Source of the DNA: Candidatus Aenigmatarchaeota archaeon
Lineage (GTDB): Archaea; Aenigmatarchaeota; Aenigmatarchaeia; QMZP01
Reading direction: 5' to 3'
Assembly: GCA_016782405.1 (NCBI GenBank)
Contig: JADHYO010000003.1
Coordinates: 1-36,654 of the forward strand
DNA: 36,654 bases
Below, piece by piece: positions 1 through 36,654 of the stretch (its first letter is position 1; every line of letters begins with the position of its first letter). Below the pieces are notes generated by a model. That model worked only from the letters and a program-made list of their open reading frames with translations, did no database searches and was not told the origin of the DNA. The position numbers were made by a program, and so were the translations under genes.

Positions 1-219
1 ACCATCAGAGGATCACCTGAATGGAAAAGAATGATCAAGAATTATATAACCGATCCCATTGGGCACCTCTCTGAATATTTCCAGCGGAACAATTCAGAGA
101 GTGGGTTTTCTGAAGACAAGAAACTCTGTGGCTGGAAAGCGTGGCAGAAGAGGATTGATAGAATTGATACTTCGCTCCTGACCAAAGGGGTATGGTATAA
201 TCTCATGTGGTTAGGTTAG
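1..219 (+). CDS. 3' end of a CDS truncated by the window edge (unknown product)
   Basis: Frame is open from base 1 (TIRGSPEWKRMIKNYITDP...) to the TAG at 217-219; the internal ATG at 31 is probably not the true start. Confidence 0.4.
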   Translation, partial: TIRGSPEWKRMIKNYITDPIGHLSEYFQRNNSESGFSEDKKLCGWKAWQKRIDRIDTSLLTKGVWYNLMWLG

Positions 220-220
220 G

Positions 221-1735
221 CTAATTTTGTCCCACAGCCGCTCCGAGGGCTTCTGCGAGGATTCTAAAGAGGGGTAGTGCGTTCACTAGTAGCAGTAGGA
301 GGACGATTTTCCAGACCCAGCCGCTTATCCTCTTCCTATGGCGGCGTGTGCGGCGGAAGCTCTTGAGCAGTTCATCAAACATCTTGGAACCGTCAAAAGG
401 AATAACGGGTAGGAGGTTCACAATTGCAATGTTCAGGTTAAGGAAGAATATAATCTCCAGGGCAGAACCTGCTGCGAGCAGGAATCCAAACGAGGATTGT
501 TGGTTCTCGAAGCCTTCCTTCGGGGATGTTTTTGTCCTTAGGTTGAAACCTAAGTATGCACGTGAGCTGTCACCTGGGTTGCTCACGCTCTTTAAGGAAA
601 ATGAGCCGCGGTCAGTATCTAATTTTATTATGTCACCTGGTTTCAGCTTAGCTGATTCTGTTAGGTATTCTTCCATGCTACTGACGCTGATGCCATTTAT
701 TTTTTGTATTACAGTTCCAGGTTCCAGAACCTCGGCTGGGAAACCCTCCTGAACAGAGAAAATTTCAATGCCCACAGGCTCTACCATGCCGCTGGCCCAG
801 ACAGAAACCCCGAGAAGCAGAATGGTTGCTAACCCTGCAACAATAAGGTTTGCAAATGAGCCCATTGCATAAACTCGCATTTTTTCCTCTGATTTTTTCT
901 TCTCCAAAACTTTATCATCTGGCTCCACAAAGGCCCCGACTGGGACGATTCCTACTGTAAGCAGTCCCATGGTTTTTACTGGTATTTTCTGTACCCTTGC
1001 CATTATTCCGTGCGAGAACTCATGCGAGACCAGCAGGATTATGATTGCTATGAGGCCTGACCATAACGGGATGAATATGTCCAGACCAGGGAACATGAAG
1101 CCGACCTGGCCTTCACTGGAGATTCCAGGAAGCAGTGGGGAAATCCCTGGGAGGGCGCTTTCCTGGGTGATTATTGCTGCTGCCTGGCTTCCCAACGCTC
1201 CTACGAGCAGTCCTGGGAGTCCGAAGATTCCTGTAATAATTGAGATAGCTAAAGCAGGGGTCCCTGGTCTCAGTGTGCCTGCAAATCCTAGGAAAATAGA
1301 AAATATTATCAGGACAGTAAGGACAGCAAACACCTTGCTCGCAAAACGTTCAGGGATTTTGTTAAGTATGAACAAAGCCAGTAAAAGGGCTAGGAACAGA
1401 CCCCCTGTAAGGGCAGGACCTGCGAGTGGAAGGATGAAAAACATGGAGAAAAGCCCTAGCAGGAGCAGGAAGGGCCACACCTTTCTGTAGCGGGAGACGT
1501 AAAGTGTTCCTAGCCCACCAAATGAGACAATCACTGCTAAATCTCCTAGAAATCTCCAGAACCCTGGGGAGAGGCTTCCAAGCCTTTCCAGCAATTTTAT
1601 ACCATGCTGGGTTTTTATCATGAATATAATAAACCAGCGCTGATGCTTGGTTTTCATGAGGAGGATTGTCCCTACCAGAAAGACAGCAAGGACAATATAC
1701 CAGAAATTTGTTATTAGGAGGTCTTGGAGGTCCAT
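221..1735 (-). CDS. Site-2 protease family membrane metalloprotease (peptidase M50) with PDZ-like insert
   Basis: HEFSHGIMAR (HExxH) in a multi-TM context, NLLPVIPFDGSKMFDEL (NxxPxxxxDG) and a PDZ-like region between them. Confidence 0.88.
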   Translation of the reverse strand: MDLQDLLITNFWYIVLAVFLVGTILLMKTKHQRWFIIFMIKTQHGIKLLERLGSLSPGFWRFLGDLAVIVSFGGLGTLYVSRYRKVWPFLLLLGLFSMFFILPLAGPALTGGLFLALLLALFILNKIPERFASKVFAVLTVLIIFSIFLGFAGTLRPGTPALAISIITGIFGLPGLLVGALGSQAAAIITQESALPGISPLLPGISSEGQVGFMFPGLDIFIPLWSGLIAIIILLVSHEFSHGIMARVQKIPVKTMGLLTVGIVPVGAFVEPDDKVLEKKKSEEKMRVYAMGSFANLIVAGLATILLLGVSVWASGMVEPVGIEIFSVQEGFPAEVLEPGTVIQKINGISVSSMEEYLTESAKLKPGDIIKLDTDRGSFSLKSVSNPGDSSRAYLGFNLRTKTSPKEGFENQQSSFGFLLAAGSALEIIFFLNLNIAIVNLLPVIPFDGSKMFDELLKSFRRTRRHRKRISGWVWKIVLLLLLVNALPLFRILAEALGAAVGQN

Positions 1736-1793
1736 TTTATTAATAAAGCAACACCCTTAATAAACTTATAAATATACAATGGGGATAAGTGTT

Positions 1794-2393
1794 ATGGCAA
1801 GCTTTAAGATTGTAATATCTGACTCGAAGACGAGGAAGGCCTACCAGAAGGAGGTTGAGCAAGTCCCATCTGGATTGCTCGGTAAAAAGATAGGCGATGG
1901 TTTCCCTGGGGCTTCGCTCGGGTTGGAAGGATATTCATTTGAAATCACAGGCGGTTCTGATACAGAGGGTTTTCCCATGAGAAGGGATGTGGATGGGTCT
2001 TCAAGGAAGCGTCTAATTCTTTCACATCCGCCTGGCTTTCATCCTGAGAGAAAGGGCCAGCGTAAAAGAAAGTCAGTCCGCGGCAACACGGTCTCCAAGG
2101 ACATTGCCCAGATTAATGCAAAGGTAATGGAGCACGGGAAAAAATCTTTGGATGAATTGCTTGGTGCTGCAAAGAAGCCCAAGAAAGAGGAAGGGAAAAA
2201 GGAAGAAACCAAGAAGCCAGAAGAAAAGCCGGCAGAAAAAGCTCAAAAAGAAGAGAAAAAACCAGAGGAGAAAAAGGAAGAGAAACCAGCTGAGAAAGAG
2301 CCGGCAAAGGAAGAGCCCAAAAAAGAAGAGGTAAAGGAGCCAGGGCAGGAAAAGGCTGAGGAAAAGATGGGCGTTAAGAAATTGGAAGATTAA
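1794..2393 (+). CDS. rps6e: 30S ribosomal protein S6e with a long K/E/P-rich C-terminal extension
   Basis: MASFKIVISDSKTRKAYQKEVE...GLLGKKIGDGFPG...GGSDTEGFPMRRDV...KGQRKRKSVRGNTVS is the S6e core; ATG at 1794 preferred over 1779. TATA-like ttataaatat lies just upstream. Confidence 0.93.
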   Translation: MASFKIVISDSKTRKAYQKEVEQVPSGLLGKKIGDGFPGASLGLEGYSFEITGGSDTEGFPMRRDVDGSSRKRLILSHPPGFHPERKGQRKRKSVRGNTVSKDIAQINAKVMEHGKKSLDELLGAAKKPKKEEGKKEETKKPEEKPAEKAQKEEKKPEEKKEEKPAEKEPAKEEPKKEEVKEPGQEKAEEKMGVKKLED

Positions 2394-2418
2394 TAAACAT
2401 TCAAAATAAAATAATTCT

Positions 2419-3036
2419 GTGAACAACCAAACTGTGTTTGTTGCGATTGTGATAATAGCAATTATTATAACATTTATTGGTTATTCTGGTCAGGACAACA
2501 TTGCTGGCAAACAGTACGCAGCAAAAACATATAACTGCCCTACCAGCATGGAGCTTTGCTATACAAACCCAGCAAAGGCTGGATCATATGAATGCACGTT
2601 CGACAGCATCAGCGGCAAGGGTTATGAGCCGTTTGATGGTTTTTATGTTTTCCTTAAACATTATTTTGGTATTGATGTCCCTGACGGGCACTGGGAAAGC
2701 GTAGCAAAGAATGCTTGCGATGAAGCAGAACAGATTTGCGGGAACAATCTGAAGGCAGCGCAAAAGGCTGTTAAAGACGCTAAAGAATCTTACGAACAAG
2801 AGTGCAAAGACCAGGGATGCAAAACACTTGAAGGTAAGGGTGTAAACAGCGGATGCGAGACTTGTGACCACAAGCGTGGTGGGGCTCACTGCAAACAGTC
2901 AAGTACAGGAGTTTCCTGTGAGGTTAATTCTGGGGCTGCTTCTTTATTGGACCACTGCATGCCTCCTGGGGTATTAAAGACGCCGGGTGATCCGAACCTG
3001 GTCTCAGGTGGCGAGGAAGAGCAGCCTGCCAACTGA
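2419..3036 (+). CDS. N-terminally membrane-anchored, Cys-containing hypothetical protein
   Basis: GTG start, a single hydrophobic N-terminal segment, about 14 Cys in the remainder; no family recognised. Confidence 0.55.
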   Translation: MNNQTVFVAIVIIAIIITFIGYSGQDNIAGKQYAAKTYNCPTSMELCYTNPAKAGSYECTFDSISGKGYEPFDGFYVFLKHYFGIDVPDGHWESVAKNACDEAEQICGNNLKAAQKAVKDAKESYEQECKDQGCKTLEGKGVNSGCETCDHKRGGAHCKQSSTGVSCEVNSGAASLLDHCMPPGVLKTPGDPNLVSGGEEEQPAN

Positions 3037-3065
3037 TTTAAATAGCGGAACAGCTAGAATGTTTT

Positions 3066-3470
3066 ATGAGATACTTATCGTTGGCCTTGATAGCGCTTTT
3101 GTGGGGCTGCAGGGCGGAGGCACGGAACCAGGAACCAATGGATACAACTGACCCCAAAAACTATGGGATTACACTGGAGATGAAACATTCCAAATTCGCA
3201 AAGCATTATCTCGCAACATGGGGCAAGATACTTGAAGGGAATTACAAGAGAATCATGATTTACCCTGATGAAATTATTGATGTTTCCGGTAAGATGCCTT
3301 CTGCTGAGACGATGAGAAGTGTTTACTGGGAGGCTGACATTAACGAAGATGGAAGGGTGGATGATATTGAATGGGAATTATACAGTGGGGATATTAGCAG
3401 GGGTCTTGCTGAAGCTGATGCTAATGGGGATGGTGAGCTTTCCCGCGAAGAAGTAGAGAGTCTTAGATAA
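3066..3470 (+). CDS. Secreted or lipoprotein-like EF-hand domain protein
   Basis: N-terminal hydrophobic segment ending LLWGCRAE; EF-hand loops DINEDGRVDDIE and DANGDGELSREE. Confidence 0.7.
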   Translation: MRYLSLALIALLWGCRAEARNQEPMDTTDPKNYGITLEMKHSKFAKHYLATWGKILEGNYKRIMIYPDEIIDVSGKMPSAETMRSVYWEADINEDGRVDDIEWELYSGDISRGLAEADANGDGELSREEVESLR

Positions 3471-3669
3471 CCCTTAGGGGGTCTTTTCTTTTCATCCAGT
3501 TGACCATTTTTGCAATCTTGAAGAAGCCGCGGTCATAGAATGAGTCAAGGAATTTATTGTAGCAAAATCTGCAAAGGAATCCATTCACACCAGAATCAAC
3601 ACTACTGTCGCTTACTTTCACTTCAAAACGTTTCTCCACGATTTCCTTGCAAATAAGGCAGTGTTCCAT
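3463..3669 (-). CDS. Small Cys-containing protein (possible zinc finger)
   Basis: MEHCLICKEIVEK...GFLCRFCYNKFLDSFYDRGFF; two CxxC pairs. Start at 3669 preferred over 3780 because the upstream segment overlaps another Cys-rich ORF in a different frame. Confidence 0.5.
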   Translation of the reverse strand: MEHCLICKEIVEKRFEVKVSDSSVDSGVNGFLCRFCYNKFLDSFYDRGFFKIAKMVNWMKRKDPLRVI

Positions 3670-3674
3670 TTCAT

Positions 3675-3824
3675 TCACTTTCCCCAACACAGGAACCACC
3701 ATTGGCACTTGTGCCCCCTCATCGTTGTTATGCAGCAGTCCTTGCACATCATTGCCAGGTTGGGGTTGTGTGATTCGCATTTTTTGCAGATGGTTAGCTT
3801 CTTACAACTGTTGCATTGCTTCAT
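3675..3824 (-). CDS. Cys-rich microprotein, 49 aa
   Basis: Hand translation: MKQCNSCKKLTICKKCESHNPNLAMMCKDCCITTMRGHKCQWWFLCWGK*. It ends 5 nt before the next start codon (3669). Confidence 0.5.
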   Translation of the reverse strand: MKQCNSCKKLTICKKCESHNPNLAMMCKDCCITTMRGHKCQWWFLCWGK

Positions 3825-4001
3825 TAAACTTCCCCCCCACACCTTTTGATAAGAGGTATGTACCCTTTGGAATATAAACCACTCTTACAATTTTTTTGAA
3901 AGATGGCTTTTCTGGGCGTGTGATATTGGGGGAGAGTGTCTCTTAAAGCTTTCCCCAAGAGATTCCCGAATATTTATAAAATTTCTTTCCAATGGGGAAG
4001 T

Positions 4002-4613
4002 ATGAGCTTTGAACGCCAGACAGCAAAAAAAGTTTCTATTTCCTTGCTGACGCATGGTGAATGGGTCAAGAAAGAGGGGATGGAACCCAGCTTTGTGGTT
4101 ACTGCCTCTGGCGAGAATATTTCCCGCGCACGCATCATGGCCACGGTTATGGCGAAGTTTGTTGCTGAGGATGAGGCTTTTGCCTCTATTACACTGGACG
4201 ACTCAACTGACACTATCCGGGCCAAGACATTCAAGACTGCTAAACCAATTGATACAGTGGCTATTGGTGATATTGTGGATGTGATTGGTAAGGTTAGGGA
4301 ATGGAATGATGAGATCTATTTGATTCCAGAGGTTGTGTGTGCTGTAAAGGACCCTAATATTGAGCTGCTGCGAAAGTTGGAGCTTGCTTCCAAGGGCGGC
4401 AGCGAAGCGCCCCAAATGGCGGCTGCTCCCAAGAATGATGGATTGCGGGAAAAGGTCCTGGGAATTATCGGCAAAGAGAAGGAAGGGATAAGCTATGATA
4501 CGCTCATTAAAGAGGCTGGGGGAAATGAACAGGACGTTGAAAAGGTCATCAATGATGTTTTAGCAGAGGGGATTTGCTACGAGCCTTCCCCAGGGAAGAT
4601 AAAGAAGATTTGA
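4002..4613 (+). CDS. OB-fold nucleic-acid-binding (RPA-like) protein with C-terminal winged-helix-like domain
   Basis: ISRARIMATVMAKFVAED...ASITLDDSTDTIRAKTF...GDIVDVIGKVREWNDEIYLIPEVV resembles archaeal RPA/OB-fold proteins; TATA-like atatttataaaatt at about 3969-3982 supports ATG 4002. Confidence 0.7.
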   Translation: MSFERQTAKKVSISLLTHGEWVKKEGMEPSFVVTASGENISRARIMATVMAKFVAEDEAFASITLDDSTDTIRAKTFKTAKPIDTVAIGDIVDVIGKVREWNDEIYLIPEVVCAVKDPNIELLRKLELASKGGSEAPQMAAAPKNDGLREKVLGIIGKEKEGISYDTLIKEAGGNEQDVEKVINDVLAEGICYEPSPGKIKKI

Positions 4614-4620
4614 CTGACAC

Positions 4621-5025
4621 CTAGTCAGTGCCTCTCAGTGTTTTTAGGTATTTTCGAAGTTCTTCGGTGTTTTCTGCAAGCCCGATAGCAGCACCTGTTA
4701 AGACATCGTAATCTTGGTAATGCCCTGAATGTTCGTCGCCTCCGCATTCACCTGGGTTAATAACGAGCCCACTGAAAATAACATTCAATAAAACATCTGC
4801 TTCCTCTACATTTCTTGCAACTTCAAGCACCCCTTTTTTTATTCTTCTACGAAATTCCATGGGTTTGGTGTCCCATTCTCCCCCGTGAAGAAGACAAGAA
4901 TCATACTTACCCTCTAGCCCCTTCCTGTTCTCCTCTCTTCTATCATACCTTTGTTTAACTCCCATTCTTACGTATGTTTTCAGATCTGTTGACAGGGTAT
5001 CTTTATCTGGGAACATTTGAATCAC
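4621..5025 (-). CDS. Hypothetical protein
   Basis: 134-aa ORF in an otherwise empty gap; no family recognised. Confidence 0.45.
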   Translation of the reverse strand: MIQMFPDKDTLSTDLKTYVRMGVKQRYDRREENRKGLEGKYDSCLLHGGEWDTKPMEFRRRIKKGVLEVARNVEEADVLLNVIFSGLVINPGECGGDEHSGHYQDYDVLTGAAIGLAENTEELRKYLKTLRGTD

Positions 5026-5167
5026 TGCAATGTTGGTTGGTTGTTATTTTTAAATAAATTGAAAGCGCCGCATTGGATGGTTTATGCTCCATGGAAACTA
5101 ATTTAGGGGCGGAAGCGCTTGATAGGGTATTGCACAATATTTATAAAGTTTTTGTTTAATCATTTTC

Positions 5168-5398
5168 ATGGTATCGAAAATACGTATTGTGAGTTGTGGA
5201 TCAAGGGAGGGGTTTGTCAAAAGGTTAATCGATGGCGGGTTCGATAAAGAAGATGATTACATTACAGACTTGCTATGGTATAAAGATAAAATTGGGAAAG
5301 AATATACTGTTAGAAAAGAAGGCAATATGGTATATTTTGCTGGCGATGCGGATAAATACCATACTGTTGACAAGGCGGATGCGGTAGTGTTAAAATAA
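5168..5398 (+). CDS. Hypothetical small protein
   Basis: 76-aa ORF, TATA-like aatatttataaag just upstream (about 5137). Confidence 0.45.
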   Translation: MVSKIRIVSCGSREGFVKRLIDGGFDKEDDYITDLLWYKDKIGKEYTVRKEGNMVYFAGDADKYHTVDKADAVVLK

Positions 5399-5403
5399 AG
5401 AGC

Positions 5404-5568
5404 CTAGAGCCTGAAGCGCTTGATATTTTGCATTGGTGCTGAAGGACTGCTGCTCGATCCTCTGCCGATTGGTTCTAAGACCGGATCATAAAGATTGGAA
5501 GTGCGACCAGGGTAGCTTCCGCCAGAGGTGTTGCAGTAGCGGCTTGTGTGGCGTTTTTCCATGTACAT
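5404..5568 (-). CDS. Small ORF, 54 aa
   Basis: Hand translation: MYMEKRHTSRYCNTSGGSYPGRTSNLYDPVLEPIGRGSSSSPSAPMQNIKRFRL*; fills the gap before rad50. Confidence 0.3.
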   Translation of the reverse strand: MYMEKRHTSRYCNTSGGSYPGRTSNLYDPVLEPIGRGSSSSPSAPMQNIKRFRL

Positions 5569-5683
5569 ACTTTCACATTATGTTATGTTTCACGTCTTTC
5601 TTTTAATTGATTCCCTTGGTGCGCCTAGTGCATAAATTACGTTGCAAGAATTAATTTCTTATTTCCAAGGATTGTATGGGAAC

Positions 5684-7654
5684 ATGATTACCAAGGTTAG
5701 ATTGAAGAATTGGAAGTCCCATTTGGAGAGCGAATTTTCGTTTTCCCCTGGGGTGAATGCGCTTGTGGGGTTGATGGGTGCTGGGAAATCATCAGTCACG
5801 GATGCGATTTCATTTGGACTGTTTGGGAGCTTTCCTGCGTTGCAGAGCCGGCGAGTGGCAATGGACCAGCTTGTGATGGAAAGGCCGCAGAAAAAGGGTT
5901 TTGCTGTGGTTGAGGTGGAGTTCCTTGCAGACGGGAAGAGCTATCAGGTGAAACGGGAAATAGAGCGAGGGAAGGGGTCCTCGGCAGAAATAAGGGAGGA
6001 TGGGCAGCTGCGCGAGGTGAGCAGCAGGCAAGTGACCCGGGAGGTTGAGCGGATACTGGGTATGGATTATGATGTGTTTTCCAAGGCTGTTTATTCAGAG
6101 CAGAACGGGATTGATTATTTTCTTCGCATTCCCGCGGGAAGGAGGAGGGAGCATATAGACAGGATGCTCAAGGTGGACAGGTTTGAGCGCGCTAGGGGGG
6201 AGGCTGTCTCATTACAGAACCGCATTGGTGTTGGGATTGAGGAAAGGGTGCGCCTTGCTGCCTCTTTGGAGGGGGAGGGGCTGGAGGGAAAGGCCAAAGC
6301 TGCTAATGAGGAGGTTGAGAAGTTGCGTAAGAGGGTTGATTCGCTTCAGGAAGGGGAGAAGCAAGCTGAAAAATCGAGGGCGTTGTTGGAGGGGAAGGTT
6401 TCAGGTGCAGAGGAAACTGAGAAGGAGTTGGAGAAGACAAATAGATTGCTGGCAGGGTTGATGGGTGGTTTGGAGGGGATTAACAAGGCTGAGGGGAGGA
6501 GCAGGAAGATTGTTCGGGGGATGGACTTAGGAAAGATTGATGCTGAAATTTTGAAACTTCAGGAGGCTGTTGAATCTAGAAAGCAGCTGCTAGATGAGCT
6601 GAAGGGGGAGGTGTATGCGTTTCTTGAGAGGAAAAAAGCTTCTTCAGAGAGCCTTGAGAAGATTGGAAAACTTGGTGACAAGTGTCCGCTGTGCGAGAGT
6701 GAGCTTTCCCCTGAAAAGAGGGAGCGGTTGGCTGCAGAGAAGGAGAAGATGGTTGACTCACTTAGTGAGGATATTGCAAAAAAGAGCAAACAGCTTTCCT
6801 TGAAAGAGGAGGAGCTGAAGGCACTGGAGCAGTCACTTGGAGATAAGAGGGTTGAACGGGAGAGGGTTTCTGATGCGTTCCAGGAAATTAAGGAGCTGGG
6901 GGAGAAGTTTAAAGAGATACTTGAGATAAAGCAGCGGTATGAGTGTGAAATTGAACGGCTTGAAGAGGGGGTTGTTGGATTGGACCTAAAGAAGCTTAGG
7001 GCTGAGCTGCAGGAGTCCATTGCAAGGGAGAGGGAGCTAGCTGCTGAGTCCAGGGAGCTTGGGAAACGGTTGGAGGACAAAGCTGATGTTTGTAGGGACA
7101 TAGAGAACCGCCTTGGGCTTTTGAAAACCTACAGGCAGGATGTAAAGGAGAGTCAAATTATAGTGGAGCAGCTGAAGGGTTTTGGGCAAGCACTCAAACT
7201 GACCCAGGAGCAGCTGCGGACCAGGTTTTTGGAGAACGTGAACTTGATACTGGAGCAGGTTTGGGGGGAACTTTATCCTTACAAGGATTTTACTTCAGTG
7301 AGGCTGGCTGTGGATGGTGGTGACTACAGTCTGCAATTGAAGGCTGGGGAATGGAGGGATGCAGAGGCTGTTTCTGGTGGGGAGCGCTCGCTGGCTTGCT
7401 TGGCTTTGAGGGTTGCTTTCTCACTTGCTTTTCTCCCGAACCTCAAGTGGTTGATACTGGACGAGCCAACGCACAATTTGGACGAGCGGGCCGTGGCAGC
7501 GCTGGCTGGGGTGCTGCAGGAGAAGATAACTAGCTTCGCAGAGCAAATATTTTTGATTACGCACGATTCTGCGCTTTCAGCTGGACTTCCTAATACATGC
7601 TTTCTGGAAAGGGATAAGGGAAAGGGTGAGCCTACCCAAGTGAGGGGTACGTAG
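5684..7654 (+). CDS. rad50: Rad50-like DNA repair ATPase (SMC family)
   Basis: Walker A GLMGAGKSSVTDAISFGLFG, zinc hook CPLCESEL in a coiled coil, signature VSGGERSLACLALRVAFS, Walker B WLILDEPTHNLDE. ATG 5684 preferred over TTG 5642. Confidence 0.9.
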   Translation: MITKVRLKNWKSHLESEFSFSPGVNALVGLMGAGKSSVTDAISFGLFGSFPALQSRRVAMDQLVMERPQKKGFAVVEVEFLADGKSYQVKREIERGKGSSAEIREDGQLREVSSRQVTREVERILGMDYDVFSKAVYSEQNGIDYFLRIPAGRRREHIDRMLKVDRFERARGEAVSLQNRIGVGIEERVRLAASLEGEGLEGKAKAANEEVEKLRKRVDSLQEGEKQAEKSRALLEGKVSGAEETEKELEKTNRLLAGLMGGLEGINKAEGRSRKIVRGMDLGKIDAEILKLQEAVESRKQLLDELKGEVYAFLERKKASSESLEKIGKLGDKCPLCESELSPEKRERLAAEKEKMVDSLSEDIAKKSKQLSLKEEELKALEQSLGDKRVERERVSDAFQEIKELGEKFKEILEIKQRYECEIERLEEGVVGLDLKKLRAELQESIARERELAAESRELGKRLEDKADVCRDIENRLGLLKTYRQDVKESQIIVEQLKGFGQALKLTQEQLRTRFLENVNLILEQVWGELYPYKDFTSVRLAVDGGDYSLQLKAGEWRDAEAVSGGERSLACLALRVAFSLAFLPNLKWLILDEPTHNLDERAVAALAGVLQEKITSFAEQIFLITHDSALSAGLPNTCFLERDKGKGEPTQVRGT

Positions 7655-7663
7655 CTTTAGAAC

Positions 7664-8359
7664 TCATTTCTTGACTTCTTTTACTTCAGCCTGGCCATGT
7701 GTTATGTCGCTGATTTTTGCTAAAGTTTCCCCCTTCATTCCTGCGGGGATTTCTATTAAGGCGTACCAACCGTCGCCTTTCCATTCCTCTTTTTTTATTG
7801 GGGCTATTGTTCGGATGACTGAAGAAGCTTTTCCTGCATGTTCCATTGGGATCTTGATTGCGATTTCCACTCTCTCAATGGAGATTGGGAGGACTGATTC
7901 AATCGCCTTCAACACTGCTTCGATCTGCTGGTCTGATGGCTTGAATGGGTCTATTGAGATCTTTGCCTGCTCCATCGCATTAAGGATGCGCTGCTGGGGA
8001 TGTGGGAGACGGGTCTTGGGGTCAATCCCCTGCTTGGAGATTGTGGTTGCGATCTGCTTTCTTTTTTCGTCCAAGAGCTTTCTGCGCTGCTCTGTTGTGA
8101 GTTGGATGTCCCCACTCTTTAGGATTATTTCTGCTATTTTCAGCGGGTCAGTTGTCTGGAATGCCTTCTGGAGGTCCTCCCCTGAAGGGCGGTCCCCCTT
8201 TTTGGAATCACTGAAAATATCACGGACAGCTAATACGTTTTCAACGGAAACGGGCTTACCTCTCCGGAAATCCAGTGCAAGGTCAGGGTCTACTAGAATC
8301 TCAAAGTCCTTTCCTTCTCTGTGTATTCGTGCAATAACAGCTTTTTCAATAGAAACCAT
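7664..8359 (-). CDS. Ribosome maturation protein SBDS/Sdo1
   Basis: ARIHREGKDFEILVDPDLALDFRRG...LTTEQRRKLLDEKRKQIATTISKQGIDPKTRLPHPQQRILNAMEQAKISIDPFK is characteristic of SBDS. Confidence 0.95.
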   Translation of the reverse strand: MVSIEKAVIARIHREGKDFEILVDPDLALDFRRGKPVSVENVLAVRDIFSDSKKGDRPSGEDLQKAFQTTDPLKIAEIILKSGDIQLTTEQRRKLLDEKRKQIATTISKQGIDPKTRLPHPQQRILNAMEQAKISIDPFKPSDQQIEAVLKAIESVLPISIERVEIAIKIPMEHAGKASSVIRTIAPIKKEEWKGDGWYALIEIPAGMKGETLAKISDITHGQAEVKEVKK

Positions 8360-8391
8360 GTAAACACTCCTTGAATTTTAGAATGTAAGAG

Positions 8392-9105
8392 TTAAAAGGA
8401 TTTCTTTATCTCTGCTGTTGGGAGCTTTGTTGTAGAACCCTTGTTGACATAGAGGACTTCTGTTGTTTCTGGGGTTGCGTCCTTTTCTGCGGATTTGAGT
8501 GCAGAGAGAATCAGATGGAGTGCTTTCTCTTTGTCCATCCCTTCTTTGTATCCTTTCTGTAAAACGCTTCGGGCTTTTACTGCGCCGCGGCCAATTGCCT
8601 GGGCTTTCCATTCAATCATTGTGCCTGATGGCTCTGTCTCAAACAAGCGGATGCCGTCGTCATTCACCCCGCCGATGAGGAGGCCGACTCCGTATGGGCG
8701 GACACCTGCATATTGCGTGACTAAGTGCTTGCGATCGCAGATGTATGTTGTTAAGGAGGAGACTGAAATTGGCTCGCCATATGTTATCATGTTAATTTGG
8801 GACCTTACCCTTCCCATTTCAACCAGTTCCCTTGTGTCTGCAGTGGAGCCTGAGAATACCAAACCAATGTGATTGTCAATTTCATATGTTTTGCGGTAGG
8901 ATTCTGTGACTGCTAGTGGCGGGGATGAGCGCATTGATGCTAGGAGGACTCCATCCTTTGTTCTCACTCCAAGGGATGTGGAGCCGTTCTTTACCATCTC
9001 TCTTGCATATTCTACTTGTAGTAGACGGCCGTCTGGTGAGAACACTACAATCGTACGGTCATACGCCATATAACTTGGGGGCATTGGTTGTGACATAAGA
9101 ATCAC
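8392..9105 (-). CDS. psmA: 20S proteasome alpha subunit
   Basis: YDRTIVVFSPDGRLLQVEYAREMVKNGSTSLGVRTKDGVLLA plus proteasome alpha fold motifs. Confidence 0.96.
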   Translation of the reverse strand: MILMSQPMPPSYMAYDRTIVVFSPDGRLLQVEYAREMVKNGSTSLGVRTKDGVLLASMRSSPPLAVTESYRKTYEIDNHIGLVFSGSTADTRELVEMGRVRSQINMITYGEPISVSSLTTYICDRKHLVTQYAGVRPYGVGLLIGGVNDDGIRLFETEPSGTMIEWKAQAIGRGAVKARSVLQKGYKEGMDKEKALHLILSALKSAEKDATPETTEVLYVNKGSTTKLPTAEIKKSF

Positions 9106-9177
9106 TGGTTTTATTATGAGAGCGGTTATTTAAATATATTCGAGCTTTTGAAACTTAAGTGAGCAAAACCAATAGTG

Positions 9178-10275
9178 ATGTATATGGACATTGAGACAAG
9201 ACTCTCCCTCATAAAGGGGGTTGGGGAGGAGATTGTCACAGAGGGTGAGCTCCGCCAATTGCTGGAAACAAAGAGCCATCCAATCGCTTATGATGGGTTT
9301 GAACCCTCTGGGCTTGCGCATCTTCCTTTTGGTATCTACCGAGCGCTGCTTTTGAAGGACCTGCTTAAGGCAGGCTTGCGATTCAAGCTTTTCATTGCAG
9401 ATTGGCATGCGCAGATAAACAATAAAATGGGTGGGGATTTGGAGAAGATACATAAGGTGGCTGAGTACTTTCTTGAGGTTTGGAAGGCCGCTGGGGTTCC
9501 TTTTGACAAGGTGGATGTTGTTTGGTCGAGCAAACTTTGTTCAAGAATAGATTACTGGAAGAGGGTTGTTCTGGTTGCAAAGAATACCTCTGTCAAGCGG
9601 GCCACACGTGCGCTTTCTATAATGGGCAGGAGGGAGGGGGAGCTCCTGGAGGTTGCACAGTACTTCTATCCTCCGATGCAGACAGCTGATATTTTTGAGC
9701 TTGGTGTTGACATAACACAGCTTGGGATTGACCAGAGGAGATCGAACATGCTTGCGCGGGAGATTGCAGTGAAAATGAGGTGGAAGAAGCCTGTTGTTGT
9801 TTCTCATCACATGCTTATGGGTTTGGAAGGTGCAAAGGTTTTGGATTCTGCTGTGACTTATGACAGCAACAAAAAATACAGCCAGGAGATTGCTTCAAAG
9901 ATGAGCAAGTCAAAGCCGTCCTCCTCTATTTTTGTGCATGATTCCCGAGGGGAGATTGAGAACAAGATTAGAAAGGCATACTGCAAGCCCAAGGAGATTG
10001 ATAATCCAGTATTGGATTACTGCAAGGAGATTGTTTTCAGGGCATTCAAGGAGTTCTGCGTGGAGCGGCCAAAGAAATTCGGTGGTGACCTTGCTTTCCA
10101 TAATTACCAGGAACTGGAGGATGCTTTCCGCAAAGGCGACCTCCACCCGCTGGACCTCAAGAACGCAACTGCATCCTATTTGGACAAACTTATTTCTCCA
10201 GTGAGAAATCACTTCGAGAAAGGGCAGGCAAAGAAGCTTTTTGAATTTGTCAAGAAGGAAGAGATTACGCGGTGA
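9178..10275 (+). CDS. tyrS: Tyrosyl-tRNA synthetase
   Basis: AYDGFEPSGLAHLPFGIYRALLLKDLLKAGLRFKLFIADWHAQINNKMGGD and KMSKSKPSSSIFV. Confidence 0.95.
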   Translation: MYMDIETRLSLIKGVGEEIVTEGELRQLLETKSHPIAYDGFEPSGLAHLPFGIYRALLLKDLLKAGLRFKLFIADWHAQINNKMGGDLEKIHKVAEYFLEVWKAAGVPFDKVDVVWSSKLCSRIDYWKRVVLVAKNTSVKRATRALSIMGRREGELLEVAQYFYPPMQTADIFELGVDITQLGIDQRRSNMLAREIAVKMRWKKPVVVSHHMLMGLEGAKVLDSAVTYDSNKKYSQEIASKMSKSKPSSSIFVHDSRGEIENKIRKAYCKPKEIDNPVLDYCKEIVFRAFKEFCVERPKKFGGDLAFHNYQELEDAFRKGDLHPLDLKNATASYLDKLISPVRNHFEKGQAKKLFEFVKKEEITR

Positions 10276-10322
10276 GTTGAGGGGTTGGAAAGGTTTTATA
10301 ATTACAATCAAATACCTAATTT

Positions 10323-10733
10323 ATGGATATTCACAACATTGACAGGAAATTGGGCCAATCAGTATTGGATCCAATGGTGGGTATAAAGATTGTTTCTGTT
10401 GTAAGAGGTAGGAAAGATGGGTATCATGTTGCAGAGATTAACAGGCAAGTGAATGCACATGTCCACAAAGGTGGGGATGAATTCTACCACATATTGAGCG
10501 GGTTAGGTATCATGCGCATAGGGAAGGTTACATTCAAAGATAATAAACCAGCTGAGGTTGACTGGCTTCCCCCGTCTAATGTGTCACAAAATGATGTGTT
10601 TGTTGTACCTGAAGGTTATGCACACTCACTAAAAAACAAAGAGGATAAGCCTTTAATAATCGGTTTTATTTGCCCGCACTCACATTTGGATGAAGACAGG
10701 CACATTGTAGAGAACCCACCACAAGAGGATTAA
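10323..10733 (+). CDS. Cupin-domain protein
   Basis: VNAHVHKGGDEFYHILSGLGIMRIGK...VFVVPEGYAHSLKNKEDKPLIIGFICPHSH. Confidence 0.75.
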   Translation: MDIHNIDRKLGQSVLDPMVGIKIVSVVRGRKDGYHVAEINRQVNAHVHKGGDEFYHILSGLGIMRIGKVTFKDNKPAEVDWLPPSNVSQNDVFVVPEGYAHSLKNKEDKPLIIGFICPHSHLDEDRHIVENPPQED

Positions 10734-10749
10734 TTTTATTATGCTATTT

Positions 10750-11304
10750 TTAGAAGTTGCAGCGCCTGGATGTCCAGAGCGTGGCTTCTCTGATCCTGCC
10801 TGAAGATGGGATCCAAAAGCCTGAGAGTGTGACGCCGAAGCCTGTCCAGGGGCTTGTCTTTATTGTCATTCCCAGCTTGTTTTCATACTGGTGGAGCTGC
10901 CAGCCTGTGGAATGACGGGTGAGGTAGTCTTTTTTTCTCACAGAGACTATAATCTCTAGCCATTGCTGAAGCGAGTGCTCGTCCAAGCGTTCCCGGATGA
11001 AATCAATGTCGTTCCTGCTGGGTCTGGGTGGCCCCAATGGGTGGGAGTGAAAACCACCAACAAGGCGCATGCGCATTGTTTTCATTAGCTTGTTTACACG
11101 CCTGACAGCTGATTCATTCCCAGTCTCTACCCAAGTGGGCATCTTGATGTCGCTCTGTATAGGGTAGGCTGAGACAACTTTGAACCTCCCAGTACCGTTG
11201 CTCCCTATAAGGTAGCCTGAAACCTCCTTGTGGTACTCCTCCAACGCTGTTGGGATTAGGGAGGTGGCCAGGCATTTGGGGTCAATGTAAACGTGTTTCC
11301 TCAT
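10750..11304 (-). CDS. JAMM/MPN-domain (Mov34/JAB) metalloprotease
   Basis: GGFHSHPLGPPRPSRNDIDF fits HxH-x7-S-x2-D; upstream EEYHKEVSGYLIG supplies the conserved Glu. Confidence 0.85.
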   Translation of the reverse strand: MRKHVYIDPKCLATSLIPTALEEYHKEVSGYLIGSNGTGRFKVVSAYPIQSDIKMPTWVETGNESAVRRVNKLMKTMRMRLVGGFHSHPLGPPRPSRNDIDFIRERLDEHSLQQWLEIIVSVRKKDYLTRHSTGWQLHQYENKLGMTIKTSPWTGFGVTLSGFWIPSSGRIREATLWTSRRCNF

Positions 11305-11453
11305 TGAATCACCTAAACAATGTATTCGCTGGTGAGATTTTTAAACCTTACTGTACCCAGATTGTTGGATATATATTTCGTAAAATATTGTATGGGCTAT
11401 TCTTTTTTTCCTTGCGGAAAAGCTTTTTGTGGATTCCTGGACAAAGATTATCT

Positions 11454-12569
11454 ATGGATAGGAGAATTGATCCCTGGGGATCTGAAGGGGTCAAGGATTA
11501 TGACAGGCTTGTGAAGGACTTTGGGATAGAACCTATTCAAGGGATGGTTAAAAAGGTTCCTGATAATCTACTCTTTAGAAGAGGGGCTGTGTTCGGGCAC
11601 CAGGATTTTGGCAGGATAGCAGATTCTATTAAACAGAAGAAGGATTATGTTATGCTTACAGGCCTGATGCCTTCAGGGAAGTTTCATATTGGCCACAAGA
11701 TGCTTGCTGAGCAAATGATTTATTACCAGCAGAACAGGGGAAAGGTCTTTATTTGCGTGGCGGATGTGGAGGCCTACAACATGAGAAAGGCCTCGCTCAA
11801 GGATTTGAGGGCAACGGCAATTGAGGAATACTTGACTAATTACATTGCGCTTGGATTGAAGCCTAAGGGTTGCGACTTTTATTTCCAGAGCTCCCGCTCC
11901 GGGGATGCGGGGAAGGCTAACGCATACCACCGCCTAGCTGCGATGGCTTCCAGGAAAACAACAACCAATGAAATGAAGGCTATCTATGGGGAGGTTACTC
12001 CAGGAAAAATAATGTCAGTTATGCACCAGGTAGCAGACATTCTCCATCCCCAACTAAAGGAGTTTGGGGGGGAGCGGCCTGTTGTGGTGCCTGTTGGCGT
12101 TGATCAAAGCCCTCACATCAGATTTTGTAGAGGAATTGCCTCCAGGTTCACGAAGTCCAGTGAATATGATTTTATCCCGCCGTCTGCAACATACCACAAG
12201 TTCATGAAAGGCTTGAAGGGAGGGAAGATGTCCAGCTCTGATCCTTATTCATTTATTGCATTGACTGATTCCCCAAAGGTTGCAGGGGAGAAGATAATGA
12301 AGCATGCATTCTCTGGCGGGCAGGGCTCTGTTAAAGAGCACAGGAAAAAGGGCGGCAACCCTGATATTGATGTGGCGTATCAGATGTTGTACTTTGGTTT
12401 TGAGGAAAATGACAGGAAAATAAAGAAAATCCATGACGACTACAGATCAGGGAAGCTCCTTACAGGGGAATTGAAGCAGATTCTGATAGAGAAGATGAGC
12501 AAGTTCTTGGTTAGTCACCAACAAAAAATGGAGAAGGCTAGGGGAAAGGTCGGGGACTTTTTGGGTTAG
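11454..12569 (+). CDS. trpS: Tryptophanyl-tRNA synthetase
   Basis: IDPWGSEGVKDYDRL, HIGH-type GLMPSGKFHIGHK, GKMSSSDP; ATG 11454 gives the expected N-terminus. Confidence 0.94.
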   Translation: MDRRIDPWGSEGVKDYDRLVKDFGIEPIQGMVKKVPDNLLFRRGAVFGHQDFGRIADSIKQKKDYVMLTGLMPSGKFHIGHKMLAEQMIYYQQNRGKVFICVADVEAYNMRKASLKDLRATAIEEYLTNYIALGLKPKGCDFYFQSSRSGDAGKANAYHRLAAMASRKTTTNEMKAIYGEVTPGKIMSVMHQVADILHPQLKEFGGERPVVVPVGVDQSPHIRFCRGIASRFTKSSEYDFIPPSATYHKFMKGLKGGKMSSSDPYSFIALTDSPKVAGEKIMKHAFSGGQGSVKEHRKKGGNPDIDVAYQMLYFGFEENDRKIKKIHDDYRSGKLLTGELKQILIEKMSKFLVSHQQKMEKARGKVGDFLG

Positions 12570-12619
12570 ACTGGTATCTCGGTATATTGTTTTATTAGAC
12601 ACTGAAACAAATCTAAATC

Positions 12620-13126
12620 ATGTATTATGTATTTTTTGCTATTGCGTTTGTGTGTTTTGTTTTTCACACAACAATGCATGTATTGGAGCATTTTGAGAAA
12701 GTCTCAGGGCGCAAGAGCATCTATGCCGCTATTGGGGTTTCGATGCTTCTTGGGTGGTCATCATACTTTTACATATCGTTTTCAAGCCTGCCAGCAAGCT
12801 TTTCTGTTTTCAATCTTATTGGCTTGATTGTTTTGATTGCTGGGTTCTATCTCTTCTTTGTTTCCCAAAATAAAGTCCACAAAAGAATGCATAGCGGAAA
12901 AGGGGGTCTAGTCACTGATGGGATATACAGGCGCCTACGTCATCCAATGTACCTGGGGGAAATATTGATGTTTATAGGGACACCGATACTGGGACAAAGT
13001 ATGCTAACACTTTTCTTGTCACCAATATTCATAGTGCAAATACTGATTTGGAGATACTTTGAGGAGCAAAAATTGGTGGCAGAGTTCCCTGAATATTCTG
13101 AATACAAAAAGAGGACTTTGTTTTAG
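12620..13126 (+). CDS. Isoprenylcysteine carboxyl methyltransferase/PEMT-like membrane methyltransferase
   Basis: LVTDGIYRRLRHPMYLGEILMFIGTPI...FEEQKLVAEFPEYSEYKKRT. Confidence 0.82.
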   Translation: MYYVFFAIAFVCFVFHTTMHVLEHFEKVSGRKSIYAAIGVSMLLGWSSYFYISFSSLPASFSVFNLIGLIVLIAGFYLFFVSQNKVHKRMHSGKGGLVTDGIYRRLRHPMYLGEILMFIGTPILGQSMLTLFLSPIFIVQILIWRYFEEQKLVAEFPEYSEYKKRTLF

Positions 13127-13143
13127 TATAATCATTAATGGTT

Positions 13144-13254
13144 TTAGTACCTAAGAATACGTCTTGAATTACATTTGGGACACTTTGAAAGCCCTGTGAA
13201 GAACTCCCTTAATTTTGTTCTCTTCCAGGAATGTCCACATTTCAAGCATTTCAT
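13144..13254 (-). CDS. Zinc-ribbon-like microprotein, 36 aa
   Basis: Hand translation: MKCLKCGHSWKRTKLREFFTGLSKCPKCNSRRILRY*; two CxxC knuckles 18 residues apart. Confidence 0.55.
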   Translation of the reverse strand: MKCLKCGHSWKRTKLREFFTGLSKCPKCNSRRILRY

Positions 13255-13330
13255 GTTAAATGATTCTCCTGTTGATTAAAAAATGTTCCACGCACTCGGA
13301 TTTATATCCCATCCCTCCAAAGATATTAGT

Positions 13331-14494
13331 ATGGCAGCAGTATTTGAAAGGAACATACCCCTACTATACGGATATAGTATCTTTATCAAACGGGTTTCAA
13401 TGCCTATTATAATAATTTATTTCTTGCTGAACAATCTCAACTTCACGCAAATAGGGATTCTGGCAGCAGTGATGGCAATTGCAAGCCTGGTAACTGAGGT
13501 CCATGGTGGGGTTTTTGCTGATAAACATGGCAAGAAGACCTCCTTGATGATACATTCTGTTTTTGGACTCCTGACAATGTTCTTTTATTTCATAGGTGAT
13601 TCCTTCACATACTTCCTGGTAGCGAGTGTGATGTATGGATTGTCTTCAGCGTTCATTAGCGGCACAAGGCAATCATTGATGTATGACACATTATTGAAAC
13701 TGAAAAAAGAAGCGCAGTTCAAGAAGCATAATAGTCGCATGGTTTTGTATTCTCACGTGGTTAATGCTCTGGTGCTGTTGACGATTCCTGTCATATACAC
13801 GTTTAATACAAAGTTGCCGTTTTTGATTGGGATTGGGTTCTTTGTCATATCGCTAATAATAGCATTTTTCTTTACAGAGCCTGAAATAAAGAGCCGCAGG
13901 GTTGGGCTGCCTAAGGGGAGGATTTTCGATTCATTCAAGGAAATATCCACAAACAAGGTAGCTCTTTACGCGTTTGTGATAGCGATGATTACAGGCGCAT
14001 TTACTTACATGTCATCTAATTTTATTCAACCGCTTCTCCAAATCTCCGGGCTGGAGATAATATATTTTGGGATTGTATACGCCTTGATGAGGGTTATTAT
14101 GGGGGTTGGGGGAGAAATCACCCACCGTTTGGAACGCTATGCTCGAGTCAAGACGCTTGTGCTTTTTGGGGTAATAATATTCTTGCTGAGTTTTGCAGGT
14201 TTTTATATTGGAACAGGGATTGCAATAATACTGGCAGTTCTGTTTTTGAAATTTGGGGAGGGTTATAACAGGATAATACTGGAGGACGAATTGAACAAGG
14301 GGATAAAATCTGAAAACAGAACAACAATACTTTCAATATCAAATCTCTCAAAACAATTAACCAACGCAATTCTTGTCTTTTCTTTCGGCATTGCTGCTGA
14401 CATTGTCGGGGTTCAGGGTATGTTCGGTTATGCTCTGATAGTATTCATTGTTTTCATTGCTTTTGCAATGTTGTTCTTAAAATGCCGCAAATAG
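13331..14494 (+). CDS. Major facilitator superfamily transporter
   Basis: About 12 hydrophobic segments, GVFADKHGKKTSLMIHSVFG loop motif; TATA-like gatttatatccc about 30 bp upstream favours ATG 13331. Confidence 0.82.
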   Translation: MAAVFERNIPLLYGYSIFIKRVSMPIIIIYFLLNNLNFTQIGILAAVMAIASLVTEVHGGVFADKHGKKTSLMIHSVFGLLTMFFYFIGDSFTYFLVASVMYGLSSAFISGTRQSLMYDTLLKLKKEAQFKKHNSRMVLYSHVVNALVLLTIPVIYTFNTKLPFLIGIGFFVISLIIAFFFTEPEIKSRRVGLPKGRIFDSFKEISTNKVALYAFVIAMITGAFTYMSSNFIQPLLQISGLEIIYFGIVYALMRVIMGVGGEITHRLERYARVKTLVLFGVIIFLLSFAGFYIGTGIAIILAVLFLKFGEGYNRIILEDELNKGIKSENRTTILSISNLSKQLTNAILVFSFGIAADIVGVQGMFGYALIVFIVFIAFAMLFLKCRK

Positions 14495-14542
14495 TGTATG
14501 CTAAGCCATTGAATTTATAAAACATTTTTTCAAAATTATTCC

Positions 14543-15106
14543 ATGGACATAGTCAAGGAGGCAAGAAAGCTTGCAGTTTCTGAGATAGATAAGTATGGGC
14601 TTCCCAATATTGTTCATTTTGAGATTTCTGAAAACAAGGCAGTGGAATTGGCGGAAAAGCTTGGCGCAGACAAGATGATTGTCCGTGTTGGCGCCTGTTT
14701 GATGGACTTGAAACTGGGACAGGCGTTCAAGGAGAAAAGGATGGCAGAGCATGTAGCGATGAGCGTTGAAGCCGCAAAAGAATTTTTAGACCAATTTGAT
14801 ATCGATGACGCTTCAAAAGAAAAGATAGTCAACTGCGTTGAAGCGCATCACGGGGGACCATACAAATGCACTGAAGCAGAGATATGCGCTAATGCTGACT
14901 GTTACCGTTTCATTCACCCAAAGGGGTTTTTCGCCTACCTGACTGTTTTGGGGGGTGGAAGGTTCACTGATTTCACTGATGCATTGAATGCTGCTGAAAA
15001 GAAGATGGATGAAAAATATGATGTATTATCGCTGGATGTATGCAAGGAAGAGCTTGGGGAATATTATAAAACACTGAAGGGCTTCATCGAGGATTCAAAA
15101 AAATAG
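14543..15106 (+). CDS. HD-domain-like protein (putative phosphohydrolase)
   Basis: HF...GACLMDLKL...AEHVAMSVEAAKEFLDQF...KIVNCVEAHHGG is an HD-type histidine pattern. Confidence 0.55.
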   Translation: MDIVKEARKLAVSEIDKYGLPNIVHFEISENKAVELAEKLGADKMIVRVGACLMDLKLGQAFKEKRMAEHVAMSVEAAKEFLDQFDIDDASKEKIVNCVEAHHGGPYKCTEAEICANADCYRFIHPKGFFAYLTVLGGGRFTDFTDALNAAEKKMDEKYDVLSLDVCKEELGEYYKTLKGFIEDSKK

Positions 15107-15131
15107 TCTGAAATATCAAAGGGGATTTAGC

Positions 15132-16814
15132 ATGAAAGTGTTGGGGCTTACTACAGCCATCCACGATACCAGTGCAAGTGTTGTAATTGGTGGGAAGGTG
15201 GTTGCTGCCAGTTTAGAGGAGAGGTTTGATAGGATTAAACACAGTGGCAATTTCCCTGTCAAATCAATTAGATTCTGCTTGGAAAGGGCTAAAATAAACA
15301 ACATAAATTCTATTGATAAGGTTGTTGTTGGGATGGACTGGATGGAAAGAGCCAAATCCAGGTTCAATATGCGTTTTTCAAAGGATTCCCCAGAATCAAC
15401 CAAAAAGACCGCAGAACAAGCAATTTTGGATATAAACATGCGGATACAAACTGAAAACGTGCTAAGAAAGGAGTTTGGGTACAGGGGAGAAATCAGTTTT
15501 TTGGATCATTATGATTGCCATGCTGCTGCATGTTACTTTCCTTCAGGTTTTAGCAGCGCTGCAATCCTGATTTTGGATGGTGCGGGGGAATCTGCATCTG
15601 CCAGAATATATTCAGCAAATGGGGGCAAGCTGGAAAGATTAATACAGGTAGATTATCCAAACTCGTTAGGGAGGTTTTATGGCTGGATTACTGATTATTT
15701 GGGTTTTAAGATGGAATGTGATGAGGGGAAGGTTATGGCCCTTGCGTCATATGGAAACGGTGGACTGATACCGGAAATGAGAAAGGTTCTAAAAGTAAAA
15801 AGTGATCTTACATATGATCTTGATTTGAGCTATTTCGATTTCCCCAAGGATAACACAAAGGGAGTGTCAGAGAAATTCATTAGAATATTCGGGCCCAAGA
15901 GGGAGAAGGGAGATAAAATCACAAAGCGGCACCAGGAAATCGCAAAGGCAGCTCAAACTGTTTTGGAGGAATGTATTCTCAGTATGACAAAGCTGGCTAA
16001 GAACCTTACTAAAGAGAAACACCTTTGCATCGGGGGTGGGGTTGCTTTGAATAGCGTGGCCAATGGAAAAATAGTTTATTCAAACATGTTTAAAGACATC
16101 TATATTTATCCAGCATCTGGTGATGATGGAAGCGGTCTGGGGGCTGCTCTCCTGGCATCTTCAGGGGAGAAGGAAATCAGTTGCCGTGAAAACCAGAACC
16201 CCTTTCTAGGTTATGAATCAAGTGAACAAGAAATTCTAAAATCGATAGAAAAGCACAAACTGAAATACACCAAGCCCAAAGATTTGCATAAAGAAGCAGC
16301 CGAATTAATCTCGAAGGGTAGCGTAATTGGTTGGTTTTCAGGTAAATCAGAAATGGGTCCAAGGGCTTTGGGTAATAGGAGCATTTTAGCAGACCCCCGC
16401 GACCCAAATAATAAGGATAGGGTCAACAGCAAAATAAAATTCAGAGAAGGTTTCAGGCCATTCGCCCCAACTGTCCTAGAAGAGTTTGCTGGGGATTATT
16501 TTGAGATGAATGGAACGAATTCTCCATATATGATATTGGCCCTTCAGGTGAAAACTGATAAGGGGGGGAAAATCCCAGCAGTGGTTCATGTTGATAACAC
16601 TGCCCGTATCCAGACCATAAACAAAAACCAGAATAAAAATTACTGGAAGATTATCAACGAATTCTACAAAATTACTGGTGTTCCCGTTCTTCTAAACACA
16701 TCTTTCAACAGGGAAGGGGAGCCAATAGTCAATAAACCAGAAGAGGCTATTGAAGCATTTTTAGGGTCGGGTTTGGATGCCATTGTTTTGGATGATATGT
16801 TGATTATTAAATGA
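15132..16814 (+). CDS. Carbamoyltransferase (NodU/CmcH family)
   Basis: HDTSASVVIGGKVVAASLEERFDRIKHSGNFP...DHYDCHAAACYFPSGF...CIGGGVALNSVANGKI...GRMEMGPRALGNRSILADPR-type motif (SEMGPRALGNRSILADPRDP). Confidence 0.94.
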   Translation: MKVLGLTTAIHDTSASVVIGGKVVAASLEERFDRIKHSGNFPVKSIRFCLERAKINNINSIDKVVVGMDWMERAKSRFNMRFSKDSPESTKKTAEQAILDINMRIQTENVLRKEFGYRGEISFLDHYDCHAAACYFPSGFSSAAILILDGAGESASARIYSANGGKLERLIQVDYPNSLGRFYGWITDYLGFKMECDEGKVMALASYGNGGLIPEMRKVLKVKSDLTYDLDLSYFDFPKDNTKGVSEKFIRIFGPKREKGDKITKRHQEIAKAAQTVLEECILSMTKLAKNLTKEKHLCIGGGVALNSVANGKIVYSNMFKDIYIYPASGDDGSGLGAALLASSGEKEISCRENQNPFLGYESSEQEILKSIEKHKLKYTKPKDLHKEAAELISKGSVIGWFSGKSEMGPRALGNRSILADPRDPNNKDRVNSKIKFREGFRPFAPTVLEEFAGDYFEMNGTNSPYMILALQVKTDKGGKIPAVVHVDNTARIQTINKNQNKNYWKIINEFYKITGVPVLLNTSFNREGEPIVNKPEEAIEAFLGSGLDAIVLDDMLIIK

Positions 16815-16861
16815 GTTGGCAAATCCCCCAAGGTTTTTAACCCCTTTTCCTAAATTGTAGC

Positions 16862-17272
16862 ATGGAGACAGAGAAGTCAGTTGGTGTGATTTTGTTTCAT
16901 AGGAAGTCTAGGAAGTTTTTGCTTCTGCACTATATCGAAGGATATTGGGGATTTTCCAAGGGGCATGCAGAACCTGGGGAGACTGAGAAGCAGGCAGCGC
17001 TCAGGGAGCTTGAAGAGGAAACATGCATCCGTGAGGTTGCCTTGTTGGAGGGGTTCAGGGAGGAAACCCAGTATTTCTACCGCAGGGGTGGGAAGCTGAT
17101 AAACAAGACTGTGATTTATTTCCTTGGCGATACCTCTCAGGAAAGGGTTAAGCTCTCTCGTGAGCACAAAGCATTTGTTTGGCTCCCTTACCAAGAAGCG
17201 CTAAAGAAGCTGACATTTGACAATTCCAGGAAAGAGCTGGAGAAGGCCTGGAAGTTCTTGCAGGAGAGATGA
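16862..17272 (+). CDS. Nudix hydrolase, diadenosine tetraphosphate-type
   Basis: GHAEPGETEKQAALRELEEET Nudix box; short length and N-terminal ETEKSVGVILF. Confidence 0.88.
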   Translation: METEKSVGVILFHRKSRKFLLLHYIEGYWGFSKGHAEPGETEKQAALRELEEETCIREVALLEGFREETQYFYRRGGKLINKTVIYFLGDTSQERVKLSREHKAFVWLPYQEALKKLTFDNSRKELEKAWKFLQER

Positions 17273-17301
17273 TTATTTGGGCTGTGTTTGTTTCAATAAT
17301 T

Positions 17302-17568
17302 TTAAGCATATAGTAATGATAGAATGACGAGAATAAACACGATTCCCCAATATATGGTCCAGAAATAATTGTATATTTTACGATTCTCAAAATCACCAAA
17401 TATTTTTAGTGGTGGCCAATAATACCATTTCTTTCGAACTTTTTCTTTGTTTCCGATGACTGTTTCCATTAGATGTAAACTAAAATCATACGCGATCATA
17501 ACGACCGCAACATATAACAGTTCACTCATACGAGTAGTTTGTTTTATCGCATAAATAATAATGACCAA
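17302..17568 (-). CDS. Hypothetical small membrane protein
   Basis: 88 aa with two hydrophobic segments; no family recognised. Confidence 0.4.
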   Translation of the reverse strand: MVIIIYAIKQTTRMSELLYVAVVMIAYDFSLHLMETVIGNKEKVRKKWYYWPPLKIFGDFENRKIYNYFWTIYWGIVFILVILSLLYA

Positions 17569-17598
17569 AAATTAGCCTTCATCGATAATTTTTTACAA

Positions 17599-18795
17599 TC
17601 ACGTTAGATGACTGCGGAAGAGGTTGATGTAGTCCTGGAGGTGGCGGGTGATGAGGAAGTTCTTTTTTACGTGCTCTCGTCCCTGCTGACCAAGCTGCGT
17701 TCTTAGCTTTTCGTTTTTGAGGAGGTTGATGCAGCGCTTGGCTGCTTGCTCTTCAGAAGAGGCGAGGAAGCCTGTCTTGCCTTGGAGAACTTGGAGCGGA
17801 ATCCCGCCGGCGGGGCGAGCTACAACTGGGGTGGATTTCCAGAGGGCCTCGCTGACAGTGAGGGCAAAGCCCTCGCGGATTGAGTTTTGAAGCACAACTG
17901 AAGAGGCGCGCTGGAGGGCGTTGATGAAGATGTCACCCTGATCCAACATTGTGGTGATGCTGCTGTTGGCATTGATCTTTTTCATTAGCTTCTTGTAAAT
18001 GTTGGGACCTTCAGGATCGTCAGAGGCCATGTTGCCTGCCAGTACCAGCTGACAGTCTGTTTTCTTTTGGACCTGCTCGAAAATCCGGATTACTCCGAGG
18101 GGGTCTTTCCATTTGTCAAAGCGCGAGACCTGGGTTATTATTGGGATGTCTGGATCGATGTTGTTCTTGGTTAGGTTTTTTCTGACGCGGGATTCGGTGA
18201 GGGGCATGTTTTTGAGGGAGAGCGGATCTATTGATGGTGGGATGATGAACTCAGGGATTCCCAGATTCTTTTTGTAGGCATCAAGGGAGTAGATTGCGCC
18301 GTCGTATTTCTTCAGGAAGGGCTCGAGGAAGGACCAGGTTACTGGGTGAGGACTGGTGATGTCAATATGGCAGCGCCATAACCAGGGCTGCTTTTTTTTG
18401 CTGTAGTTAATAAGTGCTGCTGGTTGTGGGTCATGGATGACCACAAGGTCATGATGGAAGCGGGTTAGAATGCTGTTGCGCTCTGTTTCCTCAAGGAATA
18501 TTTTCTTCTTTCTTTCAGGCAGGGCCACATTCTGGCCCTGCAACGCATTATGGAAGCCTTTAGTGATGTTGAAGAATGATTGGCCGCCCTTTATTACGTC
18601 CCATTCAGCATGGATTCCAATGTCATTCATTAGTATTGTGAGGGAGTTCAAGATTTCAGCCACACCGCCGCCGATTGAAGTGGCATTAACATGTGTTATG
18701 CTCTTCCCTTCTAAGGGGGCTGCAGAGTTTCGTATTGATTCAATGGCAGGGTTGCCAATGATTTTTTGGTAGTCAGAAAGCTTCTTCAGCGCCAT
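17599..18795 (-). CDS. treT: GT4 glycosyltransferase, trehalose synthase TreT-like
   Basis: VNATSIGGGVAEILNSLTILMNDIGIHAEWDVIKG...FFNITKGFHNALQG...VVIHDPQPAALI...QVSRFDKWKDPLGVI...NSIREGFALTVSEALWKSTPVVARPAGGIPLQV. Confidence 0.9.
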   Translation of the reverse strand: MALKKLSDYQKIIGNPAIESIRNSAAPLEGKSITHVNATSIGGGVAEILNSLTILMNDIGIHAEWDVIKGGQSFFNITKGFHNALQGQNVALPERKKKIFLEETERNSILTRFHHDLVVIHDPQPAALINYSKKKQPWLWRCHIDITSPHPVTWSFLEPFLKKYDGAIYSLDAYKKNLGIPEFIIPPSIDPLSLKNMPLTESRVRKNLTKNNIDPDIPIITQVSRFDKWKDPLGVIRIFEQVQKKTDCQLVLAGNMASDDPEGPNIYKKLMKKINANSSITTMLDQGDIFINALQRASSVVLQNSIREGFALTVSEALWKSTPVVARPAGGIPLQVLQGKTGFLASSEEQAAKRCINLLKNEKLRTQLGQQGREHVKKNFLITRHLQDYINLFRSHLT

Positions 18796-18829
18796 AAATT
18801 CTTTTTACTCTTAATGTTTAAGTTCTTGT

Positions 18830-19402
18830 ATGGAAAAAGTAATGCTCCTGCTTTCCGGGGGGATTGACTCCCCTGTTGCAGGGTGGTTGCTCGGAAAGGA
18901 GCGGGAAGTGATGGCAGTGCACTTCTCCATGGAGCCGCTCACTGATAATGAGCCTGAGGAGAAATCCAGGAAGCTCGCGGAGAATCTTGGTTTCAAGCCA
19001 TTTGTTGTGGAGAATATCGCCAAGGAGTTGAAAGACATTGCAGAGAAGTGTAACAGGAGGTTTTATTTTGTCCTAATGAAACGGGAGATGTTCAGGAGGG
19101 CTGAAAGGCTTGCCAAGGAACAGGGATGCGACTTTATTGCAACTGGGGAGAGCCTTGGGCAGGTCTCGTCCCAGACACTGGAGAATTTGGCTGCAATAGA
19201 CGCTGCTGTTGAAATCCCTGTGCTAAGGCCGCTGATTGGGATGGACAAGCAGGATATTGTGAGGATTGCTGAGAAGGTAGGGAGCTTCCAGATTTCCTGT
19301 GGGAAGGAAGTTTGTGATGTGCTTGGGCCTGAAAAGCCTGCCACCAGGGCTAGGCTTGATGATATTCTAGAGCAAGAGCAGCTGCTCAAAAAAGCTTTAT
19401 AA
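18830..19402 (+). CDS. ThiI-type PP-loop sulfurtransferase/ATPase domain, stand-alone
   Basis: LLLSGGIDSPVAGWLLGKERE, FIATGESLGQVSSQTLENLAAID, GSFQISCGKEVCDVLGP match the C-terminal part of ThiI; there is no THUMP domain. Confidence 0.85.
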   Translation: MEKVMLLLSGGIDSPVAGWLLGKEREVMAVHFSMEPLTDNEPEEKSRKLAENLGFKPFVVENIAKELKDIAEKCNRRFYFVLMKREMFRRAERLAKEQGCDFIATGESLGQVSSQTLENLAAIDAAVEIPVLRPLIGMDKQDIVRIAEKVGSFQISCGKEVCDVLGPEKPATRARLDDILEQEQLLKKAL

Positions 19403-19434
19403 AGCGATATATTAACTATTTTTCAGTGACTAAT

Positions 19435-20238
19435 ATGTCCAGAGAAGGAATGATCTTTGCAGGGGCTAGTGCAATAAAAAATAGACATAGGAGGAGCCCT
19501 GACAGTTTTTTCTTTGATGAAATACCACATCTCAACTGGTACGACAATCTTGAACCACCATTGGGAGAAGCGTTTAGGCGAACAGCCCCATTGGCAGATG
19601 AAAGTGAAATGGTCGTGTATGTGTTTTCTGATGTAAGGGGATTCTTTGAGAGAACTGAATATGGTTGCTATCCGCGAGGGGGTCCGCGTAACCCTCTTTG
19701 GTGCAACCTGGAAGGAGAGGTGTATACAGAGGTGGACCTTGACATGCTTATTGCTGACTATGCGGAAGGTGACCGCGGACTTAGGAAGAAGGCAATAGAC
19801 TACCGAATGATGCTGAGGAGACCTGAGTGTGTTTTTGAGGAGATTACCTCAGACCCAAACCTGCGCACTGTGGCTTCGTATTTCAGTTATAGGCTGGCTT
19901 TAGGACAAAACATCCTTGAGCCCACGCATGGGGAGTTCCTGAAAAGGGTTCATGAAGAGGCAGGAGTTTCTCTAGAGGAGGCAGAGCGCTGCTTCAACTG
20001 GCTGCGAGACCATAAGATACTTTCGCCGATTATGTCAGCGGGGAGCACAGTGAGTTTTTTCATGGATCCGGAACTTGACACGCCCCTAATGAAAGGGGCC
20101 AAGAATCTCTACATAGACCATCCTCCTAAGAAATTTTTAGAGCGAAGGGATATGGAATGGGAGAGGTTTAAAGAAAAGCATCCTGAGATTTTAAAGGAAA
20201 TAGAGGAGTATTGGGAGAAATTCAAAGAAACATCCTGA
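19435..20238 (+). CDS. Hypothetical protein
   Basis: Long ORF with coherent composition; possible winged-helix-like region near VSLEEAERCFNWLRDHKIL. Confidence 0.55.
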   Translation: MSREGMIFAGASAIKNRHRRSPDSFFFDEIPHLNWYDNLEPPLGEAFRRTAPLADESEMVVYVFSDVRGFFERTEYGCYPRGGPRNPLWCNLEGEVYTEVDLDMLIADYAEGDRGLRKKAIDYRMMLRRPECVFEEITSDPNLRTVASYFSYRLALGQNILEPTHGEFLKRVHEEAGVSLEEAERCFNWLRDHKILSPIMSAGSTVSFFMDPELDTPLMKGAKNLYIDHPPKKFLERRDMEWERFKEKHPEILKEIEEYWEKFKETS

Positions 20239-20278
20239 GCTCTAAATGGTTAAATAAAAAAGAGAAAAAAAGAAAAAA

Positions 20279-21349
20279 TTAAGCTGTTTCTGTGGGAGTT
20301 GTCTCGACTGTAGATGCTTTTATTATCTCTATCAGCTCTATGTCAAAGGTTAGGGTTTTACCTGCGAGTTCGTGGTTGAAGTCTATTGTAATGAATTCAC
20401 TGCCAACCTCTGTGATGATTGCGTAGCCGTATGCTGTTGGGACATAGACACCTACACTGGGGTTTGATGTTATTATAATTTCTGTGTCGGTCACTTTGAT
20501 GTCAGCTGTTCCGACCCCGGTGTCAATTTTTCCCTCTACTGGGTTGTGCCTGATTGCTGCCTGGTCTCCTGCGATCTCAAGGACCAAGCTGCTCCACTGT
20601 GTTCCTGGGAACTGGTAGCTCTTTCCTTTCTCAACCTCAGCTACAATAATCACTGAAGTGTCTGTTATGCTGTTCACCCTGTATTCTACTGTGGAGTTTG
20701 GTATTGAGACAACCTCTCCAACGCTCTTCATGCCAAAGATTGGTAGAAACTGGTCAGAAGGCATTTCTGTTTTAAGTGATATTACCTCTGTCCTGTTCAT
20801 ACGCTGCTCCCTTGGGATTTCAGTTATTAGTTCAGGGTCAGATGGACCATAGGCTTTTTCTGGGGGAATTGTCACTGTCTTCTTTTCCCCTTCTTTCATT
20901 CCTAAAACAGCCTCGTCAAACCCTTCAATTACTTGCGCCCCTTCAACTGTAAACTCCAGAAGCGGGTGAGAATCTCTCACAATACCAGCCTCCTTAGCAA
21001 CTGAGGCAACGTTGGTGTCAAACACATCCCCGGATTCTAGCTTTCCCACGTAGCGAACCTTGACAAGATCACCACTCTCTGCGATTTCTCCACTTTCAGA
21101 CGGAGTGGTTTCTGCGGGTTCTGTTGGTGCGGTTACCATCCCTGTTAATGGTGCTCCGAAAATGAGGAATCCTGCTGCAAATGCAGCAATAATGATTACC
21201 ACAGCAGCAATATAGACTGTTTTTCTGCCCTTTTTTTCAGTGGGTCTCACAACTGTTTTCCATTCCTCCCTTTCAGCTGGCTTTTCTTGTGGTTTATCTG
21301 TCGTAGGCTCTTTGTTTTCAGAATTTTCAGACGGTGTTTTCTTTTCCAT
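20279..21349 (-). CDS. FKBP-type peptidyl-prolyl isomerase (SlyD-like, membrane anchored)
   Basis: GDLVKVRYVGKLESGDVFDTN...PLLEFTVEGAQVIEGFDEAVLGMKEGEKKTVTIPPEKAYGPSDPEL...DFNHELAGKTLTFDIELIEI; TM near the N-terminus. Confidence 0.92.
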   Translation of the reverse strand: MEKKTPSENSENKEPTTDKPQEKPAEREEWKTVVRPTEKKGRKTVYIAAVVIIIAAFAAGFLIFGAPLTGMVTAPTEPAETTPSESGEIAESGDLVKVRYVGKLESGDVFDTNVASVAKEAGIVRDSHPLLEFTVEGAQVIEGFDEAVLGMKEGEKKTVTIPPEKAYGPSDPELITEIPREQRMNRTEVISLKTEMPSDQFLPIFGMKSVGEVVSIPNSTVEYRVNSITDTSVIIVAEVEKGKSYQFPGTQWSSLVLEIAGDQAAIRHNPVEGKIDTGVGTADIKVTDTEIIITSNPSVGVYVPTAYGYAIITEVGSEFITIDFNHELAGKTLTFDIELIEIIKASTVETTPTETA

Positions 21350-21440
21350 TGCTAAACATTGGGATAAAGGATTTAAATGTTTATCCTCTCAGCGGATAGC
21401 CGAAATACTTTCTGGATTGAGCTTTTGTGGGGCAGAAACC

Positions 21441-21450
21441 TTTAAAAACC
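21441..21450 (+). promoter_or_regulatory. TATA-like element upstream of the exosome operon
   Basis: gaaacctttaaaaacc about 115 bp upstream of the rrp4 ATG. Confidence 0.4.
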
Positions 21451-21495
21451 CGTTTTTCTAATATTTTTCAAAAGAGAAAAGAACAAAAAAATCGC

Positions 21496-21529
21496 GGGGT
21501 TCCTTTTTTCTCTTGTACCGGGAAACCCC
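21496..21529 (+). promoter_or_regulatory. Leader hairpin upstream of the exosome operon
   Basis: ggggttcc / ggg-a-aacccc arms between the TATA-like element and the rrp4 start. Confidence 0.35.
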
Positions 21530-21563
21530 ACATATTATCGGTCGGTAAGATTACGGAGAGCAA

Positions 21564-22298
21564 ATGAGTGAATTACTGAAGAATGAAAGGGAAATTGTTG
21601 TCCCAGGAGAAGAAATAGTCAAATCCATGGAGTTTGTTCCAGGGAGGAACTGCTTCCGTGAAGGTGAGACAATTATGGCTAAAAAAGTGGGGCTGGTTAG
21701 TGTTGACCATAGGGTGATATCTGTTGTTCCGCTGAACTCACCATATATCCCCAGGGAAGGAGATATGGTCATAGGGGAGGTGGTGAGCATCCAGAACAAT
21801 GGTTGGGTGGTCTTGATTGATGCTCCGCATGACGCTTTCCTGCCATTGGCAGGGGTTAGGGAATATATTGATCCCAGGAAGGTTCCGCTATCAAAGTTCT
21901 ATAGTGTTGGTGATATAATTTATGCAAAGGTTTCAGCTACCCAGGGCAGGTCCATATATCTCTCTATGCAGGACATTAAGGCTAAGAAGTTCCGCGGCGG
22001 GAGGATTGTGAAAATTAATCCTGCCAAGGTTCCAAGGCTTATAGGAAAGAAGGGATCAATGATTTCACTTATTAAGGAAAGGACTGGCTGCAGGATTCAT
22101 GTGGGCCAGAATGGAAAGGTATGGCTTGAAGGTCAGGATGCAGAGTCTTGCATCAAGGCATTTGGGGTTATTGAAAAGGAATCTGCGAGTGAAGGGCTGA
22201 CAGAGAAGATAGGAAAGCTTCTTGGCGGTGCAGTGAAGAAGGAGCCAATAACGGATGAAGCGCTGAAAGAACCTGAAAAGGAGGAGGCGAAAGTATGA
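21564..22298 (+). CDS. rrp4: Exosome complex RNA-binding protein Rrp4
   Basis: S1 domain (GDMVIGEVVSIQNNGWVVLIDAPHDAFLPL) and KH domain (PRLIGKKGSMISLIKERTGCRIHVGQNGKVWLEG); followed by rrp41. Confidence 0.95.
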   Translation: MSELLKNEREIVVPGEEIVKSMEFVPGRNCFREGETIMAKKVGLVSVDHRVISVVPLNSPYIPREGDMVIGEVVSIQNNGWVVLIDAPHDAFLPLAGVREYIDPRKVPLSKFYSVGDIIYAKVSATQGRSIYLSMQDIKAKKFRGGRIVKINPAKVPRLIGKKGSMISLIKERTGCRIHVGQNGKVWLEGQDAESCIKAFGVIEKESASEGLTEKIGKLLGGAVKKEPITDEALKEPEKEEAKV

Positions 22299-22975
22299 AG
22301 CGCGAGGATGGAAGAGCAGTAGATGAGTACAGGCCATTGGAGATAAAGGTGGGAATTATTCCAAATGCGAATGGTTCTGCAATGGTTAAAATGGGGAAAA
22401 CTGTTGCAATTGCTGGGGTTTATGGTCCGGTTGAATTTCTACCAAAGCACAAACAACTATCAGACAGGGCAGTGCTTCGTTGTATATACACAATGGCACC
22501 GTTTTCAACTGAGGACAGGGTAAGACCTGGTCCATCGAGGAGAAGTACTGAAATCTCCATGGTAACAGCTAACGCCCTATCTCCAGTTGTTTTCTTGGAG
22601 GAGTTCCCAACCTCAGTGATTAATGTTTTCATTAACATTATCCAGGCAAATGCTGGGACAAGAACAGCAGGTATTAATGCTGCTTCAGTTGCATTAGCAG
22701 ATGCAGGCATTCCCATGAGGGATTTAGTGGCTTCTATTGCTGCAGGAAAGATTGGTGATGAGTATGTGCTTGACCTTGCTGGTAAGGAAGAGGAAGCCAC
22801 AAAGGCTGATATTCCAATAGCTTACAGTCCCAGGGCAAAGCAGATAACACTTCTGCAGATGGATGGGGATCTCCCCCCCGCAGATGTAAAGAAGGTTATT
22901 GAGTTGAATATTAAAGCTTGTGAAAAGATTTATGAGACCCAGAAAACAGCTCTTAAAGAGAGGTGGAAAAAATGA
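22295..22975 (+). CDS. rrp41: Exosome complex exonuclease Rrp41
   Basis: REDGRAVDEYRPLEIKVGIIPNANGSAMVKMGKTVAIAGVYGP...RPGPSRRSTEIS; overlaps rrp4 by 4 nt. Confidence 0.96.
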   Translation: MKREDGRAVDEYRPLEIKVGIIPNANGSAMVKMGKTVAIAGVYGPVEFLPKHKQLSDRAVLRCIYTMAPFSTEDRVRPGPSRRSTEISMVTANALSPVVFLEEFPTSVINVFINIIQANAGTRTAGINAASVALADAGIPMRDLVASIAAGKIGDEYVLDLAGKEEEATKADIPIAYSPRAKQITLLQMDGDLPPADVKKVIELNIKACEKIYETQKTALKERWKK

Positions 22976-23733
22976 ACATACAAAAAGAGTTTATCCTGAG
23001 ATGTGTAGAAGAAGGCAAACGGGCTGATGGTAGGGGATTGGAGGACTTCAGGAAGGTTGAGATTGAACATAACCCAATAGAGAATGCTGAAGGCTCTGCA
23101 AGGGTTAAAATAGGGGAAACTGATGTTATAGTTGGGGTGAAGCTTGGGACTGGGGAGCCGTTCCCAGACAAGCCTGATGACGGGGTTTTGATTGTTACTG
23201 CTGAGCTTTCACCAATAGCCTCACCTAAATTTGAGCCTGGACCTCCGAGAGAAGGGGCAATAGAACTTGCCAGGGTTGTGGACCGTGGTATCCGAGAGTC
23301 GGGGTCAATAGACACCAAGAAGCTCTGCATTACCCCGAAGGAGAAGGTGTGGTGTGTGTTTGTTGATGTTCAAATCATTAATCACGGCGGCAACCTTATT
23401 GACGCCTACTCACTTGCCGCACTGACTGCTTTGATGAACACTAAGATGCCTGAGTATGACGGGGAGAAGATTGATTATTCCAAGAAGACAAAGCCCTTCC
23501 CACTTAAGGACAAGCCTATTGCTGTAACTGTGTGCAAGCTGGGCAACTCTCTTGTGGTTGACCCCAGTCTGGAGGAAGAGGAACATATCGAAGCAAGGTT
23601 GACAGTAACCACAAAAGAGAATGGGAATGTTGCTGCTTTGCAAAAAGGTGGTGGCCCGCTCAGTCTTGAGGAGATCGAAAAGGCTATTGCCCTGTCTGTT
23701 AAGAAGGGGAAAGAGCTGCGTTCGCTCCTTTAG
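22972..23733 (+). CDS. rrp42: Exosome complex component Rrp42
   Basis: EEGKRADGRGLEDFRKVEIEHNPIENAEGSARVKIGETDVIVGVKLG...SIDTKKLCI; overlaps rrp41 by 4 nt. Confidence 0.96.
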   Translation: MNIQKEFILRCVEEGKRADGRGLEDFRKVEIEHNPIENAEGSARVKIGETDVIVGVKLGTGEPFPDKPDDGVLIVTAELSPIASPKFEPGPPREGAIELARVVDRGIRESGSIDTKKLCITPKEKVWCVFVDVQIINHGGNLIDAYSLAALTALMNTKMPEYDGEKIDYSKKTKPFPLKDKPIAVTVCKLGNSLVVDPSLEEEEHIEARLTVTTKENGNVAALQKGGGPLSLEEIEKAIALSVKKGKELRSLL

Positions 23734-23734
23734 T

Positions 23735-23938
23735 ATGGCTACGAAAAAAGTTGGGATAACAGGGAAATACGGTCCGCGTTATGGAAGGGTTATCAGAGAA
23801 AAGGTTGCAAAGGTAACCAAAAAGAAAAAACATTCCTGCCCACACTGCAAGCGGCCATCCCTTAAAAGAGAGGCAGCGGGGATTTGGCTATGCAAAAAGT
23901 GCGGACTGAAAATAGCTGGAAAGGCTTATAAACCTTGA
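23735..23938 (+). CDS. rpl37ae: 50S ribosomal protein L37Ae (eL43)
   Basis: MATKKVGITGKYGPRYGRVIREKV...CPHCKRPSLKREAAGIWLCKKCGLKIAGKAYKP; ATG at 23735 (the supplied ORF over-extends upstream). Confidence 0.95.
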   Translation: MATKKVGITGKYGPRYGRVIREKVAKVTKKKKHSCPHCKRPSLKREAAGIWLCKKCGLKIAGKAYKP

Positions 23939-23972
23939 TTGAGAATGTATATGTATCGCGCTTCAGGTGAAT

Positions 23973-24110
23973 ATGTATAAATGCATTGACTGCGGAAGGG
24001 AAGTTGAGCTTGACTTAAAAGGCACGATGAAAATCCAGTGCTCATATTGCGGTTACAGGATTCTGAAGAAGCTTCGCCCCAATGTGACGAAAAGGGTGAT
24101 TGCGAGGTAA
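23973..24110 (+). CDS. rpoP: DNA-directed RNA polymerase subunit P (Rpb12/RpoP)
   Basis: Hand translation of a 45-aa ORF below the track cutoff: MYKCIDCGREVELDLKGTMKIQCSYCGYRILKKLRPNVTKRVIAR*; expected between L37Ae and prefoldin. Confidence 0.93.
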   Translation: MYKCIDCGREVELDLKGTMKIQCSYCGYRILKKLRPNVTKRVIAR

Positions 24111-24112
24111 TT

Positions 24113-24445
24113 ATGACAGCAAATCAACAGCAGCAACTTATTGGACAGGCTCAGCTTTACCAGCAGCAGATGCAGGGAATTCTTGCCCATAAAGAGGCTT
24201 TGAACATGCAGCTTGTTGAGATTGACAACGCCCTGGAGGAGATTGAGAAGTCAAAATCTGGGGAGGTTTACAAGATTTCAGGTCCATTACTTATCAAGGC
24301 TGAAAAAACTGCAGTTGAGAAGGAGCTGAAGGAAAAGAGGGAGCTTATTGATGTTAAGGCTAAAACAATGGAGAAAAGTGAGCATAAAATAAAGGCAAAG
24401 GTTGATGAACTTCGGGAGCAGCTAGCGAAAACAGGCGGCAGCTAA
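24113..24445 (+). CDS. pfdB: Prefoldin subunit beta
   Basis: Coiled-coil prefoldin pattern NQQQQLIGQAQLYQQQMQGILAHKEALNMQLVEIDNALEEIEK...VYKISGPLLIKAEK; ATG at 24113. Confidence 0.92.
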   Translation: MTANQQQQLIGQAQLYQQQMQGILAHKEALNMQLVEIDNALEEIEKSKSGEVYKISGPLLIKAEKTAVEKELKEKRELIDVKAKTMEKSEHKIKAKVDELREQLAKTGGS

Positions 24446-24464
24446 CATTTTGAGGGAGGGTCTT

Positions 24465-24713
24465 ATGGAAAAAAGCGGCGTTATTGCGCTTATAGAAGGT
24501 TTGATTGAAGATCGTGGGGTTCCGCAAAGGATAAAGAGCACACTCGAGGAATCACTGGAGATGTTGAACAGTGGCAGTTCACCTAATGAGAAAATATCAC
24601 ACATAATTTCTGTTTTGGACGATGCTTCTTCTAATCCCAACCTTTCCATGGGCGCTAGGACTCATATTTGGAATATTGTTTCCTCATTGGAAGGGGAGAT
24701 GGCAAAGAAATGA
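24465..24713 (+). CDS. UPF0147 family protein
   Basis: VIALIEGLIEDRGVPQRIKSTLEESLEMLNS...ISVLDDASSNPNLSMGARTHIWNIVSSLE is typical of archaeal UPF0147, commonly near prefoldin. Confidence 0.85.
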   Translation: MEKSGVIALIEGLIEDRGVPQRIKSTLEESLEMLNSGSSPNEKISHIISVLDDASSNPNLSMGARTHIWNIVSSLEGEMAKK

Positions 24714-24785
24714 TTTTTGAAAAATCACCAAAAGCTTTTAAAACTAACATTCAAAAATCTATTACAGCGTTTTTATGGAGGGAAC

Positions 24786-25127
24786 ATGAGATTCAAGCTT
24801 TTTGGCAATGAAATGGAAGAAGTTGAAGAAGGCGGAGAAGGCTGGGTTGAAGTCAACATGGAGCACGGGACTGCTGCCCCAGGCAGGGTTGGCATTTCTG
24901 TGGAGAAGCTAAACGAGTTTGCTGACACCGAGAGAATTCTTCGCTCAGTGAGAAAGGGGAACATTATCTTCCTCAAAATAAAGGGCCTAAAGGAAAAAGA
25001 CATTGGGGAACTTAAAAGAGCTGTGGAGAAGCTCAAGAAAGCCATTGTAGCGAACAATGGAGACATTGCCGGTGTGGAGCAGGAATGGCTTATTCTCACG
25101 CCAGAATCTGCAAGTGTTGAGCGGTGA
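24786..25127 (+). CDS. sepF: SepF-like cell division protein (archaeal)
   Basis: SVEKLNEFADTERILRSVRKGNIIFLKIKGLKEKDIGELKRAVEKLKKAIVANNGDIAGVEQEWLILTPESASVER. Confidence 0.82.
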   Translation: MRFKLFGNEMEEVEEGGEGWVEVNMEHGTAAPGRVGISVEKLNEFADTERILRSVRKGNIIFLKIKGLKEKDIGELKRAVEKLKKAIVANNGDIAGVEQEWLILTPESASVER

Positions 25128-25131
25128 AACA

Positions 25132-25140
25132 CTTAAAAAT
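25132..25140 (+). promoter_or_regulatory. TATA-like element, candidate promoter of the structured island
   Basis: cacttaaaaattg directly after the sepF stop, about 25-30 bp before the first hairpin-rich sequence. Confidence 0.35.
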
Positions 25141-25159
25141 TGTTTTATTTTACATTAAA

Positions 25160-25640
25160 ACCAGGTGCATGAGCGTAAGCTTTTTATAGCTTAGTGTGAA
25201 GATTAAGGTGATTATGCTTCACTCAACAGTACTTACAGCAAACAATTGAAATTGGTTTGCTAACTAGGGAAGAAAGGACGCCTCTTGAAGGAACCTGGAA
25301 ATGGTTTCCCAAGCGTGCGGCTTTGTCAGCTGAGTCTTTCCCCCTGGACAAACCTGGGAAGACTTTGCTTTCCTGTTGGGTGACTTTTGATTGTCTTTGA
25401 TCCGGGTTGGGTTATGGATATTCCCACCTTCAATATGTCCCTATTAAATCGCAGGAGTGTTCAACTTCTTCGGAAGTTCAATCTGACCCGGATCGCCATT
25501 AAAAGACACAACTTTAGGATAGGACAACTTTGTGGGCTTGGGATATTTGCTTCTTCTCATCTTTAGGATGCCACCTTCCCTTGCCTGTTTATTGGCCCCC
25601 TAGGGCTGGTTTTTTGGGAAGCGGCATTTGCCGCGGAAAG
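25160..25640 (+). ncRNA. Candidate structured RNA/5' leader (multi-hairpin, no known family recognised)
   Basis: Helices seen: taagct/agctta (25176-25193); gtgaag/cttcac (25196-25222); gcaaac..gtttgc (25238-25260); agtctttccc/gggaagact (25333-25364); gatccgggt/acccggatc (25399-25407/25486-25494) enclosing aacttc-TTCG-gaagtt (25463-25478); gcggc-attt-gccgc (25621-25634). Confidence 0.5.
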
Positions 25641-25647
25641 GACTTCA

Positions 25648-26649
25648 ATGCGAAGTTTTATTGTGTTGGTTGTGGCCATGATGTTCATGGTACCCTGGGC
25701 TGATGCTCAGGCTCCGCAACCAAAGCAGGACCGGGTCACCCTGAAAAGCATTACCGGGGCGACTGACCCTCTTGTCTCAACAGCGACTTTCACCTACCAC
25801 ATCAAAATACTCAAGGGCAAGGGGAAGGATGTGCATTTCTTCCCCCCGCCGAACCAGAGGAGAAGTAAGCCGGCAGGGACAGTGACGGGTATTTCCAAGC
25901 TGACCCAAGATAATGATGAAAACATCACCGGATCAGGTCCCCCCCTGAACGGCTGGGTCCCGGTTGGGGGTAAGGTTCAGTTCACGTCTGGAAAGGGGAA
26001 GACAACAACCCGATATGGCATCAACTTTTTGGCCAAGGGCACCACATCCCAGGCCATGGGTCCGGGATTGTATGAGATGACAGTCGATGTTCCCAAGAAG
26101 AAAGGTAAGGGGGGATTCGTAGACCCTCGGGTAGGGATAGGTAGGTGGTATGTGACGTCGGATGGGAAGGGATATGTGAATGCAAAACTCTCCTCCCAGA
26201 ATAACAACGTCATCATGCAGTATGACGGAGAGAAGGACAGAACTCCCATCATCATACCGTTCCTGGAGGACAATATCCAGGCCGTGGTCTCGGCGACGAA
26301 CCACACCCCGGTGGATAAAATCCAGGCCGGTGGGACGCTCACACTCAAGGTCGAGCTGATCGAGGGCAACGTTCCCTACCTGGTAGTGTTCGGCACCAAC
26401 GAGCTGAACCCGGCATCGTGCTTCATCGGTGCCAGCCTCGAGGTGGCGCATGGGCCGCTTTTCATGGCCTCGCTACTGCCCGGCGTGATTCGGGGCGGTT
26501 TGGGGGTTGTGAATGAAGCGGGCGAGGCATTCGCCGAGCTCAACATCCCCAACGCTCTTACAGGGATCACGCTCCACATCCAAACGTTCTTCGTCACCCA
26601 CCAGGGTGGCAATAGCACGTTCCCCATCGAGGTGAACGTGACGAAGTAA
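25648..26649 (+). CDS. Secreted protein of bacterial-like character (unknown function)
   Basis: SD-like ggaaagga 5 nt before ATG, signal peptide MRSFIVLVVAMMFMVPWADAQA, Gly/Pro/Thr-rich beta-type sequence; markedly GC-rich toward the 3' half (40 of 60 bases in 26281-26340). Confidence 0.75.
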   Translation: MRSFIVLVVAMMFMVPWADAQAPQPKQDRVTLKSITGATDPLVSTATFTYHIKILKGKGKDVHFFPPPNQRRSKPAGTVTGISKLTQDNDENITGSGPPLNGWVPVGGKVQFTSGKGKTTTRYGINFLAKGTTSQAMGPGLYEMTVDVPKKKGKGGFVDPRVGIGRWYVTSDGKGYVNAKLSSQNNNVIMQYDGEKDRTPIIIPFLEDNIQAVVSATNHTPVDKIQAGGTLTLKVELIEGNVPYLVVFGTNELNPASCFIGASLEVAHGPLFMASLLPGVIRGGLGVVNEAGEAFAELNIPNALTGITLHIQTFFVTHQGGNSTFPIEVNVTK

Positions 26650-26654
26650 CGAAT

Positions 26655-26736
26655 ACCGGGTTCGGGGTAGTGTCAGGACTTGCGGTTCCTAGTGGTATGT
26701 CCTGATTATTTGCAAACTGCAAATACCCGACCCGGT
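26655..26736 (+). ncRNA. Candidate three-way-junction RNA element
   Basis: P1 accgggttcggggta/tacccgacccggt (26655-26669/26724-26736); P2 tcaggac/gtcctga (26673-26679/26699-26705); P3 tttgca-aac-tgcaaa (26709-26723). Confidence 0.5.
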
Positions 26737-26754
26737 TCTTTTGAATGAAAAGGC

Positions 26755-26843
26755 CGGGGCGGCTGGGAAAAACGAGCTGGGAGTTCGGTTGTTGTTGCCG
26801 ATTTATAGCTCTCACACATTTTCCCTCCTATCAGGCCGCCCCG
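26755..26843 (+). ncRNA. Long interrupted hairpin
   Basis: Nested perfect arms cggggcggc/gccgccccg (26755-26763/26835-26843), gggaaaa/ttttccc (26765-26771/26819-26825), gagct/agctc (26774-26778/26807-26811). Confidence 0.5.
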
Positions 26844-26994
26844 TGTCCTTTGTCGGATAGATTCCCAGTGAAATATTTGGGCTCTGAGCCGTTCATTACC
26901 CAGAGACCCTATGTATAAGCTTAACCCGCTTTATCTGTATTTTGGGTTCGGTTCAGGGCTCTTGAATATACATTGGTTCAGTTTTCTGGGATCG

Positions 26995-27081
26995 CCGGGA
27001 GGGGGCATCAAAAGAAAGACAGGAAGATCTCTTCACAGAGACCTCGTTTTACCTACTTCATGTTTCCTGCCCCCTGACCGG
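26995..27081 (+). ncRNA. Long-range stem enclosing a small hairpin
   Basis: ccgg-g-agggggca (26995-27007) with tgccccct-ga-ccgg (27068-27081); internal tctct-tcac-agaga. Confidence 0.4.
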
Positions 27082-27111
27082 TTTGGCCAAGCGGGTACTT
27101 TTAATATGTTC

Positions 27112-27199
27112 GGGGAGGGTGTGTGCTGCGTTGGATTCTTTGAATTCAGTGATGTTGATCCCCCAATCAGCCCTGGTGCATACTCCTCCCCCTTTTTTT
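27112..27199 (+). terminator. Terminal stem followed by T7 (candidate 3' end/terminator of the island transcript)
   Basis: ggggagggtgtgtgc (27112-27126) pairs with gtgcata-c-tcctcccc (27176-27191) using some G-U pairs and one bulge, followed by ttttttt (27193-27199). Confidence 0.5.
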
Positions 27200-27212
27200 A
27201 AAAATAAAATTG

Positions 27213-27243
27213 GCTCGCTGTTTGTGTTGTCAACTTAGCGGGC
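27213..27243 (-). terminator. Candidate terminator hairpin after the aCPSF1 gene
   Basis: gctcgct/agcgggc arms 19 bp past the aCPSF1 stop, then a T-rich run on the minus strand. Confidence 0.35.
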
Positions 27244-27261
27244 ACGATTAGAAATTCGGAT

Positions 27262-29127
27262 TTATTTGAGGCGGATTGCGTCTGTTGGGCGGGGAGCAAG
27301 TGTTTCCATGCGGAACATTTTATGCACATCGCGGGCGAGCTCCTGGCATTTCTTGGCTTCGCCATGAATCATCATGACCCTTTCAGGGCGGGAGCGGAGG
27401 CGGCGAACATAGTTTGTGAGTTGGTTCCTGCCGGAGTGGCCTGTCATGCCGTGGACTGTACCTATTTCCATGTCAATGTTCAGGGTTTTTGTCCTTCCAC
27501 CCTCACCGGCCATTGGGAGTGTTTTCCAGCCTTTCTGGATGCGGGAACCTAGTGTGGCTGGGTGCTGCCACCCTACAAACATTAGGGCGTTCTTTTTGTC
27601 AGGGGCCAATCCCTTCAAGTATTCAATTGCCGGGCCGCCAATAAGCATGCCTGAGGTTGCGAGGATTACTGCAGGTTCTGAGGAGTCTATGATGGAATCG
27701 CGCTCTTTTGGGGCAACGCGCTTGAACATGTCAGAGAGGAATGGGTTTTTACCGTAGCGGAAAATGTTCCGCTGCATGCTTCTGGAGAGGTATTCTGGAT
27801 AGGCTGTGTGGATTGCAGTTGCGTCCCATATCATACCCTCCATGTAGACTGGATGCTGGAAGTTGTTGCCCTCGAGGATGGACATGACCTCCTGGCCACG
27901 GCCAACAGCAAAGCTGGGGATTAGGATTTTTCCACCGCGCTCCATTGTTTTGTTGATCATTTCCATCATATTTGCTTCCACATCCCTTCTTTGGGGGAGA
28001 ATGTTGTCTGAGCCTCCGTATGTGGATTCCATTATTAGGGTTTCAACCCGCTTGAAGTCTGTCCAGGCAGGGTCACAGAGGCGGGTGGGGCCGAACTTGA
28101 AGTCTCCTGTATAAAGGAGGTTGTGCACGCCTTCTCCCACATGGAGATGGACCAGTGAGCTTCCTAGGAGGTGGCCTGCTGGTTGAAGTGTGAGACGCAT
28201 GTCTGGGGTTATGTCAGAAACCTCCCCGTAGCCTAAAGCAATGGAATGCTTCACCATTTTCTCTACTGCTTTTTTGGAGTAAGGAGGCGTCTTGCCGTTC
28301 CGTTGGCAGATGTCAATGTAGTCCAGGCAGAGGAGTACAATAGTATCGCGGGTTGGTGGTGTCAAGTAAAGGGGTCCTGTGAAACCCTTCTCGTAGAGGT
28401 AGGGGATCAAAGCCCCGTGATCAATATGTGAATGGGAAAGGACAACAGCGTCTAGATTACCAATGTCAAACTCCGGCACGTCCAGAAAGGGGTAGTCACC
28501 TGTTCCAGGCACAACCCCACAATCAAGCATTACATTGGAGTTTTTTGTCTGCACAAGAATGCAACTCCTTCCAACCTGGCGAGCAGCTCCGAGGAATGAT
28601 ACCCTAACCCAGTCATCCTCTTTAGAAACGTCAGAATTTATTTTCTGGCCTATTCTGTTCAGAAACTTCTTCCTGTAGTCAATCTCTGTGTGGAGGAGGT
28701 TTCTAACAGCGCGCACAATTGGAGACTTTATGCCAGGGGCGCGCTCAATCTTGGGCAGCCAGCAGGTTTCATTTTTTATCTTCCTGTAGGTTTCCCCGCC
28801 TTTACCGATTACCAGGCCAGGTTTCTGGGCCTCTATAATGACCTTCCCGAGTTCTGGTTCAAAATAAATTGCATGGATGCCTGCATCCTCTGAGATTGTC
28901 TTCTCGATGAACTCTTTTGTCTTTTCTGGGTCCTTTGTTATGGAAAGATCGGGACGCAGCTCCACGCGCTTTTTCAGTTCCCTTACAATAGAGCGGATTG
29001 TTGATTCTCCATTCTGGAAAAAGTCCTTGTTCTTCGTGTACATTACAATCTCAGAAGCTTCAAATTTCATCTCAGTGATATCTGCATCTGAGGGAAGCTT
29101 TTTTTGCAGTTCCTTTAAGATAGACAT
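27262..29127 (-). CDS. Beta-CASP ribonuclease aCPSF1/FttA (KH domains + metallo-beta-lactamase)
   Basis: N-terminal KH (GLVIGKGGETYRKI), VVLSHSHIDHGALIPYL, beta-CASP motifs, MTGHSGRNQL...VMMIHGEAKKC. Confidence 0.95.
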   Translation of the reverse strand: MSILKELQKKLPSDADITEMKFEASEIVMYTKNKDFFQNGESTIRSIVRELKKRVELRPDLSITKDPEKTKEFIEKTISEDAGIHAIYFEPELGKVIIEAQKPGLVIGKGGETYRKIKNETCWLPKIERAPGIKSPIVRAVRNLLHTEIDYRKKFLNRIGQKINSDVSKEDDWVRVSFLGAARQVGRSCILVQTKNSNVMLDCGVVPGTGDYPFLDVPEFDIGNLDAVVLSHSHIDHGALIPYLYEKGFTGPLYLTPPTRDTIVLLCLDYIDICQRNGKTPPYSKKAVEKMVKHSIALGYGEVSDITPDMRLTLQPAGHLLGSSLVHLHVGEGVHNLLYTGDFKFGPTRLCDPAWTDFKRVETLIMESTYGGSDNILPQRRDVEANMMEMINKTMERGGKILIPSFAVGRGQEVMSILEGNNFQHPVYMEGMIWDATAIHTAYPEYLSRSMQRNIFRYGKNPFLSDMFKRVAPKERDSIIDSSEPAVILATSGMLIGGPAIEYLKGLAPDKKNALMFVGWQHPATLGSRIQKGWKTLPMAGEGGRTKTLNIDMEIGTVHGMTGHSGRNQLTNYVRRLRSRPERVMMIHGEAKKCQELARDVHKMFRMETLAPRPTDAIRLK

Positions 29128-29173
29128 TATTTTCCTCTCCTTTTACTCAAGAACCGGATATAAAGATAAAAAA

Positions 29174-29815
29174 TTATTTCTTCATTAGCTTTTCCACTTC
29201 ACTTACTGGAACCCGCCTGAAGCCATTTGCGTCAATCACTGCGAGGTCTATTCCTTCCCCGCCGGATGCAATGTCACGCTGGACTGCAGAAGAAATGGCG
29301 TCAACTATCAGTTTCTTCCCTCTTGCAACATCAATGCCTTTTTTGTAGCCATTCTCCAATACCCCAAATGCCATTGGGCTTCCAGAACCAGAGGAGAAAT
29401 ATTCATCCTCTTCTATTAGTGAACCGTCAGGTGCGAATGAGAACAGTCGCGGCTTGGTGTCATAGCCCCCTACAACCAATTGGACAATATATGGGTAGAA
29501 ACGTCGGGCATAGAGCATATTTGATATTAGGTTTGCTGCTGCCTCTATTTTAATTGGTCTTTTTTCTTTTAGGTGGTAGAGCCTTAGTTCTGCCTTGATA
29601 TATCTTTCCAGGGCTTGGGCATCCCCGACAACACCAGCAATAGTCATCCCTATATGATTATCCAGTTGCCGCACTTTTTCTGCTTTTTTGCTTGCCACAA
29701 GATAGCCCATTGTGGCTTTTTTCTCTGCACCAATTACAACACCGTCAGAACATATCATGCCAACGGTTGTTGTGCCGGTTTCAATTTTTTTTGGAATTTC
29801 CGCGTCTTTTAGCAT
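29174..29815 (-). CDS. psmB: 20S proteasome beta subunit
   Basis: Thr nucleophile context ETGTTTVGMICSDGVVIGAEKKATMGYLVASKKAEKVRQLDNHIGMTIAGVVGDAQAL. Confidence 0.95.
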   Translation of the reverse strand: MLKDAEIPKKIETGTTTVGMICSDGVVIGAEKKATMGYLVASKKAEKVRQLDNHIGMTIAGVVGDAQALERYIKAELRLYHLKEKRPIKIEAAANLISNMLYARRFYPYIVQLVVGGYDTKPRLFSFAPDGSLIEEDEYFSSGSGSPMAFGVLENGYKKGIDVARGKKLIVDAISSAVQRDIASGGEGIDLAVIDANGFRRVPVSEVEKLMKK

Positions 29816-29897
29816 CGCTATTACCTGTAAATTTAGAAGGAGCCTGTTATAAATTAATGAGCTCGGGGGTTTATAAAGGTTATGCCTAGTGGGGGTT

Positions 29898-30350
29898 TCA
29901 CTTCTTCAGCAACCTCTTCAGCTCCTCTTGAAAAGATTGGATATCTGTGAATTCTCTGTAGACTGAGGCGAAGCGGATGTATGCAACCTTGTCTATACTC
30001 TTCAACTTCTTAACAACGAGGTCGCCGATTACTGAGCTTACCACTTCCTGGGACGGGCGCTTTCTCAGCTCATTTTCAACCTGATCCAGAAGCCTTTCGA
30101 TCTTTTCCTGTTTCACTGGGCGCTTCTCGCAGGCCTTCATTACACCCATCTTGAGCTTGCCCCTGTCAAACATCTCCCGCTTACCACCCTTCTTGATGAC
30201 AACAAGGTCCCCTACCTCCACGCGTTCGTAGGTGGTGAAGCGCTTTTTGCATGACAAGCACTCCCTTCTACGGCGTGTGGCTTTAACGTCAGGGGTTTCT
30301 CGCTTGTCAACAACCCTGCTTCCGTCATGGCTGCAGAACGGGCATTTCAT
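29898..30350 (-). CDS. nrdR: Transcriptional repressor NrdR (zinc ribbon + ATP cone)
   Basis: MKCPFCSHDGSRVVDKRETPDVKATRRRRECLSCKKRFTTYERVE...VYREFTDIQSFQEEL. Confidence 0.95.
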   Translation of the reverse strand: MKCPFCSHDGSRVVDKRETPDVKATRRRRECLSCKKRFTTYERVEVGDLVVIKKGGKREMFDRGKLKMGVMKACEKRPVKQEKIERLLDQVENELRKRPSQEVVSSVIGDLVVKKLKSIDKVAYIRFASVYREFTDIQSFQEELKRLLKK

Positions 30351-30751
30351 TCTAACCTCTTAACTGATTCCTTAATCCAGGAGGGGAAGTTTCCCTCCAA
30401 GATGGACTCTTTAGCTACCCAGAGGAAGCCTTCATGATCATCACTGAGCTTCAGCTCCCCGTTTTTTATGGTGCAGAGGAATACTGTCCCTACCACATGG
30501 AAATTTTCAGACCATGCTATGGTTACCACATGGACCGGTTTCTGCACGTCAACATCAAGATTGGTCTCCTCTTTAACCTCACACCTTAGGGCCTCTATGG
30601 GATTTGTCTCGCCAAATTCAATCTTCCCTCCTGGGATGTCATTTGCGTCAAAATCCTTGTGGACACTGTTAGGCTTCTTCAGGAGAAGGATTTTATTGTC
30701 CTTTATTACCAATGCTTTCACTGCAGGGAAGATATTCTGATTCATTCCCAC
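30347..30751 (-). CDS. Nudix hydrolase
   Basis: GGKIEFGETNPIEALRCEVKEETNLDV Nudix box; overlaps nrdR by 4 nt. Confidence 0.88.
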   Translation of the reverse strand: MGMNQNIFPAVKALVIKDNKILLLKKPNSVHKDFDANDIPGGKIEFGETNPIEALRCEVKEETNLDVDVQKPVHVVTIAWSENFHVVGTVFLCTIKNGELKLSDDHEGFLWVAKESILEGNFPSWIKESVKRLE

Positions 30752-31308
30752 ACCACTTCCTTACCTTTTTCTCTGTTGTTTACAATGCGGGCAAGTATGA
30801 AGAGGAAGTCTGAAAGGCGGTTGAAGTATTTTAGGATTTGGAAATTGACTGTTTCCATCTTGGCTGCCACTACCCTTCTTTCAACGCGGCGGGTGACTGC
30901 GCGGGCGTATTGCAGGGCTGTTGCTCCGGGGGTTCCTGAGGGCAGGATGAACTTGTTCAATGGGGGCAGCTCTTTCTCAAATTTCATAATGAGGTCTTCC
31001 ATTTTTTTTACTTCGTTCTCTGTCATTTCCTTGGTTCGTTTCAACCGCTCGGTCTGTCTTGGATCAAGTGTTTCCTGCTTTTTTATTGGGTTAGCTAAGT
31101 CAGAACCTATTAGGAGGAGGTCGCCCTGGATTTCCCTGAGGATTTCCCTTGCTTCTTTGTCCTTAATCAGTGAGACAGCCAGCCCAATAAGGGAATTCAG
31201 CTCATCCACTTCGCCAAAGGCTTCAACTAAGGGGTTGTCCTTTTTTACACATTCTCCTGCATAAAGGTATGTATGGCCGGAATCGAAATGGTCACTATAC
31301 TTCTTCAT
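30742..31308 (-). CDS. Cob(I)alamin adenosyltransferase, PduO/ATR type
   Basis: GHTYLYAGECVKKDNPLVEAFGEVDELNSLIGLA...ILPSGTPGATALQYARAVTRRVERRVV...YFNRLSDFLFILAR. Confidence 0.93.
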   Translation of the reverse strand: MKKYSDHFDSGHTYLYAGECVKKDNPLVEAFGEVDELNSLIGLAVSLIKDKEAREILREIQGDLLLIGSDLANPIKKQETLDPRQTERLKRTKEMTENEVKKMEDLIMKFEKELPPLNKFILPSGTPGATALQYARAVTRRVERRVVAAKMETVNFQILKYFNRLSDFLFILARIVNNREKGKEVVWE

Positions 31309-31349
31309 GATTCCCTCATGGATTCTTGATTTAAAAATGCGCTATCACA

Positions 31350-31706
31350 CTATGCTTTTTGTTTTATGCGCGCAAACCCATCAAAATGGATTTTTGAATC
31401 ATCAGGATTGAAGACCTCAACCACTTTGTATTTTCCTTTTGTGTGCAGCTCGTTGTCCAGCATGATATGAGTAGCTTCCAGGATAACAATGCTTGCCAGT
31501 GGGCGGGAAAGCTGGCTACCATCTGTTTCCAGGAGCGGGATTTCCCCCTCAAGGTAGTAATTGCGTTGGCCTTTCTTGAGAAATTCATGGACCTGACCGG
31601 CCTCAAGCCCTTCGGGGATGCACTCTTCCCTTTCCCTGCTTCCGGCCCGGAATTCAGAAATGTTCCGCAGTGCCAAGTCCGGATTGAATTCAACTTGTAT
31701 ACCCAT
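31350..31706 (-). CDS. Hypothetical protein
   Basis: MGIQVEFNPDLALRNISEFRAGSREREECIPEGLEAGQVHEFLKKGQRNYYLEGEIPLLETDG...; start at 31706 avoids overlap with the RNR gene. Confidence 0.6.
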   Translation of the reverse strand: MGIQVEFNPDLALRNISEFRAGSREREECIPEGLEAGQVHEFLKKGQRNYYLEGEIPLLETDGSQLSRPLASIVILEATHIMLDNELHTKGKYKVVEVFNPDDSKIHFDGFARIKQKA

Positions 31707-31737
31707 AGCATCACTTGGGTTTTTGTTTAAAATATTA

Positions 31738-34110
31738 TCAGAGAAAGCAAGCTGAAAGTCCGCATTCTTTGCAGGTTGCGCAGCCTTCACCGAAGTCCAG
31801 GTTCTTTGATGTACATTCTGGACATTCTTCCCAACGCTTCATGTCAGCCTTGGTTATGGATTCTTGGCTGGCAGAGGGGTTGGGTTCTTGGCTGGCAGAG
31901 GGGTTGGGTTCCTGGCTCGCGGGGGGTTTGGGTTCCTGGCTGACAGTGGTTTCTGTGGATGGGATGACTTGGGGTTTAATGTCGCCGTTTTCCTCTGGGA
32001 TTGAATCTCCTGTTTTCATGACCTGGATTTTCCTACTCTTGTCGCGGTAGACAGTGCAACCCTTGCAACCGAGCTCCCAGGCAAGGAGATACCCGTTGGA
32101 GACGTCTTCCTTGGTTGCGGTGGAGGGGAAGTTTATTGTCTTTGTTATTGAATTATCCACATGCTTCTGGAACGATGCCTGCATCCTTATGTGGGCCTCT
32201 GCTGAGATGTCCAGGGCTGTGGCAAAGATGCCCTTGAGGTCCTGGGGGAGGTCCAGCTTCTGGACTGAGCCGCACGCCTTTGCCACAGTGCGCATCAGCT
32301 CTTCGGAGTAAAGCCCGCGCTTCTTGAGCGCGTCCTCAAAGTCATTGTTCACATAATAGAGGGTCTGGCCGCCCATTACTTCTGCCTTTGCAAATACTAA
32401 TGCAAAGGTTGGCTCAAGACCTGAGGAACAGTCAAACATCATTGAAATTGTTCCTGTGGGTGCGATTGTTGTGAGTGCTGCATTTCTCATTTTTATTCCC
32501 TTTTCCTTGTAAATGCTTTTGTCCCAGTTGGGGAATGGGCTTTTTTCCTTGGCCAGCTCCTGGCTCATTTTGTGGGCTTCTTCATTAACAATCCTCATAA
32601 CTTTGTCTGCTGCTTCAAGCCCTTCTTGGGAATCATACTTTATCCCGAGCTTGTGAAGCATGTCTGCAAAACCCATTATACCCAATCCTATTCTGCGGTT
32701 GCCGCGGAACACCTTGTTGACCTTTTCCACTGGGAATTCTGAGCGGTCAATTACATTGTCAAGCATCCTAACCGCGATTCTTGTCACCTCCTTCAGGCGT
32801 TCTGTGTCGATTTTTCCATCCTTTGCAAATGCCTTGAGGCTTATAGATCCTAAATTGCACACATCACCGTCGTGGAGCATCTGCTCACCACACGGATTGC
32901 ACGCTTCTATTCTCCCGAGACCGGGAAGGGGGTTGGACTTGTTCACTGTGTCCATGAATATTACACCAGGTTCGCCATTATTCCAGGCAGCTGTCACAAC
33001 TTTGTCAAAGAGTTCACGGGGGGTCATGTTTGCTTCCTTTATGTCAGTGATATTGCCATGCTCGTCCCTGCTAACATATCTGGGAAGCATCTTTTCTTTT
33101 CCAAAGGAGCACATCCAGGGGTTTGTATCGTCTGATTTGACTTTTTCCATGAACTCATCTGTAAGGCCTACAGAGATGTTGAAGTTTTTTATGTCACCCT
33201 CGACTGCCTTGCAGTTGATGAAGTCCATGATATCTGGGTGGTCAACTCGCATGACTGCCATGTTGGCGCCGTGACGACCTTGCTGTTTAATTACCCCGAA
33301 GGCGTTGTTGTAGACCCGCAAAAAAGAGACAGGCCCTGAGGCCTGGCCCCTTGAGCGCTTTGCTATACTTTGCGCAGGCCTCAGGAGGTGGAAAGGGAAG
33401 CCCAGCCCAGCCCCGGCCTGCTGGAGAAGGGAGGCGTCCTTGAGTGTTGTGAAGATGCCGTCCATGCTGTCCTCCATGTGGAGGACAATGCAGTTTGATA
33501 TTAGCGGGGTTGGGGCTCCGGCATTCGCAAGTGTGCGGCCTGCAGGGGTGAACTCAAAATTGAGCATCACATCCAGGAACTGCTTCCTGATTTTTTCAAT
33601 TTCCTCGTCGCTTTTATTGTAGTCTTTCTCCACCTCAGCCAAAGTCCTTGCCACCCGCCTGAACATTTCCTCTGGGGACTCTGCTATATTCCCGTCCTCA
33701 TCTCTGGCCAAGTAGCGGCCTGCCACCACCCTGAGGGCATTTGGGGAGAATGGAATCTTGGTTGTCCTGCCGTTTAGTATTTCCCTTTGGGTGGCCCTGA
33801 CTTCAGAGCGCTTCTGGCGATAGAGGATGTAAACCTTAGCTGTCTTTGCATGACCGTTGCTTATAAGAATGCGTTCAACCATGTCCTGAATCCCTTCTAC
33901 TGTGGGTAGTGTGTTTTTAGGTGTTTCTTTTTCAAGGGTTTCAACAACCTGTTCTGCCAGGTTCTCGGCCAGATTGCGATCCTTCCCTCCCACGGACTGG
34001 GCAGCCTTGAAAATAGCATTTATTATTTTTCCCTTGTCAAAAGCAACGACTATGTCATCACGTTTCTTTATCTTCTCTATCTTTGTTTTCTTTTCATCAA
34101 CACTTTCCAT
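31738..34110 (-). CDS. nrdJ: Adenosylcobalamin-dependent (class II) ribonucleoside-diphosphate reductase
   Basis: N-terminal ATP cone, NCIVLHMEDSMDGIFTTLKDASLLQQAGAGLGFPF, RIEACNPCGEQ, GLGIMGFADML, TIAPTGTISMM, C-terminal CPEC..CATCKECGLSACFL. MESVDEKK start at 34110 preferred over 34167. Confidence 0.95.
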   Translation of the reverse strand: MESVDEKKTKIEKIKKRDDIVVAFDKGKIINAIFKAAQSVGGKDRNLAENLAEQVVETLEKETPKNTLPTVEGIQDMVERILISNGHAKTAKVYILYRQKRSEVRATQREILNGRTTKIPFSPNALRVVAGRYLARDEDGNIAESPEEMFRRVARTLAEVEKDYNKSDEEIEKIRKQFLDVMLNFEFTPAGRTLANAGAPTPLISNCIVLHMEDSMDGIFTTLKDASLLQQAGAGLGFPFHLLRPAQSIAKRSRGQASGPVSFLRVYNNAFGVIKQQGRHGANMAVMRVDHPDIMDFINCKAVEGDIKNFNISVGLTDEFMEKVKSDDTNPWMCSFGKEKMLPRYVSRDEHGNITDIKEANMTPRELFDKVVTAAWNNGEPGVIFMDTVNKSNPLPGLGRIEACNPCGEQMLHDGDVCNLGSISLKAFAKDGKIDTERLKEVTRIAVRMLDNVIDRSEFPVEKVNKVFRGNRRIGLGIMGFADMLHKLGIKYDSQEGLEAADKVMRIVNEEAHKMSQELAKEKSPFPNWDKSIYKEKGIKMRNAALTTIAPTGTISMMFDCSSGLEPTFALVFAKAEVMGGQTLYYVNNDFEDALKKRGLYSEELMRTVAKACGSVQKLDLPQDLKGIFATALDISAEAHIRMQASFQKHVDNSITKTINFPSTATKEDVSNGYLLAWELGCKGCTVYRDKSRKIQVMKTGDSIPEENGDIKPQVIPSTETTVSQEPKPPASQEPNPSASQEPNPSASQESITKADMKRWEECPECTSKNLDFGEGCATCKECGLSACFL
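31861..31932 (-). repeat. 24-bp tandem repeat inside the RNR gene (about 3 copies)
   Basis: ttcttggctggcagaggggttggg at 31861-31884 and 31885-31908 (identical), diverged copy 31909-31932; encodes (P)NPSASQEP linker repeats. Confidence 0.9.
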
Positions 34111-34129
34111 TTGACACCACACATTCAAA

Positions 34130-34145
34130 ACACAATATTTTGTGT
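34130..34145. promoter_or_regulatory. NrdR-box-like palindrome 1
   Basis: acacaatattttgtgt, 20 bp upstream of the nrdJ ATG. Confidence 0.8.
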
Positions 34146-34161
34146 TCTGAGAACGAATAAA

Positions 34162-34177
34162 GCACAATATGTTGTGT
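34162..34177. promoter_or_regulatory. NrdR-box-like palindrome 2
   Basis: gcacaatatgttgtgt, 32 bp (about three helical turns) from box 1 start to start. Confidence 0.78.
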
Positions 34178-34278
34178 TTTCCTGATATTACTTAGTCCCA
34201 ATCCTTTATATTGATTTTTGTGATGTGGGATATATTTCCCAACAAGATGTTTCCAAAACTAATTTCTTAACAGTGTTA

Positions 34279-35154
34279 TTATCTTGGCTGGAAGTCAAAA
34301 CGCCACTTTTCTAGATTTTGTTGTTTAGGCTGGCTTTTCTTTCTTGTTTTCATGTACCTCACCAGAAAGATTCCCAGAATAACCACTACAACTGCGGCTC
34401 CTGCCCACGGGGCTGCCTCGGCAAGGAATCTTCCTGTTGGATCAATGCCTGATTGTTGGGTCTGGTTGCCTTTGGTTTCATTGGCTTCAGGCTCTAGGCA
34501 CAGGCCATTCACGCATTCCCCAAGGCACACTTCGCTGTAAACCCATTTACCATCTTCACAGACAAACACAGTGAAGCCTTCACCGCATTTTTTAACCCCA
34601 GAAGGACACTCTCCCCTTTTTACTGTTTCTTCCTGGGTTGTGGAAGAGGGTGATGATACGCTGATTGGTGGGGGCTGCTGCGATGATGATGAGCTTCCGC
34701 CTGTAGACGGGCTTGGTGGTGGGCTTGGTGGGGCTGAGACATGAATTTCAACTGATTCCACTGAGCCGCTTGACTTCTGGCTGTTGTTGCTTATTGCTTG
34801 CCAACTGCCCTGAACAAAGTAGGTTCCGCTAGCAGAGGATGGTATACCAACATAATATGTTATTTCCTTGTTTGAAATGCCGGACTTGCTGCTGAACAGC
34901 CACTTGATTTGGCTATTGATTATTTTATCAATTTCAGGCGACGCCCCATGGATGGACCAGCCAGATGGGAGGGTTTCAGTTACAATTAAGCCTTCCTGCG
35001 TTCCTGTAACAGTCAGAGTGAGCTTGACTTTGAAAACGTCGCCTGAATGGACCTGGATGCTGACAGGGCTCCTACTGATTTCAACCTGGGCTGCTGCATA
35101 CGGCAGGATGGAAATAAAAATGACAGCGAGGATTAATCCTGAGTGTTTGCCCAT
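34279..35154 (-). CDS. Secreted, C-terminally membrane-anchored surface protein
   Basis: Signal peptide, Ig-like beta region, low-complexity Pro/Ser linker, Cys-containing module GECPSGVKKCGEGFTVFVCEDGKWVYSEVCLGECVNGLC, C-terminal TM then basic tail. Confidence 0.7.
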   Translation of the reverse strand: MGKHSGLILAVIFISILPYAAAQVEISRSPVSIQVHSGDVFKVKLTLTVTGTQEGLIVTETLPSGWSIHGASPEIDKIINSQIKWLFSSKSGISNKEITYYVGIPSSASGTYFVQGSWQAISNNSQKSSGSVESVEIHVSAPPSPPPSPSTGGSSSSSQQPPPISVSSPSSTTQEETVKRGECPSGVKKCGEGFTVFVCEDGKWVYSEVCLGECVNGLCLEPEANETKGNQTQQSGIDPTGRFLAEAAPWAGAAVVVVILGIFLVRYMKTRKKSQPKQQNLEKWRFDFQPR

Positions 35155-36470
35155 TGGTGGATCACCTCGAGGATTTTATTGTCGCCAAAGCGGTTCTTGC
35201 TCCATCTGAAAATAGCAGTCAGAACTTCCCCGTCATTCAGCTCCTCAGGGACAAGGCTGTAGTCATTGACAAAATCAAATACCAGTCTTTTGGTAACATT
35301 TATTATTGCACTTTCTACCAGATAGCCAGATTTAGAGGCGTTTATTGTTTGGTTGCCGTTGCCTGTGGCATTAATCTCGTACCTGCCACTCTGGTTTGTC
35401 ACGACTGTCTTATTTACCAGGGTAACATTGGCTTTTTCCATTGGGTTCCCAAAGATGTCTTCTATAAAACCTGACAGTGGCCCGCCAATCACTTCAATTA
35501 TGGTCTCGCCGAAACTTCCGTAGTAGATGACCCCATCATTGTCAACTGTCTTCCATTCACCTGTTATTTTGTGGGAGCCGGCCTCCGGGGGAGTTGTGAA
35601 GATGTAGTTAATTGTTCCGTCTTTTAGGGGGAACCTATCTCCCATGAGCCATTTGACATGTGTGCTCTCGTCGAAGCTGCTGTCTGTGGCTTCTGTGCTT
35701 TCTGCCCACACTGAATTTTCTGCGTCTGCTGAATCACTGCCCATTATCTGGATTATTCCCATTGGGTTGGTCTCCCTTACCACTAGACCTATTTGGGATG
35801 TAAGGAATGAATAGCTTAGGGAAACATTAACAACCACGTTTGGTTTGTAGCTTGTTTTCAGTGGGGAAAGTATTCTCTTCGCATCTAGGATTTTCTGGGC
35901 CTGGGCTTCCCTGTACTTGCTGTTTTGAGGTTCTGGCTTTTCTCTTTCCAAGAAGTCTGCGCTGTTGTTCCCTGTGTCCTGGTTGTTTCCGCCCCACGGT
36001 ATTAGGAAGCCGGGCTTTCTTTCAAGACTGTGACCGCTTTTCACATCCGCTGCAGGTGAGGCTTCGTACATTCCCGGGTTGTTGAAGCCCGCCTTTTCTC
36101 CGTAGCCTACAGTGTCTATTATTTTTGATGGATCTTTCAACCTTACAGAATCAGGACTGTTTTGTAAATCAGCTCCTACTGCAGGGCAGTCCCTGCTAAA
36201 AATATTTCTCTGTCCAATTAGGTAGTAGCCATAAGCTGGGACGCTCCCTTCTAGAGGGGCCCAGACCTTCCACTTTCCGTCATTGCCGTTTCCCATCTCA
36301 ACTACCCAGCCTGTGAGGTTCACTGGAGTTGAGGCGGGGTTGTAAAGCTCGACGAATTCGTTTCCAGTGTCTGTGCCGTCAGGATCGTAAAGTATTTCGC
36401 TGATGACAACAGCTGAAGCGCTCGGAAGAATGAGTATGGAAATAATTGCTGCTGCCAGGAAACTTTTCAT
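35133..36470 (-). CDS. Secreted lamin-tail-domain (LTD) protein with carboxypeptidase-regulatory-like module
   Basis: VVISEILYDPDGTDTGNEFVELYNPASTPVNLTGWVVEMGN (LTD); GFIEDIFGNPMEKANVTLVNKTVVTNQSGRYEINATGNGNQTINASKSGY (CarboxypepD_reg-like); overlaps the next gene by 22 nt. Confidence 0.82.
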   Translation of the reverse strand: MKSFLAAAIISILILPSASAVVISEILYDPDGTDTGNEFVELYNPASTPVNLTGWVVEMGNGNDGKWKVWAPLEGSVPAYGYYLIGQRNIFSRDCPAVGADLQNSPDSVRLKDPSKIIDTVGYGEKAGFNNPGMYEASPAADVKSGHSLERKPGFLIPWGGNNQDTGNNSADFLEREKPEPQNSKYREAQAQKILDAKRILSPLKTSYKPNVVVNVSLSYSFLTSQIGLVVRETNPMGIIQIMGSDSADAENSVWAESTEATDSSFDESTHVKWLMGDRFPLKDGTINYIFTTPPEAGSHKITGEWKTVDNDGVIYYGSFGETIIEVIGGPLSGFIEDIFGNPMEKANVTLVNKTVVTNQSGRYEINATGNGNQTINASKSGYLVESAIINVTKRLVFDFVNDYSLVPEELNDGEVLTAIFRWSKNRFGDNKILEVIHQWANTQD

Positions 36471-36654
36471 AGTATATTATTTGATACATAATTAATAAAT
36501 GGGTTGGGTTTGTTGGTATCTACTCACCTACGGTAAGTGATTCTGAATATACTCATACCCGTAATCCATAAATTCCTTTCCCTGTTTTTTCCATGTTCCC
36601 ATGACTGACATGATCACCTCATGGTTCCTTGACCCCTTAGGGGACCTGTTCCCC

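Follow-up and report, generated by a model that had tools for sequence, protein, structure and literature searches.

A probable horizontally acquired gene cassette with a lineage-specific 3′ end site in a genome of the Aenigmatarchaeota

An inserted unit separates the convergent genes sepF and aCPSF1

The window analysed here, a stretch of 36,654 nt, belongs to a metagenome-assembled genome (MAG; termed G000) of a Candidatus Aenigmatarchaeota archaeon. The genome comprises 625 kb in 28 contigs with a GC content of 0.449, is ~65% complete, and was used as a whole for statistics. Within the window, the convergent genes sepF and aCPSF1/FttA lie on either side of positions 25128–27261, where an inserted unit of ~2.1 kb is located. 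The features of this region are as follows.

24717–25127, + strand: sepF, native left neighbour (PF04472; synteny)
25128–27242, + strand: inserted unit (putative cassette); left end inexact, right end at or just past the motif
25266–25581, + strand: long rod-like hairpin in the 5′ flank, with a C(UUCG)G-capped stem at 25463–25478 (MFE fold of 25140–25647, z −3.3)
25621–25642, + strand: small hairpin GCGGC-ATTT-GCCGC, then SD-like GGAAAGGA (sequence)
25648–26649, + strand: ORF of 333 aa with a signal-peptide-like N-terminus, of bacterial (Planctomycetota-like) type (sequence, codon statistics)
26323–26610, + strand: C-terminal domain, residues ~226–321, common to Planctomycetota secreted proteins (profile E 2.5e-11)
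26655–26736, + strand: first of the hairpins downstream of the ORF, closed by ACCGGGTTCGGGGTA/TACCCGACCCGGT, then TTCTTTTG (window z −5.3)
26753–26843, + strand: GC-rich hairpin closed by CGGGGCGGC/GCCGCCCCG (fold)
27112–27199, + strand: terminator-like long hairpin (27112–27191) plus T7 (27193–27199) (sequence, fold)
27221–27241, + strand: 21-nt cassette-end motif TTTGTGTTGTCAACTTAGCGG, common to other foreign insertions in the archaeal family
27262–29127, − strand: aCPSF1/FttA, native right neighbour (PF17214, PF10996; 60–69% identity in relatives)

The convergent sepF–aCPSF1 pair is kept in 14 relatives from the same family and order, usually with a gap of 10–100 nt, and aCPSF1 identity to relatives at these ranks is ~60–69%. 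The genomes of the relatives are mostly incomplete MAGs. As the pair is kept at short distance in these organisms, the island is an insertion and not the product of a chimeric contig; native synteny on both of its sides also settles the concern about misassembly that had been raised in a first-pass annotation of the window. The genome is a MAG and shared 21-mers can produce false joins, but an assembly or binning artefact is extremely improbable given this synteny, a second case that lies inside a ribosomal-protein operon (see below), and site-to-site variation among the copies of the end motif, whose frequency in Planctomycetota genomes does not exceed background. In four relatives the sepF–aCPSF1 gap is longer, with other ORFs inside it in some, and the gap therefore appears to tolerate insertions. 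One of the genomes (G030, locus L025) carries a different insertion of ~790 nt at this place, in which a RelE-type toxin–antitoxin pair was recognised by eye only. No second copy of the whole island was found in G000 or in 60 relatives.

The left boundary of the island carries no recognisable site. Inspection of left edges gave suggestive half-sites only, namely ACTTAAA behind sepF and AACGGGATA behind cmk in L305. A 9-nt inverted repeat at the island edges (TTTTATTTT/AAAATAAAA) was considered as a pair of element ends and rejected, since its halves are the T-rich ends of two convergent genes. The direct repeat CCWGGTGCAT, present close to each edge, was likewise rejected as a target duplication, since its right copy is inside the terminator hairpin.

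The island carries a gene of bacterial type

The first-pass annotation had described a single GC-rich ORF with an SD-like site and a signal peptide, and this description holds. The ORF at 25648–26649 is preceded by GGAAAGGA 5 nt ahead of its ATG, and the N-terminus of the 333-aa product, MRSFIVLVVAMMFMVPWADAQA, resembles a signal peptide. With a GC content of 0.55 and a GC3 of 0.70, the ORF ranks first of the 390 genome ORFs of at least 600 nt both in codon anomaly and in GC3. The protein has no match in Pfam or NCBIfam and no significant match in PDB, and no similarity to transposases was found in this single ORF of the island. Relatives are absent from 156 genomes of its own phylum and from phages, plasmids and viral contigs, and a peptide-pattern search of GTDB contigs returned nothing. 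The single-sequence AlphaFold model is too poor for use (mean pLDDT 38).

The C-terminus resembles a domain of Planctomycetota secreted proteins, and this resemblance was taken as a lead. A set of 392 Planctomycetota genomes, derived from loci in a 16S pattern scan, was searched, and the matches concentrate mainly on residues 226–321; two of the genomes gave 55 and 75 candidates at first look. With a profile of the bacterial domains, the island protein is recovered at E 2.5e-11. This value is somewhat favourable, since the profile members had been selected for their similarity to the query, although the separation from the next protein of the same genome (0.35) is still large. The island ORF matches the domain proteins at residues ~226–321 but is shorter than most of the members seen, and no relative of its N-terminal part was found. 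The recurrent C-terminal domain itself is not matched by any Pfam or NCBIfam model. Judging from these sequence comparisons, the ORF is probably a bacterial secreted-protein gene of Planctomycetota type.

The flanks of the ORF are highly structured

The flanking stretches at 25128–25647 and 26650–27261 are without credible ORFs. On the + strand, the 5′ and 3′ flanks fold with z scores of −3.3 and −4.4 (−3.6 and −5.6 in a second run), compared with weaker scores of −2.5 and −4.1 on the − strand, and both fold better than 100 of 100 dinucleotide shuffles. Against a background of 250-nt windows over the 36.6 kb (mean z −0.26, sd 1.2), those at 25251 (z −2.8), 26501 (−5.3), 26751 (−3.3) and 27001 (−3.5) are outliers, and the two in the centre of the ORF are ordinary (+0.4 at 25751 and +0.5 at 26001). 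The proposal that structured, ORF-less segments surround the gene is thereby confirmed (z about −3.5 and −5, outliers relative to the rest of the window), and the described end in a stem plus T7 is present. The island was also said to stand apart from the rest of the window; this is true of the folding of its flanks, but other long gaps exist at 4614–5641 (1,028 nt, two small ORFs) and 3471–3935, and folding of these whole gaps is not unusual. A TATA-like element proposed near 25132 is unconvincing, as TTTTTATA at 25182–25189 is equally good.

In the first of these gaps, an exact 13-nt direct repeat, GAAGCGCTTGATA, at 5112–5124 and 5412–5424 surrounds an ORF of 76 aa (5168–5398). The core of the repeat is unique to that place in the genome, and the ORF is possibly another small insertion.

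Rfam yielded no match at the gathering threshold and chance-level matches only at E ≤ 10, and the covariance models of OLE, GOLLD, ROOL, HEARO and group I/II introns gave no match, in agreement with the initial statement that no group I/II intron core, RNase P or SRP RNA signature is recognisable. The same initial reading had suggested that both flanks form one large functional RNA with an embedded mRNA. Strong + strand folding, seen in each flank but missing from the two windows in the centre of the ORF, would fit such an RNA, but the collections searched contain no homologue and Rfam no match. Moreover, structured stretches in other units that carry the end motif (L302 4900–5580, z −7.3; L242 between motifs, −7.0; C12 6518–7000, −4.1) have no sequence similarity to the island except the motif; those in L302 and L242 look like successive terminator hairpins, in L242 also with a tRNA. 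The remaining motif units tested fold ordinarily. We consider a single functional RNA highly unlikely for these reasons. Most simply, the structured flanks would be donor terminators and UTR or non-coding RNA sequence that were carried along. The L242 stretch between two motif copies (L242:2490–3440) has almost no coding capacity and contains several near-identical terminator hairpins (CCAGATTCTG/GGATCTGG) as well as the tRNA.

A 21-nt motif at the right end recurs in one archaeal family

The first-pass annotation placed the island at 25140–27200, and the motif at 27221–27241 sits beyond these coordinates. Its recurrence was detected by self-comparison of the genome, which contains ~10 copies. 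One copy only is present in the window, where none is expected by chance, and an inverted form is absent from the left end of the island. Conservation of the consensus, TTTTGTNYTGTCAAYTTARVGGGATA, is highest past its T-rich start. The 11-nt core TGTCAACTTAG occurs eight times in the genome, in all cases but one outside ORFs of at least 100 aa, the exception being inside a doubtful ORF. One copy of the motif follows closely on C24:17652–18509, the ORF that ranks second in the genome for codon anomaly.

With a refined pattern that allows up to three mismatches, ~75 copies were found in 14 of 22 genomes of the family, compared with ~1 control match. Outside the family, one genome of a sister family has five copies and few occur elsewhere; looser matches in genome G019 may be noise. 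The 392 Planctomycetota genomes show no excess over the control level, no copy turned up in viral contigs, and a literature search for the motif and its core returned nothing relevant. A stem, GCTCGCT/AGCGGGC, around the motif of the island was rejected as a shared feature because it is not general.

The motif mostly borders foreign-type genes, often behind variable hairpins

At 39 sites in relatives, a stem with a score of at least 8 ends at the motif in 62% of cases, versus 3.7% of T-matched controls, and the sequence of this hairpin differs at every site. The island has no strong hairpin within 45 nt of its own motif; the nearest one, which carries the T7, ends ~20 nt upstream. At 37 of 41 sites in relatives, the first ORF upstream has the same orientation as the motif, counted with preference for the sense ORF where both orientations are present. 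Homologues in G000 exist for 4 of 41 upstream ORFs versus 15 of 39 downstream ORFs (Fisher p 0.0035). Among the proteins encoded in the cargo of the motif units are PEP-CTERM proteins, one with PATR repeats, a pilin that carries an N-methylation motif, a ThiF-like enzyme, a XerC-like recombinase and, by a weak match, an outer-membrane-barrel-like protein. On the other side of the motif, aCPSF1 and LigT/ThpR were identified by Pfam, and gatB, argS, PolB, a DEAD-box helicase, EF-2 and ribosomal-protein genes by eye; these genes are often antisense, and some antisense ORFs take their stop codon TAA from the motif.

Tandem copies of the motif in one orientation are found in L303, L305 and L242, and none at the island itself. 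In L309, a ribosomal-protein operon that is collinear with contig C4 of G000 is broken by a motif together with orphan ORFs, at a place where the gap in G000 is 370 nt.

The main rival to a cassette holds that motif and hairpin form a lineage-specific transcription terminator or 3′-end signal, which acquired genes either require or come to carry, and that the island arrived by ordinary horizontal transfer, without any insertion system dedicated to it. The hairpin and T-run do look like a terminator, almost all copies of the motif sit at a 3′ end, and in one case tRNA-Met precedes it. Such a signal accounts for the hairpin, but not for the ~14 nt past the T-run, which are the most conserved part, nor for the nearly exclusive link to non-native genes: sense genes ahead of the motif are almost never conserved ones. 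The motif also lies at borders between foreign and native DNA and in tandem between foreign units, and some native ORFs on the opposite strand extend into it and end at its TAA. We therefore regard this explanation as unlikely, though as the strongest of the competing ones.

Several further observations were made at motif sites. In five genomes from two families, a gene for a ~100-aa protein that combines a zinc ribbon with an HTH-like part lies directly next to the motif, in one orientation or the other. The gene is single-copy in G000, and the protein may be an anchor or factor of an insertion system. Its locations are as follows.

G000 C24:1874–2176
L236:2960–3256
L302:6227–6526
L303:5107–5430
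L320:2818–3117

In three genera, a copy of the motif is also located close to the argS 3′ end, each time with other cargo (G000 C12:6497–6517; L242:2490–2512; L236:3272–3294), as if this gene end were a shared attachment place. In L240:9944–10040 it directly follows tRNA-Met and not a foreign ORF; the DNA beyond is unusually AT-rich (GC 0.29), as would be expected if an element had integrated at the tRNA gene. In L302 (10411–12073), the gene of a XerC-like tyrosine recombinase, either cargo or enzyme, is located ~200 nt ahead of a motif. Finally, a run of orphan genes of ~4.7 kb (L304:9503–14195), whose two ends are formed by a tyrosine integrase of 379 aa and by the motif, adjoins genes with homologues in G000 and is a candidate autonomous element. 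Proximity of integrases and motifs was set aside as a sign of the recombinase, being by rough estimate no more than chance.

Comparison with known mobile elements

Group IIC introns insert behind terminator hairpins, and the junction at the motif is likewise directly behind a hairpin and T-run, but the island has no intron core, no reverse transcriptase and no Rfam group II match. Integrative elements of tRNA genes use tyrosine integrases of archaeal and phage type. Tyrosine integrases occur in the family and one motif directly follows a tRNA-Met gene (L240), but most copies are away from tRNAs and the island is without an integrase.

A further likeness is to integron gene cassettes, which are mostly single promiscuous genes with a structured 3′ site, form tandem arrays in one orientation and carry cargo across domains. 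Archaeal integrons and CALINs have been published (Ghaly et al., 2022; PMC9668308), and the anatomy of the motif units, with their tandem arrangement, hairpin at the site and cross-domain cargo, would suit a diverged but genuine integron (CALIN) whose attC sites are too divergent for a simple test. We judge this very unlikely. A perfect RYYYAAC/GTTRRRY pair was found at 0 of 39 sites, and complementarity of the motif to the upstream 160 nt equals that of shuffles (7.69 versus 7.65 nt). Unlike integron cassettes, the motif units have no R″/R′ pair, are conserved only 3′ of a hairpin of unrelated sequence, and for the most part occur scattered, as single inserts at the ends of genes. The ~65% complete genome gave a weak Phage_integrase match only, and no IntI was identified. 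Because the simple attC tests failed at the 39 sites, we describe the unit as cassette-like in its working and do not file it as an integron cassette.

A shared insertion system is the favoured interpretation

Taken together, the island is probably a horizontally acquired gene cassette with a lineage-specific 3′ end site and part of a shared insertion system, as the same site ends many orphan and bacterial-type inserts, both single and tandem. Foreign codon usage, the Planctomycetota-type domain, the empty site in relatives and the shared edge motif support the initial suggestion that the unit is mobile or was acquired horizontally, and a cassette that is or once was mobile is the best-supported reading.

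A bacterial gene with its structured surroundings and terminator would thus have entered the convergent sepF–aCPSF1 gap. In the process that we envisage, a DNA unit ending in a hairpin and the site would recombine into the chromosome at sites close to the ends of genes, in a manner much like that of integron cassettes; the variable hairpin may be recognised by its shape and the constant 3′ part by its sequence. We infer site-specific recombination at the motif by a dedicated enzyme, perhaps with a circular DNA intermediate. A more tentative proposal, to which we give somewhat less than even weight, is an undescribed gene-capture system of one archaeal lineage with small genomes that look DPANN-like in size and gene content, operated by an enzyme other than an integron integrase. 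Such a system would join bacterial genes with arbitrary hairpin ends to a constant end sequence and insert them close to gene ends, singly or in arrays.

Gene flow from bacteria to small archaea is widely inferred, but for the most part without a known molecular route. With a short, searchable end signature on foreign genes, such a route becomes testable: captured genes can be listed, excised circles sought in reads and candidate recombinases screened. Should the system prove not to be integron-based, it would represent a second cassette-type route for genes across domains.

Follow-up and report, generated by a model that had tools for sequence, protein, structure and literature searches.

The nrdJ gene cluster

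The window, i.e. the entire 36,654-bp stretch of archaeal DNA analysed here, carries on its minus strand a pair of palindromic boxes followed by nrdJ, a short open reading frame, an adenosyltransferase gene, a NUDIX hydrolase gene and nrdR, and then by the genes of an archaeal proteasome beta subunit and of aCPSF1. The nrdJ gene (31738..34110) encodes a 790-aa adenosylcobalamin-dependent class II ribonucleotide reductase (RNR) with an N-terminal ATP-cone (PF03477, PF00317, PF02867), and its match to TIGR02504 (NrdJ_Z) reaches 655.5 bits at a curated cut-off of 399.95. Fewer than 10% of class II RNRs are reported to have an ATP-cone (PMC11226230). No RNR other than NrdJ was detected in the genome of the window, which is 65% complete and fragmented. 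NrdJ has a tandem repeat, SQEPNPSA (window 31850-31960), in the linker that leads to its C-terminal CxxC segment. G031, G088, G141, G148 and other relatives have long RNR frames (1100-2100 aa) whose domain matches are split, which suggests inteins in many of these archaeal RNRs.

The 118-aa ORF between nrdJ and the adenosyltransferase gene (31350..31706, minus strand) is of unassigned family; it gave no Pfam or NCBIfam matches, and no tblastn matches in the analysed regions of the other relatives. The PduO-type cob(I)alamin adenosyltransferase (30742..31308, minus strand; TIGR00636, 169 bits) is expected to supply the cofactor of NrdJ, and its gene adjoins nrdJ in two other genomes as well (G123 and G128). 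The genes of the adenosyltransferase, the MutT-like NUDIX hydrolase (30347..30751, minus strand; PF00293) and NrdR overlap end to end, the last two sharing 4 bp.

The nrdR gene (29898..30350, minus strand) encodes a 150-aa repressor consisting of a Zn ribbon and an ATP-cone (TIGR00244, PF22811, PF03477). The protein matches TIGR00244 over its full length with 192.2 bits (curated cut-off 124.65) and the E. coli NrdR chains in the PDB with an E value of 1e-38. The zinc cysteines C3, C6, C31 and C34, which form two CxxC motifs, are intact and at positions identical to those of the zinc ligands of solved NrdR (PMC12176259). R12, D15, R17, R26-R29 and R37, the residues that contact DNA in S. coelicolor NrdR (PMC9110341), are also present at identical positions, i.e. 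as judged from its sequence the window protein keeps all the DNA-contact residues reported for Streptomyces NrdR. A preliminary description of the locus had placed a class II RNR gene and nrdR in one cluster of an archaeal host. All three assignments are borne out, by the TIGR02504 match above the cut-off, by the full TIGR00244 match and by the archaeal neighbours on the same contig, respectively.

A pair of NrdR boxes upstream of nrdJ

Read on the minus strand, the ATG-distal box 1 is ACACAACATATTGTGC (34162..34177; window letters GCACAATATGTTGTGT) and the ATG-proximal box 2 is ACACAAAATATTGTGT (34130..34145; window letters ACACAATATTTTGTGT). The spacer of 16 bp (34146..34161) puts the box centres about three helical turns apart, and a spacer of 15-16 bp is canonical for bacterial NrdR boxes (PMC12051234). 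The preliminary description had given the positions of both 16-mers and a start-to-start spacing of 32 bp, and these proved exact to the base; it had also put the boxes directly upstream of the nrdJ start, and there are 19 bp between the near box and the ATG (34110, minus strand). The window thus has the box arrangement of an NrdR regulon, in which an RNR operon is preceded by two palindromic boxes 15-16 bp apart.

The box pattern, with up to 3 mismatches, has 9 matches in the window vs 1.3 +/- 1.4 in dinucleotide shuffles of it, the largest count in 100 shuffles being 5. With the strict paired-box pattern the spaced pair occurs only once in the 625-kb assembly, and the reversed-pattern control gives no spaced pairs there. 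The pairs were also scored with a box matrix that was set by hand from the bacterial NrdR consensus and was not trained on these genomes. The window pair scores 36.3, the highest pair score among all regions scanned; the runner-up within the window reaches 13.9. Among the relatives the strict pattern is too stringent, as its only match besides the window pair is a site in G112 (L035), which adjoins unrelated ORFs and was taken as a chance match, not as an operator.

The region is AT-rich, so palindromes might have arisen in the intergenic DNA by chance, and in a fragmented, 65% complete assembly the contig might be bacterial and mis-binned. The shuffle tests and the single occurrence in the genome speak against chance, which is refuted in practice by the conservation of the boxes across many families (see below), and mis-binning is at odds with the archaeal proteasome beta subunit and aCPSF1 that the contig also encodes. 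The probability of either explanation is negligible.

Conservation of the operator

A set of 156 genomes of the phylum, mostly metagenome-assembled, was searched for NrdR, class I/II RNR and class III RNR, and NrdR was found above the cut-off in 68 of them. Loci around most of the NrdR and RNR genes were included, and for each start 250 bp of upstream sequence was scored for pairs with spacers of 15-17 bp, the significance being calculated against dinucleotide shuffles. Among the 110 testable genomes, the paired operator lies upstream of the RNR operon in 63 of the 77 genomes that have an NrdR Zn ribbon, and in none of the 33 genomes that lack it. Fisher's test gives 2.7e-17 for this co-occurrence, a value that is overstated as the genomes of the phylum are related and not independent. 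One of the 63 pairs, that of G125, is farther from the start (about -310) and was added to the count manually. The remaining 14 of the 77 genomes have no significant pair by this matrix, and several of them have one good and one degenerate box. Pairs scoring at least 20 are concentrated at the operon heads (43 in 67 kb vs 1 in the other ~728 kb), and the same operator layout is seen in a second archaeal phylum. Conservation of the boxes in relatives that carry nrdR, which the preliminary description had proposed as the test of its reading, is thus what the comparison of 63/77 with 0/33 reveals.

In the window (G000), G123 and G128 nrdR is not at the head of the operon, and in G084 and G085 it is located elsewhere; in all five the boxes precede the RNR gene, meaning that they mark the target and not nrdR itself. 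Another archaeal regulator that shares the motif could in principle read these boxes, and we found no binding data for archaeal NrdR in the open-licence literature. Nevertheless, the operators are confined to genomes with an NrdR Zn ribbon, either in a standalone NrdR or in a fusion, and the contact residues of NrdR are intact, which makes a different regulator very improbable.

Promoter and leader

In archaeal TBP/TFB promoters the TATA/BRE lies some 25 bp before the start site. Many relatives have a strong TATA/BRE-like element (GAAATGTTTATATA and similar) that starts 14-37 bp upstream of box 1. The candidate TATA element of the window, TCAATATA (34207..34214, minus strand), starts 37 bp upstream of box 1 and has A-rich sequence before it; it is a weak element, its score of 5.2 being below that of most relatives. 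The CAATATAAAGG element of the window is also seen in G084 and G085. The start site of the window is predicted to lie just upstream of box 1. Given the position of the TATA elements in the relatives, box 1 would cover or closely follow the expected start site and box 2 would lie in the transcribed leader, which suggests that NrdR probably prevents archaeal initiation, acting either at the start site or immediately after it.

As the boxes are downstream of the predicted start site and hence transcribed, the palindromes might alternatively act as hairpins in the 5' untranslated RNA, i.e. in attenuation or translation control, and the ATG-proximal box does form a hairpin in the predicted RNA fold. 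However, the leader fold is unremarkable (z -1.74), with 13 of 200 shuffles folding equally well. Being barely better than the shuffles, it does not favour an RNA-hairpin function. Moreover, RNA hairpins would not account for a pairing that is fixed at 31-33 bp, for the agreement of the boxes with the published NrdR consensus or for their strict dependence on an NrdR gene. We consider an RNA function a very unlikely alternative to a DNA operator.

Comparison with known NrdR regulons and proposed mechanism

NrdR has already been published for 'some archaea' (PMC9110341, PMC12051234) and is described as rare in archaea (PMC9110341, PMC12051234, PMC12176259). Haloarchaeal nrdR-nrdB-nrdA operons are known too, e.g. 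in Natronomonas pharaonis PL131 (PMC3019208). In other words, the operator reading of the preliminary description is supported but is less novel than it implied; from its sequence features, the window is a further archaeal case of the known NrdR regulon. How common NrdR is in these archaeal phyla is not stated in the literature that we found.

The window resembles the bacterial NrdR regulons (S. coelicolor nrdRJ, E. coli nrdHIEF and nrdDG) in the Zn ribbon plus ATP-cone repressor, in the two 16-bp boxes, 15-16 bp apart, that precede the RNR genes, and in the intact DNA-contact residues. The bacterial regulons are sigma-70 systems, whereas the window has a predicted archaeal TATA/BRE-type promoter, its boxes coincide with the predicted start site or follow it closely, and its operon adds the adenosyltransferase and the NUDIX hydrolase. 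The haloarchaeal operons share with the window an archaeal nrdR inside an RNR operon, but the RNR is of class I, and several of these operons are on plasmids and are attributed to transfer from bacteria (PMC3019208). On five haloarchaeal plasmids (L237-L241) nrdR (at 3001) is preceded by a conserved but degenerate pair of box-like sequences, CACCATATATTGCGG ... CCACATATAGGG at about -75 and about -44, which is much weaker than the window boxes.

ATP-loaded NrdR does not bind DNA, and with dATP plus ATP it forms a tetramer on two boxes about three helical turns apart (PMC9110341, PMC12051234, PMC12176259). The sequence evidence makes it highly probable that the 16-bp palindromes form a true NrdR operator and that the nrdJ operon is under dATP-dependent repression by NrdR. 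At high dNTP (dATP) levels, a tetramer of NrdR, encoded four genes downstream, would occupy both boxes, bend the DNA and, at the nrdJ promoter, keep the archaeal transcription machinery from initiating or from escaping. The nrdJ, adenosyltransferase, NUDIX hydrolase and nrdR genes would be shut down together as one operon, and the outcome would be dATP feedback together with autoregulation of nrdR. For the window itself, we infer NrdR binding, the effector response, the start site and the operon transcript. The suggestion that a bacterial-type repressor acts on an archaeal promoter is supported by the co-occurrence of operator and NrdR, by the archaeal neighbours and by the TATA/BRE-like elements.

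NrdR-NrdD fusions

About 20 relatives from two archaeal phyla have the NrdR Zn ribbon fused in frame to a class III RNR, NrdD. Thirteen genomes of the window's phylum carry both in one open frame. Type 1 fusions consist of the Zn ribbon, one ATP-cone and NrdD (n=11, nine genomes of the phylum plus L157 and L159 from elsewhere), and type 2 fusions consist of a complete NrdR and NrdD (four genomes of the phylum). The fusion architecture was confirmed by Pfam domains for P0003, P0004 and the G130 protein. Paired NrdR boxes lie upstream of the type 1 fusion at L051:1405-3684 (minus strand), of the in-frame fusion that starts at 3001 of L055 (plus strand), of the fusions in L157 and L159, and of the type 2 fusions at L054:3001-5571 and in L243-L246. 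The second phylum, that of L159 (34 genomes; L159 was deposited as Nanohaloarchaea), has 16 genomes with an NrdR Zn ribbon. In 6 of these 16 the Zn ribbon is in a frame of 630-841 aa and is the only one of the genome, and each of these six frames also encodes NrdD and is preceded by a box pair.

The fusions retain the Zn cysteines and the [DE]xR and RRRR motifs. In the tree of ATP-cones, a fully supported split divides the cones of NrdR from those of RNRs. The cones of all 11 type 1 proteins fall on the RNR side, and the first cones of the four type 2 proteins of the window's phylum on the NrdR side. In type 1 fusions, NrdR's own ATP-cone is absent and the activity cone of the enzyme is the only sensor. 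Fused and unfused genes are interleaved in the NrdD tree with moderate support, which suggests repeated fusion or repeated loss of the fusion.

A box pair was found upstream of 18 of the 20 fusion genes; the two counted as lacking it are those of G017, where the pair is weak, and of G119, where the NrdD part is divergent. A separate full NrdR was not found in the fusion genomes, most of which are incomplete. As the boxes vanish without the Zn ribbon and persist with the fusion, the fusion protein is the best candidate for the reader of the boxes, i.e. the fusions look like reductases that repress their own gene. The class III NrdD of Prevotella copri, in which dATP shifts the enzyme toward tetramers that bring four ATP-cones together (PMC11226230), shares with the archaeal fusions an ATP-cone, which in P. 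copri senses ATP/dATP. It has no Zn ribbon, whereas the archaeal fusions put the NrdR DNA-binding domain before the cone. By analogy, a dATP tetramer of NrdD would suit the placement of four Zn ribbons across two boxes. We lean towards the view that the fusion enzyme is its own dATP-controlled repressor, the inhibited dATP tetramer also binding both boxes.

In a Clostridia-centred sample of 200 genomes, 151 NrdRs were over the cut-off, and among the matches listed, all in frames of at most 289 aa, none was fused. NrdR-NrdD fusions thus look absent or rare around Clostridia. N-terminal matches in Lachnospiraceae and other bacteria were rejected as fusions because their NrdDs start at the ATP-cone, and loci of Treponema and Spirochaetes because their nrdR genes are separate. 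No description of NrdR-NrdD fusions or of DPANN NrdR was found in the open-licence literature.

Some related loci have unusual arrangements. In G119 (L046, minus strand, start 3399), a Zn ribbon and a cone are fused to a divergent NrdD-like protein of 637 aa in which the glycyl-radical RxxGY motif is not evident at the end; there are no boxes upstream, and the protein is possibly a regulatory pseudoenzyme. In G045 (L090, from 2998, plus strand) a complete NrdR is part of a 518-aa frame with a domain that, judged by eye, is DHH-phosphoesterase-like, and a high-scoring box pair lies inside this frame, at 3649. L158 (JAFCCF010000027.1), deposited as Candidatus Aminicenantes, has an nrdR-nrdD arrangement with an NrdD that is ~73% identical to the NrdD part of an archaeal fusion; mis-binning of an archaeal contig or a recent transfer is the likely explanation.

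As predicted from sequence, NrdR and its operators occur widely in two archaeal phyla and may provide a natural case of a bacterial-type allosteric repressor acting on archaeal basal transcription. With the fusions it would become testable how the ATP-cone came to control both the activity of RNRs and the expression of their genes, a question of long standing. In them, the single cone may serve both roles within one protein. If this is true, one nucleotide switch would stop both RNR activity and transcription.
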